Position numbers and translations under genes: made by a program. From Sphaerisporangium rufum (GTDB taxonomy: Bacteria > Actinomycetota > Actinomycetes > Streptosporangiales > Streptosporangiaceae), in the NCBI RefSeq assembly GCF_016863395.1, contig NZ_BOOU01000054.1, positions 62,001 through 126,000 on the forward strand: 64,000 nt of DNA. Reading direction: 5' to 3'. Of the stretch, positions 1-64,000 are shown piece after piece. Within the stretch, counting starts at the first letter, position 1. Each line of letters begins with the position of its first letter. The notes under the pieces are model-generated. The model was not told the DNA's origin. It was given only the letters and a program-made list of their open reading frames with translations, and did no database searches.

Positions 1-953
1 CCGAGCGACAGCCTCCGCTCCGGCCGTGCGCTCTCCGCCTCGTCCAGCGGCCAATCGGCCATGCCGTCGAGGCCGTCGAGGTCGTCGAGGCCATCGGCCA
101 GTTCCAGCGTCTCATCCTCGGGAAGGCGCTCGGCGGTGACCGGCTCGGCGTCGCGCAGCGTCTTCTCGTACCGCTCGATGACCAGGTCGGCCAGGCCCTC
201 GCAGTCGCCCACCACGTCGGCGCAGCGCACGTCCAGCTCGGTGTGCCCGGCGGCGTAGGCGAGCGCCTCGGCCCAGATGCGTTCCAGCACCCCGCCGGCG
301 AACAGCAGGTAGGGCAGCACGACGACCCGGCGGGCGCCGAGGCGGCGGCAGCGTTCGATGCCCTGGGCCACGCTCGGCGGCGCACCGGCGACGTAGGCGG
401 TCTCGACGGTGAGGAGTCCCGGGGCGTGCGTCTCCCAGAAGACCCGGGACACCCGGTGCACCTCGGCGTTGGCCGCCGGATCGGCCGAGCCGTGCCCGAC
501 CAGCACCACGGCGGTCTCGGCGGGGCCCACCGGCTCGCGCGGCGGGTCGGCGGGATCGCCGGCCGCCGGCACCGCGGCCAGCCGCGGCATCTCGGCCAGG
601 GCGTCGGCCAGGCGCTCGGCCATCAGGGCGAGCACCCGGGGCGCGGCGGCCAGGTCGCCGCCGTCCACGCAGGTCAGCGCCGGGTGGGCGCGTTCCTCGC
701 CCGCCAGGGAGGCGACGACGTCCTCACCGTCGCACAGGGTGAGGGCCACCGCCACCAGGCGGTGGTGTCCGCGCGCGACCAGGGAGCCGACCGAGGCCGC
801 GACCGTGGGCCGGCCCCGGGCGACGAACCCGCCGGACACGTCGGCCACCACCTGGTCCAGCCGGCAGCGCAGCCGGTGGACGAACCGGCCGAACTCGGCG
901 GTGCCGGTGTCGTCGTGGGCGCCGTGCCCGATGAGCAGGAGCGGCGGCTTCAT
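1..953 (-). CDS. Sirohydrochlorin chelatase/CbiX-family protein (3' end beyond window)
   Basis: About 317 residues are visible and the frame is open to the left edge, so the C-terminus is missing. The N-terminus reads LLIGHGAHDDTG, and a second copy of the fold begins near residue 150 with VVLVGHGSADPAANAEVH. Two such His-Gly half domains are typical of CbiX-type chelatases, where the histidines bind the metal inserted into sirohydrochlorin (cobalt for B12, iron for siroheme). The visible C-terminal part turns acidic with repeated Asp-Gly-Leu steps. The start is ATG at 953, immediately before the MKPPLLLIGHG core. Which metal it handles cannot be decided here, because its downstream neighbours lie outside the window. 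Confidence 0.8.
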   Translation of the reverse strand, partial: MKPPLLLIGHGAHDDTGTAEFGRFVHRLRCRLDQVVADVSGGFVARGRPTVAASVGSLVARGHHRLVAVALTLCDGEDVVASLAGEERAHPALTCVDGGDLAAAPRVLALMAERLADALAEMPRLAAVPAAGDPADPPREPVGPAETAVVLVGHGSADPAANAEVHRVSRVFWETHAPGLLTVETAYVAGAPPSVAQGIERCRRLGARRVVVLPYLLFAGGVLERIWAEALAYAAGHTELDVRCADVVGDCEGLADLVIERYEKTLRDAEPVTAERLPEDETLELADGLDDLDGLDGMADWPLDEAESARPERRLSL

Positions 954-986
954 ATGGATCTCCGATACGTTGACCTGCGGATATGA

Positions 987-1019
987 TGGCCGGGTGGCGA
1001 GGATATCCGGACCCGGCCA
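987..1019. repeat. Inverted repeat upstream of the chelatase gene
   Basis: Nine-base arms TGGCCGGGT (987-995) and ACCCGGCCA (1011-1019) are perfectly complementary around a 15-base spacer. The spacer itself holds the palindrome GGATATCC (1001-1008). The dyad is 34-66 bases upstream of the chelatase ATG, so it could be an operator or a 5' UTR hairpin. No regulator is identified. Confidence 0.35.
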
Positions 1020-1079
1020 CCGGTAAACATTTCCTTGGCCAGGCCTTGACCTGAGGGCGGGCGGCCCGCGCGGGTCACC

Positions 1080-2159
1080 TCAGCCCGCCTCGTCCTTGAG
1101 CATGCTGAACAGCACCGCGTCGGAGAACCCGCCGGGGACGGGCAGCGCGCGGCGCAGCACCCCCTCCTCGGTGAAGCCCGCCCGGCGGGCGACCCCCTGG
1201 CTGGCCGTGTTGCCCACCGCCGCCAGCAGGGTGACCCGGTGGAAGCCGCGCATCATGAGGAACGTGGTGACCGCCCGGGTCGCCTCGGTGGCGAAGCCGC
1301 GCCGGCGGGCCCAGGCGGCCATCCAATAGCCGAGCTCGACGTCGCCGCGCTCCCAGTCGGCCCGCTGCACGCCGATCGAGCCGGCCAGCCGGCCGTCCTC
1401 CTTGGCCTCGATGGCGAACTGCAGCCCGCTGACCGGGTCGACGTGGGCGTATCTGGTGCACCAGTCGTAGGAGCGCTGCCGGTCGTACCCCTCGGCCCAG
1501 GGCATCCAGCGGTGGATCTCCGCGTCCCCCTCGACGGCGGCCAGCGCGTCGTCGGTGTCGGCGGCGTCGAACGGACGCAGCAGCAGGCGCTCGCTCTCCA
1601 GGCGGACCCCGGTGCCGAATCCGCGGGCGTGCACGGTGGGCGGGCCCGCGTCCAGGTCGGCGGCCAGCAGCCCGAAGATGACCAGGTCGTGCGGGCCGTC
1701 GTGCTCGAAGCCGCCGCCGCGCAGCACCCCTTCCCGGGTGAAGCCGGCCTTCTCCGCCACCCGCAGCGACGCGGTGTTGTCCAGGTTGGCGCGCAGTTCG
1801 ATCCGCCGCAGGCCGCCTTCGGTGAGCGCCCATTCGGCGAGCCCGGTGACCGCCTCGGGCGCGAGGCCGCGGCCACGGTGCGCGGGGTGGACGCCGTAGC
1901 CGACCTCGCTGGTGCCCGCCCCCCACACGGTGCGGAACAGGCTGAGGGCGCCGACGATCGTGCCGCCCTCCTCCATCGCCAGGTTGACGCCCTGGCCGGA
2001 GCGCCACAGCTCGTGCACCCCGTAGGAGAGCCACTGGGAGATGCCGGACACGTGGCCCGGGGCGCCCGGCGGGAGCACCTCGACCCCCGCCTCGATGATC
2101 GCGCGGGCCTGGGCGGCGTCGCGGGGGCCGAAGGGCCGGAGCGTCATCCGCTTGGTCAC
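1080..2159 (-). CDS. Tandem GNAT-family N-acetyltransferase (RimJ/RimL-like, two domains)
   Basis: The roughly 360-residue protein carries two consecutive GNAT domains. The first starts with MTLRPFGPRDAA and has the acetyl-CoA loop region YGVHPAHRGRGLAPEAV. The second starts with LESERLLLRPFDAAD and has a degenerate loop, AAWARRRGFATEA. Both resemble RimJ/RimL-type acetyltransferases that modify protein N-termini or small amines; the substrate is unknown. I place the start at GTG 2159, which gives VTKRMTLRPF and has GGAG about 12 bases upstream. An in-frame GTG at 2213 would add 18 atypical residues. It is a single gene with no operon partner. Confidence 0.8.
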   Translation of the reverse strand: MTKRMTLRPFGPRDAAQARAIIEAGVEVLPPGAPGHVSGISQWLSYGVHELWRSGQGVNLAMEEGGTIVGALSLFRTVWGAGTSEVGYGVHPAHRGRGLAPEAVTGLAEWALTEGGLRRIELRANLDNTASLRVAEKAGFTREGVLRGGGFEHDGPHDLVIFGLLAADLDAGPPTVHARGFGTGVRLESERLLLRPFDAADTDDALAAVEGDAEIHRWMPWAEGYDRQRSYDWCTRYAHVDPVSGLQFAIEAKEDGRLAGSIGVQRADWERGDVELGYWMAAWARRRGFATEATRAVTTFLMMRGFHRVTLLAAVGNTASQGVARRAGFTEEGVLRRALPVPGGFSDAVLFSMLKDEAG

Positions 2160-2332
2160 GACCGTCAAGTTCTCCGAAAATCCCGGCAATGCCTTCCCCC
2201 CTCGTGCAGACACATCACCTCATCGCACTTGGGGGTGCCGGCGCAACCTGACCGGCCGTACTGGTGGGCACCGAGGCGGGACGCGGGTGAACAGGTGTCA
2301 CCCGCGTCCCACCAGGCTCGGTGGCGCCCCGG

Positions 2333-3505
2333 TCAGGAGGCCGCCCGCAGGACCTCCCGCCACCGAACCCGGGCGCCGGTGCGCAGCACGGCGCGGCGGT
2401 AGACCGTGCCGCCGAGCGCCAGGATGCCCGCCGCGGCGAGCACCATGAGCCCGATGGCCAGACCGGTCTCCCACAGCGGGACGTCGCTGACCGCCGAGCG
2501 GACCGGCATGACCATGGCGGAGAACGGCGGGACGATCGACAGCACGTGGGCCAGCGCGCCGTCCGGCTCGCGCACCGCCAGAAAGCCGACCAGGTAGCCG
2601 ACCATCATGGTCATGGTGGCCGGGGTGAGGACGCCGCTGACGTCCTCCTGGCGGGACACCAGCGAGGCGATCGCGGCGAACATGGCGCCGTAGAAGGCGT
2701 AGCCGAGCACGAACCACAGCACGACCCGGGCCATCAGCGCGTAGGTGCCGTCCGGCAGCTCCGGTATCGAGCCGGACACCTGGGCCGCCACCAGGCCGGT
2801 CACCGCGATGGCGATCAGTTGCGACAGACCGAGCACCCCCAGTCCGATGATCTTGCCGGCCAGCAGCTGCCACGGCCGGACCGAGGTGAGCAGGATCTCC
2901 ACGATCCGGCTGCCCTTCTCCTCGACCACGCCCATCGCCACCCAGGTGCAGATCTGGATGAGCAGCATGAACAGCACCACCACGATGACCAGCGCGATGC
3001 CCTGGCGGATGGCGGCCTGCTCGCCGGACCCCTCCAGCGCCTGCTCGGTGAGCGGGGCGACCTGCTGGGCCTGGGCCACCTTGGCGGGGTCGAGCCCGGC
3101 CGCGGCCAGGTTCGCCTCGGTCGCGGCGATCCGGTGGGCGGTGTCGAGCAGCACCGACAGCCCGCTGCCGACCGTCGTCTTGGAGATCACGGTGGTGTCG
3201 TCCACGATGGCCGCCTCGACCTCGCCCGCGGCGACCGCCTTGCGGGCGGCGGCGGTGCCGGCGTACTTCTTCACCTTGACGGTCAGATCGTCGGCCTGGG
3301 CGTCCTGTGCCGCCAGCGCGGCCTGCAGCCGGTCGGCCCGCTGCCCGGCCAGACCGACGGTGTAGTCGTCGCCGCCGCCGAGGATCTTCGGCAGCGCGGC
3401 GAGGACCACCACCAGCGCGACGGTGACCAGCATCCCGTAGCGGAAGCCCTTGGTCCGGCCGCGGACGCCGATCTCGCGGCGGGCGATGAGCAGAATGGCG
3501 TTCAC
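2333..3505 (-). CDS. ABC-2 type transporter permease (NatB-like)
   Basis: A 390-residue membrane protein with one N-terminal transmembrane segment after VNAILLIARREIGVRGRTKG. A large external loop of about 130 residues follows, and a C-terminal block of about five hydrophobic segments begins at IALVIVVVLFMLLIQ. This is the layout of NatB/ABC-2 family 3 permeases that export ions, drugs or lipids. The GTG start at 3505 overlaps the stop of the ATPase gene (GTGA), so the two are translationally coupled. It is the last gene of the 5163-to-2333 operon. Confidence 0.88.
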   Translation of the reverse strand: MNAILLIARREIGVRGRTKGFRYGMLVTVALVVVLAALPKILGGGDDYTVGLAGQRADRLQAALAAQDAQADDLTVKVKKYAGTAAARKAVAAGEVEAAIVDDTTVISKTTVGSGLSVLLDTAHRIAATEANLAAAGLDPAKVAQAQQVAPLTEQALEGSGEQAAIRQGIALVIVVVLFMLLIQICTWVAMGVVEEKGSRIVEILLTSVRPWQLLAGKIIGLGVLGLSQLIAIAVTGLVAAQVSGSIPELPDGTYALMARVVLWFVLGYAFYGAMFAAIASLVSRQEDVSGVLTPATMTMMVGYLVGFLAVREPDGALAHVLSIVPPFSAMVMPVRSAVSDVPLWETGLAIGLMVLAAAGILALGGTVYRRAVLRTGARVRWREVLRAAS

Positions 3506-4416
3506 GCGACGACCTCCCGGAAGATCTCGGTCAGCGACGGACGCTGCCAGCCGAAGTGCTGGACCTGGCCGGCCTGCCCGGCGACCCGCAGCGCCTCCTG
3601 GTCGTCGGACGGCACCAGGACCACCTCGTCGTACCGGGCGGTCTCGGCGGACTCGCCGGCGGGCGGCCGGTCGGTCTTGGAGACGATCTCGCCCGGCAGC
3701 CGGTCGGTCCAGCCCGGCGCGGCGCCGGTGACCACGATGTGCAGCAGCTTGCGCGACTCGCGGGCCCGCAGCTCGGCCACCGTGCCGCCGGCCACCATCC
3801 GGCCGGCCTTGATGATGCCGATCGAGTCGCACAGCCGCTCGACCAGGTCGAGCTGGTGGCTGGAGAACACCACCGGAACCCCGGCGGCGGTGCGCTCGGC
3901 GAGCACCCCGGCCAGCGCGTCGACCGCGATGGGGTCGAGGCCGGAGAACGGCTCGTCCAGGACGAGCAGCTCCGGCCGGTGGACCAGGGCGACCGCGAGC
4001 TGCACCCGCTGCTGGTTGCCCAGCGACAGGCCGGCCACCTCGTCGTCGCGCCGCTCGGTGAGGGTGAGGCGCTCGATCAGCTCGTCCGCCGAGGACCGCG
4101 CCTCGGCCGGGGACATGCCGGCCAGCCGGCCGAAGTACTCGATCTGCTCGGCGACCCGCATCTTCGCGTACAGGCCGCGCTCTTCGGGCATGTAGCCGAA
4201 CCGGCGGCGGGTGGCGAACCCCACGGGCTCGCCCTGCCAGCGCACCGCACCGCCGTCCGCCTCGAGCACGCCCATCACGATGCGCATGGTGGTGGTCTTG
4301 CCCGCTCCGTTGGCCCCGACGAAGCCGAACATCTCGCCGGGGCGCACGGTGAAGCCGGCGCCGTCCAGCGCCACCAGGTCTCCGTACCGCTTACGGAGAC
4401 CGTCTATCTCAAGCAT
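3502..4416 (-). CDS. ABC transporter ATP-binding protein (NatA-like)
   Basis: A 304-residue ABC ATPase. The Walker A is GANGAGKTT near residue 34, the signature is LSLGNQQR, and the Walker B is ELLVLDEPFSGLDP, followed by a switch histidine in FSSHQLDLVE. The C-terminal extension (about residues 215-304) matches the accessory domain of NatA/DrrA-type exporters. It sits between the winged-helix regulator, whose last codons overlap its ATG, and the permease, so the three form one export unit. The substrate is unknown; regulated multidrug or lipid export is the usual role. Confidence 0.9.
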   Translation of the reverse strand: MLEIDGLRKRYGDLVALDGAGFTVRPGEMFGFVGANGAGKTTTMRIVMGVLEADGGAVRWQGEPVGFATRRRFGYMPEERGLYAKMRVAEQIEYFGRLAGMSPAEARSSADELIERLTLTERRDDEVAGLSLGNQQRVQLAVALVHRPELLVLDEPFSGLDPIAVDALAGVLAERTAAGVPVVFSSHQLDLVERLCDSIGIIKAGRMVAGGTVAELRARESRKLLHIVVTGAAPGWTDRLPGEIVSKTDRPPAGESAETARYDEVVLVPSDDQEALRVAGQAGQVQHFGWQRPSLTEIFREVVA

Positions 4417-4726
4417 CGGGGGTTCCTTTCATGATCTTCTCGAGTGTGGCGACGTACGCCTGGAAGGCCTCGCGGCCGGTAGGGGTGAGGAAGTACCAGG
4501 TGCCCGGCTTCTTGCCGACGAAGGCCTTCTCGACGCGGACGTAGCCCGACTCCTCCAGCGTCAGCATGTGCTTGGACAGCAGCGAGTCGCTGACCTCGAT
4601 GGTGTCGCGCAGGAAGCGGAACTCCACCTTGTCCGCGGCGGCCAGCGCCGCCATGATCGACAGGCGGACCGGAGTGTGGATCATCGGGTCCAGCGCGTGC
4701 CGGGGGTGGGAGCCGTTGCCGCTCAC
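4409..4726 (-). CDS. Winged-helix transcriptional regulator (MarR/ArsR-like)
   Basis: A 105-residue DNA-binding protein. The helix-turn-helix and wing are clear: SIMAALAAADKVEFRFLRDT, then LLSKHMLTLEESGYVRVEK, then GTWYFLTPTGREAF. This short one-domain form is common for regulators encoded just upstream of ABC exporters. The GTG start at 4726 overlaps the stop of the preceding membrane-protein gene by four bases, and its 3' end overlaps the ATPase start by eight bases. It probably controls its own operon through the dyad on the promoter at 5192-5206. Confidence 0.82.
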   Translation of the reverse strand: MSGNGSHPRHALDPMIHTPVRLSIMAALAAADKVEFRFLRDTIEVSDSLLSKHMLTLEESGYVRVEKAFVGKKPGTWYFLTPTGREAFQAYVATLEKIMKGTPDA

Positions 4727-5163
4727 CGCTCCGCTTTCCGCCGGAGCAGCCACCACGCCGCCCACAGCGGCGGGACGGCGGTGCACAGCGCCACCGCCAG
4801 CGCGGCCGCCACCCACCAGCCGGCGGGCTCGTCCGGCAGCAGGAACCCGCCGAAGAGCACCGCACCCACCATCGTCGCGAGCCAGGCGAACGTCACCGGC
4901 CACTCCAGCCGCCGGTACTCGGCACCCTGCACTCCCTGCCGGACGGCGTAGACGAACGAGGCGCCGGTCAGCGCGACCCACAGCACGGCGGCGATGGCGG
5001 GGGCCGGGTCGGGCAGCAGGAACATCGCCGTCCAGTAAAGGATCACCGCCAGGCCGGCCACCAGGAAGAGCCGGCCGGCCCAGTTCTCCGAGCGCCGCAC
5101 CTCCCGGCGCATCCGGCCGATCTCCCGCAGCGCCTGGTCCGCGCTCAGGTCGTGGTCGTCCAT
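4723..5163 (-). CDS. Hypothetical four-helix membrane protein of the ABC export operon
   Basis: A 146-residue protein with a charged, probably coiled N-terminus (DQALREIGRMRREVRRSENW). Two pairs of hydrophobic helices follow: LFLVAGLAVILYWTAMF, IAAVLWVALTGASFVYA, FAWLATMVGAVLFGGFL and WWVAAALAVALCTAVPPLW. No catalytic motif is visible. The start is ATG 5163, with GGGAGG six bases upstream. It is the first gene of the operon and overlaps the regulator gene. Small membrane proteins in this position are common in actinobacterial ABC-2 operons, but their function is not established. Confidence 0.75.
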   Translation of the reverse strand: MDDHDLSADQALREIGRMRREVRRSENWAGRLFLVAGLAVILYWTAMFLLPDPAPAIAAVLWVALTGASFVYAVRQGVQGAEYRRLEWPVTFAWLATMVGAVLFGGFLLPDEPAGWWVAAALAVALCTAVPPLWAAWWLLRRKAER

Positions 5164-5190
5164 CGTCACCCTCCCGTTCAACTCGTGGAA

Positions 5191-5219
5191 AGAGTAGCAA
5201 GTACTCAACTCCCATTCAA
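5191..5219 (-). promoter_or_regulatory. Promoter and overlapping dyad of the ABC export operon
   Basis: On the minus strand TTGAAT (5219-5214) is followed after exactly 17 bases by TACTCT (5196-5191), a good housekeeping-type promoter. A perfect dyad GAGTA-N5-TACTC (5192-5206) overlies the -10 element. The position fits repression by the operon's own winged-helix regulator. Confidence 0.6.
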
Positions 5220-5394
5220 GTTGTTGCCCGCTGGTCCCATTGAGGGCATCGCCGGAGTCCCGGCTCCGGCGGGACGGGCGCGCCGGCCACCGGCTTCATC
5301 GGGGCGAAGGCGTGCGGGGACACGGTGACCGGACCACCGGCCATGGCGGGCCGGCGGGTATGGCAGACGGGCACGGCAGACGGGCAGGGAATCG

Positions 5395-5413
5395 TCGTCG
5401 CCGCCGGCGACGA
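5395..5413 (-). terminator. Candidate hairpin terminator downstream of lutC
   Basis: A GC-rich hairpin with a nine-base-pair stem (TCGTCGCCG at 5395-5403, CGGCGACGA at 5405-5413) lies 9-27 bases past the lutC stop on the minus strand. The geometric loop is one base, so the real loop must open further. No U-tract is seen, as is usual for high-GC actinobacterial terminators. Confidence 0.4.
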
Positions 5414-5421
5414 TCGCGGCG

Positions 5422-6069
5422 TCAGACGGCCGGCAGCTCCACGATCACTTCCAGGGTGCGCGGGCCGTGCACGCCCTCCACCCGGTCCAGCTCGATGTCG
5501 CTGGTCGCCGACGGCCCGCTGATCCAGGTGAGCGGGCGCGCCGGGTCCAGCCGGCCGAGCACCTCCGGCACGCCGGGCACGATCTGGCCGGCCCGCACCA
5601 CGCACAGGTGGTAGTCGGGCAGCAGGGTGAGCGCCCGGCGGCCCTGGCCGGCGCCCGCGTCCAGCACGATGGTGCCGGTCTCGGCGACCGCGGCCGCGCA
5701 GCCGGTGAGCACGCCGTCCGCCGCGTCCAGCTCGGCGGCGGTGAGCGGCGGCTCGTCGGCCAGGAACTCCACCCCGTCGCCCGCCGGCCACTCCACCGGC
5801 AACCCGCCCGGCCGCACGACCCGGCGGGCGCCGCGCCCGGCCAGCGCCCCCGCCACCGCGGCCGGCACCCCGCCGGGCGCCACCAGGTGCACCGTGGCCC
5901 GGTAATCGCGCACCCGCGCGGCGAACAGCTCGGCCGTCCGGACGATCTCCGCCTCGGTACGCTCCCGCGGCGCCGGCGGCGGCCCGGCGGCGTCCGGCAC
6001 CGGCGGCAGGCCGGCCGTCGCGGCCCGGATGCGAGCCAGGATGCGCTCGCGCGAACCGCGCCCGGTCAC
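5422..6069 (-). CDS. lutC: LutC/YkgG-family lactate utilization protein (LUD domain)
   Basis: A 215-residue LUD-domain protein. It starts VTGRGSRERILARIR and carries the family core LTGCAAAVAETGTIVLDAG and the C-terminal WISGPSATSDIELDRVEGVHGP, which is characteristic of LutC/YkgG. LutC works with LutA and LutB in oxidising L-lactate to pyruvate in the cytoplasm, probably as part of an iron-sulphur complex. The GTG start at 6069 overlaps the lutB stop by four bases. It is the third gene of lutABC. Confidence 0.93.
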   Translation of the reverse strand: MTGRGSRERILARIRAATAGLPPVPDAAGPPPAPRERTEAEIVRTAELFAARVRDYRATVHLVAPGGVPAAVAGALAGRGARRVVRPGGLPVEWPAGDGVEFLADEPPLTAAELDAADGVLTGCAAAVAETGTIVLDAGAGQGRRALTLLPDYHLCVVRAGQIVPGVPEVLGRLDPARPLTWISGPSATSDIELDRVEGVHGPRTLEVIVELPAV

Positions 6070-7475
6070 CGGTCCTCCCCTCCGGTGCGGCGCCACCAGT
6101 CGCGGAACGACTCGGCGGGCACCGGCGGCACGTCCCGGGTGTCGGTCCAGGCCGCGCCCGGGCCGGGCAGCCGGCGGCGCGGCACCAGCCCGCGCAGCCG
6201 GCCGGCCAGGCGCTGCGCCGCGCGCAGCCGGCCGGGCCGGTCCAGCAGCCAGCCCGCCGCGGCCAGCCCGGCCCGTTCGGCCGGCGGGTGCGGCACCCGG
6301 GCCCGCAGATGGACCAGCACCTCGGGGATGTCGATGGCGACCGGGCACACGTCGTAGCACGCGCCGCACAGGCTGGAGGCGTACGGCAGCGAGGCGTCCA
6401 GCGGGGTGGCGGTGCCGCGCAGCTGCGGGGTGAGGATGGCGCCGATCGGCCCCGGGTACACCGACCCGTACGCGTGCCCGCCGGCCCGCTCGTACACCGG
6501 GCAGACGTTCAGGCAGGCCGAGCAGCGGATGCAGCGCAGCGCCTGCCGGCCGATCTCGTCGGCGAGCACGCCGGTACGGCCGTTGTCCAGCAGCACCAGG
6601 TGGAACTCCTGGCCCTCGGCGGCGCCGGTCCACATCGAGGTGTAGGGGTTCATCCGCTCGCCGGTGGAGCTGCGTGGCAGCAGTTCGAGGAACACCGCCA
6701 GGTCCTGCCAGGTGGGCACGATCTTCTCGATGCCCACCACGCTGATCAGCGTCTCGGGCAGCGTCAGGCACATCCGCCCGTTGCCCTCCGACTCCAGCAC
6801 GACCAGGGTGCCGGTCTCGGCGACCAGGAAGTTGGCGCCGGAGACGGCGACCTTGCTGGCCAGGAACCGCTCGCGCAGGTGCAGCCGCGCGGCCTCGGCC
6901 AGCGCGCGCGGGTCGTCGCCCAGCCCGTCCGGCGCCGGGCGGCCCCAGGCGGCCATCCGGTCCCGGAAGATCTCCCGGATCTCCGCCCGGCCGCGGTGGA
7001 TGGCGGGCACCAGGATGTGCGACGGCAGGTCGTCGCCGAGCTGGACGATCAGCTCCGCCAGATCGGTCTCGTAGGCGGTGATGCCCTCGGCGGCCAGGGC
7101 CTCGTTCAGGCCGATCTCCTGGGTGGCCATCGACTTGACCTTCACCACCTCGCGGTGGCCGGTCGCCTTGACCAGCTCGGTGACGATGGTGTTGGCCTCG
7201 GCGGCGTCCGCGGCCCAGTGCACGCGCCCGCCGGCGGTGGTGACGGCCTCCTCGGCGCGCAGCAGGTGCTTGTCCAGGTCGCGCAGCGCGGCGTCCTTGA
7301 CGGCGGCGCCCCGCGCGCGCAGCTTCGCCCAGCCGGGCATCTCGTCCACGCCGGCCGCGCGTCTCGCCCGGATGGTGTGCGTGGCCTTGCGCAGGTTGGC
7401 GCGCAGCCGGGAGTTCCCCAGCGCCGCCTCGGCGTTGCGCGGGAACGCGGGCATGCCGAGCCAGGTGCCGCTCAC
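6066..7475 (-). CDS. lutB: LutB lactate utilization iron-sulphur protein
   Basis: A 469-residue protein with an N-terminal LUD domain (motif VSGANFLVAETGTLVVLESE near residue 210). Two 4Fe-4S binding sequences lie near the C-terminus: CIRCSACLNVCPVY at about residue 315 and CGACYDVCPVA at about 370. This is the LutB/YkgF arrangement for electron transfer in lactate oxidation. It starts with GTG 7475, overlapping the lutA stop, and overlaps lutC at its 3' end, so all three subunits are translationally coupled. The C-terminal 90 residues are Arg/Pro-rich, as in other actinobacterial members. Confidence 0.95.
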   Translation of the reverse strand: MSGTWLGMPAFPRNAEAALGNSRLRANLRKATHTIRARRAAGVDEMPGWAKLRARGAAVKDAALRDLDKHLLRAEEAVTTAGGRVHWAADAAEANTIVTELVKATGHREVVKVKSMATQEIGLNEALAAEGITAYETDLAELIVQLGDDLPSHILVPAIHRGRAEIREIFRDRMAAWGRPAPDGLGDDPRALAEAARLHLRERFLASKVAVSGANFLVAETGTLVVLESEGNGRMCLTLPETLISVVGIEKIVPTWQDLAVFLELLPRSSTGERMNPYTSMWTGAAEGQEFHLVLLDNGRTGVLADEIGRQALRCIRCSACLNVCPVYERAGGHAYGSVYPGPIGAILTPQLRGTATPLDASLPYASSLCGACYDVCPVAIDIPEVLVHLRARVPHPPAERAGLAAAGWLLDRPGRLRAAQRLAGRLRGLVPRRRLPGPGAAWTDTRDVPPVPAESFRDWWRRTGGEDR

Positions 7476-8248
7476 CGGGCGTCCTCCGTCTGCGCCAGGA
7501 TCTCGGCCAGGTGCATCACCCGGACCCCGGCGCGCTGGCGGGCCAGCGTGCCGCCGATGTGCATCAGGCAGGAGTTGTCCGCCGCGCACAGCACCTCGGC
7601 GCCGGTGTTCAGCACGTTCGCCACCTTGTCGGCGCACATGGCGGCCGAGACGGCGGCGTTCTTCACCGCGAAGGTGCCGCCGAAGCCGCAGCACTCGTCG
7701 GCGGCGGCCAGCGGGACCAGCTCCAGGCCGCGCACTGCGCGCAGCAGCCGTAGCGGCCGGTCGCCGGCCCGCAGGCCGCGCAGCGAGTGACACGTCGGGT
7801 GATACGTCACCCGGTGCGGGAAATATGCGCCTACGTCGGTGCGGTCCAGCACGTCCACCAGGAACTCCGCCAGGTCGTACACCCGGGGCGTCACCTCGGC
7901 CACCGCCCGGGCGAACGGCGAGCGCCCGCCGTGCGCGCTCGCGAAGGCACCGGGCCGGGACGCGCCCATCCCGGCCGCCAGCTTCGGGTACTGCTCGCGG
8001 ATCATCGAGGCGCACGACCCGGACGGCACCACCACCGCCTGGTACCCGGCGAAGACGTCCAGGAAGCCGCGGGCCAGCCGCACCCCCTCGTCGCGGTAGC
8101 CGGTGTTCACGTGCATCTGCCCGCAGCAGGTCTGCGCCATCGGGAAGTCGACCTCGCAGCCGAGCCGGCGCAGCAGGGTCACCACCGCCTTGCCCGTCTC
8201 CGGGAACAGCGTGTCGTTCACGCAGGTGACGAACAGCCCGACCCGCAC
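7472..8248 (-). CDS. lutA: LutA-family (Fe-S)-binding lactate oxidation protein
   Basis: A 258-residue protein with the duplicated cysteine-rich CCG domain of LutA/YkgE. Key pieces are VTCVNDTLFP, QTCCGQMHVNTGY, YHPTCHSLRG and ECCGFGGTFAVKN. These cysteines ligate iron-sulphur centres in the LutABC L-lactate oxidising complex. The start is GTG 8248, four bases after a strong GGGAGG ribosome-binding site. It is the first gene of lutABC and is divergent from the sigma factor gene. No local LutR/GntR regulator is seen. Confidence 0.94.
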   Translation of the reverse strand: MRVGLFVTCVNDTLFPETGKAVVTLLRRLGCEVDFPMAQTCCGQMHVNTGYRDEGVRLARGFLDVFAGYQAVVVPSGSCASMIREQYPKLAAGMGASRPGAFASAHGGRSPFARAVAEVTPRVYDLAEFLVDVLDRTDVGAYFPHRVTYHPTCHSLRGLRAGDRPLRLLRAVRGLELVPLAAADECCGFGGTFAVKNAAVSAAMCADKVANVLNTGAEVLCAADNSCLMHIGGTLARQRAGVRVMHLAEILAQTEDAR

Positions 8249-8501
8249 CGCACCTCCCTGGACCCGGTCCGCGCCATCGCCGCCGAACCACGAGCGGGAA
8301 CCGTGAGCCGACCTTACTTCACCGCGATCATCCGGGCCCGCCCGGCCCGGCGTCCTGCCGGTCTGAGAAGGTGGCCCACGTTCACCGTTCGCGGCGTCCC
8401 GGCCGCGACCGATCGGGTTCTCCAAGGCCGCTCCGGGCGATCCTGGTCCTGGCGGCGGGACTCCGGGGTCCCGGCACGGGGGACGACAATTCCGGCGACG
8501 C

Positions 8502-9041
8502 GTGCAACGGCGGATGCGGGAGGGACGTCCCTGGGACGTGGATGACACAGCGGAGTTCGAGGAGTTCGTCCGCTCCAGAGGACACGCCCTGTACCGGTAC
8601 GGGGTCGTGCTGACCGGCGATCCCGACGACGCGGCCGATCTCGTCCAGGAGGCCCTGCTCCGCCTGGGTGACGCCTGGTCGCGGGTGCGCCGCAAGGACG
8701 ACCCGGAGGGCTACGTCCGGACGATCATGGTGCGCCAGCACATCAGCTGGTGGCGGCGCCGGCGGCGGGAACGCCTGGTGGACGCCGTCCCGGAGACCGG
8801 CTACCAGGACGAGCGGCTGGCGGGTGATGGGGGCCTGTGGGCGGAGATCCGCGCCCTGCCACGCCGGCAGCGGGCGGTGCTCGTGCTCCGCTACTACGAG
8901 GACCGCTCCGACGAGCAGATCGCCCGGATGCTGGGGGTCACCCCGGCGACGGTGCGCAGCCAGGCGTTCCGGGCGCTACGGAAACTCCGGGTGCTGACCT
9001 CCCGGGACGGAGTCGTACTGACGGCGAGGAGGACGCGATGA
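8502..9041 (+). CDS. SigE-family ECF RNA polymerase sigma factor
   Basis: A compact sigma-70 family protein of up to 179 residues. Region 2 is visible as GDPDDAADLVQEALLRLGDA. Region 4 is visible as LPRRQRAVLVLRYYEDRS followed by the helix-turn-helix SDEQIARMLGVTPATVRSQA. The opening AEFEEFVRSRGHALYRYG is typical of the actinobacterial SigE group. Possible starts are GTG 8502, ATG 8514 and GTG 8538; the family usually begins close to the AEFEEFV motif, so 8514 or 8538 is likely. The stop overlaps the next ATG by four bases (ATGA), so sigma factor and membrane partner are coupled. Confidence 0.9.
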   Translation: MQRRMREGRPWDVDDTAEFEEFVRSRGHALYRYGVVLTGDPDDAADLVQEALLRLGDAWSRVRRKDDPEGYVRTIMVRQHISWWRRRRRERLVDAVPETGYQDERLAGDGGLWAEIRALPRRQRAVLVLRYYEDRSDEQIARMLGVTPATVRSQAFRALRKLRVLTSRDGVVLTARRTR

Positions 9042-10414
9042 GCCGGCGTACCGAAGCGGACCTCACCGAGGTGCTGCACCGCGTTGCGGACTCGGCACCC
9101 GAACCCGCCGGCCTGTTCGCGGAACTGGCCCGGCGCCGTCGCCGGCGGCGGGCCCGGCGGCGGACGACGCTGGCCGTGGCCGCCGCCGTCGCCGCGGTGG
9201 CAGTGGCCGCTCCCGCGGCGATCCACGCGGTGGGTGACCGGTTCACGGTCATGGTCCGCCCGGATCTGGCATCCGGCTCGCCGCCCCCCGTGCCCGCTCC
9301 CCGGCGGGTGGACGCCCGGCCGGCCGAGGAGCTGTGGCCGGGGGCGATCAGGACCGTACCCGCCACCGCCGCGGACGGCCGGCCCTACCGGATCATGGCG
9401 GTGCTCGACCGCACCCGCGTGCTGCTCGGTGTCGAATCGTCGCTGGACCGGATGGATCGGCTGGAGGTCTACGACAGCGCGTCGGGCGTCCGTACCGAGT
9501 TCGCCCGGCTGAGCTCGCCGGGCATCCGGCGTTCCTTCACCGGCGTCGTCGCCGGCGAGCGGCATATCGCGTGGCGGAGCGAGTTCACCTACGACCGGCG
9601 GCGACGGACCGAGCTGTGGGCGATGCCGCGCGACGGTGGCAGACAGCGGCCAGTGGCCGTGCTCACCGGAAAGGATCAGGACGTGGAGCGCCTGCAGGAG
9701 GCCGGTGACCACCTGGTCTGGTCGACCCGCTCCGGCGGCGTTTACCGGGTGCCGCTGGGCGGCGGCACTCCCGAACGGCTCGCCGGGACGGACGGCCTGC
9801 ACCTGACCACCTGGCCGTGGGCGGCGGACGTGGCCACGCCCTCGCTGGGCGACGAGAACCAGACGCTGCTCGTCGACCTGGCGAGCGGCACCCGGCGCGC
9901 CCTGCGCCCGCGCCCGGGGGTGACCGGCTTGCGGTGCTCGCCGGACCGGTGCCTCGGCCGGGCCGGCGGCCGCATCGTGATCGGCCGGCCGGACGACCCG
10001 GAGTTGAAGCCGTTGACCGAACCGACCCTCGAAAGGGGCGTCGAACTCGGGCAGGGCCGGTTCCTGCTGGTGAGCGACCTGGTCGAGACCGCCGGCGGCG
10101 AGCGCTTCTCCGGCCTGGTCTACGACCTCGCCACCGGTGACGTCGCCGGGGTGGGCAGCGTCGTCGGGACACTCCAGACCGGCCTGACCGGAGTCGCCAT
10201 CACCTCGCCGCCGGACGGCACCTTCGCCGGCTGGCGGGCAGGCCCCCTGCAGTCGAACGAGATCTGCCGGCCGGCTCCGGAAGGTAAGGAGACGAATCCG
10301 GAGGACGTGCGGGGGGGAGCCGCGGGCGGCATGTGCCACGTCGAGATCACCGGGCCGGCCAAAGAGTTCCGGCTGCTCGACCTGACCGCCATGTCTCCCC
10401 CTCCGCCACGCTGA
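9038..10414 (+). CDS. Membrane-anchored partner of the SigE-family sigma factor (putative anti-sigma/sensor)
   Basis: A 458-residue protein. A cytoplasmic segment of about 45 residues ends in an Arg-rich stretch and is followed by one transmembrane helix (TTLAVAAAVAAVAVAAPAAI). An external domain of about 380 residues contains repeating WAMPRDGG and VYRVPLGGGTPERL motifs that look like beta-propeller blades. Genes of this layout routinely follow SigE-family sigma genes in actinobacteria and are presumed to hold or sense for them; I do not see a classical zinc anti-sigma motif. The start ATG 9038 has GAGGAGG upstream and overlaps the sigma stop. Confidence 0.75.
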   Translation: MSRRTEADLTEVLHRVADSAPEPAGLFAELARRRRRRRARRRTTLAVAAAVAAVAVAAPAAIHAVGDRFTVMVRPDLASGSPPPVPAPRRVDARPAEELWPGAIRTVPATAADGRPYRIMAVLDRTRVLLGVESSLDRMDRLEVYDSASGVRTEFARLSSPGIRRSFTGVVAGERHIAWRSEFTYDRRRRTELWAMPRDGGRQRPVAVLTGKDQDVERLQEAGDHLVWSTRSGGVYRVPLGGGTPERLAGTDGLHLTTWPWAADVATPSLGDENQTLLVDLASGTRRALRPRPGVTGLRCSPDRCLGRAGGRIVIGRPDDPELKPLTEPTLERGVELGQGRFLLVSDLVETAGGERFSGLVYDLATGDVAGVGSVVGTLQTGLTGVAITSPPDGTFAGWRAGPLQSNEICRPAPEGKETNPEDVRGGAAGGMCHVEITGPAKEFRLLDLTAMSPPPPR

Positions 10415-10422
10415 CCGGTGCG

Positions 10423-10465
10423 GTCTTCGCCGGGGGCCCGCACCGCCCACGTCCCCGGCGAAGAC
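10423..10465 (+). terminator. Strong hairpin terminator after the sigma operon
   Basis: The arms GTCTTCGCCGGGG (10423-10435) and CCCCGGCGAAGAC (10453-10465) are perfectly complementary over 13 bases with a 17-base loop. The hairpin starts 9 bases after the stop codon at 10414. Confidence 0.75.
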
Positions 10466-10488
10466 GGTCCCCAAGAACCGAGACCTTC

Positions 10489-10518
10489 TCGACCCAGGGA
10501 GGTAGAACGTGTTCTAAT
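10489..10518 (+). promoter_or_regulatory. Promoter with exact KstR-type operator for the LLM oxidoreductase
   Basis: TAGAACGTGTTCTA (10503-10516) matches the mycobacterial KstR consensus TnnAACnnGTTnnA at every fixed position. It overlaps a probable -10 TCTAAT (10513-10518), with TCGACC (10489-10494) as -35 and an 18-base spacer. Binding would block RNA polymerase. The match is seen; control by a KstR homologue is inferred. Confidence 0.65.
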
Positions 10519-10547
10519 CACGGTGATCGGCGCGGGAAGGGATGCGG

Positions 10548-11567
10548 ATGGGCGAGGATCTGCGGCTCGGGCTCAACCTCGGCTACTGGCAGCGGCACGC
10601 AGACGACGCCACCGAGACGGTGCTGGCCGCCGAGCGGCTCGGCTACGACTCGGTGTGGACGGCCGAGGCTTACGGCTCGGACGCCTTCACCCCGCTCGCC
10701 TGGTACGGCGCCCGGACCAGCCGGATCAAGCTCGGCACCAGCGTCGCGCAGATCTCCGCGCGCACCCCGGTCGCCACCGCGATGACCGCGATGACCCTGG
10801 ACCACCTCACCGGCGGCCGGCTGCTGCTCGGGATCGGCGCCTCCGGCCCGCAGGTCGTGGAGGGCTGGTACGGCGTGCCGTTCCCGCGCCCGCTGGCCCG
10901 CACCCGCGAGTACGCCGACATCATGCGCCAGGTGTGGTGCCGGGAGGAGCCGGTCACCTCGGCCGGCCCGCACTACCCGCTCCCCCACCCCGGCGGCACC
11001 GGGCTCGGCAAGCCGCTCAAGCTCATCACCCACCCGCTGCGCGCGGACATCCCGCTCTACCTCGGCGCCGAGGGCCCGAAGAACGTCGCGCTGGCCGCGG
11101 AGATCGCGCACGGCTGGCTGCCGCTGTTCGCGCTGCCCGGCGAGATCGAGCGCATGTACGGGGACGCGCTGGCCGGCGCCCGCCCGGGGTTCGACATCGC
11201 CGCGATGGTCATGGTGCTCATCACCGACGACGTGCGGGCCGCGCTGGACGGGGTGAAGATGATGCTCACCCTCTACATCGGCGGAATGGGCGCCAAGAGC
11301 CGCAACTTCCACGCCGACATCGTCGCCCGGATGGGCTACGCCGACGCCGCCCAGAAGATCCAGGAGCTGTACCTGGCCGGGCGCAAGGACGAGGCGTTCC
11401 ACGCCATCCCCGACGAACTGGCCGACGGCATCTCGCTGGTCGGCCCGGCGGGCCGGATTCGCGAGCGCCTCCAGCCGTGGCGCGACAGCCCGGTGACCAC
11501 CCTGCTCGCCATGGGCCCCCGGGACGAGCCCACCCTGCGTACGGTCCGCGACCTCGTCCTCGGCTGA
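10548..11567 (+). CDS. LLM-class F420-dependent oxidoreductase, Rv3520c-like
   Basis: A 339-residue luciferase-like TIM-barrel protein. Typical blocks are LRLGLNLGYW at the N-terminus, AERLGYDSVWTAEAYGSDAF, IKLGTSVAQI and LLLGIGASGPQVVEGWYG. These match F420-dependent flavin-type oxidoreductases, and the opening resembles the Rv3520c group. It would reduce or oxidise a small carbonyl or alcohol using coenzyme F420. ATG 10548 is six bases after GGGAAGGG; the in-frame ATG 10542 directly abuts that site and is unlikely. The KstR-type box upstream hints at a role in steroid or lipid catabolism, since Rv3520c is encoded within the M. tuberculosis cholesterol cluster. Confidence 0.87.
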   Translation: MGEDLRLGLNLGYWQRHADDATETVLAAERLGYDSVWTAEAYGSDAFTPLAWYGARTSRIKLGTSVAQISARTPVATAMTAMTLDHLTGGRLLLGIGASGPQVVEGWYGVPFPRPLARTREYADIMRQVWCREEPVTSAGPHYPLPHPGGTGLGKPLKLITHPLRADIPLYLGAEGPKNVALAAEIAHGWLPLFALPGEIERMYGDALAGARPGFDIAAMVMVLITDDVRAALDGVKMMLTLYIGGMGAKSRNFHADIVARMGYADAAQKIQELYLAGRKDEAFHAIPDELADGISLVGPAGRIRERLQPWRDSPVTTLLAMGPRDEPTLRTVRDLVLG

Positions 11568-11690
11568 CGGCGCGGACGCGGCTGAACGCCTCCCGGTGGA
11601 GTCCGGCTCCCGCCTGACCGGCCACCGGCCGGGCCGCCGGCGCCTCCGCGCCTGGCGCGGCGCCCCCACGGCGGCCCGGGGTGCCGCTCA

Positions 11691-13583
11691 TCAGGCGGCG
11701 GTCGCCAGACCAGGGTGCCGCCGGTGCCGCAGCCAGATCCACAGGCCGGCGCCGTACATGGCCAGACCGAGCGAGATCATGAACACGATCGTCGGCCACT
11801 GCAGCCACTCAGGCAGGTAGAGGGCCAGGAACCAGCTGCGCGTCCCGCTCCCGTTCAGCTTGGTGATCGCCGGCACGACGCCCTGCGGGAACAGCGGGAT
11901 CGCGCCGAAGCCCCAGCAGACGCCGGAGATGATCTGTTCGCGCCGGGGGAGGTCGGGCCGCGCCTTGGTCGCGGGGCGGCGACCGGTTCGCAGCAGCTCC
12001 AGCAGTTCGGGCCCCTGCGCGGTCAGCCGCCGCTGGGCGAGCAGCCCGAAGCCCCAGGCGCACAGCACGCCGGTGACCAGGCCCGCGATGACACCCGGCC
12101 AGCCGTATCGCCAGGCGATCAGCCCCGCCGGGGCGGCGGTGAGCGCGCACAGGGCCAGCACGACGTACACCTGGCCGGTGGCCGAGCCCTCGTCCTCGGT
12201 GGCGCGCAGCGGGTTGCCCGACCTGCGGTGCGGGTCGATGCCCGGCACCAGGCCGTACGCCGACACCAGCGGTACCAGCCCGGCCCCGCCGCCGAGCAGC
12301 GCCGCCAGCAGCGTGAGGATCATCGGCCACGGGCCGTCCACCGCCGCGGTCAGCACCACGGTCAGCACGACGGCGGGCGGGCCGACGATCAGCAGCCAGG
12401 CGAGCTGCCTGCCCCGGACGTCTTCGGCGCCCGGAGTCATAATCGTCAGCCAGAGGGCGGTGCCGTCGCTCCCGTACAGGTTGGCCGACATGCCCGCGGC
12501 CATCACGATGAAGATCAGGCCGGCCCAGGGAAGCATGCCCGGCCAGCCGACCAGGAGCGGCGCCGCGGCGAACGCCAGGCCGTAGGCGAGGGCGAAGGAG
12601 AGCTGGTGGATGCGGACGAGGTCCCGCGACCAGGTGCGCAGTTCCTTGCCCAGCACGGCCCGGCTCTGCGGCACCGTCCGGCCGGCGGAACCGGCGGAAC
12701 CGGCAGGGCTGCCGGAATCCGTCGGGCCGGCGGAACCGACCGAGCCGGTCGAGCCGGTCGAGCCGTCCGATGCCGGCCGCGCGCCGGCCCGCGGTGCCTG
12801 ATCCGCCGCGCGTCCCGGCCGACGGCCCGGCCGCCCGCCGGACCGGTTCGTGGCGGTGGTACGCCTGGTCAGCAACGCGGCCCAGGCGGCCAACAGCAGG
12901 GCCACCAGCAGCGCCAGCGCGGCCAGCGCCGTGACGGCCTGACCCGGCTCGCCCTGGACCGCCAGCACCCCCCACCCGGACGGCAGGTAGCGGATGAACT
13001 CCGGCATGCCACCGTTCGCGCCGAAAGCCACCGGGAACACCCAGACCTGTCCGAGCGCCGCCAGCAGCGTTCCGTTGATCAGTCCGGCCGGCACCGCGCC
13101 CAGCCGCGACCGCAGCACGATCCCGAGAACCGCCACGGCGACCTTCGACAGCAGCACGAACACGGCCAGCTGCAACGCCACCGCCGGCAGGGCGACCAGT
13201 GCGGCACCGGCGCCGTGCCGCGCGCCCTCCACCACCAGCCCGACCAGGGCGAGCAGGCTCACCACGGGCGCCACCCCGACGAACGCCGACACCAGCAATC
13301 CGGTGGCCTGCCGCCGCGGCGGCAGGCCCACCAGGGTGAAGTACTCCGGGCGCAGCGTCTCGTCCCCGCCACCGGCGAAGACCGGCCCGAGGATCCAGCC
13401 GAGCATCCACCCGGCGTACGCGGCGGGCAGCAGCGCGGGGGCGGACACGGCGAGCACGATCGTGCCGACCGCCAGTGCCGCGCCGAGGATCCCGCCGATC
13501 GCGACGAACCCGGCGCGCCGGCCGGTCATCGAGTGCCGCAAGACGGCGATCTTCATCCGGGCCATGATCAGCTCGACAGCCAC
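11691..13583 (-). CDS. ABC exporter membrane protein (large hydrophobic permease)
   Basis: A 630-residue hydrophobic protein with about twelve predicted transmembrane segments in two blocks. The blocks are separated by a linker of about 70 residues rich in Gly, Ser and Arg (TGSTGSVGSAGPTDSGS). The gene overlaps the ATPase gene by 16 bases. GTG 13583 has AAGGGG five bases upstream, while ATG 13565 is an alternative. It is the last gene of a TetR-ATPase-permease operon. No standard ABC-2 signature is obvious, so the permease call rests on topology and on the coupled ATPase. Confidence 0.8.
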   Translation of the reverse strand: MAVELIMARMKIAVLRHSMTGRRAGFVAIGGILGAALAVGTIVLAVSAPALLPAAYAGWMLGWILGPVFAGGGDETLRPEYFTLVGLPPRRQATGLLVSAFVGVAPVVSLLALVGLVVEGARHGAGAALVALPAVALQLAVFVLLSKVAVAVLGIVLRSRLGAVPAGLINGTLLAALGQVWVFPVAFGANGGMPEFIRYLPSGWGVLAVQGEPGQAVTALAALALLVALLLAAWAALLTRRTTATNRSGGRPGRRPGRAADQAPRAGARPASDGSTGSTGSVGSAGPTDSGSPAGSAGSAGRTVPQSRAVLGKELRTWSRDLVRIHQLSFALAYGLAFAAAPLLVGWPGMLPWAGLIFIVMAAGMSANLYGSDGTALWLTIMTPGAEDVRGRQLAWLLIVGPPAVVLTVVLTAAVDGPWPMILTLLAALLGGGAGLVPLVSAYGLVPGIDPHRRSGNPLRATEDEGSATGQVYVVLALCALTAAPAGLIAWRYGWPGVIAGLVTGVLCAWGFGLLAQRRLTAQGPELLELLRTGRRPATKARPDLPRREQIISGVCWGFGAIPLFPQGVVPAITKLNGSGTRSWFLALYLPEWLQWPTIVFMISLGLAMYGAGLWIWLRHRRHPGLATAA

Positions 13584-14329
13584 GACAACCCCTTCGCGGC
13601 GCCGCCGTCACCGGCCGCGACGAGTTCCACGAACCGCTTCTCCAGCGACCCAGCACCGCTGACCTCCGCCAGCGTGCCGTGCGCGACGACCCGGCCCTTG
13701 TCGATCACCGCGACGTGGTCGCACAGCTGCTCCACCAGCGCCATCACGTGGCTGGACAGCACCACCGAGCCGCCGCCCGCCACGAACCCGCGCAGGATCT
13801 CCTTGATCGTCGCCGCCGACACCGGGTCCACCGCCTCGAACGGCTCGTCCAGCACCAGCAGCCGGGGGGCGTGCAGCAGCGCCGTCGCCAGGCCGATCTT
13901 CTTGCGCATGCCGGTCGAGTACTCGACCACCAGCGTGTTCTCCGCCGCGTCCAGCTCCAGCAGGGCCAGCAGTTCCTCCGCCCGCTCGGCCACCACCCGC
14001 TCGGGCAGGCCTCGGAGCAGGCCAAGGTAGGTCAGCACCTCCCGCCCGGTCAGCCGCTCGGGCATCGCCAGGCCGTCGGGCAGCACGCCGACCAGCTCCT
14101 TGGCCCGCCGCCCGGAATCCGCCCAGACATCGATGTCGAAGATCCGGGCGGTGCCGCCGTCCGGGCGCAACAGCCCGACTCCCATCGACAGGGTGGTCGT
14201 CTTGCCGGCCCCGTTCTGCCCGACCAGGCCGTAGAAGGACCCCTGCGGGATGGCGAGGTCGAGGTGGTCGACGGCGGTCTTCGCACCGTAGACCTTGGTG
14301 AGACCGGCGAGGTCGAGCGCCGCGGTCAT
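13568..14329 (-). CDS. ABC transporter ATP-binding protein
   Basis: A 253-residue ABC ATPase with Walker A GQNGAGKTTT, Walker B LLVLDEPFEAVDP and a switch histidine in LSSHVMALVEQ. The signature is degenerate (YSTGMRKK instead of LSGGQ), a form seen in ABC-2 exporters of the EcsA/CcmA type. The ATG at 14329 overlaps the TetR stop (ATGA), and its 3' end overlaps the permease start, so all three genes are coupled. The substrate is unknown. Confidence 0.9.
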   Translation of the reverse strand: MTAALDLAGLTKVYGAKTAVDHLDLAIPQGSFYGLVGQNGAGKTTTLSMGVGLLRPDGGTARIFDIDVWADSGRRAKELVGVLPDGLAMPERLTGREVLTYLGLLRGLPERVVAERAEELLALLELDAAENTLVVEYSTGMRKKIGLATALLHAPRLLVLDEPFEAVDPVSAATIKEILRGFVAGGGSVVLSSHVMALVEQLCDHVAVIDKGRVVAHGTLAEVSGAGSLEKRFVELVAAGDGGAAKGLSWLSS

Positions 14330-14931
14330 GGCCGCCTCCGGGTGGCGAGGGTGAACAGGGTGACCAGCTCCCGGGCGAGCAGCTCAAGGTCGAGGTCGGG
14401 GTTCCGCAGCAGCTCCGCCGGCACCGCGTCCACCGCCCCGCGGATCGCGATGGCCATCGAACGCGGGTCGAACTCCCGGAACTCGCCCGTGGTCCGGCCC
14501 CAGGCCAGCACCTTCTCGATGTCCCGGAGCGCGGTCTCGTGCTGCGCCGCGTAGGGCCCGGGCGTCTCGGTGCCGCCGCAGGCATGCGTGACGATCTCCA
14601 CCAGGGCGAAGAGCGGCTTGCGGTGGCGGTCCATGAACGCGAGGTTCGTCTCGAAGTAGACGCGCAGGGCGTCGGTCGCCGTGGACTGCGCGACGATGGC
14701 GGGCTCCATCATCGAGGTCGCCATCATGGCGACCTCGGCGACGACGGCCTGGATGAGCTCATCCTTGCTCCCGAAATGGTAAGAGATCGATCCGGGCGAG
14801 AGCTCGGCCAGTTCTGCGATCTTCGCCAGCGACGTACGGGTGTATCCCAGGGTCGCGATGGCCTCGATCGCGCACTCGATGATCTGAGCCCGTCGCGCCT
14901 CTTCGATGAACGTCCGCTTTCCTAACGGCAC
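14326..14931 (-). CDS. TetR/AcrR-family transcriptional regulator
   Basis: A 201-residue TetR protein. The DNA-binding domain is RAQIIECAIEAIATLGYTRT followed by SLAKIAELAELSPGSISYHF and GSKDELI. The C-terminal ligand domain is helical. GTG 14931 is preferred over TTG 14937 because the -10 element ends at 14941 and predicts a transcript starting near 14934, giving a leaderless mRNA; no Shine-Dalgarno is visible. It is the first gene of the operon and probably represses it through the dyad over the promoter. Confidence 0.88.
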   Translation of the reverse strand: MPLGKRTFIEEARRAQIIECAIEAIATLGYTRTSLAKIAELAELSPGSISYHFGSKDELIQAVVAEVAMMATSMMEPAIVAQSTATDALRVYFETNLAFMDRHRKPLFALVEIVTHACGGTETPGPYAAQHETALRDIEKVLAWGRTTGEFREFDPRSMAIAIRGAVDAVPAELLRNPDLDLELLARELVTLFTLATRRRP

Positions 14932-14940
14932 GTTCAAGAC

Positions 14941-14968
14941 TTTAAACGATCATTCAAATCTCTGGCAA
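14941..14968 (-). promoter_or_regulatory. Leaderless promoter and GATC-centred dyad of the TetR operon
   Basis: On the minus strand TTGCCA (14968-14963) and TTTAAA (14946-14941) are separated by 16 bases. An imperfect palindrome (14941-14958) centred on GATC and symmetric at 14 of 18 positions overlies the -10 element and spacer. The position is suitable for TetR autorepression. Confidence 0.5.
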
Positions 14969-15163
14969 GACCTACTCGATCTTGGCAGGACATCGCCTCG
15001 GTGATCACATTTGGAGTCGCTCCCGGACGCCGGACCCGCGGCGGTCCCCCGCGCGCCATGGCCGCGTCCGCGAGCGGCCCCGGTCGTGGCGCGACAGCCC
15101 GGGGACCACCCTGCTCGCCATGTCCCTGTCCGGCGCTTCCTGGGGTGGCCTCGGCGGGACCGG

Positions 15164-15793
15164 TCAGGCCGGGTCGCTGAGGATCAGCCGGGCCGCCAGT
15201 ACGCCGTAGACCGTGCCGGCCAGCCGGTCCAGCCATCGCCGCGCCGCCCGGTGCCGGAGCAGGCGGCGCCCGGCGCCGCCGGCGGCACCACCGAGGATCA
15301 GGTCCACGGCCAGCCCCAGCGCCAGGAACGCGAGCCCGAGCACGAACAGCTGAACCGTCTCCCGCCCCAGGACCGGGTCGACGAACTGCGGAAGGAACGC
15401 CAGGTAGAACAGCACGATCTTCGGATTGGCCAGGTTGTTGACCAGGCCGCGCACGAACACCGGCCCCAGCCGTTCCGGCGCCGCGCGATCCGGGACGGCC
15501 GGTACGCCGTCGGACGTCCGGAACGCCCGGACCGCCAGCCACAACAGGTAGGCGGCACCACCGAACCGCAACAGGTCCATGGCCATCGGGGCCGCTCGGA
15601 GCACCGCCCCCAGGCCGAGCGCCACCGCACAGGTGTGCACCAGCATCCCGGCGGCGGCACCGCAGGCGGCGGCCCAGCCCGCCCGCCGCCCGCCGGCCAT
15701 GCCCAGCGCGACGATGAACAGCATGCCCGGGCCGGGCGTTACCTGGATGACCAGCGCGGCGAGCAGGAACGCGGTGAACAGTTGCATGTTCAT
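15164..15793 (-). CDS. LysE/RhtB-family translocator (amino-acid exporter)
   Basis: A 209-residue membrane protein with the LysE layout. The N-terminal helix is followed by the family motif VIQVTPGPGMLFIVA. Further blocks are AGWAAACGAAAGMLVHT, LLRFGGAAYLLWLAVRAF and FVRGLVNNLANPKIVLFY, and about six transmembrane helices are expected. Such proteins export lysine, homoserine, threonine or related compounds; specificity cannot be read from sequence. ATG 15793 has AAGGGG about eight bases upstream. It is monocistronic. Confidence 0.9.
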   Translation of the reverse strand: MNMQLFTAFLLAALVIQVTPGPGMLFIVALGMAGGRRAGWAAACGAAAGMLVHTCAVALGLGAVLRAAPMAMDLLRFGGAAYLLWLAVRAFRTSDGVPAVPDRAAPERLGPVFVRGLVNNLANPKIVLFYLAFLPQFVDPVLGRETVQLFVLGLAFLALGLAVDLILGGAAGGAGRRLLRHRAARRWLDRLAGTVYGVLAARLILSDPA

Positions 15794-16179
15794 CGACGTG
15801 CCCCTTCTGGTCGTGGGTGAGACATGTGCACCGTTCCTGAGGATCGCACGCAGTGGGTGAGGTGCGGCGATAGGATTCCGGCGGCGAACACGCATGGTAA
15901 ATGCATCATCGAGTGCTACGCAAACTACGACAAAACAGAATCAAACCTATTGGCGGTCAACGAGGAGGTCGGCAGCACATCTACATCCGCCGGCAAATAC
16001 TCTCGAGTACGCACAAATCCCTTGCTTTTGGACGCCCTGTATGCGCCCATGCACAGTTCTCTTAATTACGAGGCTAAACCGATTCCACCGATCATCCCGT
16101 CCACCTCGCCCGCCTCTGGTAGGACGCGCCGGCTGTTCAGACCAGGACGAAGACGACCGTGCTTCTTCCGAGGGAAAAC
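15794..16179. other. Low-GC intergenic stretch without a convincing gene
   Basis: These 386 bases separate LysE from the split hypothetical gene. GC falls to about 43 percent at 15901-15960 and 50 percent at 16021-16080, far below the window norm. Two reading frames stay open (from 15824 and 15894), but neither has a good ribosome-binding site or actinobacterial third-position GC bias. It may be a degraded gene or the edge of transferred DNA. Confidence 0.5.
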
Positions 16180-16242
16180 GTGTTCAATGTGGAGCAACTT
16201 CTGGGCATACTTCAGCGTGTGGGCGATGGAGGCAAGCCGTGA
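16180..16242 (+). CDS. Small upstream ORF (20 residues) coupled to the split hypothetical gene
   Basis: GTG 16180 follows GAGGG by five bases and encodes a 20-residue peptide rich in hydrophobic and charged residues (VFNVEQLLGILQRVGDGGKP). Its stop overlaps the next GTG start in a GTGA arrangement. GTG 16159 in the same frame is an alternative start. It could be a leader peptide driving coupled translation or the remnant of a longer gene; a stop at 16120 closes the frame upstream. Confidence 0.4.
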   Translation: MFNVEQLLGILQRVGDGGKP

Positions 16243-16832
16243 GCGTTGCACAGCGTGACGACGCGAGGTCGTTCCAGCCTGCGAACGACCTCAGCCCCGC
16301 TGCGATCGAGGCCTTTCTCAAAGTGGCCGGCTGGGAACAGGTCGATAAGCGTGACGGAGTCTTTGCGGTCTGGGAGTCGGAACGAGAGGACGCGAGTCTC
16401 CTGCTTCCGTACAACCGCGCCTACAGAGACTATCGGGCGCGACTCTCGGACGCTTTGGAGACGATAGCCGATATCTACAAGCTCACCAGCAGCGAAGCAC
16501 TGGAGCTTAAGATCACAGGAGCCCAGAGCGACATTCTCCTCCTTCGGGCCGATCAGCCGACGATTGATGGCTCGATTCCACTGGAAGAGGCTCAGGGTCT
16601 ACTTTCCGGCGTCAACCAGATGATGCTGGCAGCGGCTTGCAGCGCAATACGACCCCGAGCGTCCAACAGAGGACGAAAGCCTGAGGCAGCGGCAGAATTC
16701 CTCAAGGAAGTCCGCATGGGGCACACCATGCGGGGCAGCTTCGTGATCACCATCTATGCTCGGCACGACGATCCCGGGTCGAGGAACCACCGGCCACGGA
16801 TGTCGGGTCGATCCTGGAGACAAAATCCGTGA
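16239..16832 (+). CDS. Conserved hypothetical protein, N-terminal part (frame breaks near 16770)
   Basis: The frame from GTG 16239 gives 197 residues. The first ~175 read as a folded protein: LSPAAIEAFLKVAGWEQVDK, YRARLSDALETIADIYKLT, then AAEFLKEVRMGHTMRGSFVI. After the ARHDD at about 16758-16772 the translation loses character and stops at 16830. The other frame carries on sensibly (EEPPATDVGSILETKSVREE) into the next ORF, so this looks like the first half of one gene. The pair resembles a conserved actinobacterial family of unknown function that I know only as a hypothetical protein of about 350 residues. GC content is well below that of the neighbours. Confidence 0.6.
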   Translation: MSVAQRDDARSFQPANDLSPAAIEAFLKVAGWEQVDKRDGVFAVWESEREDASLLLPYNRAYRDYRARLSDALETIADIYKLTSSEALELKITGAQSDILLLRADQPTIDGSIPLEEAQGLLSGVNQMMLAAACSAIRPRASNRGRKPEAAAEFLKEVRMGHTMRGSFVITIYARHDDPGSRNHRPRMSGRSWRQNP

Positions 16833-17416
16833 GGGAAGAGCCCGTCGGCTCTTACACACGTCGCGTCATGACGACGCTGGCCACCGGACTTCAGGCCGCG
16901 CAAGAGTTGCTACAGGATGATCCCGGCCTGAGCCTGGACGATGCGGTGCAACTGGGTGCGAGTGCCGAGCTCATCGACTCTCTTGGAAAGATGGGGAACC
17001 ACGAAGGACTAAGTGCTCTCGACCTCTCGTTCAAATGGTCTCCTGCGCAGCCGTCCCTTCCCGCCGGAATTGCAAATCAAATCGTGGTGCCTCAGGAACA
17101 ACTGCAACGCGTAGAAAGCGGTCGCGAGTCCTTGCGGCGACGCCCTGTTATAGAACAGGACGAGGTCATCGGTCAGGTCGTACGGCTGGAAAGAGCAGAA
17201 GGACAGGAAGCCGGTGTGGCCGTCATCGACGGCCACCTAGGCCCTCATCGCCGACGAGTGAAAATGAGTCTGACCGGGCGCGATTACCATCTGGCGATTC
17301 GTGCACACGAAGAACGACGGTCGATAAAGGCCACAGGTGAGGTCGCCCTGGAAAGTCGCTCGTGGTGGCTCAGAGGACCGATCGAGATCAGACTGCCGCT
17401 GGAGTCCGATTCGTGA
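16829..17416 (+). CDS. Conserved hypothetical protein, C-terminal part of the frameshifted gene
   Basis: This 195-residue frame begins at GTG 16829, which overlaps the upstream stop as GTGA. It contains SYTRRVMTTLATGLQAAQEL, IGQVVRLERAEGQ, a beta-rich stretch and LAIRAHEERRSIKATGEVA. The frame is open and sensible upstream of the GTG back to about 16781, which supports a single-base deletion, a sequencing error or a -1 shift joining it to the previous ORF. If translated alone by coupling, the two halves could still associate. No catalytic motif is recognised. Confidence 0.6.
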   Translation: MREEPVGSYTRRVMTTLATGLQAAQELLQDDPGLSLDDAVQLGASAELIDSLGKMGNHEGLSALDLSFKWSPAQPSLPAGIANQIVVPQEQLQRVESGRESLRRRPVIEQDEVIGQVVRLERAEGQEAGVAVIDGHLGPHRRRVKMSLTGRDYHLAIRAHEERRSIKATGEVALESRSWWLRGPIEIRLPLESDS

Positions 17417-17518
17417 TCTGGGCGTACAGATCATCCGAGTGATCGGAGGCACAGACGGACCTATCGCCGGCCGCGATCGTAAGCGGGCGCTGGGACTCCT
17501 CCTCGATCGTGTCGACTG

Positions 17519-19105
17519 CTACTCCCGGGTGGCGGTGATGATGCCGAGGGCGCGGAGTTCGTCGTCGAGGGTGCGGACGTGCTTGTTGCCGGCCCACGGC
17601 TGGAGGCGGGCCCGGGCCTGCCGGACCGAGTCCGCCAGCCGGCCGGAACTGTGCCTGGTAGTGATCTGTGCCGCCCCACGGATCTTGTCCACCGCGCCGG
17701 GCACCTCGCGCTTCCGGGTAAGCGCTTCGGCGTAGTGCAGCAGGGCGTGTCCTCGCGCGAGGCTGAAGGTCGTCGGCGCGGCCAGGGTGCGGGTCACGGA
17801 ATTGATCGCGTCATCGGGCCTGCCCCAGTACAACTGGCAGTCCGCCGTGCTGGCCTGTACCTGGCCGATCGTGAACCAGTACAGGTATGTGGGGTCGTCC
17901 TCGGTTCGCGGATGTTCGACCAGAGCCGCTGCCTGAGCCAGCGCTCGTTCGCTGTCGTTCGTCTCGCCGCGGCGGGCCAGCACCCGGGCGAGTTCCATCG
18001 CGTGCACCGAGCGCATGAGATTGCTGGGACTGCGCCGCGCCCAGCCTTGGGCGGCGAAGACGTGATCCAGTGCCTCCCCGGCCTCTCCACGGAACACGGC
18101 CACGTAACTCAGGCAGGTGTGCAGGTAGGCGATCATGGTTGGATCACCGATCTGGTGAGCCGCGGCGAGCCCTTCCTGATAGCGCAATCGCGCTCCCGCG
18201 TGATCCATGAGGTCGTGGTGCAGCCAGCCGGCGAACTGGCTGAGCTCGGCGTAGGCGTAGGTGAGTCGCTTGCGCAGGTCAGGGAGCAGGGTGGCGCGGC
18301 TGAGCAGGTCGGCGACCAGGCGGCGCTGGCCGTCCACGATGGGCAGCACGGTGTCCGGACCGTGGTCGTCGTCCAGCCGGCGGCACCGGACGGTCAGCTT
18401 CTCGATCACCTCCACCGTGCCGGCGTCCACCCGGGCGGTGGCGCGCACCGCCGCCGCCAACCGGTCCTTCTCCGGCGGCGACAGGTGCCGCAGCAGGACG
18501 ACGGCGGGTGCGCCGCCGAGCGCCAGGGCCAACTCGAACAGCAGGTCGCGCCGCTTCACATCGGCCTCCTCGGCTCCGAGGACACGCAGCAGCGCGGCGC
18601 AGTCCTGCGAGGTGGGAGCCGGGACCGGGTCACGTACCGCTGCTTCCTGCCCCATGGTGACATGGCCGGGGAACGGGCTCGGGGCGCCAGAGGCTCGCTG
18701 TGCCGGGAGGTGCCGGTGATCCGTGGCGTCGATGAGCCGCCGGTCGCGCGGGCTGTAGGAGGCGTACACCTCGTCGGTGACCAGCCGCCGGGCGGCGGTC
18801 CGGTAGACCTGCGCGAACAGCGCCACGGTGCGCGCGGTGGGGCGCTGGCCGCGCCGGGGCCAGTGCTCGAAGTCGTACAGCCGGGACTCGCGCAGCGCCG
18901 CGGCCCCGGCCGGGTCGAGGTCGTTGTAGAGCGCCACCGCCTCGGCGGCGGTGCGCCCGTAGGCGTAGCGGTACCGGCGGAGCGGGCTCACGTCGTGGAA
19001 CACCGCGAACAGGTCGGCGATCTGCTCGAAGGTGTACCCCTTGGCGCGCAGCGCCTCGCTGCGCCGCCGGCATTCCAGCAGGACCTGCGTTCCCTCACCC
19101 GGCAT
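17519..19105 (-). CDS. Transcriptional regulator-like protein with TPR-type helical repeats
   Basis: A 528-residue protein. The N-terminus (LLECRRRSEALRAKGYTFEQ, then IADLFAVFHDVSPLRRYRYA) resembles the variant XRE-type domain of actinobacterial regulators that sense growth state. The rest is helical with TPR-like units, such as YQEGLAAAHQIGDPTMIAYL and AMELARVLARRGETNDSERA. Such proteins are often paired with a small HATPase protein, and one is encoded divergently at 19338. ATG 19105 has GGGAGG about nine bases upstream; an adjacent GTG at 19108 is equally possible. DNA binding is inferred. Confidence 0.65.
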   Translation of the reverse strand: MPGEGTQVLLECRRRSEALRAKGYTFEQIADLFAVFHDVSPLRRYRYAYGRTAAEAVALYNDLDPAGAAALRESRLYDFEHWPRRGQRPTARTVALFAQVYRTAARRLVTDEVYASYSPRDRRLIDATDHRHLPAQRASGAPSPFPGHVTMGQEAAVRDPVPAPTSQDCAALLRVLGAEEADVKRRDLLFELALALGGAPAVVLLRHLSPPEKDRLAAAVRATARVDAGTVEVIEKLTVRCRRLDDDHGPDTVLPIVDGQRRLVADLLSRATLLPDLRKRLTYAYAELSQFAGWLHHDLMDHAGARLRYQEGLAAAHQIGDPTMIAYLHTCLSYVAVFRGEAGEALDHVFAAQGWARRSPSNLMRSVHAMELARVLARRGETNDSERALAQAAALVEHPRTEDDPTYLYWFTIGQVQASTADCQLYWGRPDDAINSVTRTLAAPTTFSLARGHALLHYAEALTRKREVPGAVDKIRGAAQITTRHSSGRLADSVRQARARLQPWAGNKHVRTLDDELRALGIITATRE

Positions 19106-19337
19106 CACGCAACGCCTCCCGAACACGCTTCGGCAAAGGATGATTACACTCAGCGTACTGGTTCCATAACCGAGAGCGATGGGAAATGTGATGCTCGCCG
19201 TCCGCCGTTCGAGGGCACGGTTCACCTGCTCGGCCGCATCAGAGCAGCTCATCGCCACGTCCGCCAAGGGTGACGCCGGCGGCGTAAGCAGGGATCATCG
19301 CGGTCGGCGGCACCGGCCAGGGTTCTGGCTTGTGGAC

Positions 19338-19952
19338 ATGCCCTTCGAAGACCTCGACGAGGAACCCGGGACGGCCGCCGATCCGATCACGCTCCTCGAC
19401 GGCCCGCCATTCCGCTCGAAGCCGGACGGCGAACCCGGCCACCCCGGGCCGGACATCCTCGTCTGGCGGCGCACCTTCCCCAACCGGCCGGACCAGGCGC
19501 CGGAGGCGCGGAGGTTCGCCCGGCTCCTGCTGGCGGGCACCCGCTTCGCCGACGACGCGGAGCTGATCGTGGGCGAGCTGGCCGGCAACGCCGTCCGCCA
19601 CACCGGTGGCGGGCCGCCCGGCGGCCACTTCACCGTCGAGATCACCGTCACGACCACCTGCCGTCCGGCCACCGCGCCGGCCGCGGACGGCGTCCTGATC
19701 ACGGTGTCCGACCCCGGAGGCGGCGGCGTCCCGCGTTTCGACGCCGGGCGGCCCGACACCCACCAGGAGCACGGGCGCGGCCTGGGAATCGTGACCGCGC
19801 TGGCCACCCGCGCCGGCGCTCAGGGCACCCCGGTCGGCGGCCACCGCGTATGGGCCTACCTCACCGGACCGGCGTCCCGATGGCGACGGGCGGGGTCGAG
19901 CACACCTGATCACTCACGCGAGGTGCGCCCGGCCCGCGAGGACGCGCCCTAG
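19338..19952 (+). CDS. ATP-binding protein of the HATPase_c (RsbW/SpoIIAB-like) family
   Basis: A 204-residue protein. The GHKL ATPase motifs are ELIVGELAGNAVRHTGG (N-box), VLITVSDPGGGG (G1) and HGRGLGIVTALATRAGA (G2). These small kinases act as anti-sigma or partner-switch components in actinobacteria. About 45 N-terminal residues precede the domain. I choose ATG 19338 (GTG 19332 is adjacent); a longer frame back to 19179 has unlikely composition and overlaps the divergent promoter region. The nearest regulator is the TPR protein on the other strand. Confidence 0.75.
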   Translation: MPFEDLDEEPGTAADPITLLDGPPFRSKPDGEPGHPGPDILVWRRTFPNRPDQAPEARRFARLLLAGTRFADDAELIVGELAGNAVRHTGGGPPGGHFTVEITVTTTCRPATAPAADGVLITVSDPGGGGVPRFDAGRPDTHQEHGRGLGIVTALATRAGAQGTPVGGHRVWAYLTGPASRWRRAGSSTPDHSREVRPAREDAP

Positions 19953-19961
19953 ACTGGCGCG

Positions 19962-20603
19962 ATGATCAAGGTGCCTGCCGAATTCCAGTGGTTACAGGGG
20001 CCGGAGTGCCCGCTGGACGACATTTACTGCGTGTCGTTCTTCCACGGGCTCGACCCGGCCGATGTTCTCCGGCGCTTCGATCCGGCCGGGGCCGCCGGGG
20101 AGGAGATGGCGTTCGAGCGGCTCGCCGAGCGGGTGCTCGCCTTCGCCGATTCCACCGGCGGTGGCGACGGCGGCGGCCATGTCGGCGTGGTGCGCGCCGG
20201 CGACTGGAGCGTGGCCATCGAACTCTGGGGCTGGCAGGCGGTGCTGCACGACGTGGTGCCCGCGCTGTCGGCGGGCTGCGAGTTCGTGGCGGTCGGCCGG
20301 CACGAGTACGCGGAGGACGGCTTCGCCTACGCCATCGACGGTGACCTGCTCACCTGGTTCACCCCTACGACGCCGCAGGACCGGTACGGCACCGAGCCCG
20401 ACCATCTCCTCGCGCCGATGCGCGCCACCGGCCTGCGACCGGATCCGCCGGCCGAGGACGCGTCGGAGCAGGAGGCCGACTGGGACGACCTCTCCGCGAA
20501 CGGCCTGGTCCGGGCGTTCTGGCTGGCCGCCGAGATCACCGGCGTGGCCTTCACCCGCGATCTCCTCGACCGCCCGCTGCTCGTCGGCACCATCGCCCGA
20601 TGA
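19962..20603 (+). CDS. DUF6461-like protein
   Basis: A 213-residue acidic soluble protein. Characteristic stretches are YCVSFFHGLDPADVLRRF near the start, VAIELWGWQAVLHDVVPALS, and GDLLTWFTPTTPQDRYG. These resemble the DUF6461 family common in streptomycetes and relatives, whose function is unknown. It follows the HATPase gene by nine bases in the same direction, so the two may be co-transcribed. The family assignment is from memory of the pattern. Confidence 0.6.
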   Translation: MIKVPAEFQWLQGPECPLDDIYCVSFFHGLDPADVLRRFDPAGAAGEEMAFERLAERVLAFADSTGGGDGGGHVGVVRAGDWSVAIELWGWQAVLHDVVPALSAGCEFVAVGRHEYAEDGFAYAIDGDLLTWFTPTTPQDRYGTEPDHLLAPMRATGLRPDPPAEDASEQEADWDDLSANGLVRAFWLAAEITGVAFTRDLLDRPLLVGTIAR

Positions 20604-20624
20604 CGCGGGACGACCGGGACCGGG

Positions 20625-21065
20625 TCACAGGTCGATCTGGTACTTGAGGAAGCCCTTGTTCTCGGCGACGGCGTCGTAGAGGCGGCGGGCAATGGTGTTC
20701 GACTCGTGGGTGTTCCAGTACAGCCGGCCGCAGCCGCGGTCCCGGGCCCAGCCGGCGACCGCCGCGATCAGCGCCCGTCCCACCCCTTGGCCCCGCACGT
20801 CCGGTGCGGTGAAAAGGTCTTGCAGGTAGCAGACGTCGGTGGCCGGCGCCGAGGTGCTGGGGTGCGGGAAGAAGTGCGCGATGCCGACGAGCCGCCCGTC
20901 GATCCGCGCGCCGAGCGCGTGCATGCGTGAGCCGTTCTGGAACTCCCGCCACGCCTGCTCGTACATCTCCGCCGGCTCGACCCGCCGGTAGAAGTCGATG
21001 TACCCGCGGAACAGGACCTCCCAGCCGTCCCGGTCCTCCGGCCGCAGCCTGCCGACCTCTACCAC
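20625..21065 (-). CDS. GNAT-family N-acetyltransferase
   Basis: A 146-residue single-domain GNAT. The acetyl-CoA binding motif is DLFTAPDVRGQGVGRALIAA, followed by the helix AGWARDRGCGRLYWNTHESN. The C-terminal NTIARRLYDAVAENKGFLKY is typical of GNATs related to amine acetyltransferases. The start is GTG 21065. It is convergent with the DUF6461 gene, with 21 bases between the stops. The substrate is unknown. Confidence 0.87.
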   Translation of the reverse strand: MVEVGRLRPEDRDGWEVLFRGYIDFYRRVEPAEMYEQAWREFQNGSRMHALGARIDGRLVGIAHFFPHPSTSAPATDVCYLQDLFTAPDVRGQGVGRALIAAVAGWARDRGCGRLYWNTHESNTIARRLYDAVAENKGFLKYQIDL

Positions 21066-21215
21066 GCCGCCCCCGTCCTCTCGTCTCAGAACCGGCGGCC
21101 AGCCTAAGAGGCTCGGTGGCTTCCGGCACGGGCCAATTCGCCGCAGAAGGCGACGACCACTTCGCTCGCACCCTCATGTCCGGCCGGACCAGCCCGGGAT
21201 GTTATTTCATGGGAT

Positions 21216-22151
21216 ATGACGACCAGTGAGATCTATGCGGAATTCGCGGCCCGGGAAGCCGCGGGGGTGTCCCCCGCGTACGAGCGGCTGGCCGCCGCCG
21301 TGTCGCGGGACCGGGAGCTGCTGGGCCTGCTCGGCTCGCTGCCCGAGGCCAAGCCGCAGCCGAACCTGCTGTTCGGCTCGGTCCGGCTGCTCGGCGGGCC
21401 GGTGGAGGATCCGGCCGCGTTCCACGAGTACACGGTGGCGAACTGGCCGCTGGTCGAGGCGGAGATCCGCGCCCGGGTGACCCAGACGAACGAGGCCGGG
21501 CGGTGCGCCGTCCTGCTGCCGGTGCTCGCCGCGCTGCCGCAGCCGCTGGCGCTGCTGGAGGTCGGGGCGTCGGCCGGGCTCTGCCTCTACCCGGACCGGT
21601 ACACCTACCGGTACGGGGATCACGTCGTCGGTTCCGGCGGGCCGGTCCTGGACTGCGCCGCCGCCGGCCTGACCCCGCCGGCCGGCCTGCCGCGCGTGGT
21701 GTGGCGGGCCGGGCTGGACCTGAACCCGCTGGACGTCACCGACTCCGGCGACCTCGGGTGGCTGGACGCCCTCATCTGGCCCGAGCACGAGCACCGCCGT
21801 ACCCGGCTGCGGGCGGCGGCCGCCATCGCCGCGGCCGACCCCCCGCTGCTGGTACGGGGAGACCTGGTGGACGACCTCCCCGCGCTGGCCGCCAAGGCCC
21901 CGCCGGGCGCCACCCTGGTGGTGTTCCACAGTTCGGTGCTGTACCTGCTGTCGCCGCGACGGCGGGCGGCGTTCGCCGAGACCGTCACCGGCCTTCCCGG
22001 CCACTGGGTCGCCAACGAGGCCCTGGGCGTGCTGCCCTACCGGGTACTGCCGGCGCCGCCGGAGGAGACGCGGCACAACGTGCTCGCGCTGGACGGGACC
22101 CCGCTGGCCTGGACCCGGGCGCACGGGCAGGGGATCGTCTGGTTCTCCTGA
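21216..22151 (+). CDS. DUF2332-family protein
   Basis: A 311-residue protein matching the DUF2332 pattern. It has YAEFAAREAAGVSPAYERLA at the start, then QPNLLFGSVRLLGG, a methyltransferase-like LALLEVGASAGLCLYPDRY, and FHSSVLYLLSPRRRAAFAET. The glycine-rich LEVGASAG motif suggests a Rossmann-type fold that may bind S-adenosylmethionine, but no activity is established. ATG 21216 has no strong Shine-Dalgarno. Confidence 0.8.
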   Translation: MTTSEIYAEFAAREAAGVSPAYERLAAAVSRDRELLGLLGSLPEAKPQPNLLFGSVRLLGGPVEDPAAFHEYTVANWPLVEAEIRARVTQTNEAGRCAVLLPVLAALPQPLALLEVGASAGLCLYPDRYTYRYGDHVVGSGGPVLDCAAAGLTPPAGLPRVVWRAGLDLNPLDVTDSGDLGWLDALIWPEHEHRRTRLRAAAAIAAADPPLLVRGDLVDDLPALAAKAPPGATLVVFHSSVLYLLSPRRRAAFAETVTGLPGHWVANEALGVLPYRVLPAPPEETRHNVLALDGTPLAWTRAHGQGIVWFS

Positions 22152-22170
22152 CCCGATCGCGGTCCCACCG

Positions 22171-22206
22171 TGCGGACCGGGCGCCGCGGGGCGCCACGGT
22201 GGCCAG
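22171..22206. terminator. Hairpin between convergent DUF2332 and GNAT genes
   Basis: CCACCGTG and CACGGTGG form an eight-base-pair stem enclosing a second GC-rich repeat (GGCGCC twice). A 12-base tandem repeat of GGCCAGGTCAGC follows directly and runs into the end of the GNAT gene. It could serve as a shared bidirectional terminator. Confidence 0.35.
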
Positions 22207-22219
22207 GTCAGCGGCCAGG

Positions 22220-22834
22220 TCAGCGGGCGGGGAGGGTGGGATGCGGCGGCCAGGGGCCGGGGCCGTACATGGTGTTGGTGATCGCCCAGCTCTCGTGGTC
22301 CTGCCAGGCGCCGTCGATGAACAGCAGGTCCGGCGAGTGGCCCTCGTACCGGAAACCGAGCCGCCGGACGAGCGCCAGCGACGCCTGGTTGCCGGGCTGG
22401 ATCTGGGCGTCCAGCCGGTGCAGCCGCAGCCGTCCGAACGCGTACCCGAGCACCAGCCCGACCCCTTCCGACAGGTACCCCTGCCCGGCGGTGGGCGAGA
22501 AGGCGGCGTAGGCCAGGGATGCGTTCTGGTAGCGGCCGCGGATGATGCTGTTGAGGAACACCGTGCCGGCGATCGCCCCGGTGTCCGCCAGGCAGACCAG
22601 CAGGCCCTGCGCCGTGTCGTGGTCGAAGCGCCCGAGGTAGGCCTGGAAGTCGGCCGGGGTGGCGGGCAGCGACATCCACGGCCGGTGCAGGCCGGCGCTG
22701 TCCCGGGTGAGCCGGACGAACTCGTCCTGGTCGGCCGCGGTCAGCGCCCGCAGCATCACCCGGGACTTCCCGGTGCGGCCCGCCATGAACGCCTCGACCT
22801 CCGCCGCCGTCCGGCCGATCCCATCCTTTCGCAT
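22220..22834 (-). CDS. GNAT-family N-acetyltransferase (RimJ/RimL-like)
   Basis: A 204-residue RimJ/RimL-type acetyltransferase. Family blocks are VMLRALTAADQDEFVRLTRD, YAAFSPTAGQGYLSEGVGLV (acetyl-CoA loop) and LHRLDAQIQPGNQASLALVR followed by RLGFRYEG. Members acetylate ribosomal or other protein N-termini or small amines. An in-frame ATG at 22786 with GAGG five bases upstream would give a 188-residue protein and may be the real start, because the first 16 residues look atypical. Confidence 0.85.
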   Translation of the reverse strand: MRKDGIGRTAAEVEAFMAGRTGKSRVMLRALTAADQDEFVRLTRDSAGLHRPWMSLPATPADFQAYLGRFDHDTAQGLLVCLADTGAIAGTVFLNSIIRGRYQNASLAYAAFSPTAGQGYLSEGVGLVLGYAFGRLRLHRLDAQIQPGNQASLALVRRLGFRYEGHSPDLLFIDGAWQDHESWAITNTMYGPGPWPPHPTLPAR

Positions 22835-22866
22835 CCCCGCACGCTATCGAGGTCGGGCGCCGCGGG

Positions 22867-24570
22867 TCAGTCCGGGCGGGGGGCGGGGTCGGCGGTGACC
22901 GAGCGGAGCAGCGGGCGGCTGAGCGCACCCGCGCCGAGGACCCCGGCGAACCCGGCCACCACGCAGCAGGCCAAGGTGATCGCGCCCGCCGCACTGACGC
23001 CGAGCCGGGCGAACGGCAGCGCGCAGACGACGCCGGTGGCGATCGAGCCGCCGCCGAGCACGGCGAGCGGGACCAACGTCTCCAGCCGGCGGGCCCGGTC
23101 CAGCACCTCGAGCGGGGTGCCGGCCAGCCGCAGCAGCGCGAAGGTCTGCCGCCGGTCCAGCACCGAGGAGGCGCCGGTGATGCCCGCGCTGACGATCGCC
23201 ACCAGGAAGGAGACGATCAGTACGACCAGCGTGCCGGTCCGGATGTCGCGCAGGATCCACATGCCCAGCACGTCGTCGGTCCTGGCGATCGAGGAGTCCG
23301 GGCTGAGCAGGCCGATGAAGCCGGCGACGAACCCGGTGAGCGCGACCCCGCTGACCGTGCGCCACGCCGACTTGGGGTCGTCGACCAGCCGCCGGCCGGC
23401 CAGCAGGGCGGCCGGCCGGCGGGCGGTGCGGGCGGTGATCCGGCCGATCAGGCCGATGCCCCACGGGCCGGCCAGGTTGAGGGTGAGGAACGCGGCGCCG
23501 AGCACGCCCACCAGCACGGTCAGGCTGGTGGTGCCGCCCATCGCCGGGGTGGCGGCGAGCGCGGCCACCAGGGCCAGCACCCGGACGAACCGCATGGCGG
23601 GCGGGGTCTGCCGCCGGGCCACCCCGAGCGGGCTGACCACGACCCGGCGCAGCCCGATGACCGCGGACAGGCCGACCAGCAGCGGCACCGCGGCGAGCAC
23701 CCCGGCCACCGGCAGCACGCCTGGCCAGATGTCACCGGCGAACCAGCCACCGCCGGTGATCCGGATCCCGGTCAGCGGCGGGATGGCCAGCGCGTACAGC
23801 ACCAGGCCGGCCAGCGCGCCGCCGAACCCGGTGATCACCGCCTCGGTGACGGTCATCATGACCACCTGCCACGGGGTGGCGCCGACCAGGCGCAGCGCCG
23901 CCAGCCGCTGGTCGCGCCGGGCCACGGTCAGCCGGGCCGCCGCGCCCCCGAAGACCAGCAGCGGCACGGCCATGAGCACCGCGGCGATCGCGGCCAGGCC
24001 GATGTAGGTCGACGAGCTGTTGTCCCGGGTGCCGCGCAGGTCGGCGACCGGGGTGGCCGTGACACCGAGCCAGTCGTTCCCCCGCCACTTCTCCTTCATG
24101 ATCGGGTCGGTGGGCCGGTGGCCCGCCACCGCGACCAGCTCGCCGGGGTAGCGCAGCGCCTGGTCGCCGATGGTGCCGGCCGGGCGGCCGGGAACCCGGC
24201 CGCGCAGCGCGGGGTCGGCGGCCAGCGCGGGTGACAGCAGCGTCTCGCCGGGTCCGGGCAGCCGGGTGAGCCCGGCGGGGGCGGCCAGGCCGCGCGGCTC
24301 GGTGACCGCCAGGTGCACCACGGTGAGCGGCCGGTCGCCGGCGAAGCCGATCCGGACCGCCTCCACCGCCCGGACGGTCCCGGTGGCCGCGACGGGAGTG
24401 CGCCAGGCGGTGCGGTCGGCCCGGCCGGCGAACGCGAAGTTGATGGCGATCGCGAACAGCAGCAGCGCGGTGGACACCGCGACGGCGGCGAAGGTCAGCG
24501 ACGAGCCGAGCAGCCCGCGCCGCCCGCCGCAGCGCAGCAGCCGCCAGGTGAGTGCGATCAGGCTCTTCAT
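22867..24570 (-). CDS. FtsX-like ABC transporter permease
   Basis: A 567-residue membrane protein. An N-terminal helix (LTFAAVAVSTALLLFAIAI) is followed by an external domain of about 150 residues. The rest carries FtsX/MacB-type helices in two groups, for example LAAIAAVLMAVPLLVFGG, LVLIVSFLVAIVSAGITG and LACCVVAGFAGVLGAGAL. ATG 24570 overlaps the ATPase stop (ATGA), so the pair forms a MacB/LolCDE-type efflux or lipoprotein-handling exporter. The adjacent divergent response regulator may be functionally linked. Confidence 0.85.
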   Translation of the reverse strand: MKSLIALTWRLLRCGGRRGLLGSSLTFAAVAVSTALLLFAIAINFAFAGRADRTAWRTPVAATGTVRAVEAVRIGFAGDRPLTVVHLAVTEPRGLAAPAGLTRLPGPGETLLSPALAADPALRGRVPGRPAGTIGDQALRYPGELVAVAGHRPTDPIMKEKWRGNDWLGVTATPVADLRGTRDNSSSTYIGLAAIAAVLMAVPLLVFGGAAARLTVARRDQRLAALRLVGATPWQVVMMTVTEAVITGFGGALAGLVLYALAIPPLTGIRITGGGWFAGDIWPGVLPVAGVLAAVPLLVGLSAVIGLRRVVVSPLGVARRQTPPAMRFVRVLALVAALAATPAMGGTTSLTVLVGVLGAAFLTLNLAGPWGIGLIGRITARTARRPAALLAGRRLVDDPKSAWRTVSGVALTGFVAGFIGLLSPDSSIARTDDVLGMWILRDIRTGTLVVLIVSFLVAIVSAGITGASSVLDRRQTFALLRLAGTPLEVLDRARRLETLVPLAVLGGGSIATGVVCALPFARLGVSAAGAITLACCVVAGFAGVLGAGALSRPLLRSVTADPAPRPD

Positions 24571-25514
24571 CGCCCGACCTCCCCGCCGCCGTGGTGCGGA
24601 GCCGGCAGCACCCGGGTCGGCGCCGCCGGGTGGCCCTGCGGGCCGGGACCGGGGTAAGGGCCGGCCGGGTGGCCCTGGGGACCCGGGCCGGCTGTGGGGC
24701 CGGCCGGGTGGGCCGGCGCGGGATCCGGATGGGCCGGTCCGAACCGCCGATGGGCCGGCGGGCGGCCCGGGCCGGGCGGCGGGGTGGCCGGTCCGGACGC
24801 TTGATGGATGGGGCCCGGGGGGAACTCCCCCGGCGCCGGGCGCGGACCGGCGGGGACGATGAGGCCGTCGCGGACCTCGATGACCCGGCCGCACCAGGCG
24901 GCCACCTGCGGGTCGTGGGTGACGACGACCAGCGCGGCGTCGCCTGCCCGGGTGGCCTCCACCAGCAGCCGCATGGTGTCGTGCCCGGTGGCCTGGTCCA
25001 GCGCGCCGGTGGGCTCGTCGGCGAAGACGACGGCCGGGCCGGTGACCAGCGCACGCGCGATCGCCACCCGCTGGGCCTGCCCGCCGGACAGCTCGCCGGG
25101 CCGCCGGGCCTCCAGGCCGGCCAGGCCGAGGGGGCCGAACCACGACCGGGCCCGGGCCACCGCCTTGCCGCGGGAGGTCCCGCCCAGCATGAGCGGCAGC
25201 GCGACGTTCTCCTCGGCGGGCAGCTCGGGCAGCAACTGGCCGAACTGGAAGACGAAGCCGAACCTGGTGCGGCGCAGGGCGCTGCGGCCCCGCTCCCCCA
25301 TCGCGTCGACGCGCTCGCCGAGCAGCCGCACCTCGCCCGCGTCGGGGCGCATGATGCCGGCCAGGCAGTGCAGCAGGGTGGACTTGCCCGAGCCGCTCGG
25401 GCCCATCACCGCGACGGCCTCGCCCGAGCCCACGGTGACGTCCACCCCGGCGAGCGCGACCGTGGCGCCGAAACTCTTCCGCAGTGCGCGGCCTTCCAGC
25501 ACGATTGACGACAT
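24567..25514 (-). CDS. ABC transporter ATP-binding protein (LolD/MacB-type) with proline-rich tail
   Basis: A 315-residue protein. The ATPase domain (residues 1-225) has Walker A GPSGSGKSTLL, signature LSGGQAQRVAIARAL, Walker B VVFADEPTGALD and switch VVVTHDPQVAAW. The last ~85 residues are an unusual Pro/Gly/His-rich tail with repeats such as AGPTAGPGPQGHPAGPYPGP, absent from standard LolD proteins. ATG 25514 begins MSSIVLEGRALRKSFG. The gene is coupled to the FtsX-like permease by an ATGA overlap. Confidence 0.9.
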   Translation of the reverse strand: MSSIVLEGRALRKSFGATVALAGVDVTVGSGEAVAVMGPSGSGKSTLLHCLAGIMRPDAGEVRLLGERVDAMGERGRSALRRTRFGFVFQFGQLLPELPAEENVALPLMLGGTSRGKAVARARSWFGPLGLAGLEARRPGELSGGQAQRVAIARALVTGPAVVFADEPTGALDQATGHDTMRLLVEATRAGDAALVVVTHDPQVAAWCGRVIEVRDGLIVPAGPRPAPGEFPPGPIHQASGPATPPPGPGRPPAHRRFGPAHPDPAPAHPAGPTAGPGPQGHPAGPYPGPGPQGHPAAPTRVLPAPHHGGGEVGR

Positions 25515-25662
25515 GCCGCCCAGCCTCGCCCGGGGGCGGCCGGCGGCGGATCGGCCGGCCGTTCGATCCGGCGGGCCGGCCATCGGCCGAAAGGACGATT
25601 CGCTCCGCGAAGACCGTCTTTGCTGGACATAAGGGGCGGGCCGGGCTGGCAGAATCGCCCGG

Positions 25663-26307
25663 GTGAGAGTTCTCGTCGCCGACGACCAGGAGCTGGTGCG
25701 CACCGGCTTTCAGATGATCCTGGACGCCCAGCCGGACATCGAGGTCGTCGCGGCCGTCGCCGACGGCGTCGCCGCGGTCGAGCAGGCCCGCCGGCTGCGC
25801 CCGGACGTCTGCCTGCTGGACATCCGGATGCCCCGGCTGGACGGCCTGGAGGCGACCCGGATCCTCGCCGGCCCCGGGGTGCCCGACCCGATGCGGGTGG
25901 TGATCGTCACCACCTTCGACCTGGACGAGTACGTCTATGGCGCGCTGCGCGGCGGCGCGTGCGGGTTCCTGCTGAAGGACAGCGGCCCGACCTTGCTCAT
26001 CGAGGCGGTGCGCGCCGCCGCCAACGGGGACGCGCTGGTCTCGCCGTCGGTCACCGTGCGCCTGCTGGAGCACCTGGCCCGGCCCGCCGCGGTGCGCGGC
26101 CGGCCGCCGCGCGAACCGCTCACCGAGCGGGAGCTGGACGTGGTGCGGCTGATCGCCCGGGGGCGGACCAACCAGGAGGTGGCCGCCGAGCTGTTCGTCT
26201 CGCTGTCCACGGTGAAGACGCACCTGGGCAGCATCTTCGCCAAGCTCGGCGCCCGCAACCGGGTCGAGATCGCCGCCTGGGCCTGGGAGTCCGGCCTCAT
26301 CCGCTGA
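25663..26307 (+). CDS. NarL/FixJ-type response regulator (orphan)
   Basis: A 214-residue two-domain regulator. The receiver has the acidic pair VADDQE, the phospho-acceptor in LLDIRMPRLDG and the conserved lysine in LLKDSG. The C-terminal LuxR-type helix-turn-helix is LTERELDVVRLIARGRTNQE, then VAAELFVSLSTVKTHLGSIF. No histidine kinase gene is adjacent, which is unusual for this family. It is divergent from the MacB/FtsX-type exporter and may control it. The start is GTG 25663. Confidence 0.92.
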   Translation: MRVLVADDQELVRTGFQMILDAQPDIEVVAAVADGVAAVEQARRLRPDVCLLDIRMPRLDGLEATRILAGPGVPDPMRVVIVTTFDLDEYVYGALRGGACGFLLKDSGPTLLIEAVRAAANGDALVSPSVTVRLLEHLARPAAVRGRPPREPLTERELDVVRLIARGRTNQEVAAELFVSLSTVKTHLGSIFAKLGARNRVEIAAWAWESGLIR

Positions 26308-26373
26308 CGCGGCCGTCCGGCGGGCCGCGCCGGCCGGTCGCGGCACCCGATGGGCGGGCGGCGCACGGCGGAA

Positions 26374-26398
26374 GGCCCCGGCCGATACGGCCGGGGCC
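26374..26398. terminator. Bidirectional hairpin terminator
   Basis: A perfect ten-base-pair stem GGCCCCGGCC (26374-26383) and GGCCGGGGCC (26389-26398) with loop GATAC lies between the convergent response regulator and M23 genes. Confidence 0.75.
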
Positions 26399-26413
26399 CG
26401 GTCGGTGCCGTGG

Positions 26414-27363
26414 TCAGGCGTCGGGGATCTTGGTGAGGAGGCCGGTGGGGACGGTGGTGGTGGCGGGCTTGCCGAGGGCCTCCCACTGCTCGTTGGTCAG
26501 GGCGCGCTTCTTGCCGCCGGTCACGGTGTAGATGGCGTCGTCGGCCACATCGCGCAGGTAGCTGCCGTCCCGAGGGATCGCGCCGAAGGTGTTGATCCAC
26601 TCGATCGGGACGTTGGTCGACTTGGGGCTGCCCAGCTGCTGGTACTCCGGATAGCTCAGCCCGTACCTGGCACCGCCGACGGTGAGGTAGACCGAACTGT
26701 CGGCGGCGTTGCGCAGATAGGTCCCCGCCTTGGGCTCGCGGGCCAGCGTGTTGACGAACCCGATCGGCACGTTGGTGGAGGCCGGCTTGCCCAGTGCGTT
26801 CCACTGGTCATAACTCAGCCCGTACCTGGCCCCGCCCGCCACCACGTAGATCGAACTGTCGGCCGGGTTACGCAGATAGGTGCCATCGGAAGGCACCGCA
26901 CCCAGCTGGTCGATCATCGCGACCGGCACATTGGCCGACGCCGGCTTGCCCAACGCCGAGTACTCCTCGTAGCTGAGCCCGTACTTCGCCCCACCGGCCA
27001 CCACATACACCGAACTGTCGGCCGGATTACGCAGATACGTACCGTTGCCCGGCACGGTGCCATAACCATCGATCACCCGCACCGGCACGTTCACCGACGC
27101 CGGCTTCCCCATCGCCACGAACTGCTCATAACTCAGCCCGTACTTCGCCCCACCAGCCACCACATACACCGAACTATCGGCGTTGTTGCGCAGGAACGTC
27201 CCATCCCGCGGCTCCGACGGCTGACTACGAATCCACCCCGCCGGCACCGCCGTCGAAACCGCGTTCCCATACCCGGCCGCGTTCACCTCCGCCATCGTCA
27301 GGAACGGCACCGCCGCCCCACCCGCGATCACCGCGATCGAACCATCCGGCTCCCGGTAGACGG
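26414..27363 (-). repeat. Six tandem 159-bp coding repeats in the M23 gene
   Basis: The core GT(F/Y)LRN recurs exactly every 53 codons, near positions 27204, 27045, 26886, 26727 and 26568. A more degenerate first copy lies upstream (EGAVYREPDGSIAVIAGGA). The middle copies are the most alike at DNA level, implying recent duplication or gene conversion. The last copy lacks the final linker. Confidence 0.85.
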
Positions 27364-27976
27364 CCCCCTCCCTCGGCGCCGTCTCGCAGCCGTTGGCACT
27401 GGTGACGTTGTTCCATTCCCGGTTGTTGGCCTGGCCGTACTGCACCCCGTTGAAGGTCGCGATGACCCGCTCGGAGCCCGCCTCGCCCCAGCTGGCATAG
27501 CCGTCGTGGTTCGCGTCGTAGGCCTGCTCGTAGTGCAGGTGCGGGGTGCCGTTCGACGTGGGGCCGGTGGCTCCCACGCGTCCGATCGCCTGGCCCTGCT
27601 GGACCTTCTGGCCGACGCTGACCGCCCGGGACTGCAGGTGGATGTAGGTGGTGAAGTGGCCGCCGCCGTGGTCGATCTGGATCATGTTGCCGGCGTTGGA
27701 GTGGTAGAAGGACTGTTTGACGGTGCCCGCGGCGGGGGCGATCAGCAGGGCGCCGTTGGTGCCGGTCTGGTCGGGTTCCTTGACCATGTCGAGCGCCGGG
27801 GCGTGTCCCCAGGAGTTCAGCTGCCATTTCTGGCCGCAGGGGAAGGGAAGCTGGAACGCCGGGGTCGCGGCGCTCGCGGGCAGGGGCGGGGCCACGGCCA
27901 GACCGGCCAGCGCGAGCGCGGCCACGGCGACCACGCGGCTCATGCGGCCACGGCCATGGGAGGTGATGCTGTTCAT
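26414..27976 (-). CDS. Secreted M23-family peptidase with six 53-residue C-terminal repeats
   Basis: A 520-residue exported protein. A signal peptide (about residues 1-37, hydrophobic VVAVAALALAGLAVAPP, cleavage near ASAA) precedes an M23 domain. Its zinc and active-site pieces are GHAPALDMV, TYIHLQS and TPHLHYEQ. From about residue 202 the protein consists of six repeats of 53 residues with the core GTYLRNPADSSVYVVAGGAK and the tail YGLSYEEYSALGKPAS. These repeats probably bind cell wall or polymer. M23 enzymes cleave peptidoglycan cross-bridges. ATG 27976 has GGAG eight bases upstream. It is divergent from the large AfsR-like regulator. Confidence 0.87.
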   Translation of the reverse strand: MNSITSHGRGRMSRVVAVAALALAGLAVAPPLPASAATPAFQLPFPCGQKWQLNSWGHAPALDMVKEPDQTGTNGALLIAPAAGTVKQSFYHSNAGNMIQIDHGGGHFTTYIHLQSRAVSVGQKVQQGQAIGRVGATGPTSNGTPHLHYEQAYDANHDGYASWGEAGSERVIATFNGVQYGQANNREWNNVTSANGCETAPREGAVYREPDGSIAVIAGGAAVPFLTMAEVNAAGYGNAVSTAVPAGWIRSQPSEPRDGTFLRNNADSSVYVVAGGAKYGLSYEQFVAMGKPASVNVPVRVIDGYGTVPGNGTYLRNPADSSVYVVAGGAKYGLSYEEYSALGKPASANVPVAMIDQLGAVPSDGTYLRNPADSSIYVVAGGARYGLSYDQWNALGKPASTNVPIGFVNTLAREPKAGTYLRNAADSSVYLTVGGARYGLSYPEYQQLGSPKSTNVPIEWINTFGAIPRDGSYLRDVADDAIYTVTGGKKRALTNEQWEALGKPATTTVPTGLLTKIPDA

Positions 27977-28425
27977 CGTCGGCTCCTAGCGGTTGTGGGG
28001 AGACGTCCTGGGGAGTCGGTTCTCGGAGTTCTCGGAGTTTCCGGCGCACCGGCCGGCGGAACTGGGCGGAAGTCGGGTTTCGGACAGAATGGATCCTTTT
28101 GCCGGAGGCATGGTCTTTCGAGCGGCCGCGGCCGCGGCCGGCCAGAAGTCCTGGCGCACCCTGAACCGGCGACGAACTTCGGGTCGCTGATTTGGGGCTT
28201 TGACGTCGGCCGCCGCGAAAAACGTTAGAACGGTCCGCTGCAGCCTCAGCGGGCCGCGATCTGGAGCCGGTGCGGCGGTAGCCGATCCGAGGGGAATTGC
28301 CGTACTCTGCCGCCTGACATGCCTTTCTGCACCGACGGCCGGCCGATTTCGGGTGGTGACCGGCGGCCGGGCGGCAGAATCAACGGCAGATCACGGAGGG
28401 GCGTTCGCATGTATGGGGGCTTCGG
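27977..28425. promoter_or_regulatory. Divergent regulatory region between M23 peptidase and AfsR-like regulator
   Basis: These 449 bases hold no credible gene. Near the M23 end there are two exact tandem copies of GTTCTCGGA (28019-28027 and 28028-28036) and a degenerate third, GTTTCCGGC (28037-28045). They lie 43-69 bases upstream of the M23 start codon. SARP-type regulators bind short direct repeats, so this is a plausible target for the adjacent regulator, although the 9-base pitch differs from the usual ~11. No clear -35/-10 pair was found for either gene. Confidence 0.4.
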
Positions 28426-31400
28426 ATGCGGCCGGTGGAAACCCTGCTCGGCGAGTCGATCCGTCACCTTCGGGTCACCGCCGGGCTCACCCAGCAGGAA
28501 CTGGCCCGCTCGGCAGGGGTGAGCGAGCGTTCGCTGCGCGACATCGAGGCGGGCCGGGTGGGCCGGCCCCGGCCGTCGTCCTTGCGGCGGCTGGGGGCGG
28601 CGTTACGGTTGTCCGACGAGGAGGTCGAGACCCTGCTGTCGCGGGTCCGGGCCACCGGCCGGACGGCGCACGGCGACCGGATGCACATCTCGGTTCTCGG
28701 CCCGCTCAACGTCCGCCGGGGTGAGGCGCCGGTCGGCATCGGCGCGGCCAAGCAGCGGGAACTGCTCGGCCTGCTGGCGATGCAACCGTCGCAGGTGATC
28801 ACCAGGGACGAGATCATCGCTGTCCTGTGGGACGATCGTCCGCCCAGGACGCACCTGAACCTGATCCAGGGCTATGTCGCTTCGCTGCGCAGGTCACTGG
28901 GTACGGCCGCCCGCGGCCCCTCGGCGTCGGTCGTCACCTCGGCAGGCGGCGCCTACCGCCTGGAGGTGGAGCCCGGCCAGCTCGACCTGCTGGGCTTCGG
29001 CGATCTGTGCCTCCAGGCCAAGGGCGCTCTGGTGGCCGGGCACCTGTCGTCGGCGGAGGAGCTGTTCGGCGAGGCGCTGGGCTGCTGGCGGGGCTCGGTC
29101 CTGGCCGGCTCCGGTTCGGCGTTGCGTAACCATCCCGCCGCAGTGGCCCTCGACCGGCGCAGGATGGAGATCGCGCTGCGATTCGCCGACCTGGCGCTCG
29201 CCGGCGGACGTTTCCAGCAGGCCGTCGCCCGGCTGCACGACCTCCTCCGCGACGAGCCGCTGCACGAAGGGCTGCACGCGCGTCTCGTGCAGGCGATGGC
29301 CGGCGGCGGCGAACAGGCCGCCGCCCTGCGCCTGTTCGGCGACATCCGCAGCAGGCTCGCCGAGGAGCTGGGCGTCCAGCCCGGGCACGAACTCGCCGCC
29401 GCGCATCTGCGCGTGCTGCGCGGGCATCCCGCCTTCCCGGCCGCGCCCGACGCGCTCACACCGGCCCCGGACCCGCCGGACGCCGGACCCGCCGCCGGAG
29501 CACCCGGCCCCGCCGCGCCGCCGTGGCACGCCCCGGCGCCGAGCCAGAGCCCGGCCGGCGGCCCGCCGGCCGTCGGCGCCCTGAGAGCGCCATCCGCTCC
29601 GCGGCCGTCGCCGGCGGATGACGGCCGGCGGGCGCCGGCCGTGCGGCCGGCCGTCCCGGCGCAGCTGCCGTTCGTCGCCCGCGGCTTCGTGGGGCGGCGC
29701 GACGAACTCGTCCGGCTGGACGCCGCGCTGGGCGGCGGCGGGCACCCGACCATCGTGACCTTGTCCGGCACCGCCGGCGTCGGCAAGACGACGCTGGCGG
29801 TGCACTGGGCACACCGGGTGCGCGACCGCTTCCCCGATGGCCAGCTCTATCTGAACCTGCGTGGCTACTCGGCCGGCCGGGCGATGGAGCCCGCGGACGC
29901 GATCGCGTGTTTCCTGGACGCGCTGGACGTGCCCTCGTCGCGGCTTCCCCCCACCCTCGAGGCCCAGGTCGGCCTCTTCCGCAGCCTGGTGGCCGACCGC
30001 CGGATGCTGGTGGTGCTGGACAACGCCAAGGACGCCGAGCAGGTGCGCCCGCTGCTTCCGGGATCGCCCGGTTGCCTGGTCCTGGTGACCAGCCGGGATC
30101 GGCTCCCGGGCCTGGTGGCCGTCGAGGGGGCGCGGCCCCTCGGCCTGGACCGTCTCTCGGCCGCGGAAGGGCGTGAGCTGCTCGCCGGCCGTCTCGGCTC
30201 CGATCGGGTCGCGGCCGAGCCCGAAGCGGTGGGCGAGATAATCGGGCGGTGCGCCCGGCTGCCGCTGGCCCTCGCGATCGTGTGCGCCCGCGCCGCGGCC
30301 AACGCCCACTTCCCGCTGGCCACGCTCGCCGCCGAACTCGGCGGGGCACTCACGTTCTTGGACGCGTTCCACGGCGGCGATCCCACCATCCAGCCGCGGA
30401 CCGTGTTCTCCTGGTCGTATCGCACGCTCAGCCCGGAGGCGGCGCGGCTGTTCCGATTGATGGCGCTCCATCCCGGCGTGGACATCGGCCTGGCCGCCGC
30501 CGCCCGCCTGGCGGACATCCCGGAGGAGCGCGGGCGGCGCCTTCTCGGCGAGCTGGTCCAGGCGCACCTGGTCGACGAGCAGCGGCCGGAGCGCTACACC
30601 TGGCACGATCTCCTGCAGGCGTACGCGGCCGAACGCACGCACGAAGAGGACGCCGCGGCCGAGCGCGTCGCCGCCGTGCACCGCCTGTACGAGCATTACC
30701 GCGGCATGACCCAGGCCGCGGCGGGCCTGCTGTATCCGCAGATGGTGCGGTTGCCGGACGAGGTCTACCCGTCCGGCCGGTCGCCGGCCCGCTTCGACGG
30801 ACCTCGCGGTGCGATGTCCTGGCTGGACGCCGAGCATCTCAACCTCTATGCCGCGGTCGTCCGGGCCGCGGAGGACGGGCCGCGCCGGGCCGGGTGGCTC
30901 ATCGCCGACGCGTTACGCGGGTACCTCGCCAAGCGCCGGCACTCGACGCAATGGCTGACCGTGATGAAGGGCGCGTTGTCCGCCGCATGCGCGGACGCCG
31001 ACCTGATGGGACAGGCCGCCGCCCATCTCGGCATCGCGCACGCCTACCACACGACGAATCGCCAGAAGGAGGCCACCGACCATCTCGACCATCTACTGGA
31101 GACGAGCCGGCGCGCCGGCTGGATGGCGGGTGAGGCCGTGGCGCACGGGAACATGGGCACCATCCATGGGGAGAGCGGCCGCCTGACGGCGTCGTACGAT
31201 TGTTTCCGCCAGGCGTTGCACATCTGGCGCCATAACGGCTCCGAGATCTACGAGGCCACCGTCCTCAACAATCTCGCGACGCTGGACCGGTACTGCGGGC
31301 GGTTCGACGCCGCCGTCGGCCACCTGGAACGGGCGATCGCCATCTGGCGGTCGGCGGGAATGCCGGCCGGGTCCCCCGCCGCGCTGAACTCGCTCGGCCA

Positions 31401-32247
31401 GGTCTACCGGGATCTCGGCGAGTTCGCGCTCAGCGCCGCCTGCCTGCGGGAATCCGCCGATCTCACGCTGGAGACACGCGACCTCAACGTCCATGCCGCC
31501 GCGCTCGCCACGCTCTCCGGCGTGCACCACGACCTGGGGCGGATGACCGAGGCGCTGAGAACGGCCGACCTGGCCCTGCGCCTGACGGGCGTGCACTCGC
31601 TCGACCGCAGCAGATGTCTCACGTACAACTCCTACGCCGCGGCCTGCCACGCCGTCGGCCGATATGATGGGGCGCTCCACCACTACCGCCGCAGCCTGGA
31701 CCTGGCACGGGAGTCGGGGACCCGCCACCACGAAGCGGAGGCGCTCATCGGGCTTTCGGCCCTGCACATGGACCGCGGCGACCTCGAGCAGGCACACGAC
31801 GTCACGGCAGGCGCGCTGGCCATCGCCGAGCGGGTGCGCTACCCCGTCGCGGAAGGCCAGGCCTTCGCGGCGCTGGCCGAGATCCACCTGCGGCGCGGCG
31901 ACCCCGGCGCGGCGATCGAGCACGCGCGGCGGGCCGTCGACGTGCACGGCCGCATCCGCCACCGCCTCGGCGAGGCGCGCGCGCTGGTGCGGCTGGGGAA
32001 CGCCTTCGGCCATGGACCGGACCGGGCACCCCAGGCGGCCGTCGACCACTGGCGGCAAGCGCTGGCCATCTTCACCGACCTCGGCACCCCCGAGGCCGAT
32101 CAGGTCCGGTCGCTGATCGACCGGGCGGGCCGCCCGTCAGGAGCGGGTGGTGGCGGAGACGACGGTGTGGTGGGTGACCGTGGTGTCGTAGCCGGCGAGC
32201 ACGGCCTGGGCGGCGGGTTCCACGACGGCGGTGTCCACGTCGGGTGA
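28426..32247 (+). CDS. AfsR/SARP-type regulator: XRE HTH, OmpR-type wHTH, BTAD, NB-ARC, TPR
   Basis: A 1273-residue multidomain protein. Residues 1-70 form an XRE helix-turn-helix (LTQQELARSAGVSERSLRDI). Residues ~87-180 form the SARP winged helix (HISVLGPLNVRRGEAPVGIG) and ~190-335 the BTAD. A Pro/Ala linker (~345-415) precedes an NB-ARC ATPase with P-loop GTAGVGKTTLA at ~451, MLVVLDNAKD and RLPLALAI. From ~855 to ~1230 there are TPR-like repeats. This resembles AfsR but has two DNA-binding domains. It likely activates transcription after ATP-dependent assembly, perhaps of the divergent M23 gene. The last ~36 codons are antisense to the ABM gene and look non-native (GAGGGGDDGVVGDRG). Confidence 0.88.
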   Translation: MRPVETLLGESIRHLRVTAGLTQQELARSAGVSERSLRDIEAGRVGRPRPSSLRRLGAALRLSDEEVETLLSRVRATGRTAHGDRMHISVLGPLNVRRGEAPVGIGAAKQRELLGLLAMQPSQVITRDEIIAVLWDDRPPRTHLNLIQGYVASLRRSLGTAARGPSASVVTSAGGAYRLEVEPGQLDLLGFGDLCLQAKGALVAGHLSSAEELFGEALGCWRGSVLAGSGSALRNHPAAVALDRRRMEIALRFADLALAGGRFQQAVARLHDLLRDEPLHEGLHARLVQAMAGGGEQAAALRLFGDIRSRLAEELGVQPGHELAAAHLRVLRGHPAFPAAPDALTPAPDPPDAGPAAGAPGPAAPPWHAPAPSQSPAGGPPAVGALRAPSAPRPSPADDGRRAPAVRPAVPAQLPFVARGFVGRRDELVRLDAALGGGGHPTIVTLSGTAGVGKTTLAVHWAHRVRDRFPDGQLYLNLRGYSAGRAMEPADAIACFLDALDVPSSRLPPTLEAQVGLFRSLVADRRMLVVLDNAKDAEQVRPLLPGSPGCLVLVTSRDRLPGLVAVEGARPLGLDRLSAAEGRELLAGRLGSDRVAAEPEAVGEIIGRCARLPLALAIVCARAAANAHFPLATLAAELGGALTFLDAFHGGDPTIQPRTVFSWSYRTLSPEAARLFRLMALHPGVDIGLAAAARLADIPEERGRRLLGELVQAHLVDEQRPERYTWHDLLQAYAAERTHEEDAAAERVAAVHRLYEHYRGMTQAAAGLLYPQMVRLPDEVYPSGRSPARFDGPRGAMSWLDAEHLNLYAAVVRAAEDGPRRAGWLIADALRGYLAKRRHSTQWLTVMKGALSAACADADLMGQAAAHLGIAHAYHTTNRQKEATDHLDHLLETSRRAGWMAGEAVAHGNMGTIHGESGRLTASYDCFRQALHIWRHNGSEIYEATVLNNLATLDRYCGRFDAAVGHLERAIAIWRSAGMPAGSPAALNSLGQVYRDLGEFALSAACLRESADLTLETRDLNVHAAALATLSGVHHDLGRMTEALRTADLALRLTGVHSLDRSRCLTYNSYAAACHAVGRYDGALHHYRRSLDLARESGTRHHEAEALIGLSALHMDRGDLEQAHDVTAGALAIAERVRYPVAEGQAFAALAEIHLRRGDPGAAIEHARRAVDVHGRIRHRLGEARALVRLGNAFGHGPDRAPQAAVDHWRQALAIFTDLGTPEADQVRSLIDRAGRPSGAGGGGDDGVVGDRGVVAGEHGLGGGFHDGGVHVG

Positions 32248-32451
32248 GGCGAACCCGCGGACGGCGTCCATCGAGGCCCACAGGGTGATCACCTCGATGT
32301 CGACGTGGCCGTCGCGGTCGTGGTTGAGCAGGTAGGCGCCGCGATGGCCGTCGAGGCCGCGCAGTTCGGGGAGCACCGACGTGGTGAAGTGCCGGTGATA
32401 GGCCGCCGCGCCCTCCCGGGTGGCCGTCGCACGCCAGATCCTGGCGATCAT
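32137..32451 (-). CDS. Antibiotic biosynthesis monooxygenase (ABM) domain protein
   Basis: A 104-residue ferredoxin-like fold protein of the ABM/heme-degrading type. It has MIARIWRATATREGAAAYHR at the start, VLPELRGLDGHRGAYLL in the middle, and VDIEVITLWASMDAVRGFAS. Members oxygenate aromatic polyketide intermediates or act on small quinones and heme; the substrate is unknown. ATG 32451 follows AGGAG by about seven bases (GTG 32454 is adjacent). Its last 111 bases overlap, tail to tail, the 3' end of the large regulator gene. Confidence 0.85.
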   Translation of the reverse strand: MIARIWRATATREGAAAYHRHFTTSVLPELRGLDGHRGAYLLNHDRDGHVDIEVITLWASMDAVRGFASPDVDTAVVEPAAQAVLAGYDTTVTHHTVVSATTRS

Positions 32452-32673
32452 CACACTTCTCCTCTCCGGGTGGTCCGGCGGAACCCTCCTCGGGAGCGCC
32501 GCATGGCGGACCGGGGGTCTCGTGAACAGAACCCTAGATCCGCACGTGGAGATCTTGGGTCTTATCGGTCGCCCCGTCGATTAACGGAGAGGCGCGCTGG
32601 ATAGGAGTGAGATCAGGCGTCGCGCTACGTCGCGCAGCGAACACGACCTTCAGCGCATGCCAGGGAGGAAGCC

Positions 32674-33351
32674 ATGCGCCATACCCGATCAGCGGTGCGC
32701 AGGTCGGCCGCCGGCGTCTATCTGGCGCTCGCCGCCCAGATCGCCACCCTGACCTGTTTGGTGATCTTCGAGGAGGCGCGGGGCAGGCTGCTCGCACGGC
32801 AGGTGGCCGAGCTGGGCGGCGACCCGCACGCCCCGGGGACGCAGGCCGTCGCCGGCGCGGCGACCTGGTTCGCCGTGCTGATCCTGCTGGTGGCGGCCAC
32901 GACGATCGCCGCCGGCTGCTCCTACTTCGCCTGGCTGCGGCAGGCCGGCGCCGCGCCCGGCGCGATCGCCCTCGCCTGGCTGGTGCCGGTGGTCGATCTG
33001 GTGGCGCCCGCGTTGCTGCTGCACTCGCTGCGCCGGGACGCCGGGCTGCGCCGGGAGCGGCACGCGGTCTGGCTGACGCTGCTCGCCGCCTGGTGGGCGT
33101 CCTGGCTCACCATGGTGTTCCTGGTCTTCGTCCGGCTGCCGTTGGCGCACCCGGCGGGCGGCCGGACGCTGACCGGCATCGGGCCGCGCGAGCTCGCGGT
33201 CGCGGTGCTGGCGGCGGTGCTGTGCGCGGCGACGGTCCGCGAGGTGACCGCCGCCCGGCTGAGCGCCCGCCCGTCGGGCATCGCGCCCCGGCTGAAGCTG
33301 CTGCCCGCGCTGCGTTCCCTCCCCCGGCACACCTACCCGGCCCGCGACTGA
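32674..33351 (+). CDS. Four-helix membrane protein (DUF4328-like)
   Basis: A 225-residue membrane protein. The helices are AGVYLALAAQIATLTCLVIF, TWFAVLILLVAATTIAAGCS, AIALAWLVPVVDLVAPALLL, LLAAWWASWLTMVFLVFV and a fifth near LAVAVLAAVLCAA. The combination of a YFAWLRQAG motif with a following WLVPVVDLVAP helix resembles DUF4328-type proteins, whose function is unknown. ATG 32674 is preceded by AGGGAGG. It is divergent from the ABM gene. Confidence 0.6.
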   Translation: MRHTRSAVRRSAAGVYLALAAQIATLTCLVIFEEARGRLLARQVAELGGDPHAPGTQAVAGAATWFAVLILLVAATTIAAGCSYFAWLRQAGAAPGAIALAWLVPVVDLVAPALLLHSLRRDAGLRRERHAVWLTLLAAWWASWLTMVFLVFVRLPLAHPAGGRTLTGIGPRELAVAVLAAVLCAATVREVTAARLSARPSGIAPRLKLLPALRSLPRHTYPARD

Positions 33352-33360
33352 AGTCCCGGC

Positions 33361-33377
33361 CCGGGACCGGGTCCCGG
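33361..33377. terminator. Hairpin between convergent membrane-protein and DNA polymerase genes
   Basis: CCGGGACC and GGTCCCGG (33361-33377) form a near-perfect palindrome centred on one base. It lies 10 bases after the stop at 33351 and 70 bases past the polymerase stop on the other strand. Confidence 0.45.
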
Positions 33378-33447
33378 CCTGGGGTTCAGGCGGGTCCGGG
33401 ACCGAGGTCCGGCCCGGGGTGAGACCGGCCGGGACGGAGGACGGGGT

Positions 33448-36400
33448 TCACCCGGCCGCCCGGTCACCGCCGGCGGGAAGGGTGCGGCGGCGCGGGAAGG
33501 CGGCCGGCGGGCCGGAGCTGCCCTGGCTGGCGTGCCACAGGGTGCGCGGCGGGGTGCGCAGCCCCGGCGCCGGGCCGATGTCGGCGTACGGGGACAGCCG
33601 GTAGCCGTTGCCGTACTCGACCGGACGCCCGCCGACACCGCCGGACCGCCCGGGGGCGGCATCGAGGACGGCCCGCACCGCCGCCGGGCCCTCGGCGCGC
33701 CATAGCTCGTCCAGCTCGGCCAGGTTCCAGCAGTCCAGCGCGCGCAGCGACACCGCCCGGGCGCCGACCCGCCGCACCGCGCCCCGGGCGACCAGCAGCC
33801 ACGACCCGAACAGCGTCGCCGCGCAGTGCCCCTGCACCGACTCGAAGAAGGTCAGGTCGATCGGGCCGGTGGAGTCGTCCAGGGTGGTGAAGATCACCCG
33901 CTGCCCGGAGCGCACCGCCGGGGTCTGGGTGGCGACCTTGACCCCGGCGACCAGGATCTCCGCGCCGTTGCGCATCCTGAGCAGCTCGCGCGCCCGGACG
34001 ACCCCCAGCGCGTCCAGCAGCTCGTCGTAGAAGGCGATCACGTGCCGGCTGACGTCCAGGCCGAGGATGTCCAGCTCGGCGGCCACCGCCTCGGCCTCGG
34101 TCATCTCGGGCAGCTCGCCGGGCGTCACATGCTCGGTGAACCCTAGCGGGAGCTGCGCGGCCGTCCCGCCCGGCGGCCCGGCGCCGGTGCCCGGTGCCGG
34201 GCCGGTGCGCGGCCCGGTGCGCGGGCCGGGGCCGGTCCGGCGCGCGGTCACGCCGGTGGCGGACGCCCGGTGCAGCGCGCCGGCCTGCGCGACCAGGTCG
34301 CGGCGGGTCAGCTCGCCCGGCCGCCAGCGCGGCTCGCCGGGGCGCAGCCCGTAGAGGGCGTCGAACCCGCCGGCCTGGATGATCCGCTCGGCGACCGGGC
34401 GGGACGGGCGGGCCCGCGCCCAGAAGTCGGCCAGCGAGGTGTAGGGCCGGCCGGCGACCATCCGCTCGACCTCCGGCTCGCTGATCCCCTTGACCGCCGA
34501 GAACGGCACCCGCAGGCCATAGCCGGCGCCGGGCGGGGCCAGGCGTTCCACCTGCCAGTCGCGGCCGGAGGCGTTGACGTCCAGCGGCAGCACCGCGACC
34601 CCGCACTGGCGCGCCTCGTCCAGGATCACCCGGCCCGGATACATGCCGGGATCGTGGGCGAGCACCCCGGCGAAGAACGCGGCGGCGTGGTGCCGCTTCA
34701 GCCAGGCCGACTGGTAGGTGGGCAGCGCGAACGCCGCCGCGTGCGCCTTGCAGAACCCGAACGAGCCGAACGCGTCGAGCACCTGCCAGGCCCGGTCGGT
34801 GGTCTCCCGGTCGTACTCGGGCAGCACCTCGGCCTCCCACCAGGCGCGGGCCCGCTCCCGGCCCTCGGGGGTGGCCAGGTCACGGCGGATCCGCTCGGCC
34901 TCCGACAGGCCGCAGCCGGTCATCACGTCCACGATGCGCAGCACCTGCTCGTGGAAGATGACGACGCCGTTCGTCTCGGCCAGCGCCGGCCGCAGCGCGG
35001 GGTGCGGGTAGCGGGCCTCGCGCCAGCCGTGCCGGGCCTCCAGGTAGGGGGTGACCATGTCGGAGTTCACCGGCCCGGGGCGGAACAGCGAGATGTCCAC
35101 GATCAGGTCGTGCATCGTGCGCGGTTCCAGCTTGGCCACCAGCTCGCGCTGGCCGGGCGACTCGATCTGGAAGCAGCCGAGCGTCCGGCCGGTGCAGATC
35201 ATGTCGTAGGTGGCCTGGTCGTCCCGCGGCACGTCCCGGTCGATGTCGATCTCCGCGCGGTCCACCCGGCGGATCTCCGCCAGGGCGTAGGCCATCGCCG
35301 ACTGCATGCGCACGCCGAGCACGTCCAGCTTGAGCAGGCCGGCCTCCTCGACGTCGTCCTTGTCGAACTGGCTCATCGGGAAGTCCAGCAGGCTGCGCTC
35401 GACCGGGGTGCGGTCGCGCAGCCCGGAGTTGCCGACCAGCACGCCGCACGGGTGCAGCGCGATGTGCCGGGGCAACCCGTCCAGCCGCTCGGCGAGCAGG
35501 AACACCGTGGCGAGCGCCTGGTCGTCCAGGCCGCTGCCGCGCAGCTCCGGCAGGTCCGACAGCGCCGAGCGGATCTGCCGGGCCCGGATGTGCGGGAACG
35601 CCTTGGCGATGGCGTCGATCTCGTGCGGCGGCAGCCCCATGGCCGCGCCGACGTCGCGGATGGCGCTGCGCGCCCGGTAGGTCTCCATCATGGACACGCA
35701 GGCCACCCGTTCGGGGCCGTAGCGGTCCAGGATGGCCTGGTAGCAGTCCAGCCGGCGGGCCGACTCCACGTCCACGTCGATGTCGGGCAGCCCTTTGCGG
35801 CCCTCGGACAGGAAGCGCTCCATGAGCAGGCCGTGCTCCAGCGGGTTCACCTCGCCGATGCGGGTCAGGTAGTTGACCAGGCTGCCCGCGCCGGAGCCGC
35901 GGATGGCGCAGCGCACCCCCATCTCGCGGATCATGCCGGTGATGTCGGACACCACGACGAAATAGGCGGACAGCCGCTTGTTCTCGATCACCGCCAGCTC
36001 GGCGGCCAGCCGGTCGCGCGCCTCCCGGGAGCGGGCCAGGCCGCGGGCGGCCAGCCCGTCGTCGCAGCGGCGGCGCAGCTCGGCCACCGGATCGCCGGCC
36101 ACCTCCGGCAGGTGCAGCCGCTCCCGCCCGCCGCGCAGCGCGAGCACCTCCAGCGGGTCCAGGACGCACCGCTCGGCGGCCGCCCGGGTGGCGGCCAGCA
36201 GCCGCCGCGCCCGGCCGGGGTCGCCGCCGCAGATCCGCGCGGCCACCCGGGCCATCTCGGCGGGGCTCTTGAGGTAGGCGTGCGAGGCGGAGTGGTCCAG
36301 GTGCCGGGCGTGCAGCGGGACGAGCCGGCGGGCGGCGTCCAGCACGTCGCCGACCCGGTAGTCGCCGGCGTCCAGGTGCCGCACGGCGTTGGTCAGCACG

Positions 36401-37017
36401 GCGGGCACCCCGGCCGAGCCGGCCAGCGCGAGCATCCGGGCGGCGGTGGCGGCCTGGCCGGGGCCGTACTGGTCGACCACCTCGACCGCCAGGTCCGGGA
36501 CCGCGGCCCGCCAGGCCAGCAGCAGCGCGCGGGCGTGCTCGTCGCGCCGCCCGGCGACCGCGCGGCCGACGTCGGAGCGCGGGCCGAGCAGCACCAGCAG
36601 CCCACCGGCGTGCTCGGCGACCATCTCGCGGGTCACCCACGGCTCGCCGCGGCGGCCGGCCGCGTGCGCGGCGCCGGTCAGCCGGCACAGGTGCGCCCAG
36701 CCGCCGGACCGGGCCAGCACGGTGACCCGGTCCTCCCCGCCGCTCGCCGCGGCCGCCGGGCCGGCACCGGCGAGCGGCGGGCCGGCCCGCCCGGGGTCGC
36801 CGGCCGCGGGCCGCAGTTCCAGGTCGACGCCGACGACCGGCGCGATGCCCGCGTCGTGGCAGGCCTGGACGTGCTTGATCGCGCCGTACATGCCGTCGCG
36901 GTCGGTCAGCGCGAGGATGCCGGCGCCGTGCCCGGCCGCCCGGCCGGCCAGGTCGGCGGGGAACGCCGAGCCGTACCGCAGCGAGTAGGCGGACGCGACG
37001 TGCAGGTGGGGGAACAT
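33448..37017 (-). CDS. dnaE2: Error-prone DNA polymerase III alpha subunit (DnaE2/ImuC-like)
   Basis: A 1189-residue C-family polymerase. It starts with a PHP domain (FPHLHVASAYSLRYG, ALTDRDGMYGAIKH). The catalytic acids are PDIDVDVE near residue 410 and LKLDVLGV near 564. The tail has a helix-hairpin-helix region and an OB-fold (LVAGVKVATQTPAV). DnaE2/ImuC enzymes carry out lesion bypass and mutagenic repair. ATG 37017 overlaps the DUF6504 stop (TGATG); GTG 37026 would add three residues. The gene follows DUF6504 in an operon with a LexA-type box upstream. The usual partner ImuB is not in the window. An alternative is the replicative DnaE1, but context and SOS box favour DnaE2. Confidence 0.85.
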   Translation of the reverse strand: MFPHLHVASAYSLRYGSAFPADLAGRAAGHGAGILALTDRDGMYGAIKHVQACHDAGIAPVVGVDLELRPAAGDPGRAGPPLAGAGPAAAASGGEDRVTVLARSGGWAHLCRLTGAAHAAGRRGEPWVTREMVAEHAGGLLVLLGPRSDVGRAVAGRRDEHARALLLAWRAAVPDLAVEVVDQYGPGQAATAARMLALAGSAGVPAVLTNAVRHLDAGDYRVGDVLDAARRLVPLHARHLDHSASHAYLKSPAEMARVAARICGGDPGRARRLLAATRAAAERCVLDPLEVLALRGGRERLHLPEVAGDPVAELRRRCDDGLAARGLARSREARDRLAAELAVIENKRLSAYFVVVSDITGMIREMGVRCAIRGSGAGSLVNYLTRIGEVNPLEHGLLMERFLSEGRKGLPDIDVDVESARRLDCYQAILDRYGPERVACVSMMETYRARSAIRDVGAAMGLPPHEIDAIAKAFPHIRARQIRSALSDLPELRGSGLDDQALATVFLLAERLDGLPRHIALHPCGVLVGNSGLRDRTPVERSLLDFPMSQFDKDDVEEAGLLKLDVLGVRMQSAMAYALAEIRRVDRAEIDIDRDVPRDDQATYDMICTGRTLGCFQIESPGQRELVAKLEPRTMHDLIVDISLFRPGPVNSDMVTPYLEARHGWREARYPHPALRPALAETNGVVIFHEQVLRIVDVMTGCGLSEAERIRRDLATPEGRERARAWWEAEVLPEYDRETTDRAWQVLDAFGSFGFCKAHAAAFALPTYQSAWLKRHHAAAFFAGVLAHDPGMYPGRVILDEARQCGVAVLPLDVNASGRDWQVERLAPPGAGYGLRVPFSAVKGISEPEVERMVAGRPYTSLADFWARARPSRPVAERIIQAGGFDALYGLRPGEPRWRPGELTRRDLVAQAGALHRASATGVTARRTGPGPRTGPRTGPAPGTGAGPPGGTAAQLPLGFTEHVTPGELPEMTEAEAVAAELDILGLDVSRHVIAFYDELLDALGVVRARELLRMRNGAEILVAGVKVATQTPAVRSGQRVIFTTLDDSTGPIDLTFFESVQGHCAATLFGSWLLVARGAVRRVGARAVSLRALDCWNLAELDELWRAEGPAAVRAVLDAAPGRSGGVGGRPVEYGNGYRLSPYADIGPAPGLRTPPRTLWHASQGSSGPPAAFPRRRTLPAGGDRAAG

Positions 37018-37283
37018 CAGTCCCACGCCCTCAGCAGCAGCCAGCCCTCGGCGGCGGTGTCGAACCGCAGCTCGTAGGTGCCGGGGTCACCACCGGGCGT
37101 GGCCTCGACCCGCCAGAACCGGCGCTCGCCGGGGTCGGTGTCGGAGACCTTCCACCACTCGCGGGAGGTCACCCAGTGGTCCAGGACCCGGCGCACGACG
37201 TAGAGCCGGTCACGCCAGACGAAGCGGGCGGGCTCGCCGTCCCGCACCCACACCTCGACGGGATCACCGTAGATTCTGCTCAA
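37017..37283 (-). CDS. DUF6504-family protein
   Basis: An 88-residue protein rich in Trp and Arg: YGDPVEVWVRDGEPARFVWR, LYVVRRVLDHWVTSREWWKV and WLLLRAWD. This matches the small DUF6504 family encoded next to DnaE2-type polymerases and Y-family polymerases in actinobacteria, so a role in translesion synthesis is likely but unproven. The only good start is TTG 37283, with GGAG about nine bases upstream. It is the first gene of the operon with the polymerase. Confidence 0.75.
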   Translation of the reverse strand: MSRIYGDPVEVWVRDGEPARFVWRDRLYVVRRVLDHWVTSREWWKVSDTDPGERRFWRVEATPGGDPGTYELRFDTAAEGWLLLRAWD

Positions 37284-37341
37284 GGCGGTCTTCTCCCGGG
37301 CTCGCGGAACTATGGGGCACCCGGGGGAAGACGGTGCTGGT

Positions 37342-37357
37342 TCGAACATATGTTCTC
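37342..37357 (-). promoter_or_regulatory. LexA (SOS) box of the DUF6504-dnaE2 operon
   Basis: TCGAAC-ATAT-GTTCTC (37342-37357) matches the actinobacterial/Gram-positive LexA pattern CGAACNNNNGTTC exactly in its core. It lies 59 bases upstream of the DUF6504 start. DNA-damage induction of a mutagenic polymerase is the expected role. LexA control is inferred from the match. Confidence 0.7.
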
Positions 37358-37454
37358 CGGGGCTGGACGGCAAATCACCACACCCCGGTACCGGCCGGAC
37401 GGGTGAGCATGGTTCCGGCACGGGCCGATCTCGATAGGCTGGCGCCGCCAACAG

Positions 37455-39392
37455 GTGGACAGCGGCAAAGGCGACACGTTGAACGACCTCGGTCCCGGTG
37501 ACCCCCCTCAGATCGGCCGGTACCGGCTGCTCGGCCGGCTGGGCCGCGGCGGGATGGGCACCGTCTACCTCGGCCGGGACGCGGCGGGGCAGCCGGCCGC
37601 GATCAAGGTGATCAACCCCGAGTACGCCCGGCACGAGGAGTTCCGCACCCGGTTCCGCCGCGAGGCAGAGGCGGCCCGGCGGGTGCGCCGGTTCTGCACG
37701 GCGGCCGTGCTGGACGCCGACCTGGACGGCGACCAGCTGTACGTGGTGACCGAGTACGTCGAGGGGCCGAACCTGCACGAGGCGGTGCGGGACGCCGGAC
37801 CGCTGCGCGGTTCCAGCCTGGACGCGCTGGCCGTCGGGGTGGCCACCGCGCTGACCGCCATCCACGCGGCCGGCGTCGTGCACCGCGACCTCAAGCCGTC
37901 CAACGTGCTGCTCTCGCCGGTCGGGCCGCGGGTGATCGACTTCGGCATCGCCCGGGCGCTGGACACCCTCGGCGGGATCACCGGCACCGGGCAGCTGCTC
38001 GGCACGCCCCGGTACATGGCCCCGGAGGTGCTGCGCGGCGAGCCGGCCTCCCCCGCCTGCGACGTGTTCTCCTGGGGCTGCCTGGTCGCCTTCGCCGGCA
38101 CCGCCACCCCGCCGTTCGGCGGCGACTCGATGCCGTCGATCATGTACCAGGTGCTCAACACCGAGCCGTCGCTGGCCGGGCTGGAGGAACCGCTGCGCTC
38201 GCTGGTGGCCGCCACCCTGGCCAAGGACCCGGCGCGGCGGCCGGCCGCCCAGGCGATCCTCGACCAGATGGTCGGCCGGACCGGGCCGGAGCAGGCCGAG
38301 CGGTCGGTCGCGGCGGCCTGGCGGCAGGACCCCACCCTGGCCGGCCCGCCGTCCACCCTGACCGGCCCGCCGCCGACCGTCCCGTCCCGGCCGTCCCCCA
38401 CCGCGCACGGCCCAGCTCCCACCGGATACGGCCCCGCGAGCCACGCCCCGGCGGCGACCGCCTACGGCCCGGGTGGTCCGGGAGGCCATGGAGGCCCGGG
38501 TCCAGGTGGTCCGGGCGGTCAAGGTCCGGGCGGCCCGGGCCGGCCGGGCGGGTACGGCCCGGCGCCGGCGAGTCCGGCCGGCCGGGCGGCGGAGCCCGGC
38601 ACACGAACCACCCGGCGGCTGCGCCTGATCGGCATCATCGCCGCCGCCGTGGTGGTCGCGGTCACCGTCACGCTCGGGGTTCGCACGCTGCTGCCGTCCG
38701 GGCCGCCGACCGACCTGGTCTACCTGTACCAGGACGATTTCGGCGACAACAACGGCGGCTGGGGCGGATCCACCTACACCGGCGAGGACGGCAGCAGCTG
38801 GGGGTACGCCCCGGGTGGCTTCTACGCGGTGGACGTGGACACCGAGCACCCCGAGCGGGTGGAGAAGGCGCCCATCCCGTTCGTGCCGGCCCAGCCCGCC
38901 ACCCCCGACCCGAGTGCCACGCCGACCCCGACGACGCCGGGCCGGCTGCTGCTCGCCGTGACCGTCGCCCCGCGCCAGAAGTCCACCCAGGGCGAGTACG
39001 GCCTGATGTGCCGGTCCGCCGACGAGACCTACAAGCCGACCCGGTACGAGTTCCTGCTCACCGGGGACGGCAAGGCCCGCATCCGCCGGGTCGTCAAGGG
39101 CGCGGGCGGGGACCTGCCGCCGCCGGCGCCGGTGTCCGGGCTGGACGGCAAGGATCCGGTGCGACTGCAGGCCGAGTGCGACCGGACCGGCGAGGGGATG
39201 CGGCTCACCATGTGGGTGAACGGCGCGGAGGTGCAGTCCTACACCGACACCTCGGCGCCGCTGCCGAACGGCGACGTCGGCTTCCTGGCCCGGGTGCCGG
39301 CCACCCCGGACGCGGCGATGAAGCTTTCGTTCGACGACTTCAGCGTGTCCGGCACCCCCGACGCCCGGACCGGCACCTCCCCGGCCGGCTGA
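37455..39392 (+). CDS. Membrane Ser/Thr protein kinase (PknB-type) with external lectin-like domain
   Basis: A 645-residue kinase. The catalytic domain (~20-285) has GRGGMGTVYLG, AIKVI, HRDLKPSNVLL near 143, IDFGIA and RYMAPEVL, so all active-site residues are present. A Pro/Gly/His-rich linker (~295-375) precedes one transmembrane helix (LIGIIAAAVVVAVTVTLGV, ~387-410). The outer domain of about 230 residues contains QDDFGDNNGGWGG and GRLLLAVTVAPRQ, with a beta-sandwich look. Such kinases relay envelope signals by phosphorylation. The start may be GTG 37455 or TTG 37479, the latter having AAAGG seven bases upstream. Confidence 0.9.
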   Translation: MDSGKGDTLNDLGPGDPPQIGRYRLLGRLGRGGMGTVYLGRDAAGQPAAIKVINPEYARHEEFRTRFRREAEAARRVRRFCTAAVLDADLDGDQLYVVTEYVEGPNLHEAVRDAGPLRGSSLDALAVGVATALTAIHAAGVVHRDLKPSNVLLSPVGPRVIDFGIARALDTLGGITGTGQLLGTPRYMAPEVLRGEPASPACDVFSWGCLVAFAGTATPPFGGDSMPSIMYQVLNTEPSLAGLEEPLRSLVAATLAKDPARRPAAQAILDQMVGRTGPEQAERSVAAAWRQDPTLAGPPSTLTGPPPTVPSRPSPTAHGPAPTGYGPASHAPAATAYGPGGPGGHGGPGPGGPGGQGPGGPGRPGGYGPAPASPAGRAAEPGTRTTRRLRLIGIIAAAVVVAVTVTLGVRTLLPSGPPTDLVYLYQDDFGDNNGGWGGSTYTGEDGSSWGYAPGGFYAVDVDTEHPERVEKAPIPFVPAQPATPDPSATPTPTTPGRLLLAVTVAPRQKSTQGEYGLMCRSADETYKPTRYEFLLTGDGKARIRRVVKGAGGDLPPPAPVSGLDGKDPVRLQAECDRTGEGMRLTMWVNGAEVQSYTDTSAPLPNGDVGFLARVPATPDAAMKLSFDDFSVSGTPDARTGTSPAG

Positions 39393-39407
39393 CCCTCGGC
39401 GGCGGGT

Positions 39408-40712
39408 TCAGCCGGCGGCGGGGGCGGCCTGCGGCCGGTTGAGGGCGGTGGTGCGGGCGACCTCCTCGGCGACGACCCGGCGGCCCGGCCACCGGCCGAC
39501 GGCGAGCGCCATGAGCGCCAGGCCGGCCAGCGACCAGCCGCCGATCACGACCGGCACCGCGACCCGCTCGGCGAGCGCGCCGGCGGCGAGCACCGCGGCG
39601 GCGTGCGCGAGCTGGATGCCGCCCTGCATGATCCCGAACGCGCGGGCGCGGAAGGCGTCCGGCAGCATCTGCACGAACAGGCCGTTCAGCGGGACGAGCA
39701 CCGTGTTGACCGCCGCGGTGGCCAGCAGCACCAGCACCACGGCCACCGCGAACGGCGGCGCCAGCAGGATGGGCACCAGCAGCGCGGGACCGGCGAGCAG
39801 CAGCGGCCGGACCAGGCGCAGCCGCCGCTCCGGGCCGGTCAGCCGGGTGACCACGGCGCCGATGACGCAGCCCACCGGGGCGGCGGCCATCAGCAGGCCG
39901 GTGATCTGCGATCCGCCGCCGAACGCGGGCGTCCAGGCGGCGGCGAGCCCTTCGGGGACGATCACGATCGCCGTGACGCTGAACACCACCAGGGCGATCG
40001 GCCGCAGGACGCGGTGCCCGAAGACCAGCCGCAGCCCGTCGCCGGTCTCCCGCAGCAGCGACCGGCGGGCCGCGGCGGCGGCCGGGGCGGGCCGGGGCCG
40101 GACGCCGCGCCACAGCAGCAGCGCGGACGCGGCGAAGGTGGCCGCGTTGATCACCAGGCCGGTGCGGACGTCGAGCGCGGCCACCACGCCGCCCGCGGCG
40201 TACCCGGCGACCTGGGCGGCCTGGCCGGCCATGTTCTGGAACGACAGGCCGACCACGTACCGGTCGCCGGTGAGCAGCTGCGCCACCATGGCCGACCGGG
40301 CCGCCTGGAACGGCGGGGTCAGCAGGGACGCGCCGAGCAGCAGGAGCAGCAGCACGGCGAGCGGCGTGCCGGGCAGCGCCATCAGGCCGATCAGCACCAT
40401 CCGGACCAGGTCGCACACGATCATGACCCGGCGGTAGGGGTAACGCTCGGCCAGCGCGGCGAGCACCGGCCCGCCGGCCACCCAGGGCAGATAGCTGATC
40501 GCGAAGCCGGCGGCGGACAGCAGCACCGAGCCAGTGCCCTGGAAGACCAGGAAGGTCACCGCCACCTTGGCGAAATAGTCGCCGACCCAGGACAGCAGCG
40601 CCGCGCCGAACATCGCCCGGTATTCGGCGACGCCGAACACGTCGCGGAAGGTGGCCGGCCGGTCGGCCGCGGCGCCCGGCGCCGCCCGGTCGGCGGGCCT
40701 GGTGGCGCTCAC
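39408..40712 (-). CDS. MFS transporter
   Basis: A 434-residue major facilitator with about twelve transmembrane helices, for example GAALLSWVGDYFAKVAVTFL, ISYLPWVAGGPVLAALAERY and IALVVFSVTAIVIVPEGLAA. The R-Y-P-Y-R-R cytoplasmic loop after helix 3 is MFS-like, and the protein resembles macrolide/drug efflux MFS proteins. GTG 40712 has AAAGGA nine bases upstream. A longer frame from ATG 40799 is possible. It is convergent with the kinase gene, 15 bases between stops. Confidence 0.87.
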   Translation of the reverse strand: MSATRPADRAAPGAAADRPATFRDVFGVAEYRAMFGAALLSWVGDYFAKVAVTFLVFQGTGSVLLSAAGFAISYLPWVAGGPVLAALAERYPYRRVMIVCDLVRMVLIGLMALPGTPLAVLLLLLLGASLLTPPFQAARSAMVAQLLTGDRYVVGLSFQNMAGQAAQVAGYAAGGVVAALDVRTGLVINAATFAASALLLWRGVRPRPAPAAAAARRSLLRETGDGLRLVFGHRVLRPIALVVFSVTAIVIVPEGLAAAWTPAFGGGSQITGLLMAAAPVGCVIGAVVTRLTGPERRLRLVRPLLLAGPALLVPILLAPPFAVAVVLVLLATAAVNTVLVPLNGLFVQMLPDAFRARAFGIMQGGIQLAHAAAVLAAGALAERVAVPVVIGGWSLAGLALMALAVGRWPGRRVVAEEVARTTALNRPQAAPAAG

Positions 40713-40879
40713 CCGGTGGCGTCCTTTCCGGGTGGCCGACCCGCGGGCCCGGCGCCCCGGAGGGTCGCTCCAGCGTTCGACCTGCTTAACGAGGGCCATG
40801 TCTGGCACTGTAAACAGCGGTGTCCGGACGGTGACGCGGGTCGGCGCCAAGTTAGGGGACCCAGTTACCGTTGATCATC

Positions 40880-40908
40880 ACGATATGGGCCCGCCTTTCG
40901 GCCGTCAA
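40880..40908 (-). promoter_or_regulatory. Promoter of the MFS gene
   Basis: On the minus strand TTGACG (40908-40903) and TATCGT (40885-40880) are separated by exactly 17 bases. The stretch is AT-richer than its surroundings. The predicted leader to GTG 40712 is about 160 bases and contains the dyad CTGTAAACAG (40808-40817). Confidence 0.6.
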
Positions 40909-40927
40909 TATGACGTTATTAACCTCA

Positions 40928-41854
40928 CTATTCGGCGATTGTCGATTTATCGCTTTTATCCGGAATGGAGGGTTTCTGTCGCGTTCGGATGGCCAGCCCG
41001 GCACACCCGATCACCGCGAGGCCGCCGAGGACGGTGGCCCAGGTGATCCGCTCGCCCAGCAGCAGCGCCGCCCAGCTCACCCCCAGCACCGGCTGGACAA
41101 GCTGGATCTGGCCGACCTGGGCGATCGGCCCGATGGCGAGCCCGCGGTACCAGGCGAAGAAGCCGAGGAACATGCTCACCAGGCCCAGGTAGCCGAACGC
41201 CGCCCACTCGGCCGGGGTCCCGGCCGGCGGCCGGGCCGCCGCCGCCAGCCCGGCCAGCACGAGCATGACCGGCGCGGCCAGCACCAGCGCCCAGGAGATC
41301 GTCTGCCAGGCGCCGAGTTCCCGGGACAGCAGCCCGCCCTCGGCGTAGCCGACCGCGGCCGCGGCGACCGCGCCGAGCAGCAGCAGATCGGCCCAGCGCA
41401 AACCGCCGGACCCGCCGCCGCCCTGCCACCAGGCGAACCCGGCCGTGACGGCCGCGCCGGCCGCCGCCATCGCCCAGAACGCCGGCGGCGGGCGCTCGCC
41501 GCCGCGCAGCACGGCCATGACCGCGGTGGCCGCCGGCAGCAGCGCGATCACCACCGCGCTGTGGCCGGCCGGGGCGGCGGTCAGCGCGAAGGAGGTCAGC
41601 AGCGGGAAGCCGGCCACCACGCCGGCCGCGACGACCGCCAGCCGGGCCCACTGGCCGCCGCGCGGCGGCCGCTGACCGGTCAGCGCCAGCGCCCCGGCGG
41701 CGAGCACCGCGGCCACCACCGCCCGGCCGGAGGCCACGAACAGCGGCGAGATGGCGCCGCTCTGCACGGCCACCCGGGTGAACGGGACGGTGAACGAGAA
41801 CCCGGCCACCCCGAGCAGGCCCCAGCCCAGCCCGGCCCGGGACCCCGATAGCAC
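40928..41854 (-). CDS. EamA/DMT-family transporter
   Basis: A 308-residue membrane protein with about ten helices in two EamA repeats. The first begins GWGLLGVAGFSFTVPFTRVA and the second LLLLGAVAAAAVGYAEGGLL. Typical exporters of this family move amino acids or metabolites out of the cell. I place the start at GTG 41854 (VLSGSRAGLGWG), just after the shared operator. The longest frame begins at ATG 41893 and would be encoded across the operator and even overlap the start codon of the divergent MocR gene, so it is unlikely. It is probably controlled by that MocR regulator. Confidence 0.88.
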   Translation of the reverse strand: MLSGSRAGLGWGLLGVAGFSFTVPFTRVAVQSGAISPLFVASGRAVVAAVLAAGALALTGQRPPRGGQWARLAVVAAGVVAGFPLLTSFALTAAPAGHSAVVIALLPAATAVMAVLRGGERPPPAFWAMAAAGAAVTAGFAWWQGGGGSGGLRWADLLLLGAVAAAAVGYAEGGLLSRELGAWQTISWALVLAAPVMLVLAGLAAAARPPAGTPAEWAAFGYLGLVSMFLGFFAWYRGLAIGPIAQVGQIQLVQPVLGVSWAALLLGERITWATVLGGLAVIGCAGLAIRTRQKPSIPDKSDKSTIAE

Positions 41855-41915
41855 CGGCCGGTCGGGCAGAGTAGCGCTACTATTGAGCTTCATGGACCAC
41901 GATAGCAGTGGCCGG
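41847..41915. promoter_or_regulatory. Shared operator region between EamA and MocR genes
   Basis: A perfect 12-base palindrome AGTAGCGCTACT (41870-41881) overlaps a -10 for each direction: TACTAT (41878-41883) for mocR and TACTCT (41873-41868, minus strand) for eamA. Two direct repeats of GATAGCA-N2-GGCCGG start at 41847 and 41901, flanking the palindrome. MocR regulators often bind combined direct and inverted repeats. Confidence 0.55.
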
Positions 41916-43334
41916 ATCGCCGCCGATCTCCGTTCCTGGATCGCCACCGCGGCCCCGGGCACCCGGCTGCCGGCCACCCGCGCTCTGGTCGCGCGGTACG
42001 GGGCGAGCCCGGTCACGGTGCAGAAGGCGCTGCGCGCGCTGGCGGCCCAGGGGCTGGTCGAGAGCCGGCCGGGCGTGGGCACCTTCGTCCGGGCGGCGCG
42101 CACCGCCCGCCCGAACGACTACGGCTGGCAGACCGCCGCCCTCGGCACGCCGCGCGACCGCCCGCCGCGGCCGTCCATCACGCTGCGCACCGTCCCGAAC
42201 GACATGATCGCGCTGCACTCCGGCTACCCGGACCGCGAGCTGCTGCCCGAACGCCTGGTCCGAGCCGCCTTCACCCGCGCGGCCCGCGGCGGCGCCGCCG
42301 TCGCCAGGCCGCCGGCCGCCGGACTCCCGGAGCTGCAGGAATGGTTCGCCGCCGAGCTCGGGGCCGCGATGCCCGCCGGGCTCGCGCCGCCCGCGCCGGG
42401 CGACGTCGTGGTGCTGCCGGGCAGCCAGAGCGGGCTGGCCACCGCCTTCCGCGCCCTGGTCGGCCCGGACCGCCCGCTGCTGCTGGAGTCGCCGACCTAC
42501 TGGGGGGCGATCGCCGCCGCCGCGCGGGCCGGCGTCCGCGTCGTCCCGGTCCCCTGCGGGCCGCACGGCCCCGACCCCGACGCGCTGGCCCGCGCGTTCG
42601 AGCAGACCGGGGCCCGCGCCTTCTTCGCCCAGCCCAACTTCGCCAACCCCACCGGCGCCCAGTGGCCGCCCGCCCTGGCCGGCCGGGTGCTGGACCTGGT
42701 GCGCGAGCACGGCGCGTTCCTGATCGAGGACGACTGGGCGCACGGCTTCGGCATCTCCGCCGACCCGGTGCCGGTCGCCGCCCGGGACGACGGCGGGCAC
42801 GTGGTCTACCTCCGCTCGCTCACCAAGATCGTGTCCCCGGCCGTCCGGGTCGCCGCGATCGTCGCCCGCGGCCCGGCCCGCGAGCGCATCCTCGCCGACG
42901 TCCAGGCCGAGTCCATGTACGTCAGCGGGCTGCTGCAGGCGGTGGCACTCGACGTCGTCACCCAGCCCGCCTGGCGCACCCACCTGCGCGGCCTGCGCCA
43001 CCAGCTCGCCGCCCGCCGCGACCTGCTGGCCGGCGCGCTCGCCGAGCACGTGCCCGCCGCCCGGCTGGAAGGGCTGCCACCGGGCGGGCTCAACCTGTGG
43101 GTCCGGCTGCCCGACACCACCGACCTGCCCCGGCTGGCCGGCGACTGCGAGGCCGCCGGGGTCATCGTGGCGGCCGGCGACGAGTGGTTCCCCGCCGAGC
43201 CGACCGGCCGCTACCTGCGGCTGAACTACGCCGGCCCGAACCCCGGCGCCTTCCCCGACGGCGCCCGCGCGATCGGCCGGGCGCTCGCCCGCCAGCGGGC
43301 CGGCCGGCCCGCCGGCCCGCCCGACCAGGACTGA
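41892..43334 (+). CDS. MocR-type regulator: GntR HTH fused to PLP aminotransferase-like domain
   Basis: A 480-residue protein. The N-terminal GntR helix-turn-helix is RLPATRALVARYGASPVTVQ. A short linker leads to a fold-type I PLP domain with PTYWGAIAAAARAG, the FFAQPNFANPTGAQ motif, LIEDDWAHGF and the lysine in LRSLTKIVSPAVR that holds PLP. MocR regulators sense PLP or amino acids and control a divergent gene, here the EamA exporter. ATG 41892 lies about nine bases after the -10, so the mRNA is probably leaderless. Confidence 0.92.
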   Translation: MDHDSSGRIAADLRSWIATAAPGTRLPATRALVARYGASPVTVQKALRALAAQGLVESRPGVGTFVRAARTARPNDYGWQTAALGTPRDRPPRPSITLRTVPNDMIALHSGYPDRELLPERLVRAAFTRAARGGAAVARPPAAGLPELQEWFAAELGAAMPAGLAPPAPGDVVVLPGSQSGLATAFRALVGPDRPLLLESPTYWGAIAAAARAGVRVVPVPCGPHGPDPDALARAFEQTGARAFFAQPNFANPTGAQWPPALAGRVLDLVREHGAFLIEDDWAHGFGISADPVPVAARDDGGHVVYLRSLTKIVSPAVRVAAIVARGPARERILADVQAESMYVSGLLQAVALDVVTQPAWRTHLRGLRHQLAARRDLLAGALAEHVPAARLEGLPPGGLNLWVRLPDTTDLPRLAGDCEAAGVIVAAGDEWFPAEPTGRYLRLNYAGPNPGAFPDGARAIGRALARQRAGRPAGPPDQD

Positions 43335-43550
43335 CCCGGTCATCTGCCGGCCCCGCCCTTCCGCCCGGCTCCCGGCCCACGCCGTCCGCCGACCAGGCCG
43401 GTAGCCGCACGCTCGGCCCGGCACCCGGTCGGGCGGCGGCCTGCCGACCCGGTCGCGGGCCGGCCCGGCACCCGCTCGCGGGCCGGCCCGGCACGCCTGG
43501 CGCGGTCGCCGGCCCGCCGCCGCCCGGCGCCGCCCGGCGACGCGGAGCGG
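43335..43550. repeat. Intergenic direct repeats between convergent MocR and GH1-LacI genes
   Basis: Two exact 18-base copies of CGCGGGCCGGCCCGGCAC occur at 43454-43471 and 43477-43494. Each contains the palindrome GGGCCGGCCC. They probably form hairpins that end transcription in both directions. Nothing else is seen in these 216 bases. Confidence 0.5.
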
Positions 43551-45962
43551 TCAGCCGGACTCGCGGACCACCAGCTCGCACGGCAGGATCGCCGAGGCCA
43601 CCGGGTCGCCCTCGATGGCGGCCAGCAGCATCCGGACGGCCGCCACCGCCTGCCCGGCCACGTCCTCGCGCACCGTGGTCAGCGCGGGGGTGGTGTACGC
43701 CGCGGCGTCCACGTCGCCGAACCCCACCACCGCGACGTCGTCGGGCACCCGCCGGCCGGCCGTGCGCAGCTCGCGCAGCACGCCGATCGCCGGCAGGTCG
43801 CTCGCCGCGAACACCGCGTCCACCTCCGGGTGCCCGGCCAGCAGCCCGCGGGCCGCCGCCGCGCCCGCCGCCCGGGTGCGCCCCCCGGAGACGACCAGCT
43901 CCGGCAGCCCCGCCTCGCGCAGCGCCGCCCGGTACCCGGCCAGCCGGCCGTCCACCGCGACGCCCTCCACCGGGCCGGCGATCATGGCGATCCGCCGCCG
44001 GCCGGCCGCGACCAGGTGCCGGATCGCGGCCCGCGCCCCGGCCGCCCCGTCGGCCTCGACGTACGGCACCGCCGCCCGCGGCCGGCCGAGCGCCACCACC
44101 GGCACCCCGGCGGCGGCCAGCGTGCCGGGCATCGGATCGGTGGACCGGGACGGCACCAGCAACGCGCCGTCGGCGTGCCCGGCGGTCAGGTACCCCTCGG
44201 CCCGCCGCCGGCTGTCCCCGGAGTCGGCCGGCACCAGGATCACCTGCCGGCCGGCCCGCTCCAGGGCGTGCGCCGCGGAGCGGACGGCCGCGGCGAACAC
44301 CGGGTCGTCGTCGCCGTCCGGGGACGGCACCGCCCCCTCGCCCAGCACGACCAGCGCGACGGTGTCGGTGCGCCGGGTCACCAGGCTGCGGGCCGCCGAG
44401 TTCGGCACGTAGCCGAGCTCGGCGACGGCGTGCATGACCGTCTCCCGGGCCTGCGGCGCCACCGTCCGCTCGCCGTTGATCACCCGGGACACCGTGGACC
44501 GGGACACCCCGGCCCGGGCCGCCACCTCCTCCAGGGTCGGCCGCCGGGGACGCCGCGAGCCCAGGCCGCCGCGGGCGATCACGTCCCGGTACCACAGCGC
44601 GCTGTCCTTGGGCCGGCGCCGCTGGGTGGCGAAGTCGACGTGCACGATGCCGAACCGCGGCCGGTACCCCTCGGCCCACTCGAAGTTGTCCAGCAGCGAC
44701 CAGACGTGGTAACCGCGCAGGTCGGCGCCGGCCTCCAGCGCCGCGTGCGCCGCCCGCAGGTGGCCCTCCAGGAACGCGGTCCGGTCGGCGTCGTGCACGT
44801 GCTCGCCGGTCACCTCGTCCTCGAACGCGGCGCCGTTCTCGGTGACGATCAACCCGACCCCCGGGTAGTCGCGCGACAGCCGCAGCAGCAGCCGGGTCAG
44901 CGCGGTCGGCACGATCGGCCAGCCGACGGCGGTCGTCGGCGCCTGCCCGCCGGTGAACTCGATGCCCTCGGTGCCGGGGAACGCCGGGTTGGCCGGCTCG
45001 CCGGGCCGGGCCCGCACCACGCACGGCGTGTAGTAGTTGATGCCCAGCAGGTCGACCCGCTGGTTGATCGCCGCCAGGTCGCCGTCCCGGATGTGGCCGA
45101 GCCCGGCGATCCGCTCGATGATGTCCAGCGTGGTGGCGGGGTACTCGCCGCGCAGCACCGGGTCCAGGAACTGCCGGTTGATCAGGCAGTCCACCCGGGC
45201 CACCGCCTCGGCGTCCGCCTCGGCCGGCACCGCGGCCGGGTCGTGCACCTGGGCCGGGGTGAGCACCGGCGCCAGGTTCAGGGTCAGCGCGATCTCCCGG
45301 GCGCCCGCCTCGCGCAGCGCCCGAGCGCCCAGGCCGTGCGCGAGCAGCAGGTGGTGCGAGGCGACCAGCGCCTCGGCCGCCGAGGTTCGCCCCGGCGCGT
45401 GCACGCCCACCCCGTAGCCGAGGCTGGCCGCCACCCACGGCTCGTTGACGGTCAGCCAGGTGTGCACCCGGTCGCCGATCCGGTCGTACACCAGCCGGGC
45501 GTAGTCGGCGAACCGGTGGGCGGTGTCGCGCGCGGTCCAGCCGCCGGCGTCCTCCAGCGCCTGGGGCAGGTCCCAGTGGTAGAGGGTGGCGTACGGCGCG
45601 ATGCCGGCCTCCAGCAGCTCGTCCACCAGGCGCTGGTAGAAGTCCAGCCCCGCCTGGTTGGCCGGCCCGCTGCCGGGCGGCTGCACCCGCGGCCACGACA
45701 CCGAGAACCGGTAGGCCTCGATGCCCAGCTCGGCCATCAGCGCGACGTCCCCGGCGTACCGGTGGTAGTGGTCGCACGCGGTGTCCCCGGTGGCGCCGCC
45801 CGCCACCGCGCCGGGCCGCCGGCAGAAAGTGTCCCAGATCGACGGGCCGCGGCCGTCCGCGCCGGTCGCCCCCTCCACCTGGAAGGCCGCCGTCGCGGCC
45901 CCCCAGACGAACCCGTCGGGGAACTTCAGCGCCCGCTCGCGGACGGTCGTGGTGGCGGTCAT
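43551..45962 (-). CDS. GH1 beta-glucosidase fused to a LacI-family transcriptional regulator
   Basis: An 803-residue protein with two complete modules. Residues ~10-460 are a GH1 glycosidase: FPDGFVWGAATAAFQVEGA, catalytic acid/base in LTVNEPWV near 170, nucleophile in IVTENGAAF near 373, and the closing DSALWYRDVIARGGL. Residues ~466-803 are a full LacI regulator: the helix-turn-helix PTLEEVAARAGVSRSTVSRV, hinge NSAARSLVTRRTDTVALVV and sugar-binding domain to the C-terminus. The ten-residue joint (GLGSRRPRRP) has no stop and no start codon for LacI. The closest independent start would be the GTG in RDVIARG. It could hydrolyse a beta-glucoside and sense it. ATG 45962 is used. Confidence 0.88.
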   Translation of the reverse strand: MTATTTVRERALKFPDGFVWGAATAAFQVEGATGADGRGPSIWDTFCRRPGAVAGGATGDTACDHYHRYAGDVALMAELGIEAYRFSVSWPRVQPPGSGPANQAGLDFYQRLVDELLEAGIAPYATLYHWDLPQALEDAGGWTARDTAHRFADYARLVYDRIGDRVHTWLTVNEPWVAASLGYGVGVHAPGRTSAAEALVASHHLLLAHGLGARALREAGAREIALTLNLAPVLTPAQVHDPAAVPAEADAEAVARVDCLINRQFLDPVLRGEYPATTLDIIERIAGLGHIRDGDLAAINQRVDLLGINYYTPCVVRARPGEPANPAFPGTEGIEFTGGQAPTTAVGWPIVPTALTRLLLRLSRDYPGVGLIVTENGAAFEDEVTGEHVHDADRTAFLEGHLRAAHAALEAGADLRGYHVWSLLDNFEWAEGYRPRFGIVHVDFATQRRRPKDSALWYRDVIARGGLGSRRPRRPTLEEVAARAGVSRSTVSRVINGERTVAPQARETVMHAVAELGYVPNSAARSLVTRRTDTVALVVLGEGAVPSPDGDDDPVFAAAVRSAAHALERAGRQVILVPADSGDSRRRAEGYLTAGHADGALLVPSRSTDPMPGTLAAAGVPVVALGRPRAAVPYVEADGAAGARAAIRHLVAAGRRRIAMIAGPVEGVAVDGRLAGYRAALREAGLPELVVSGGRTRAAGAAAARGLLAGHPEVDAVFAASDLPAIGVLRELRTAGRRVPDDVAVVGFGDVDAAAYTTPALTTVREDVAGQAVAAVRMLLAAIEGDPVASAILPCELVVRESG

Positions 45963-46054
45963 GGTCGGACAGCTCCCGTCTCGTGCCCCGGAGCGCGCGG
46001 TACCCCTCCCGCGCCGCGATCCGGCAGCCCCAATCATCGCCGACCCGGCGCGGC

Positions 46055-46070
46055 CCGGGAACATTCCCGG
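46055..46070 (-). promoter_or_regulatory. LacI-like operator upstream of the GH1-LacI gene
   Basis: CCGGGAA-CA-TTCCCGG (46055-46070) is a seven-base inverted repeat with a two-base centre, the size and symmetry of LacI-family operators such as GGGAGCGCTCCC. It lies 93-108 bases upstream of the start and overlaps a weak -35 (TTCCCG); a GATGAT -10 follows 17 bases on. Confidence 0.5.
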
Positions 46071-46279
46071 CACACACCGGCCGGACGGCGCTCACCGGGC
46101 CGGACGGACGGCGGCCCGGCCGGTGGGGCGGCCGGGCCGGGGAGCGCGCCGGCCGCGGAACGGCCGGCCGCGAGAAACCGCGGGAGGACACGCGGACGCG
46201 AGCACCTGACCCGACCGCCGGACCGGGCATCAGGCCACGGCCGGCGGTCCAGGTGATCGCGTGACCGCGAGGTGGCGGG

Positions 46280-47239
46280 TCAGGGGACGAGCAGGAGCTT
46301 GCCGCTGGTACGACGGGCCTCCAGGTCGTCGTGGGCGCGCGCGGCGTCGGCCAGCGGATAGGTGCCGTGCACGTGCACGCCGATCGCACCGGAGGCGGCC
46401 CAGCCGAGCACGTCGTCGGCCCGCTGGAGCAACTCCTCGCGGGTGGCGACGTAGTGGTGCATGGTCGGCCGGGTCAGGAACAGCGAGCCGCCCTGGTTGA
46501 GCCGCTGCGGGTCGACCGGCGGCACCGGCCCGCCGGCCGCCCCGTACAGCGCGAGCAGGCCGCGCGGGCGCAGCGCGGCCAGGCTGCCGTCGAAGGTGGG
46601 AGCGCCGACCCCGTCGTACACGACGTGCGCGCCGATGCCGGTCAGCTCGCGCACCGCGTCGGCGAAGCCCTCGTAGCGCAGCACGTCGTCGGCGCCGGCC
46701 TCCCGGGCCCGCTTCTCCTTCTCCTCGGTGGACACCGTGCCGATGACCCGGGCGCCGCGCAGCTTGGCCATCTGCACCAACAGCAGGCCGACGCCGCCGG
46801 CCGCGGCGTGCACGAGCACCTCGTCGCCGGTGCGCACCTGGTAGCAGGAGTGGGTGAGGAAGTGCGCGGTGAGGCCCTGCAGCAGGACCGCCGCCGCCTG
46901 CTCGAAGGACAGCCGCTCCGGCACCGGGACGGTCCGCTCGGCCGGGACGACGGCCTGCTGCGCGTACCCGCCGAGGACGCCCGCCCAGGCGACCCGGTCG
47001 CCCCGGGCGACGTCGGTCACCCCGGGCCCGACCGCGGTCACGGTGCCGGCGCCCTCGCTGCCGGGGATGAACGGCGTCGGCAGCGGATAGCGGCCCTCGC
47101 GGTGGTACACGTCGATGTAGTTCACTCCGGCGGCGGCCACGTCCACCAGCACCTCGCCGGGCCCCGGTTCGGGGTCGGGCGCCTTGCGGTGGACGAGCGC
47201 GGCGGATCCGCCGGTCTCGCTGACGACGATCGCGTGCAT
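46280..47239 (-). CDS. Quinone oxidoreductase / zinc-independent alcohol dehydrogenase family
   Basis: A 319-residue medium-chain dehydrogenase/reductase. The N-terminal GroES-like domain has VAAAGVNYIDVYHREGRYPL and PGSEGAGTVTAVG. The NADPH-binding Rossmann motif is HAAAGGVGLLLVQMAK near residue 150. Zinc-binding cysteines are absent, as expected for quinone oxidoreductases, which reduce quinones with NADPH. ATG 47239 has AAGGAG about nine bases upstream. It appears monocistronic. An imperfect hairpin (47304-47335) lies in its leader. Confidence 0.9.
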   Translation of the reverse strand: MHAIVVSETGGSAALVHRKAPDPEPGPGEVLVDVAAAGVNYIDVYHREGRYPLPTPFIPGSEGAGTVTAVGPGVTDVARGDRVAWAGVLGGYAQQAVVPAERTVPVPERLSFEQAAAVLLQGLTAHFLTHSCYQVRTGDEVLVHAAAGGVGLLLVQMAKLRGARVIGTVSTEEKEKRAREAGADDVLRYEGFADAVRELTGIGAHVVYDGVGAPTFDGSLAALRPRGLLALYGAAGGPVPPVDPQRLNQGGSLFLTRPTMHHYVATREELLQRADDVLGWAASGAIGVHVHGTYPLADAARAHDDLEARRTSGKLLLVP

Positions 47240-47303
47240 CGTGTTCGGCTCCTTAACAGGGGCGGACGGCTCTCGGGGCGTCCGGGGGGTGAACGGCCGC
47301 GGG

Positions 47304-47335
47304 GGGCACAGGTGCCTGACCCCCTGCACGTGCCC
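47304..47335 (-). other. Imperfect hairpin in the leader of the quinone oxidoreductase gene
   Basis: GGGCAC-AG-GTGC and GCACGTGCCC can pair over ten bases with a two-base bulge and a ten-base loop. It is 65-96 bases upstream of the quinone oxidoreductase ATG and 176 bases past the pucR-like stop. It could be a terminator of the upstream operon or a leader structure. Confidence 0.3.
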
Positions 47336-47510
47336 AACCGCCGGGCCGCTAGTCCCTGTTCCCGGCGGTTCCCCCTGCTTCGGGGCCGATTCCAGCGATC
47401 CGCGGCTCCCCGCGGTCACCGTCCATGCCTTGACCGTCCGGCGACGCGGCGGCGGAACCCACGCCGGCCGCCCCGGGCGCCGCGCCCGGCGGCGAACCCG
47501 GTCCCGCAGA

Positions 47511-48599
47511 TCAGGGCGGGGCGTCCGCCGGCCAGCCGAGCAGCCGGGCGCCGAGGACGGCGGTCTCCAGGGTGAAGCGCTGGGTCGGGTCGTCCGGGGA
47601 GAACCCGGTGAGCCGCCGGACGCGTTCCAGCCGGTAGGTGACCGCCCGGGTGCTCACCCCGAGCCGGCGGGCGGCGGCCGTCTGGTTGCCCTGGGTGGCG
47701 AACACCGCCGCCAGCGTGTCCAGCAGCGGCTCCGGCCCGCCCCGGGCGCCGCGCAGCGGGCCGAGCACGGTCGCCACCAGGTCCTCGATCGCGGCCCGGT
47801 CGCGCAGCAGCACCGGGAAGACCAGCAGGTCGGCGGCCTTGAGCACCTGGGGCCGCAGTTCCAGCCGGTCGCCCAGCCCGATCGCGTCGGCGGCCTCCCG
47901 GTAGGAGGTCACCACGCCGCCCGGCCCGCGGTGCGGCCGGCCCACCCCCACCCGCCAGCCCGGGTCGAGCCCGGCGCGGACGTGGTGGGTGAACTCGCCG
48001 ACCGCGGCGGCCAGCGACGCGGGCGCCACGCAGACCAGCAGGCCGTCCCGGGCCGCCACCAGGATGTTGTGCGAGCCGAACCGGGTGACCAGCGCCTGCT
48101 CCACCCGGCGGACCAGCGGGTCGCCGTCGGTGATCGGGGTGCCGTGCCGGGCCGCCGCCACCGTGTACGCCTCGGCCAGCCGCAGCCCGAAGTGCTCGGC
48201 CCGCTCGGCCAGCCGGTCCGCCCGCCCGTGCAGCAGGTCGTCGACGAACGCCCGGCGGGCCGCCTCCTCCAGCCGGATCGCCCGGGTCTGCGCCTCCTCG
48301 TACCCGTCGAAATAGGCGGCCAGCGACCGGCGTAACGCGCCGAGCAGCGCCGCGTCCACCGACGGGTCCGGCGACGGGTCCGCCGCGGCCGGCTCGGCGG
48401 CCAGCAGGCAGGCGTCGGCGAGCCGGCGCATCGGCACGCCGTCCTCGGCGGCGGCCGCGCCGGCGGCGCGCAGCGCGTCCAGGGCGGCCCGGTCCGGCAA
48501 CCGCCCGGTGGTCCGGGCGGCGCCGAGCACCGGGAGCAGCCCGACGAGCAGGCCGGCGGGCACGCCGGTCGCCTCGCTCACCTGAGCGAGAACGTCCAT
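47511..48599 (-). CDS. PucR-family transcriptional regulator
   Basis: A 362-residue regulator. The central GGDEF-like/CdaR domain includes VAAARHGTPITDGDPLVRRV and ITDGD. The C-terminal PucR helix-turn-helix is LLDTLAAVFATQGNQTAAAR followed by RLGVSTRAVTYRLERVRRLT. PucR proteins respond to metabolites such as purines or amino acids. ATG 48599 overlaps the ABC permease stop (TGATG), so this is the third gene of an exporter operon, an unusual place for a PucR gene. GTG 48602 is adjacent. Confidence 0.88.
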   Translation of the reverse strand: MDVLAQVSEATGVPAGLLVGLLPVLGAARTTGRLPDRAALDALRAAGAAAAEDGVPMRRLADACLLAAEPAAADPSPDPSVDAALLGALRRSLAAYFDGYEEAQTRAIRLEEAARRAFVDDLLHGRADRLAERAEHFGLRLAEAYTVAAARHGTPITDGDPLVRRVEQALVTRFGSHNILVAARDGLLVCVAPASLAAAVGEFTHHVRAGLDPGWRVGVGRPHRGPGGVVTSYREAADAIGLGDRLELRPQVLKAADLLVFPVLLRDRAAIEDLVATVLGPLRGARGGPEPLLDTLAAVFATQGNQTAAARRLGVSTRAVTYRLERVRRLTGFSPDDPTQRFTLETAVLGARLLGWPADAPP

Positions 48600-49399
48600 C
48601 ACACACCCACATCACGCCGGTCGAACGCCAGGACCGCGGTCAGCGCCAGCACCACCGAGGCGCCGAGCAGCAGCAGGTAGTCGCCGAGCGGGAAGCCGTG
48701 CGCCAGCGGGTTGCCGGCGGCGTAGTAGCGGAACGGCGACGCCCAGGTCAGCCAGCGCAGCCCCTCGACGTCCCGGGACAGCGCGTTCACCACGAATCCG
48801 GCGACGGCGTAGACGCCGGCCACCGCGAGCCCGATCGCCTTGCGCCCGGTCGCCGCGCCCACCGCCACCGTGAGCACCCCGAAGAACAGGCCGAGCAGCA
48901 GCAGCCCGGTGTGCGCGGTGATGATCCGGTCGAACCCCACGCCGAGATCCACCGCGGCCCCGGCCCCGGCCACCACGGCCAGCGTGACCGCGTAGACCGC
49001 CAGCAGGGCGAGCGCGAGCGCGGCGAACCGCTCCAGCAGCAGCCGCTGCCGGGTCACCGGCAGGGTGACGGCCAGCTCCAGGGTGCCGGACTCCTCGGGG
49101 GCGGCCACCGCCCGGTTGCCCAGCACCACCGCGCACCCGATGAACAGCATCGGCACGAACAGCTGGTAGATCACCGCCTGCAGGAATCCGGCGCCGGTGG
49201 AGATGCTCTCCAGCCCGCCCAGCATCCACCGGATGTTCTCCGGGTACTTCGACATGGCGAGCTGGCCGTACAGGTCGGGGTTGGCGTGCATCTGCGGGTA
49301 GAACGACAGGTACATCCCGATGAAGACGCCGATGCCCACCGCCCACCCGATCATCGCGCGGCGGTATTCGCGCAACGTCTTACGCACCAGCGTGGGCAT
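48599..49399 (-). CDS. ABC transporter permease subunit
   Basis: A 266-residue membrane protein with six hydrophobic segments, starting LREYRRAMIGWAVGIGVFIG. It includes an LELAVTLPVTRQRLLLER loop typical of ABC-2 family permeases. It overlaps the ATPase gene by 20 bases at its start and the PucR gene at its end. Together with the ATPase it forms an exporter; the substrate is unknown. The last segment is LLLLGASVVLALTAVLAFDR. Confidence 0.87.
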   Translation of the reverse strand: MPTLVRKTLREYRRAMIGWAVGIGVFIGMYLSFYPQMHANPDLYGQLAMSKYPENIRWMLGGLESISTGAGFLQAVIYQLFVPMLFIGCAVVLGNRAVAAPEESGTLELAVTLPVTRQRLLLERFAALALALLAVYAVTLAVVAGAGAAVDLGVGFDRIITAHTGLLLLGLFFGVLTVAVGAATGRKAIGLAVAGVYAVAGFVVNALSRDVEGLRWLTWASPFRYYAAGNPLAHGFPLGDYLLLLGASVVLALTAVLAFDRRDVGV

Positions 49400-50285
49400 G
49401 GTGCATCTCCTCGCTGTAGTAGGTCAGGAAGATCTCCTCCAGGTCCGGCTCGGCCGAGACCATGTGCACGACGGTGAACCGGGCCGCCGCCTTGATCAGC
49501 GCGTCCGGCCGGCCGTCGATCGTGCAGCGCACGCTCGCGCCCTCCACCTTCAGGTCCCGTACCCCGGGCAGGTCAGCGAACGCCTCCGCCGGGACCGGCG
49601 CGTCGAAGTGCAGCTCCACCCGGCGCACCGCCTTCTCCCGCAGCGCCGCCACGTCCTCCACCGCGACCAGCCGGCCGCCGCGCACGATGCCCACCCGGTC
49701 GGAGACGTGCTCGACCTCGGCCAGCACGTGCGAGGACATCAGCACCGTCGCCCCGCCCGCCCGCGCGTCGCGGACCATCGACAGGAACTCCTGCTGCACC
49801 AGCGGGTCCAGCCCGCTGGTCGGCTCGTCCAGGATGAGGAACTCCGGGTCGTGCATGAACGCCTGGATCAGCCCGACCTTCTGCTTGTTGCCCTTGGAGA
49901 GCTTCCCCATCCGCACCGACAGGTCGGCCTCCAGCCGCTCGGCCAGCGCCTCGATCCGGCCCGGGGCCACCCCGCCGCGTACCCCGGCCAGGAACTCCAG
50001 GTAGTCGCGGGCCTTCTCCCGGCCCTCCAGGGCCAGCTCGCCCGGCAGGTAGCCGATCCGGGCCCGGACCCGCGGGTCGCGCGGATCGCCGCCGAGCACC
50101 CGCAGCGTGCCGCGACTCGGGCGGATCACGTCCAGGAGCAGCCGGATCGTGGTCGTCTTGCCGGCGCCGTTCGGGCCGAGGTACCCGAACACCTCGCCCG
50201 GGCGGATCTCCATCGTGAGATCGTCCAGGCCGCGGCGCCGACCGTAGTACTTGGTCAGCCCCTCGGTCTCCACCACTGCTGTCAT
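49380..50285 (-). CDS. ABC transporter ATP-binding protein
   Basis: A 301-residue ABC ATPase with Walker A GPNGAGKTTT, signature LSKGNKQKVGLIQAF, Walker B FLILDEPTSGLDP and switch LMSSHVLAEVEHV. The C-terminal accessory domain (~210-301) is as in DrrA/CcmA-type exporters. The first gene of the operon with the permease and PucR genes. ATG 50285; no clear -35/-10 noticed upstream. Export of drugs, lipids or peptides is the general expectation. Confidence 0.92.
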   Translation of the reverse strand: MTAVVETEGLTKYYGRRRGLDDLTMEIRPGEVFGYLGPNGAGKTTTIRLLLDVIRPSRGTLRVLGGDPRDPRVRARIGYLPGELALEGREKARDYLEFLAGVRGGVAPGRIEALAERLEADLSVRMGKLSKGNKQKVGLIQAFMHDPEFLILDEPTSGLDPLVQQEFLSMVRDARAGGATVLMSSHVLAEVEHVSDRVGIVRGGRLVAVEDVAALREKAVRRVELHFDAPVPAEAFADLPGVRDLKVEGASVRCTIDGRPDALIKAAARFTVVHMVSAEPDLEEIFLTYYSEEMHHAHAGA

Positions 50286-50381
50286 GCCGGAATCATGCTG
50301 CCGCCGGGGGCAGTCCCGGTAGGACCACTCCCGGACACCTCGCGGCCGGTTCCCTTCCCGGATCCGGCAACCCGGCCGGGG

Positions 50382-50765
50382 TCAGCGATCGCGCGGGACG
50401 GCGCAGGCGGGCGCGCCGGGGACACGCAGGTGGTGGCGGTACCGGGCGACCAGGTGGTAGCCGGCCGCGGCCAGCCAGCTCAGCGGCGGGACCAGCATCG
50501 CGGTGCCGGCGACCTTCCACCACAGGGCCGGCTGCACCAGCAGCAGCACCGCGACGGCCCGCGCGCCGGAGGCCCGCAGCCCGCGCGGGCCGACGAGCTG
50601 CACCGATGTGGTCACCTCGTCCCGGGTCAGGCCGTACTCGGCCAGGTCCAGCCGCTGCCAGGCGCTCACCCGGGGCATCACCGGCAGGTGGCGGTGCCCG
50701 AGGTCCACGCACCACCGGCAGAAGCCGCAGTCGCCGTCGTAGATCAGCACCGGCACGGTTCTCAT
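50382..50765 (-). CDS. DCC-family thiol-disulfide oxidoreductase (DUF393)
   Basis: A protein of about 127 residues with the family signature LIYDGDCGFCRWC at the N-terminus, containing the redox CxxC pair. This is followed by VSAWQRLDLAEYGLTRDEV and a hydrophobic helix ALWWKVAGTAMLVPPLSWLA. Proteins of this family are predicted thiol-disulphide oxidoreductases. ATG 50765 lacks a spaced ribosome-binding site, and GTG 50756 is an alternative. It starts four bases past the cobQ stop, so it is likely co-transcribed with cobD-cobQ. Confidence 0.82.
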   Translation of the reverse strand: MRTVPVLIYDGDCGFCRWCVDLGHRHLPVMPRVSAWQRLDLAEYGLTRDEVTTSVQLVGPRGLRASGARAVAVLLLVQPALWWKVAGTAMLVPPLSWLAAAGYHLVARYRHHLRVPGAPACAVPRDR

Positions 50766-50769
50766 CCCT

Positions 50770-52512
50770 TCATACAACCGCATCCGGCGCACCGGGCGGC
50801 ACGAACGGCAGCCCGGCCGGCGCACCCTTCTCGATCAGGGCCAGCAGCGCGGCGGTGTCCACGTGCCCGGCCACCAGGTCGGCGAGGGCGTCCAGCTGCC
50901 GCTCGCGCAGCGCGGCGAACGACACCCCCGGCGCCGGGGTGAACGTCCGGCCCGCGGCGGCGGCCACCTCGGCCAGGAAGGCCCGGCGGAAGCCGTCGTT
51001 CTCCAGCGCGCCGTGCCAGGTCGTGCCCCAGACCGCGCCCGCCCGGCAGCCGTCCAGGAACGGCTCGGCGCCGCCGTCCGGCGTCACCACCCCGTGGTGG
51101 ATCTCGTACCCGGCCACCGGGTGCCCGTACGCCGCCCCGGACGGCCGGCCGAGCACCTTCTCGGCGCCGAACGTCACGGTCGCGGGCAGCAGGCCGAGCC
51201 CCGGCACCCGGCCGGCGCCCGACTCCACCTCGTCGTCGATCGTCCGGGCCAGCATCTGGTAGCCGCCGCAGATGCCCAGCACCGGGCCGCGCCGGCGCAG
51301 CAGCGCGCCCGCCAGCCCGGTGCGGCGCAGCCAGTCCAGGTCGGCGACCGTGGCCCGGGAGCCGGGCAGCACCACCAGGTCGGCCGTCTCGATCTCGGCC
51401 GCGTCCCGCGCGACGGTGACGAACCGGACGGCCACCCCCGGCTCGGCGGCCAGCGCGTCCAGGTCGGTGAAGTTGGAGATCCGCGGGTAGCGCACCACCG
51501 CCACCCGCAGCCCCCCGCCCCCGCCCCCGATCCCGCTTCCGGCCCCGATCCCGCTTCCGGCCCCGATCCCGCTTCCGGCCCCGATCTCGTTTCCGGTCCC
51601 CTTTCCGGAACCGACCCCGACCTCGTTTCCGGACTCGGCCCCGGCCCCGATCCCGTTTCCGGCCCCTTTTCCGGCACCGGCGGCAGTCTCGACCTCGGTC
51701 CCCGTACCGCTTCCGGCCCCGGCGCCGTGCCGGGACCCTGCACCGGCCGCGACTCCGGGCGCGTCCCAGGACGCAGGGCCGGTCCGGCCGTCCAGGGCGA
51801 GCGAGTCCTCCAGGTCCAGCCACAGGGTGTCCAGCCACGGCAGCACCCCGTACACCGGGCGGCCGGTCAGCCGCTCCAGCATGGCGAGCCCGGGCGCGAG
51901 CAGCTCCGGCGCGCCGCGGAACTTGTTGACCAGGAACCCGGCCACCAGCGCCTGGTCGGCCGCGTCCAGCAGCGCCAGCGTCCCGTACAGCGCGGCGAAC
52001 ACCCCGCCGCGGTCGATATCGCCCACCACGACCACCGGGATATTCGCGGCCCGGGCCAGCCCCATGTTGGCCAGGTCTCCGGCACGCAGGTTGATCTCCG
52101 CCGGGCTGCCCGCGCCCTCGCACACCACCACGTCGTACGCCGCACGCAACCGGGCGAACGATTCCAGCGCGACGGCGCGCATCCGGTCGCGGTGCGCGCC
52201 GTACCCGGTCGCGTCCACCTCGGCCACCGGGCGGCCGAGCAGCACCAGCTGGCTGCGCCGGTCACTGCCCGGTTTGAGGAGGATCGGGTTCATGTCGGCG
52301 GTCGGCTCGACGCCGGCGGCCCGCGCCTGCGCGGCCTGCGCCCGGCCGATCTCGGCGCCATCGGCGGTGACGTAGGAGTTCAGCGACATGTTCTGCGCCT
52401 TGAACGGCGCCACCCGCACGCCCTGGCGGGCCAGCCACCGGCAGATGCCCGCGGTGACCACGCTCTTGCCCGCGTCCGACGCCGTCCCCGCCACCAGCAA
52501 CGTCCCCCGCAC
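50770..52512 (-). CDS. cobQ: Cobyric acid synthase CobQ with expanded internal linker
   Basis: A 580-residue protein, roughly 80-90 longer than the usual CobQ. The N-terminal ATPase domain has [20 protein letters not shown], then [13 protein letters not shown] and [11 protein letters not shown]. The C-terminal glutaminase domain has the nucleophile in [11 protein letters not shown] near 412 and the histidine in [10 protein letters not shown]. Between them (about residues 250-330) lies a low-complexity Gly/Ala/Ser/Glu insert with repeats of GAGSGI. CobQ amidates four side chains of adenosylcobyrinic acid in B12 synthesis. GTG 52512 has AAAGG seven bases upstream. cobD lies 23 bases upstream in the same operon. 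Confidence 0.95.
51520..51740 (-). repeat. Tandem repeat inside cobQ (18-bp units)
   Basis: At least three nearly exact copies of an 18-base unit (GATCCCGCTTCCGGCCCC on the plus strand) are followed by diverged copies to about 51740. Each adds six residues (GAGSGI-like) to the linker between the two CobQ domains. The unit length is a multiple of three, so the frame is kept. Confidence 0.8.
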
Positions 52513-52535
52513 GCCCCCACCTTTCCGAACGGCAT

Positions 52536-53540
52536 TCACCGAACCATGTCCCCGACGGCGTTCCGCCGCGTCACCCGGCCGATCCGGCCGAGTCCGGGCA
52601 GGAACAGGACGGCGGCGGCGGTGAGGACGGCGGCGGCGGCGTTCACCGCGCGGGCCAGCCGGACCGACCTGGCGATGTCCGCCACGGCGGGCGGCGGCCC
52701 GTCCCCCAGCTCCGGCCGGTGCTCCACCCGGCCGCCGTACACGTTCCGGCCGCCGAGCCGCACGCCGAGCGCCCCGGCGAACGCCGCCTCGCACCGGCCC
52801 GCGTTCGGGCTGGGATGCCGGTGCCCGTACCGGCGCAGTGCCTCCCATGCGGCCCGCGGCGACCCGCCGGCGACCGGGGCCAGCGCGCAGGCCAGCACCC
52901 CCGTCAGCCGGGCCGGCAGGAAGTTGGCCAGGTCGTCCAGCCGGGCCGCCGGCCGGCCGAACAGCAGGTACCGGTCGGACCGGTGCCCGACCATCGCGTC
53001 CAGCGTGTTGACCGCCCGGTAGGCCAGCAATCCGGGCACCCCGGCCAGCGCCCCCCACAGCAGCGGCGCCACCACCGCGTCGGAGGTGTTCTCCGCGATC
53101 GACTCCACCGTCGCCCGGGCCAGCCCGGCCGGGCCGAGCGCGGACGGGTCGCGCCCGCAGAGGTGCGGCAGCCGCTCCCGGGCGGCGGCCAGGTCACCGG
53201 CCCGCAGCGCCGCCGCCATCGCCGCGCCCTCCCGGGCCAGCGTCGTCCCGCCGAGCACCGCCCAGGTGGCCGCCGCCGTCACCGCCGCCCGCGCCGCCGG
53301 CCGGCCACGCGTCGCCCGCTCCGCGGCCACCCCGAGCAGCGCCACCGTCCCCACGCACAGCCCGGCGTGCAGCGCGCCCCGGGCCACCGACCGCCGGTAC
53401 AGCCGCCGCTCCACCGCCGCGGCGGCTCGCCCGAACGCCGCGACCGGATGCGCCGGGTGCCGGGGATCGGCGAACACCGCGTCCAGCACCACCCCCGCCA
53501 CCAGCCCGGCCGCCCGCGCCCGCCTGTCCAGGATCCTCAT
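52536..53540 (-). CDS. cobD: Adenosylcobinamide-phosphate synthase CobD/CbiB
   Basis: A 334-residue membrane protein of the CobD/CbiB family. Family blocks are [60 protein letters not shown] and [20 protein letters not shown]. It attaches the aminopropanol arm to adenosylcobyric acid, the step after CobQ. Several transmembrane helices are evident. ATG 53540 has AGGA eight bases upstream. It forms an operon with cobQ and the DCC gene. Confidence 0.95.
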
Positions 53541-53612
53541 CCGGCGAATCCTGCCATCAACGGATCTGCTCGGATTCATCGGCCCGGCGATGGTTCCCAG
53601 GCGGGCGCCGTC

Positions 53613-54419
53613 CTAGAGAAGGTGGCGGGCCAGGTCGTCGCAGTTGGCGTCCAGCCAGGCGGCGGCCCGGCGGATGCGCTCGCCGGCGCCCGCCGCCCAC
53701 ATGCGGGCCCACGGCCCGCCCTCGGCCTCGGCGCTCGCCCGCATGGCCTGGTAGGAACGGCCGAACCGCAGCCGGCTCACCTCCAGCAGCCGGCGCCGGT
53801 CGGCGGCCGCGAAGCCGTACGCGTCGCAGAACAGCCGCAGCCGGGCGCCCACGTCCAGATCGAGCTGCCGCGGGTCGCGGTCCACCGGGTCGGCGATCGG
53901 CGCCCAGTGGCGCAGCGCGACCGCCGCGTCGAACAGCCGGGTCGTCGGCCGGGCCAGGTCGAAGTCGATGAGCCCCCACGGCCGGCCGTCCCGGAACACG
54001 ACGTTCTCCGGGGTGAGGTCGCAGTGGCCGACCAGCTCCGGCTCGGCGTCGTCGGTGGCGCCCGGCGCCCACTTGGCGCCGTCCGGCGGGACGAACCCGG
54101 CGACCGCGTCGTGGTAGCCGCGCAGCAGCTCCGCCAGGCCGGCCAGGGTGCCGTCGGTCACCGCGTACCCGGGCAGCGGGCGGGTGGGCACCTGGCCGGG
54201 CAGGAAGGTGAGGATCTCGCGGCCCCGCTCGTCCACCCCGAGCAGCCGGGGCGCGCGGTCGAAGCCGACGGCCGCCAGATGGCGCAGCAGCGCGTGCACG
54301 GCGGTGCCGTACCGGCCCACCGGCCGCCGCACGGTGTCGCCCACCCGCACGACGCCCTCGGTCATGTCGCCCCCGGGCAGCGCCACCTCCGCCTGGGGCG
54401 TGCGCGTGCCGACGAACAT
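53613..54419 (-). CDS. Aminoglycoside phosphotransferase-like (APH/choline kinase) protein
   Basis: A 268-residue kinase-like protein. The catalytic loop is VGHCDLTPENVVFRDG and the metal-binding motif is WGLIDFDLARPTTRLFD. The N-lobe has EILTFLPGQVPTRPLPGYA. These are hallmarks of the APH superfamily, which phosphorylates aminoglycosides, choline, homoserine or other small molecules. ATG 54419 lies eight bases after TAGAAT (54433-54428), suggesting a leaderless mRNA. An inverted repeat lies just upstream. It is divergent from the importer operon. Confidence 0.85.
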   Translation of the reverse strand: MFVGTRTPQAEVALPGGDMTEGVVRVGDTVRRPVGRYGTAVHALLRHLAAVGFDRAPRLLGVDERGREILTFLPGQVPTRPLPGYAVTDGTLAGLAELLRGYHDAVAGFVPPDGAKWAPGATDDAEPELVGHCDLTPENVVFRDGRPWGLIDFDLARPTTRLFDAAVALRHWAPIADPVDRDPRQLDLDVGARLRLFCDAYGFAAADRRRLLEVSRLRFGRSYQAMRASAEAEGGPWARMWAAGAGERIRRAAAWLDANCDDLARHLL

Positions 54420-54427
54420 GGCGCCCG

Positions 54428-54471
54428 ATTCTAGCCCCGCGCCGGCGATCGGGCACCGAGATCGCCCGATC
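54428..54471 (-). promoter_or_regulatory. Leaderless promoter and inverted repeat of the APH-like gene
   Basis: TAGAAT on the minus strand (54433-54428) is a good -10 nine bases before the ATG. GATCGGGC (54447-54454) and GCCCGATC (54464-54471) are perfect eight-base arms with a nine-base spacer and cover the expected -35 position, so repressor or activator binding is plausible. Confidence 0.4.
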
Positions 54472-54494
54472 CCGGCACGGGCGCGGCCCACCGG

Positions 54495-54528
54495 TTGCAT
54501 TAAAAATGAAAATCGTTACCATTCTCAT
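54495..54528 (+). promoter_or_regulatory. Promoter of the importer operon with Fur/Zur-like box
   Basis: TTGCAT (54495-54500) and TACCAT (54517-54522) form a -35/-10 pair with a 16-base spacer. ATGAAAAT (54506-54513) and ATTCTCAT (54521-54528) are an inverted repeat matching at 7 of 8 positions, with a seven-base spacer. This is the TGAAAAT-N7-ATTTTCA geometry of Fur-superfamily operators and lies right across the -10. Zur is the most likely regulator, by inference. Confidence 0.55.
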
Positions 54529-54586
54529 GGGCGTCGGATCCCGGTGCGACGGCACCACCACGGCCGCCCACGAAAGGACCGATCCC

Positions 54587-56128
54587 ATGCGTTCTGTGCA
54601 CCGCCGCGCCTTCCTCGGCGCGGCGACCGGCGTGTCCGCCGCCCTGCTCACCGGCTGCGGCACCACCGCCACGTCCCGGACCGCCGCGTCCGGCACGCCT
54701 CGCCGGGGCGGCCGGCTGCGGGTGGCCTTCGCCGGCGGTGGCGGGCAGGAGACCCTCGACCCGCACCTGTCCAACCTGTTCGTCGAGGCGTCCCGGTCCA
54801 AGGCGCTGTTCGACAAGCTCGCCGACTACGGGCCCGACCTGTCGGTCCGTCCCCGCCTCGCCGAGCGCTGGGAGCCGGACCCCGCCCTCACCACCTGGCG
54901 GGTCACCCTGCGCCAGGCCGCCTTCCACGATGGCAGGCCGGTACGCGCCGCCGACGTGCTGTACAGCTTCGCCCGGATCGCCGACCCGCGCCGCGCCTTC
55001 CGGGCCCGGGCCGGCCTCGCGGTGATCGACCTGCCGGGCAGCCGGGCGGTGGACGACCGCACCGTCGAGTTCCGGCTCAGGCACCCCTACGCCGAGTTCC
55101 CCAACCTGCTCGCCGCCTTCGGCGTGTTCGTGGTCCCGGACGGCGCCGAGGACTTCACCCGGCCGGTCGGCTCCGGCCCGTTCATCTTCACCTCGTTCCA
55201 GCCGGGCCGCTCGCTGCTGCTGCGGCGCAACCCCGACCACTGGGACGGCGCGCCGTACGTCGACGAGCTGCAGTACCTGACCGCCAACGAGGAGTCCGCC
55301 CGGATCGGCGCGCTGCTCGGCGGGCAGGTGGACTACGCCCACGACGTCACCCCGACCACCGCCCGCGCCTACCAGGACGACGCCCGGGTGCGGATCACCC
55401 GGCTGCCCGGCAGCGGCATGCAGGCCTTCGCCATGAAGCTGGACCGGCCGCCGTTCGACGACCCGCGGCTGCGCGAGGCGATGGTCCTGCTCGCCGACCG
55501 GCGCGGGCTGGTCGACAGCGTGCTCGCCGGGCACGGCCAGGTGGGGAACGACCTGTTCGGCAAGGGCTACCAGCACTACGCCGCCGGCATCCCGCAACGC
55601 GCCCACGACCCCGAGCGGGCCAGATGGCTGGTCAGGAAGGCCGGCGCCGAAGGGCTCAAGGTGCGGCTGGACACCTCCGCCGCGGCCGGCGGCTTCGTGG
55701 AGTCCGCGACCGTCTTCGCCGGCCAGCTGCGCCGGGCCGGGCTCGCCGCCGAGATCGTCATGGGCGACAAGGACACCTACTGGACCGACGTGCTCGACAA
55801 GGGCACCCTGTGCTGCTTCCGGTCCGGCGCGATGCCCATCGAGTCCCACTTCGCCCAGCGCCTGCTCACCACGTCCACCACCAACATCACCAAATGGCGG
55901 CGACCGGAGTTCGACGCGCTGTACGCCAAGGCCGTCTCGCTGGCCGACCCGGGTGCCCGCGGCCGCGTCTACGCGGAGATGCAGCGGATGCAGCACGCCG
56001 AAGGCGGCTACCTGGTGTGGGGGTTCGCCGACTGGCTGATCGCCGCCCGGCCGGGGCTCCAGGGCATCGCCGTCTCGCCGGCCAACACGCTGGACTGGGC
56101 GCGCTTCGACAAGGTGTGGCTGGCATGA
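54587..56128 (+). CDS. ABC transporter substrate-binding lipoprotein (SBP family 5, Dpp/Opp/Nik type)
   Basis: A 513-residue exported protein. It begins with a twin-arginine signal and lipobox (HRRAFLGAATGVSAALLTGC), so it is a Tat-exported lipoprotein. The binding fold has RLRVAFAGGGGQETLDPHLS, ADVLYSFARIADPRRAF and EFRLRHPYAEFPNL. Family 5 proteins bind peptides, nickel or metal-chelate complexes. ATG 54587 has AAAGGA eight bases upstream; the longer frame from 54506 would be encoded by the operator itself. It is the first gene of an importer operon. Confidence 0.9.
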   Translation: MRSVHRRAFLGAATGVSAALLTGCGTTATSRTAASGTPRRGGRLRVAFAGGGGQETLDPHLSNLFVEASRSKALFDKLADYGPDLSVRPRLAERWEPDPALTTWRVTLRQAAFHDGRPVRAADVLYSFARIADPRRAFRARAGLAVIDLPGSRAVDDRTVEFRLRHPYAEFPNLLAAFGVFVVPDGAEDFTRPVGSGPFIFTSFQPGRSLLLRRNPDHWDGAPYVDELQYLTANEESARIGALLGGQVDYAHDVTPTTARAYQDDARVRITRLPGSGMQAFAMKLDRPPFDDPRLREAMVLLADRRGLVDSVLAGHGQVGNDLFGKGYQHYAAGIPQRAHDPERARWLVRKAGAEGLKVRLDTSAAAGGFVESATVFAGQLRRAGLAAEIVMGDKDTYWTDVLDKGTLCCFRSGAMPIESHFAQRLLTTSTTNITKWRRPEFDALYAKAVSLADPGARGRVYAEMQRMQHAEGGYLVWGFADWLIAARPGLQGIAVSPANTLDWARFDKVWLA

Positions 56129-56162
56129 GCGGGCCGGTGGCCCGGCAAGTCCGGCCGACCCG

Positions 56163-57113
56163 ATGATCATGCACGGCTACGTCGTGCGACGCCTGTCCCT
56201 CGGCCTGGCGCAGATCGTGCTGGTCACCGCACTGGTCTTCGCACTCACCGAGGCGCTGCCCGGGGACGCCGCCGTCGTGCTGGCCGGGGACGCCCCCGAC
56301 CCCGGACGCGTCGCGCGGCTGCGCCACGAACTCGGCCTGACCGGCTCGGCGGCCGAGCGGTACACCGGCTGGCTGCTCGGCGTGCTCCGCGGCGACCTGG
56401 GCACCTCCATGATCGCCGGACGCCCGGTCGCCGCGTTCATCGCCGAATCCGGGCCGCCCACCGCGCAGCTCGCCGCGATCACCCTGCTCCTGCTGGTACC
56501 GCTGGCCGTGGCCGGCGGCGTCGCGGCCGCCGTCCGGCCGGGCCGCGCCCTGGACCGGGTGATCAGCGGCACGAGCGTCGCGCTGTACGCGGTACCCGAG
56601 TTCGCCCTCGCCATCGTGCTGGGCGCCGTGTTCGCCCTGCGGCTCGGCTGGCTGCCGCCCACCGCGATCGGCGCCGGCGGCGACCTGCTCGCCGACCCGG
56701 CGGTGCTGGTGCTCCCCGTGCTCGTCCTGCTGGCCCGGCCGATCTGCTCGATCAGCCGGCTGGTCCGCGGCGGCATGATCGACGCGCTCGGTTCCGGCTA
56801 CGCCGCGCACGCCCGCCGGCTGGGTCTGGCGCCGCGCCGGGTCCGCTGGGCACACGCCCTGCCGAACGCGGTGACCCCGGCCGTACAGCAGCTGGCCCGG
56901 ACCACCGACTGGCTGCTCGGCGGCGTGATCACCGTCGAGGCGGTGTTCGTCGTGCCCGGCCTCGGCAGCGCGCTGACCGGTGCGGTCGCCGCCCGGGACG
57001 TCCCGGTGATCCTCGCTCTCGCCCTGCTCTTCGCCGCCACCACGGTGACGGTCAACCTGCTCGCCGACATCGCCGCCTACCGCCTCGCCCCCCGGTCGGA
57101 CGGCGCCGGATGA
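56163..57113 (+). CDS. ABC transporter permease (DppB/OppB type)
   Basis: A 316-residue membrane protein of the OppB/DppB type with about six helices. Motifs are YVVRRLSLGLAQIVLVTALV, FALTEALPGDAA, HELGLTGSAAERYTGWLLGV and the EAA-type loop AHARRLGLAPRRVRWAHALP. It forms the membrane channel with the second permease. It starts at ATG 56163 or 56169, 35 bases after the lipoprotein stop, and overlaps the next gene by four bases. Confidence 0.92.
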   Translation: MIMHGYVVRRLSLGLAQIVLVTALVFALTEALPGDAAVVLAGDAPDPGRVARLRHELGLTGSAAERYTGWLLGVLRGDLGTSMIAGRPVAAFIAESGPPTAQLAAITLLLLVPLAVAGGVAAAVRPGRALDRVISGTSVALYAVPEFALAIVLGAVFALRLGWLPPTAIGAGGDLLADPAVLVLPVLVLLARPICSISRLVRGGMIDALGSGYAAHARRLGLAPRRVRWAHALPNAVTPAVQQLARTTDWLLGGVITVEAVFVVPGLGSALTGAVAARDVPVILALALLFAATTVTVNLLADIAAYRLAPRSDGAG

Positions 57114-57919
57114 CCGGCCCCGATCCCACGCCTGGCCGGCCGGGCAGGGCACGGTGGGTGCTGGGCGGCCTGCTGCTCGCCGTGCCGCTGGCCCTGGCCG
57201 TCGCCGGCCCGCCGGCGGCCGGCGAGCCGGCCCCGCCCGGGGTGCCCTTCGCGGCCGGCACCGGACCGCTGGGCACCGACTTCGTCGGCCGGGACGTGTG
57301 GTGGCAGGTGCTGTCCGGCGGGCGCGCGGTCGTCACGGTCGCGCTGGCCGCCACCGGGCTGGCCTACCTCGCCGGCGCGCCGCTCGGCCTGCTCGCCGCG
57401 ATGACCCGGCGCCGGCTGCTCGACGAGCTCCTGATGCGCCCGCTGGACCTGCTGCTGGCGATCCCGTCGATGCTGCTGCTCATCCTGCTGGCCGCCGCGG
57501 CTCCGCCCGGCCCGCCCGGCCTGGTGCCCATCGTGGCGGCGATCAACCTGCCGGAGATCACCCGGATCTGCCGGGCCGCGGCGCTGGAGAGCGCCGCCGG
57601 ACCCGTGATGGAGGCGATGCTCGGGCAGGGGGAGGGCTGGTGGCGCCGGGCCGGATACGCCGCGCGTTCGATGCTGCGCACCCTGCTCGCCGACCTCGGC
57701 GTCCGCGTCGTCGGCGCGCTCTACCTTGTCGCGACCGCGAGCTTCCTCGGCATCGGCGTCCCGCCGGACGCGGCCGACTGGGCGGTGATGGTCGACCGCA
57801 ACCGGGCCGGCATGTTCGTGCGGCCGGAGGCGGTGCTCGTCCCGGCACTGCTGCTGGTCTCGCTGGCCGTCGGGCTCAACCTGCTGTTCGACCAGATCCG
57901 CACCCGGAGGACGGCATGA
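57110..57919 (+). CDS. ABC transporter permease (DppC/OppC type)
   Basis: A 269-residue membrane protein, shorter than usual DppC. After one N-terminal helix it has the family piece GPLGTDFVGRDVWWQVLSGG, then the DppC core GLLAAMTRRRLLDELLMRPL, LLAIPSMLLLILLAAAAPPG and NLPEITRICRAAALE. The EAA loop is weak. ATG overlaps the previous stop (ATGA), and the gene overlaps the small ORF that follows. It completes the heterodimeric channel. Confidence 0.88.
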   Translation: MTGPDPTPGRPGRARWVLGGLLLAVPLALAVAGPPAAGEPAPPGVPFAAGTGPLGTDFVGRDVWWQVLSGGRAVVTVALAATGLAYLAGAPLGLLAAMTRRRLLDELLMRPLDLLLAIPSMLLLILLAAAAPPGPPGLVPIVAAINLPEITRICRAAALESAAGPVMEAMLGQGEGWWRRAGYAARSMLRTLLADLGVRVVGALYLVATASFLGIGVPPDAADWAVMVDRNRAGMFVRPEAVLVPALLLVSLAVGLNLLFDQIRTRRTA

Positions 57920-58155
57920 CCCACCCCGCCGCGCACAGCACCCCGGCCCGCCCCACACCACCGGGCACGGCACCCGACCCGACCCGTCTCACCCGGCTGA
58001 ACCCGGAGGACGAGATCATCCGTCCCGCCCCGCCGAACACCGACGGCGACCTCCCCCGTCCCGCCCCGCCGGACGCGGCGCCCGGCCGGGCTCGGCCGAG
58101 CCCGCCGGCGGCCGGGTGCGCGCTGGACCGGCCGGCCACCCGGAGACCGGCATGA
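57916..58155 (+). CDS. Small proline-rich protein (79 residues) inside the importer operon
   Basis: ATG 57916 overlaps the permease stop and has GGAGG five bases upstream. The TGA at 58153-58155 overlaps the ATPase ATG. The predicted peptide is Pro/Ala/Arg-rich and unstructured, with repeated RPAPP motifs (IIRPAPPNTDGDLPRPAPPD). It is not a recognised transporter subunit. Both overlaps and the ribosome-binding site make translation likely, though the composition is also what chance GC-rich sequence gives. It may simply link translation of permease and ATPase. Confidence 0.45.
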   Translation: MTHPAAHSTPARPTPPGTAPDPTRLTRLNPEDEIIRPAPPNTDGDLPRPAPPDAAPGRARPSPPAAGCALDRPATRRPA

Positions 58156-59825
58156 TCCGGGTCGACGCGCTGACCGCCGCGGCCGGCGGCCGGACGCTGG
58201 TCGGCGGCGTCACCTTCGCCCTGCCCGCCGGGCAGGTGCTGGCCCTGGTCGGCCCGTCCGGCAGCGGCAAGACCACGATCGGGCGCGCGCTGCTCCGCGA
58301 GCACGCCCCCGGCGTCGTGCTGTCCGGCACCGTCGAGGTGACCGGGCGGGTGGGATACCTGCCGCAGCACCCCGCGTCCGTGCTCAACCCGGTACGCCGG
58401 GTGGGCGGGGTCCTGCGGGAGATCGCCCGGCAGGCGGCCCGCACCACGTCGGCGGCCGGCGCCGCCGGGACCAGCGGTGCCGGGCGGCGCGAGACACCCG
58501 GCCGGCCCGTCGCCCACCGGCCCTGGCTCCGCTCCGCCGGCGCGCGCCGGACCCGGGAGATCGCCGAGAGCCTGGTGGTCACGGCGCTGGGGCAGGCCGC
58601 GCTGCCCGGGCCGGCGGAGCTGGCACGCCGCTTCCCGCACCAGCTCTCCGGCGGCCAGCAGCAGCGGCTGGTGCTGGCCCAGGCGCTGCTGCGCTCCCCC
58701 TCGGTGATCGTGGCCGACGAGCCGACGACCGGCCAGGACCCAGTCACCAAGCACCAGATCACCCGCCTGCTGCGCCTCCTGGCGAACCAGGGAATGGCGG
58801 TGGTGCTGCTCACCCACGACTTCGACGTGGTGGAGGAGATCGCCGACCGGATCATGGTGCTCGGCGACGGCCGGGTAGCCGAGCACGGCCCGGCCGGCGA
58901 GGTGCTCGCCCGACCCCGGCACCCCCACACCCGGCGGCTGCTCGCCGCCCGGCCACCCGCCCGCCCGGACACCGGCGACGTCCGCACCCGGCCGGCGACG
59001 GCGCGCTCCTGGTCCGCGCCGGCGCCGGACGGGCCGGACCGGCTGGCCGTCGCCGGCCTGACCGCGCGGCACCGCTCGGCACCGGTCATCAGTGACGTCT
59101 CGCTGCGGCTGCCCGCCGGCCACTGCCTGGCGGTGCTCGGGCGCTCCGGCGACGGGAAGACCACCCTGGCCCGCTGCATCGCCGGCCTGCACCGGCCGGC
59201 CGCCGGCACCGTGCTGCTCGACGGCCGGCCGCTCGCGCCGGCCCTGGTCCGGCGGAGCCGCGCCGAGCTGGCCCGCGTCCAGTACGTCTTCCAGGACGCG
59301 CACGCCTCCTTCGACCCGCACCGCCCGGTGGCCGCCCAGGTGAGCCGCACCGCGGTTCGGCTGCGCGGGCTCGGCGCGGGCGAAGCGGGGCGGGAGGCGC
59401 TCGCCCTGCTGGACCGGCTCGGCCTGCCCGCCGCGACCACCGCCCGCCGGCCCGGCGCGCTCTCCGGGGGCGAGCTGCGCCGCGCGGCGCTGGCCCGTGC
59501 CCTGCTCGCCGCACCCGACGTGCTGATCTGCGACGAGATCACCGCCGGCCTGGACACGGTCACCCAGGCGAGCGTGCTGGACCTGCTGGACGAACTCCGC
59601 CGGGACGGGCTGGCGCTGCTGCTGATCAGTCACGACATGGGCGTCGCCACCCGGCTGGCCGACCGGGTCGGCGTCCTGTCCGGCGGCCGGCTGGAACCGC
59701 TGGATCCGTCCACGGACGTCACCCCCCGCCACCCGCCATCCGGCGGCCCCGCCGCCCGGCGTCTCCGGACGTCCGGCTCCGACGCGCACGCACCCGGCAC
59801 GCATCACAAGGAGGACACCTCATGA
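58152..59825 (+). CDS. Double ABC ATPase subunit (DppD-DppF fusion type)
   Basis: A 557-residue protein with two ABC ATPase domains. Domain 1 has Walker A GPSGSGKTTIG, signature LSGGQQQRLVLAQAL, Walker B VIVADEPTTGQDP and switch LLTHDFDVVEE. Domain 2 (from ~300) has GRSGDGKTTLARC (Ser/Gly replaced by Asp in the P-loop), LSGGELRRAALARAL, VLICDEITAGLD and LISHDMGVATR. It powers the importer, replacing separate DppD and DppF as in YejF. ATG 58152 has GGAG six bases upstream. It overlaps the GNAT gene by four bases. Confidence 0.92.
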   Translation: MIRVDALTAAAGGRTLVGGVTFALPAGQVLALVGPSGSGKTTIGRALLREHAPGVVLSGTVEVTGRVGYLPQHPASVLNPVRRVGGVLREIARQAARTTSAAGAAGTSGAGRRETPGRPVAHRPWLRSAGARRTREIAESLVVTALGQAALPGPAELARRFPHQLSGGQQQRLVLAQALLRSPSVIVADEPTTGQDPVTKHQITRLLRLLANQGMAVVLLTHDFDVVEEIADRIMVLGDGRVAEHGPAGEVLARPRHPHTRRLLAARPPARPDTGDVRTRPATARSWSAPAPDGPDRLAVAGLTARHRSAPVISDVSLRLPAGHCLAVLGRSGDGKTTLARCIAGLHRPAAGTVLLDGRPLAPALVRRSRAELARVQYVFQDAHASFDPHRPVAAQVSRTAVRLRGLGAGEAGREALALLDRLGLPAATTARRPGALSGGELRRAALARALLAAPDVLICDEITAGLDTVTQASVLDLLDELRRDGLALLLISHDMGVATRLADRVGVLSGGRLEPLDPSTDVTPRHPPSGGPAARRLRTSGSDAHAPGTHHKEDTS

Positions 59826-60394
59826 TCCCGTCCGAGTACCGCGTTCACCCCGCCGCTCCCGAGCATCTCGACGGGGCCCGCGGCGTCATGCTCGACACCT
59901 TCTACCGCGAGTTCGGGTACGGCTACCGCCCCGAGTGGCACTGGGACGTCGTCGACCTCGACGGCGTCTACCTCGGACCCGCCCGGCACGCCCTGTTCGT
60001 GGCCACCACCGTCGACCAGGTCGTCGGGACCACCGCCGTCCGGGCCGTGGCCCCCGCCCACCCGCGGGCACTGGCCGACCGCTACCCGGCGGGCGCCACC
60101 GCCCAGCTGTTCCGGGTCTACGTCTCCCCCGGGCACCGGCGCCGCGGCCTGGCCAGGGCCATGGTCGAGCAGGCCCGGCGGTTCGTCGCCGCCTCCCCGA
60201 CGTACCAGGCCCTCTACCTGCACACCGACACCCGGATCGCCGGAGCCGAGGCGTTCTGGCGCTCCGTGGCGACGGTCGTCCTCGACGCCCGCGACGGCGA
60301 TCCCGCCCGCTTCCAGACCCTGCACCTGGAGATCCCCCTGGACCGGCCGCTGCCCGCGGCGCCCGCCGGCCGGCACGTCACCGTGCCAGCGTGA
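59822..60394 (+). CDS. GNAT-family N-acetyltransferase, last gene of the importer operon
   Basis: A 190-residue GNAT with the acetyl-CoA motif QLFRVYVSPGHRRRGLARAM and the following helix VEQARRFVAASPTYQALYLH. The N-terminal part (HPAAPEHLDGARGVMLDTFY) carries the acceptor side. Its ATG overlaps the ATPase stop (ATGA), so it is translated with the importer. Acetylation of the imported compound (metallophore, peptide or toxin) is a reasonable guess. Alternatively it is unrelated and merely co-transcribed. Confidence 0.82.
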   Translation: MIPSEYRVHPAAPEHLDGARGVMLDTFYREFGYGYRPEWHWDVVDLDGVYLGPARHALFVATTVDQVVGTTAVRAVAPAHPRALADRYPAGATAQLFRVYVSPGHRRRGLARAMVEQARRFVAASPTYQALYLHTDTRIAGAEAFWRSVATVVLDARDGDPARFQTLHLEIPLDRPLPAAPAGRHVTVPA

Positions 60395-60431
60395 TATGCC
60401 ACATGGAGTCCGGTGTTGGCAGTATGTCGCC

Positions 60432-61409
60432 ATGCGTATCGGAATACTGGGCGCCGCACGGATCGCCCCGACCGCCCTGATCAAACCGGCGCGGGCCGTC
60501 GACGGCGTCGAGGTGGCCGCGGTCGCCGCCCGCGACCGCGGCCGCGCCGAGGCGTTCGCCGGCAAGCACGGCGTCCCCGTCGTGCACGGCTCCTACCAGG
60601 AGCTGGTGGACGATCCGTCGCTGGACGCCGTCTACGTCCCGCTGCCCAACGCCCTGCACGCCGAGTGGACGCTGAAGGCCGTCGAGGCCGGCAAGCACGT
60701 GCTGTGCGAGAAGCCGTTCACCTCCAACGCGGTGGAGGCCCAGGCCGTCGCCGACGCCGCACAGGCGGCGGGCGTGGTGGTGATGGAGGCGTTCCACTAC
60801 CGCTACCACCCGCTGATGGAACGCGCGCGGAAGATCGTGGAAGGCGAGCTGGGCGAGATCCGGCGGGTCACCACCTCGTTCTGCTTCCCGCTCCCCAGGT
60901 TCTCCGACATCCGGTACTCGCTGCCGCTGGCCGGCGGCGCCCTGATGGACGCCGGCTGCTACGCCGTGCACTGCCTGCGCACCCTCGGACCGGGCGAACC
61001 GTCGGTCACCTCGGCGACCGCGCTGCTGCGCTCCCCCGGCGTCGACCGAGCGATGACCGCCGAGCTGGCCTTTCCAGGCGGCGCCACCGGCCACGTCCAG
61101 ACGTCCATGTGGTCGCGCCGGCTGATGAGCGTCAGCGCCCGGGTCGAGGGCGAGCGCGGATCCCTGCGGATCATCAACTTCGTCGCGCCGCAGTTCTTCC
61201 ACCTGCTCACCGTCAAGACCGCCGCCGGCCGGCGGCGCGAGCGGGTGCCCGGCGAGCCCACCTACACCGGCCAGCTGCGTGCCTTCCTCGCCGCCGTCCA
61301 GGACGGCGTGCCGCCGCTCACCCCGCCGGCGGACGCGATCGCCAACATGAAGGTGATCGACGACATCTACCGCGCCGCCCGCCTCCCCCTCCGCGGCTCC
61401 GCCGGCTGA
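60432..61409 (+). CDS. Gfo/Idh/MocA-family NAD(P)-dependent oxidoreductase
   Basis: A 325-residue two-domain dehydrogenase. The N-terminal Rossmann fold starts RIGILGAARIAPTALIKPA. The Gfo/Idh/MocA signature is HVLCEKPFTSNAVEAQAVAD and the C-terminal domain has MEAFHYRYHPLMERARKIV. Members oxidise sugars, inositols or dihydrodiols. The ATG at 60432 has no Shine-Dalgarno, and CAGTAT lies about eight bases upstream, so it may be leaderless. It is 38 bases after the GNAT gene but likely has its own promoter. Confidence 0.92.
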   Translation: MRIGILGAARIAPTALIKPARAVDGVEVAAVAARDRGRAEAFAGKHGVPVVHGSYQELVDDPSLDAVYVPLPNALHAEWTLKAVEAGKHVLCEKPFTSNAVEAQAVADAAQAAGVVVMEAFHYRYHPLMERARKIVEGELGEIRRVTTSFCFPLPRFSDIRYSLPLAGGALMDAGCYAVHCLRTLGPGEPSVTSATALLRSPGVDRAMTAELAFPGGATGHVQTSMWSRRLMSVSARVEGERGSLRIINFVAPQFFHLLTVKTAAGRRRERVPGEPTYTGQLRAFLAAVQDGVPPLTPPADAIANMKVIDDIYRAARLPLRGSAG

Positions 61410-61692
61410 CCCCGCACACGGTCCGGTGCGGACGCGGCCTCGCGGCCACCGCCGGGCCCGGTTGGAACCACCTCGGTTTCTCCCGCGGGCCGGCCGCCCG
61501 GGACTCGCGCCTCGCCGCACGGCCCGCCCGGTTCCGTGGCGGCGCGCCGCGATCCCCGCTGTGCGCGATGGCACCACCGGCGGCCGGCCACGGCCCGGCC
61601 GTGCCGCCTCAGGCACGGGCGGGCGGCGACCACCGGCATCGCTCATGGCGGCACGGCGACCCGACCGTCCGGCGAGGGCTACGGTGATCCCT

Positions 61693-62436
61693 ATGCCGAT
61701 CGCGCTGGCCTTCGCCGCCTTCGTCACGACGCTGCTCGGCGGCATCGTGGCGCAGCGCGTCCAGGACCGGCGGCACATCGTCCTCGGCGCCGCGGCCGGG
61801 GTCATGCTCGGCGTGGTCGCCTTCGACCTCGTCCCCGAAGGCCTCGAACTGTCGGCCGACCGGCTGCTCGGCGTGCCGGTGCCCATGGTCACCATGGCGG
61901 CCGGGTTCCTGCTCGTGCACGTGGTCGAGCGTTCGCTGGCCGTGCACGAGGTGCCGCAAGGCCACTACGCCGGCCACGCCCACCGGCACGCCGGCGTCGG
62001 CCTCGGCGCCGGATCCGCCCTGGTGGTGCACAGCTTCATCGACGGCACCGCCATCGGCGCCGCCTTCCAGTCCGGTCAGGGGCTCGGCCTCACCGTCGCC
62101 ATCGCGGTCATCGCGCACGACTTCACCGACGGCTTCAACACCTTCACCCTGACCACCCTGTACGGCAACGCCCGGCGGCTCGCCCTCACCCTCGTCCTGC
62201 TGGACGCCGTCGCCCCGCTGGCCGGTGCCGCGCTCACCCTGCTGGTGCACATCCCGGAGCCGATGCTGGCCGGCTACCTGGGGTTCTTCGCCGGGTTCCT
62301 GCTCTACCTCGCGACCGCCGACATCCTGCCCGAGGCGCACACCACCGACCACCCCACCAGCGCCACCCTGCTGGCCACCGTCGGCGGCACCCTGTTCATG
62401 TGGCTGGTCATCGGCCTCACCGCCCACACCCCGTGA
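61693..62436 (+). CDS. ZIP-family metal transporter
   Basis: A 247-residue membrane protein with eight helices in the ZIP layout. The metal-path motifs are VVHSFIDGTAIGAAFQ (helix 4, HSxxDG) and VIAHDFTDGFNTFTL (helix 5, HDxxDG). A His-rich loop HYAGHAHRHAG lies between helices 3 and 4. ZIP proteins move zinc, iron or manganese into the cytoplasm. ATG 61693 is seven bases after a TACGGT -10, suggesting a leaderless mRNA; GTG 61684 is an alternative. It is 2 kb from the metal-box importer operon. Confidence 0.9.
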   Translation: MPIALAFAAFVTTLLGGIVAQRVQDRRHIVLGAAAGVMLGVVAFDLVPEGLELSADRLLGVPVPMVTMAAGFLLVHVVERSLAVHEVPQGHYAGHAHRHAGVGLGAGSALVVHSFIDGTAIGAAFQSGQGLGLTVAIAVIAHDFTDGFNTFTLTTLYGNARRLALTLVLLDAVAPLAGAALTLLVHIPEPMLAGYLGFFAGFLLYLATADILPEAHTTDHPTSATLLATVGGTLFMWLVIGLTAHTP

Positions 62437-62611
62437 CCCGCCCGGCCGCAGCCTGCCGATGGCTCGGCTCACGCCGTCCGGGCCGCCGACGACCGTCCCG
62501 CCTGGGTACGGATCCATCTCGATCCGGCATTTCCTGGTAGCGGACATTCCGCTGTCAACCTCGCTACAGGAAGAGGCGTCATATACGCGCCCCCGACACT
62601 AGCGAGGAGTC

Positions 62612-62677
62612 ATGAAGCAGTCGCGGATCCGGTACATAAGAAAACCTGCTGGGACGATCGGCGGCTACCGGATCTGA
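62612..62677 (+). CDS. Small ORF (21 residues) coupled to the following gene
   Basis: ATG 62612 follows a strong GAGGAG site by two to five bases and encodes a basic 21-residue peptide (MKQSRIRYIRKPAGTIGGYR). Its stop is three bases before the ATG of the downstream gene, which has no ribosome-binding site of its own. The arrangement suggests translational coupling or a leader peptide. It could also be a secreted or regulatory peptide. Confidence 0.45.
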   Translation: MKQSRIRYIRKPAGTIGGYRI

Positions 62678-62680
62678 CCC

Positions 62681-63604
62681 ATGACTCCCCGACTCATCCT
62701 CTTAACCATCTCGCTCGCGCTGGCAGCGGTCATCGCCATCTGCGCCACCACCATCGTCCTGGTTCTCGACCAGCCCTCCGGCGACCCGAGTGAGTACCAC
62801 CCCAACCTGGCCGGGGTCGCCCTGGCCGACGATGGCGAGCCGCAGCCTGACACCGAGGCCGGTGCCCGAGCGGCCGCGCAGACACTGTTCGATTCCTACG
62901 CCGCCGGTGACCACGGCGCCTTCTGGGACGGCTGGAGCAGCGACGCCCACAACCTGATCTCTCGAGGGGACTATGTGCGGCTCTTCGAGCTGTGCAAGCC
63001 CGTCGCGCAAGGAATCCGCTACGCCGTCCAGTCCGCGACCGTCCAGGGCGACACGGCGAAGGTGCAGGTCACCCGGCTGATCGCCGCGTTCACCTACGAT
63101 TTCAGGTACGAGAACGGGCGCTGGCGATTCGTCCCGGAGGCCGAAACTCAGGCAGAGTACCGATCCAAGACCGTCGAGCAGATGGTCGCCGAGAAACAGG
63201 CCGCAGGCACCTGCGCGAACGGCTCCACTCCCCCGTCGGCGCCGACCGCCACCTCCGTCCCACCGGACGCGGCCCGGCAGAGTGTCCGGTCACAGCCCCC
63301 ACCTGCGACGCCGGGCGAACGGAAGGTGCTGCTCACCGACAACGGCAGCGGCAGGAAGAACAGCGCGCCGTTCACCGTCGACGCCTCATGGGCTCTGCAC
63401 TACACCTACGACTGTTCACAGTCGTCGACCGGTTCCGCTTTCATGTCGGCCACCTTGCTGGACGGGACCAGGCACGTAGATCTCCTGGTCAGCGAGACGG
63501 GTGCGTCAGCGGACAAGACGACTCCGCAATACCGGGCGGGCACCTTCCACCTGGAGATCGCTGGATCGTGCCCGTGGACGGTCGAAGTGGTCGACATCCC
63601 GTAA
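62681..63604 (+). CDS. Membrane-anchored/secreted protein with NTF2-like domain
   Basis: A 307-residue protein. An N-terminal hydrophobic segment (LILLTISLALAAVIAICATT) anchors or exports it. Residues ~60-175 resemble an NTF2-like fold of the kind seen in secreted actinobacterial proteins (AQTLFDSYAAGDHGAFWDGW, TYDFRYENGRWRFVPE). A Pro/Ser-rich linker leads to a C-terminal domain of about 95 residues with a cysteine pair (YTYDCSQ, GSCPWTVEV). The function is unknown. The preceding ORF is coupled to it. Confidence 0.65.
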   Translation: MTPRLILLTISLALAAVIAICATTIVLVLDQPSGDPSEYHPNLAGVALADDGEPQPDTEAGARAAAQTLFDSYAAGDHGAFWDGWSSDAHNLISRGDYVRLFELCKPVAQGIRYAVQSATVQGDTAKVQVTRLIAAFTYDFRYENGRWRFVPEAETQAEYRSKTVEQMVAEKQAAGTCANGSTPPSAPTATSVPPDAARQSVRSQPPPATPGERKVLLTDNGSGRKNSAPFTVDASWALHYTYDCSQSSTGSAFMSATLLDGTRHVDLLVSETGASADKTTPQYRAGTFHLEIAGSCPWTVEVVDIP

Positions 63605-63714
63605 CCGTCCCTGGGCGGCCGGCCTCGTCAGAGCCGGCCACGTGATCAGCGGCTGCGAGAGCACCCGGGCGGCATGACCTGCGGCCCGAACCACGTGGTG
63701 TGCGCTGGTGGCGG

Positions 63715-64000
63715 TCAGCCGGGCAGTGCCGCCGTGAGGTCCACCTCGACCAGCTGCCCGGTGAACCCGAGCTGGGCGACTCCCAGCAGCGTGGCCGCGG
63801 TGGTGAACGCCGGCCCGATGACCGAACCGTTCAGGCGCTTCCAGGCGGCGCCCAGCACCGCGACATCGGTAGTGACCACATAGATCACCGAACGGACGAC
63901 CTGATCGGGCTGGGCACCCACCGCACTGAGGGCGGCGAAGGCGTTGGCCGCCACCTGGTCGATCTGGGCCTCGAGATCATCCGGCCCCACCAGCGCTCCT
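63715..64000 (-). CDS. RidA-family protein (5' end beyond window)
   Basis: The C-terminal ~95 residues of a Rid-family protein. Typical pieces are ALVGPDDLEAQIDQVAANAF, VVRSVIYVVTTDV and PAFTTAATLLGVAQLGFTGQ, ending VEVDLTAAL. RidA proteins hydrolyse reactive enamine/imine intermediates such as 2-aminoacrylate. The frame is open to the right edge, so the start and N-terminus are missing; the internal GTG at 63990 is not the true start. The catalytic arginine region lies at AATLLGV, where it is replaced by Leu, so activity is uncertain. Confidence 0.82.
   Translation of the reverse strand, partial: GALVGPDDLEAQIDQVAANAFAALSAVGAQPDQVVRSVIYVVTTDVAVLGAAWKRLNGSVIGPAFTTAATLLGVAQLGFTGQLVEVDLTAALPG

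Follow-up and report, generated by a model that had tools for sequence, protein, structure and literature searches.

A GH1 beta-glucosidase and a LacI-type regulator joined in one reading frame in Streptosporangiaceae: one fused clade with a rewritten sensor domain

The window analysed here is a 64,000-nucleotide stretch of the Sphaerisporangium rufum genome. Its minus strand carries a gene whose translation yielded 803 residues and a terminal stop, with no internal stops (Table 1). An 803-codon frame holding both a GH1 beta-glucosidase and a LacI regulator had been proposed at this position by the first-pass annotation, which left the strand unstated; the frame itself was confirmed. The proposal that both modules are complete was borne out by Pfam matches to the GH1 domain, the LacI helix-turn-helix (HTH) and the sensor, and by the presence of the NEP and TENG motifs (residues 173-175 and 374-377 of the fused protein, respectively). 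By GH1 chemistry, we take E174 to be the acid/base and E375 the nucleophile. The GH1 half scored 582.4 against the NCBIfam GH1 beta-glucosidase equivalog TIGR03356, above the cut-off of 478.5. The sensor domain matched Peripla_BP_3 (PF13377; residues 647-802, 2.1e-32) and Peripla_BP_1 (residues 551-754), and membership of the LacI family was indicated by the PF00356 HTH and PF13377 sensor matches, both over their cut-offs. The hinge label given to residues 520-532 is our assignment from knowledge of the LacI family. The joint reads ...ALWYRDVIARGGLGSRRPRRPTLEEVAARAGVS..., running stop-free from the final GH1 helix through a short linker into the first HTH helix.

Table 1. Features of the fused gene, in window coordinates
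Feature	Position	Strand	Remarks
Fused GH1-LacI gene	43551..45962	-	803 codons, ATG start, TGA stop
GH1 beta-glucosidase domain, residues 13-464	44571..45926	-	Pfam PF00232 (Glyco_hydro_1), 1.7e-157
E174 codon (NEP motif)	45441..45443	-	E in 57/57 fused rows
E375 codon (TENG motif)	44838..44840	-	E in 57/57 fused rows
Linker, residues 465-475 (11 residues)	44538..44570	-	Site of GH1 stop and LacI ATG in in-frame unfused relatives
LacI helix-turn-helix, residues 476-521	44400..44537	-	Pfam PF00356, 4.2e-17
Hinge region, residues 520-532	44367..44405	-	L527 in 57/57 fused rows
LacI sugar-sensor (periplasmic-binding-protein-like) domain, residues 533-802	43557..44366	-	Changed positions e.g. 604, 606, 667, 695
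GGGAG, candidate ribosome-binding site ahead of ATG	45973..45977	-	Read from sequence

The neighbours scanned in the window were a zinc-type dehydrogenase, a MocR-type regulator, an MFS protein, a protein kinase, a PucR-type regulator and ABC-2 transporter parts, and none is evidently sugar-specific. The MocR-type regulator (GntR plus aminotransferase; window 40928-43334) overlaps a divergent open reading frame that appeared, by eye, to be EamA-type transporter-like.

An AlphaFold2 model of the fused protein, based on 39 sequences, had a mean pLDDT of 88.1 and a pTM of 0.67. Values under 50 were found at residues 1-7, 471-473 (linker), 518-532 (hinge) and 543-551. The model thus predicts two modules, each well folded and connected by a short tether, and does not give their mutual placement. 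As N-terminal protein fusions to LacI, such as GFP-LacI, are compatible with DNA binding, the GH1-LacI geometry poses no obvious obstacle to DNA binding. In a fold search of the PDB, the 50 matches listed were all GH1 enzymes, with no fused homologue among them. Among solved structures, the LacI half was closest to the LacI-family regulator PDB 5ysz (E 2.3e-71), which we take to be Thermobifida fusca CelR.

Within the genus Sphaerisporangium, the fused gene was open in 9 of 11 genomes, a recurrence beyond chance, with no fusion in the remaining two (G004 and G008). The other eight copies shared 67-75% identity with the window copy in the main segments, and the C-terminal segments of the G001 and G009 copies shared 55 and 57%, respectively. 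A query spanning the joint gave an open match in at least 83 of the 345 order genomes searched (341 of them from the family set), in at least 11 genera of one family, the Streptosporangiaceae; Nonomuraea rhodomycinica and N. ceibae are named examples. In each genome, scoring in the family, order and class scans was limited to the 10 or 11 best candidates, and these counts are therefore lower bounds. The open joint was checked in the sequence for 57 distinct copies and by zero stops inside the match for the remaining genomes; two genomes with open but partial matches (G304, G307) were left out of the 83. The recurrence of a GH1 domain followed by a LacI HTH in one protein, which the first-pass annotation had suggested looking for, was thus found in at least 83 genomes of 11 genera. 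As the joined protein has been kept in many genera, it is real and probably useful. An occurrence outside the family was also sought in a draw of 394 genomes from the class: at least six matches were open across the joint among the best 10-11 candidates per genome, and in this sample all belonged to the Streptosporangiaceae.

The unfused relatives are tandem GH1-LacI gene pairs homologous to both fused halves, in agreement with the kinship to neighbouring beta-glucosidase and repressor genes suggested at the outset. In some of these pairs the GH1 stop is followed directly, and in frame, by the LacI ATG, as in L051 (...RNGLQGE*MRRPTLEAV...); the fused counterpart of this joint (...RNGLWKERARRPTLEEV..., L032) has the same length, with the stop and ATG now sense codons. 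Other unfused pairs overlap in a different frame, for example ...TTCGCATGAAACG... (L068). In two unfused Sphaerisporangium pairs (L068, L069) the overlap of GH1 stop and LacI start is ATGA, which likely represents a translational-coupling stage. Counted from a conserved W to the RPTL motif, the joint spanned 17 residues in all but two of the 64 fused copies; the exceptions, L191 and L192, had 15.

In a tree of the concatenated domains, from which the linker was left out, the 54 fused of 120 rows formed one clade (support 100), and the fused rows were again one clade in each single-domain tree (support of 95 for GH1 and 100 for LacI). An enlarged set of 139 pairs, 69 of them fused, was reduced to 123 distinct rows by merging identical copies, and its 57 fused rows also formed one clade with a support of 100. 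All trees were short searches with SH-aLRT support only. The 54-row set lacks three distinct fused rows (L005 and L078 among them) and was used for the recognition-helix, linker, site-retention and upstream-core counts, and as the source of the pairs for dN/dS; joint-length and upstream-box counts used 64 fused pairs and 59 distinct upstream stretches. The first tree omitted two short sequences, the unfused L049 and the fused L060, which lies at a contig end; genus g14 is thus counted among the 83 genomes and is absent from the trees. Given one clade for all 57 distinct fused copies, a single fusion event is the simplest reading, and several independent fusions are ruled out for the rows examined by the concatenated and both single-domain trees. 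A sister-type unfused pair was also present in seven of the nine Sphaerisporangium genomes with the fusion, including that of the window (G000:C3:80732, 82113); in the other two, G005 and G007, the nearest unfused LacI head lay elsewhere (G005:C36 and G007:C1:1858117, respectively). One fusion following duplication of a GH1-LacI pair is the simplest reading of these data.

Both halves of the fused protein are conserved, to differing extents. Residues N173, E174, E375, W421 and E428 of the GH1 half were invariant in 57/57 fused rows, as were R488, T490, S492, R493, N496 and L527 of the DNA-binding region and R673, D722 and D750 of the sensor. In the recognition helix, R488 was present in 54/54 fused rows and in 23/30 unfused sister rows (K in the other 7), and R493 and N496 were invariant in the fused (54) and unfused sister (30) rows alike. 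To compare retention between domains, a site was defined as unfused-invariant when at least 95% of the 30 sister rows shared a residue that was also present in at least 85% of 36 outgroup rows, and as kept when at least 90% of the 54 fused rows retained it. By this measure, the fused rows kept 133/152 sites in GH1 and 29/30 in the HTH and hinge, and 39/69 in the sensor. The lost sensor sites include S604, H606, M667 and F695; S604, H606 and F695 were kept in 17%, 6% and 9% of the 54 fused rows, and the window residues are P, R and R. The unfused 5ysz has S-L-H at 604-606 and F at 695, compared with P-S-R and R in the window protein, and from this alignment and knowledge of the LacI family the listed positions would line the sugar pocket.

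The dN/dS values were 0.22 for GH1, 0.15 for HTH and 0.24 for sensor in 17 close fused pairs, and 0.23, 0.09 and 0.16, respectively, in 25 unfused pairs. Every part of the fused protein is therefore under purifying selection, with the regulator half somewhat relaxed, as the HTH and sensor of fused proteins evolve somewhat faster than those of unfused regulators.

The genomic setting of the two forms also differs. By crude gene calling, on which all these transporter counts rest, a solute-binding-protein cluster lay beside the unfused pair in all 17 neighbourhoods analysed and a permease cluster in 15, and both were found in 0/21 fused neighbourhoods. The exact palindrome GRGAGCGCTCYC was present at 16/17 unfused loci, and the remaining locus (L073) had a one-mismatch copy and AACGTT variants. 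Exact boxes occurred in 2/21 fused neighbourhoods: at L208, 5.7 kb from the fused gene, and at L222 (N. rhodomycinica), where two lie just where a GH16-CBM6 gene starts, past the 3' end of the fused gene. Seven further fused neighbourhoods had one-mismatch boxes, which in L211 (-156) and L214 were directly before the fused gene. In the window, no match to GRGAGCGCTCYC with one mismatch or fewer was present in the 24-kb stretch scanned. Autoregulation through this box was looked for and not found: no exact copy preceded the fused gene in any of the 59 distinct upstream stretches; one-mismatch boxes were found in two of them (L037 at -156 and L044 at -254; 0.35 expected by shuffles).

An 8-base core, GAGCGCTC, was observed in 9/54 fused upstream stretches, with 0.6 expected from mononucleotide shuffles, 37-46 bases upstream of where the aligned region begins (L149-L151, L157, L174, L177, L186-L188). 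As the nine rows are closely related, this perhaps reflects one event, and the core is possibly a weak operator of their own in one subclade.

To place the fusion in relation to the existing regulatory network, any unfused LacI gene whose head was near-identical was counted as the ordinary regulator. It was also present in 80 of the 83 fused genomes (24/26 + 49/50 + 7/7) and in 11 of 13 non-fused genomes, which were chosen by hand and not randomly for the comparison of boxes and regulators. As the ordinary regulator is common without the fusion, its co-occurrence with the fusion is weak evidence. Sites of the form GAGAGCGCTCTC numbered 2-19 in 9/11 Sphaerisporangium genomes, with 0 or 1 for a reversed-pattern control. 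The genomes of the genus without the fusion, G004 and G008, had no box, and neither had a sister-type unfused pair listed, so that the absence of boxes there is confounded. Three sites were found in the window genome, of which two precede the unfused operon. The third (G000:C13:2859; L251 2859-3472) is a perfect TGAGAGCGCTCTCA palindrome directly before a DUF1349 gene, which possibly belongs to the same regulon.

Fifteen GAGAGCGCTCTC places were inspected in the genus and ten adjacent proteins were profile-scanned. These comprised GH16, GH64 and GH2 proteins and three F5/8-type-C proteins (the sites at L257, L259, L262, L264, L265 and L269 adjoin proteins of these four types), as well as a GSDH-type protein, a cholesterol-oxidase-like neighbour, a pectate-lyase-like match under the cut-off and one protein without a match. 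The sites beside GH16, GH2, GH64 and F5/8-type-C proteins suggest a LacI-controlled glucan regulon in the genus, presumably for use of beta-1,3-glucan.

Ownership of this regulon by the fusion was not supported, as the boxes track the ordinary regulator. Boxes persist in genomes that have the ordinary regulator but no fusion (for example, six in G181, six in G184 and 14 in G078), and the three fused genomes lacking the ordinary regulator had 0, 1 and 2 GAGAGCGCTCTC sites (G150, G195 and G040, respectively; G040 is 83% complete), so that on its own the fusion may neither use nor maintain such sites. With neither fusion nor ordinary regulator, G173 had no boxes; G081, with three GAGAGCGCTCTC sites, is an exception. 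This distribution indicates that the ordinary regulator is the chief owner of the boxes; the best view of the fusion is as an auxiliary factor, if it binds them at all.

Judged from sequence, the fused gene probably represents an old, single fusion of a beta-glucosidase to an auxiliary LacI-type regulator whose sensor has changed. The genes of a GH1 beta-glucosidase and its LacI repressor, which stood last in a sugar-transport operon, would have been joined once through loss of their abutting in-frame stop and start codons, and the fused copy would now stand away from the transporter operon. The product would be a single intracellular protein of ~800 residues in the order beta-glucosidase, short linker and LacI-type regulator, and would be expected to cut beta-glucosides. 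As the fusion and the ordinary regulator agree in their recognition helix, the fused protein most likely binds the same GAGAGCGCTCTC class of operator as a second, auxiliary regulator, and may do so as its own dimer or as a mixed dimer with the ordinary regulator. As the sensor pocket is rewritten, it would respond to a different ligand or to none. Any coupling of hydrolysis to DNA binding within the fused protein is speculative.

We consider it rather unlikely that only the GH1 half matters, with the LacI half being kept for folding, oligomerisation or location and regulating nothing. The changed and variable sensor domain, the missing transporter operon, the lack of an exact operator before the fused gene and the box counts, which the fusion leaves unexplained, would all fit such a passenger role; however, the identity of R488, T490, S492, R493 and N496 in all 57 rows, the near-complete retention of the head (29/30) and the dN/dS of 0.15 for the HTH are hard to explain without DNA binding. 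A strict trigger enzyme appears improbable. Here, DNA binding would be governed by the GH1 half as it binds or turns over its substrate, or an operator-held hydrolase would destroy the inducer locally, and the GH1 half would further have taken over the sensing lost by the LacI pocket. The kept active site, the loss of sensor positions conserved in unfused relatives and the constant joint length (62/64) are consistent with this, but the predicted structure of two well-folded modules (pTM 0.67) gives no evidence for their packing. A simple form of the mechanism is further weakened by the frequent changes at conserved sensor positions, by the 0/59 upstream stretches with an exact GRGAGCGCTCYC operator, and by genome boxes that accompany the ordinary regulator and not the fusion. 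That the GH1 half is itself the repressor's sensor, reading or destroying the inducer at the operator after the original LacI pocket was given up, is likewise doubtful. If true, one protein would measure the flux of its own reaction and, together with the ordinary repressor, tune a common beta-glucan regulon.

Release of the LacI half as a second protein, by an internal translation start or by proteolysis of the linker, is highly unlikely. An ATG, GTG or TTG codon was present in the wider joint region of 18/54 fused rows (ATG in one), and V461 and V480 of the window protein are encoded by GTG; however, SD-like words were found at the joint of 10/54 fused rows compared with 22/33 in-frame unfused pairs, 32/33 of which also have an ATG there. 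The first-pass annotation had named a stop at the joint or an internal LacI start as evidence against one protein; at the sequence level there was no stop, and the linker proper contained an ATG in 0/54 fused rows and a GTG in one. An assembly or sequencing artefact at the joint, in favour of which nothing was found, can be dismissed almost entirely, being ruled out by an open joint in at least 83 genomes of 11 genera and by 57 distinct copies in one clade.

The probable auxiliary enzyme-regulator has counterparts among known systems. In the Streptomyces cebR-cebEFG-bglC cluster, as described in the available text of PMC4890002, the LacI-family CebR and the beta-glucosidase bglC are separate proteins with a transporter operon. 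The likeness lies in a LacI-family regulator and a beta-glucosidase of one sugar pathway, and the CebR operator given there, TGGGAGCGCTCCCA, is closely similar to the GRGAGCGCTCYC box of the unfused relatives. In contrast, the fusion is one polypeptide with a changed sensor, no transporter cluster (0/21) and no exact operator before the gene. The unfused GH1-LacI pairs of actinobacteria, in Streptosporangiaceae and others, share the main recognition-helix positions with the fusion, but are separate genes with a stop and a start, and have transporter genes and operator boxes alongside. A more distant case comes from Clostridium thermocellum, of another phylum. Its GlyR3 is also of the LacI family and regulates a glucanase operon, and laminaribiose releases it from the celC site according to PMC5483248; unlike the fusion, GlyR3 is a separate protein.

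Enzyme-regulator fusions are themselves known, and PutA, BirA, NadR and MocR each combine an enzyme or enzyme-like domain with a DNA-binding domain in one chain. To our knowledge, no such protein unites a glycoside hydrolase and a LacI repressor. Full-text literature search found no account of the GH1-LacI form within the texts available, although domain-architecture databases may list the form, and the words 'fused' and 'fusion' are absent from the available main text of PMC4052901. As far as these sources extend, both parts and their neighbourhood are already known, and the fused form was not found reported. With the stop/start state still visible in living relatives and one clade kept across many genera of the family, this union of a whole glycosidase and a whole LacI repressor is a clean example from nature of two paired genes turning into a single protein. 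The kept DNA-reading head and rewritten sensor amount to a testable claim on how fusion alters signal input, and the fusion may be of use as a natural template for enzyme-repressors that respond to sugars.

In the two genomes with partial open matches, the LacI gene (L169 at G304:C28 and L170 at G307:C93) has its own ATG and resembles the unfused lineage. A short C-terminal GH1 remnant precedes this ATG in frame, with no stop between, and the enzyme seems to have been lost from this pair.
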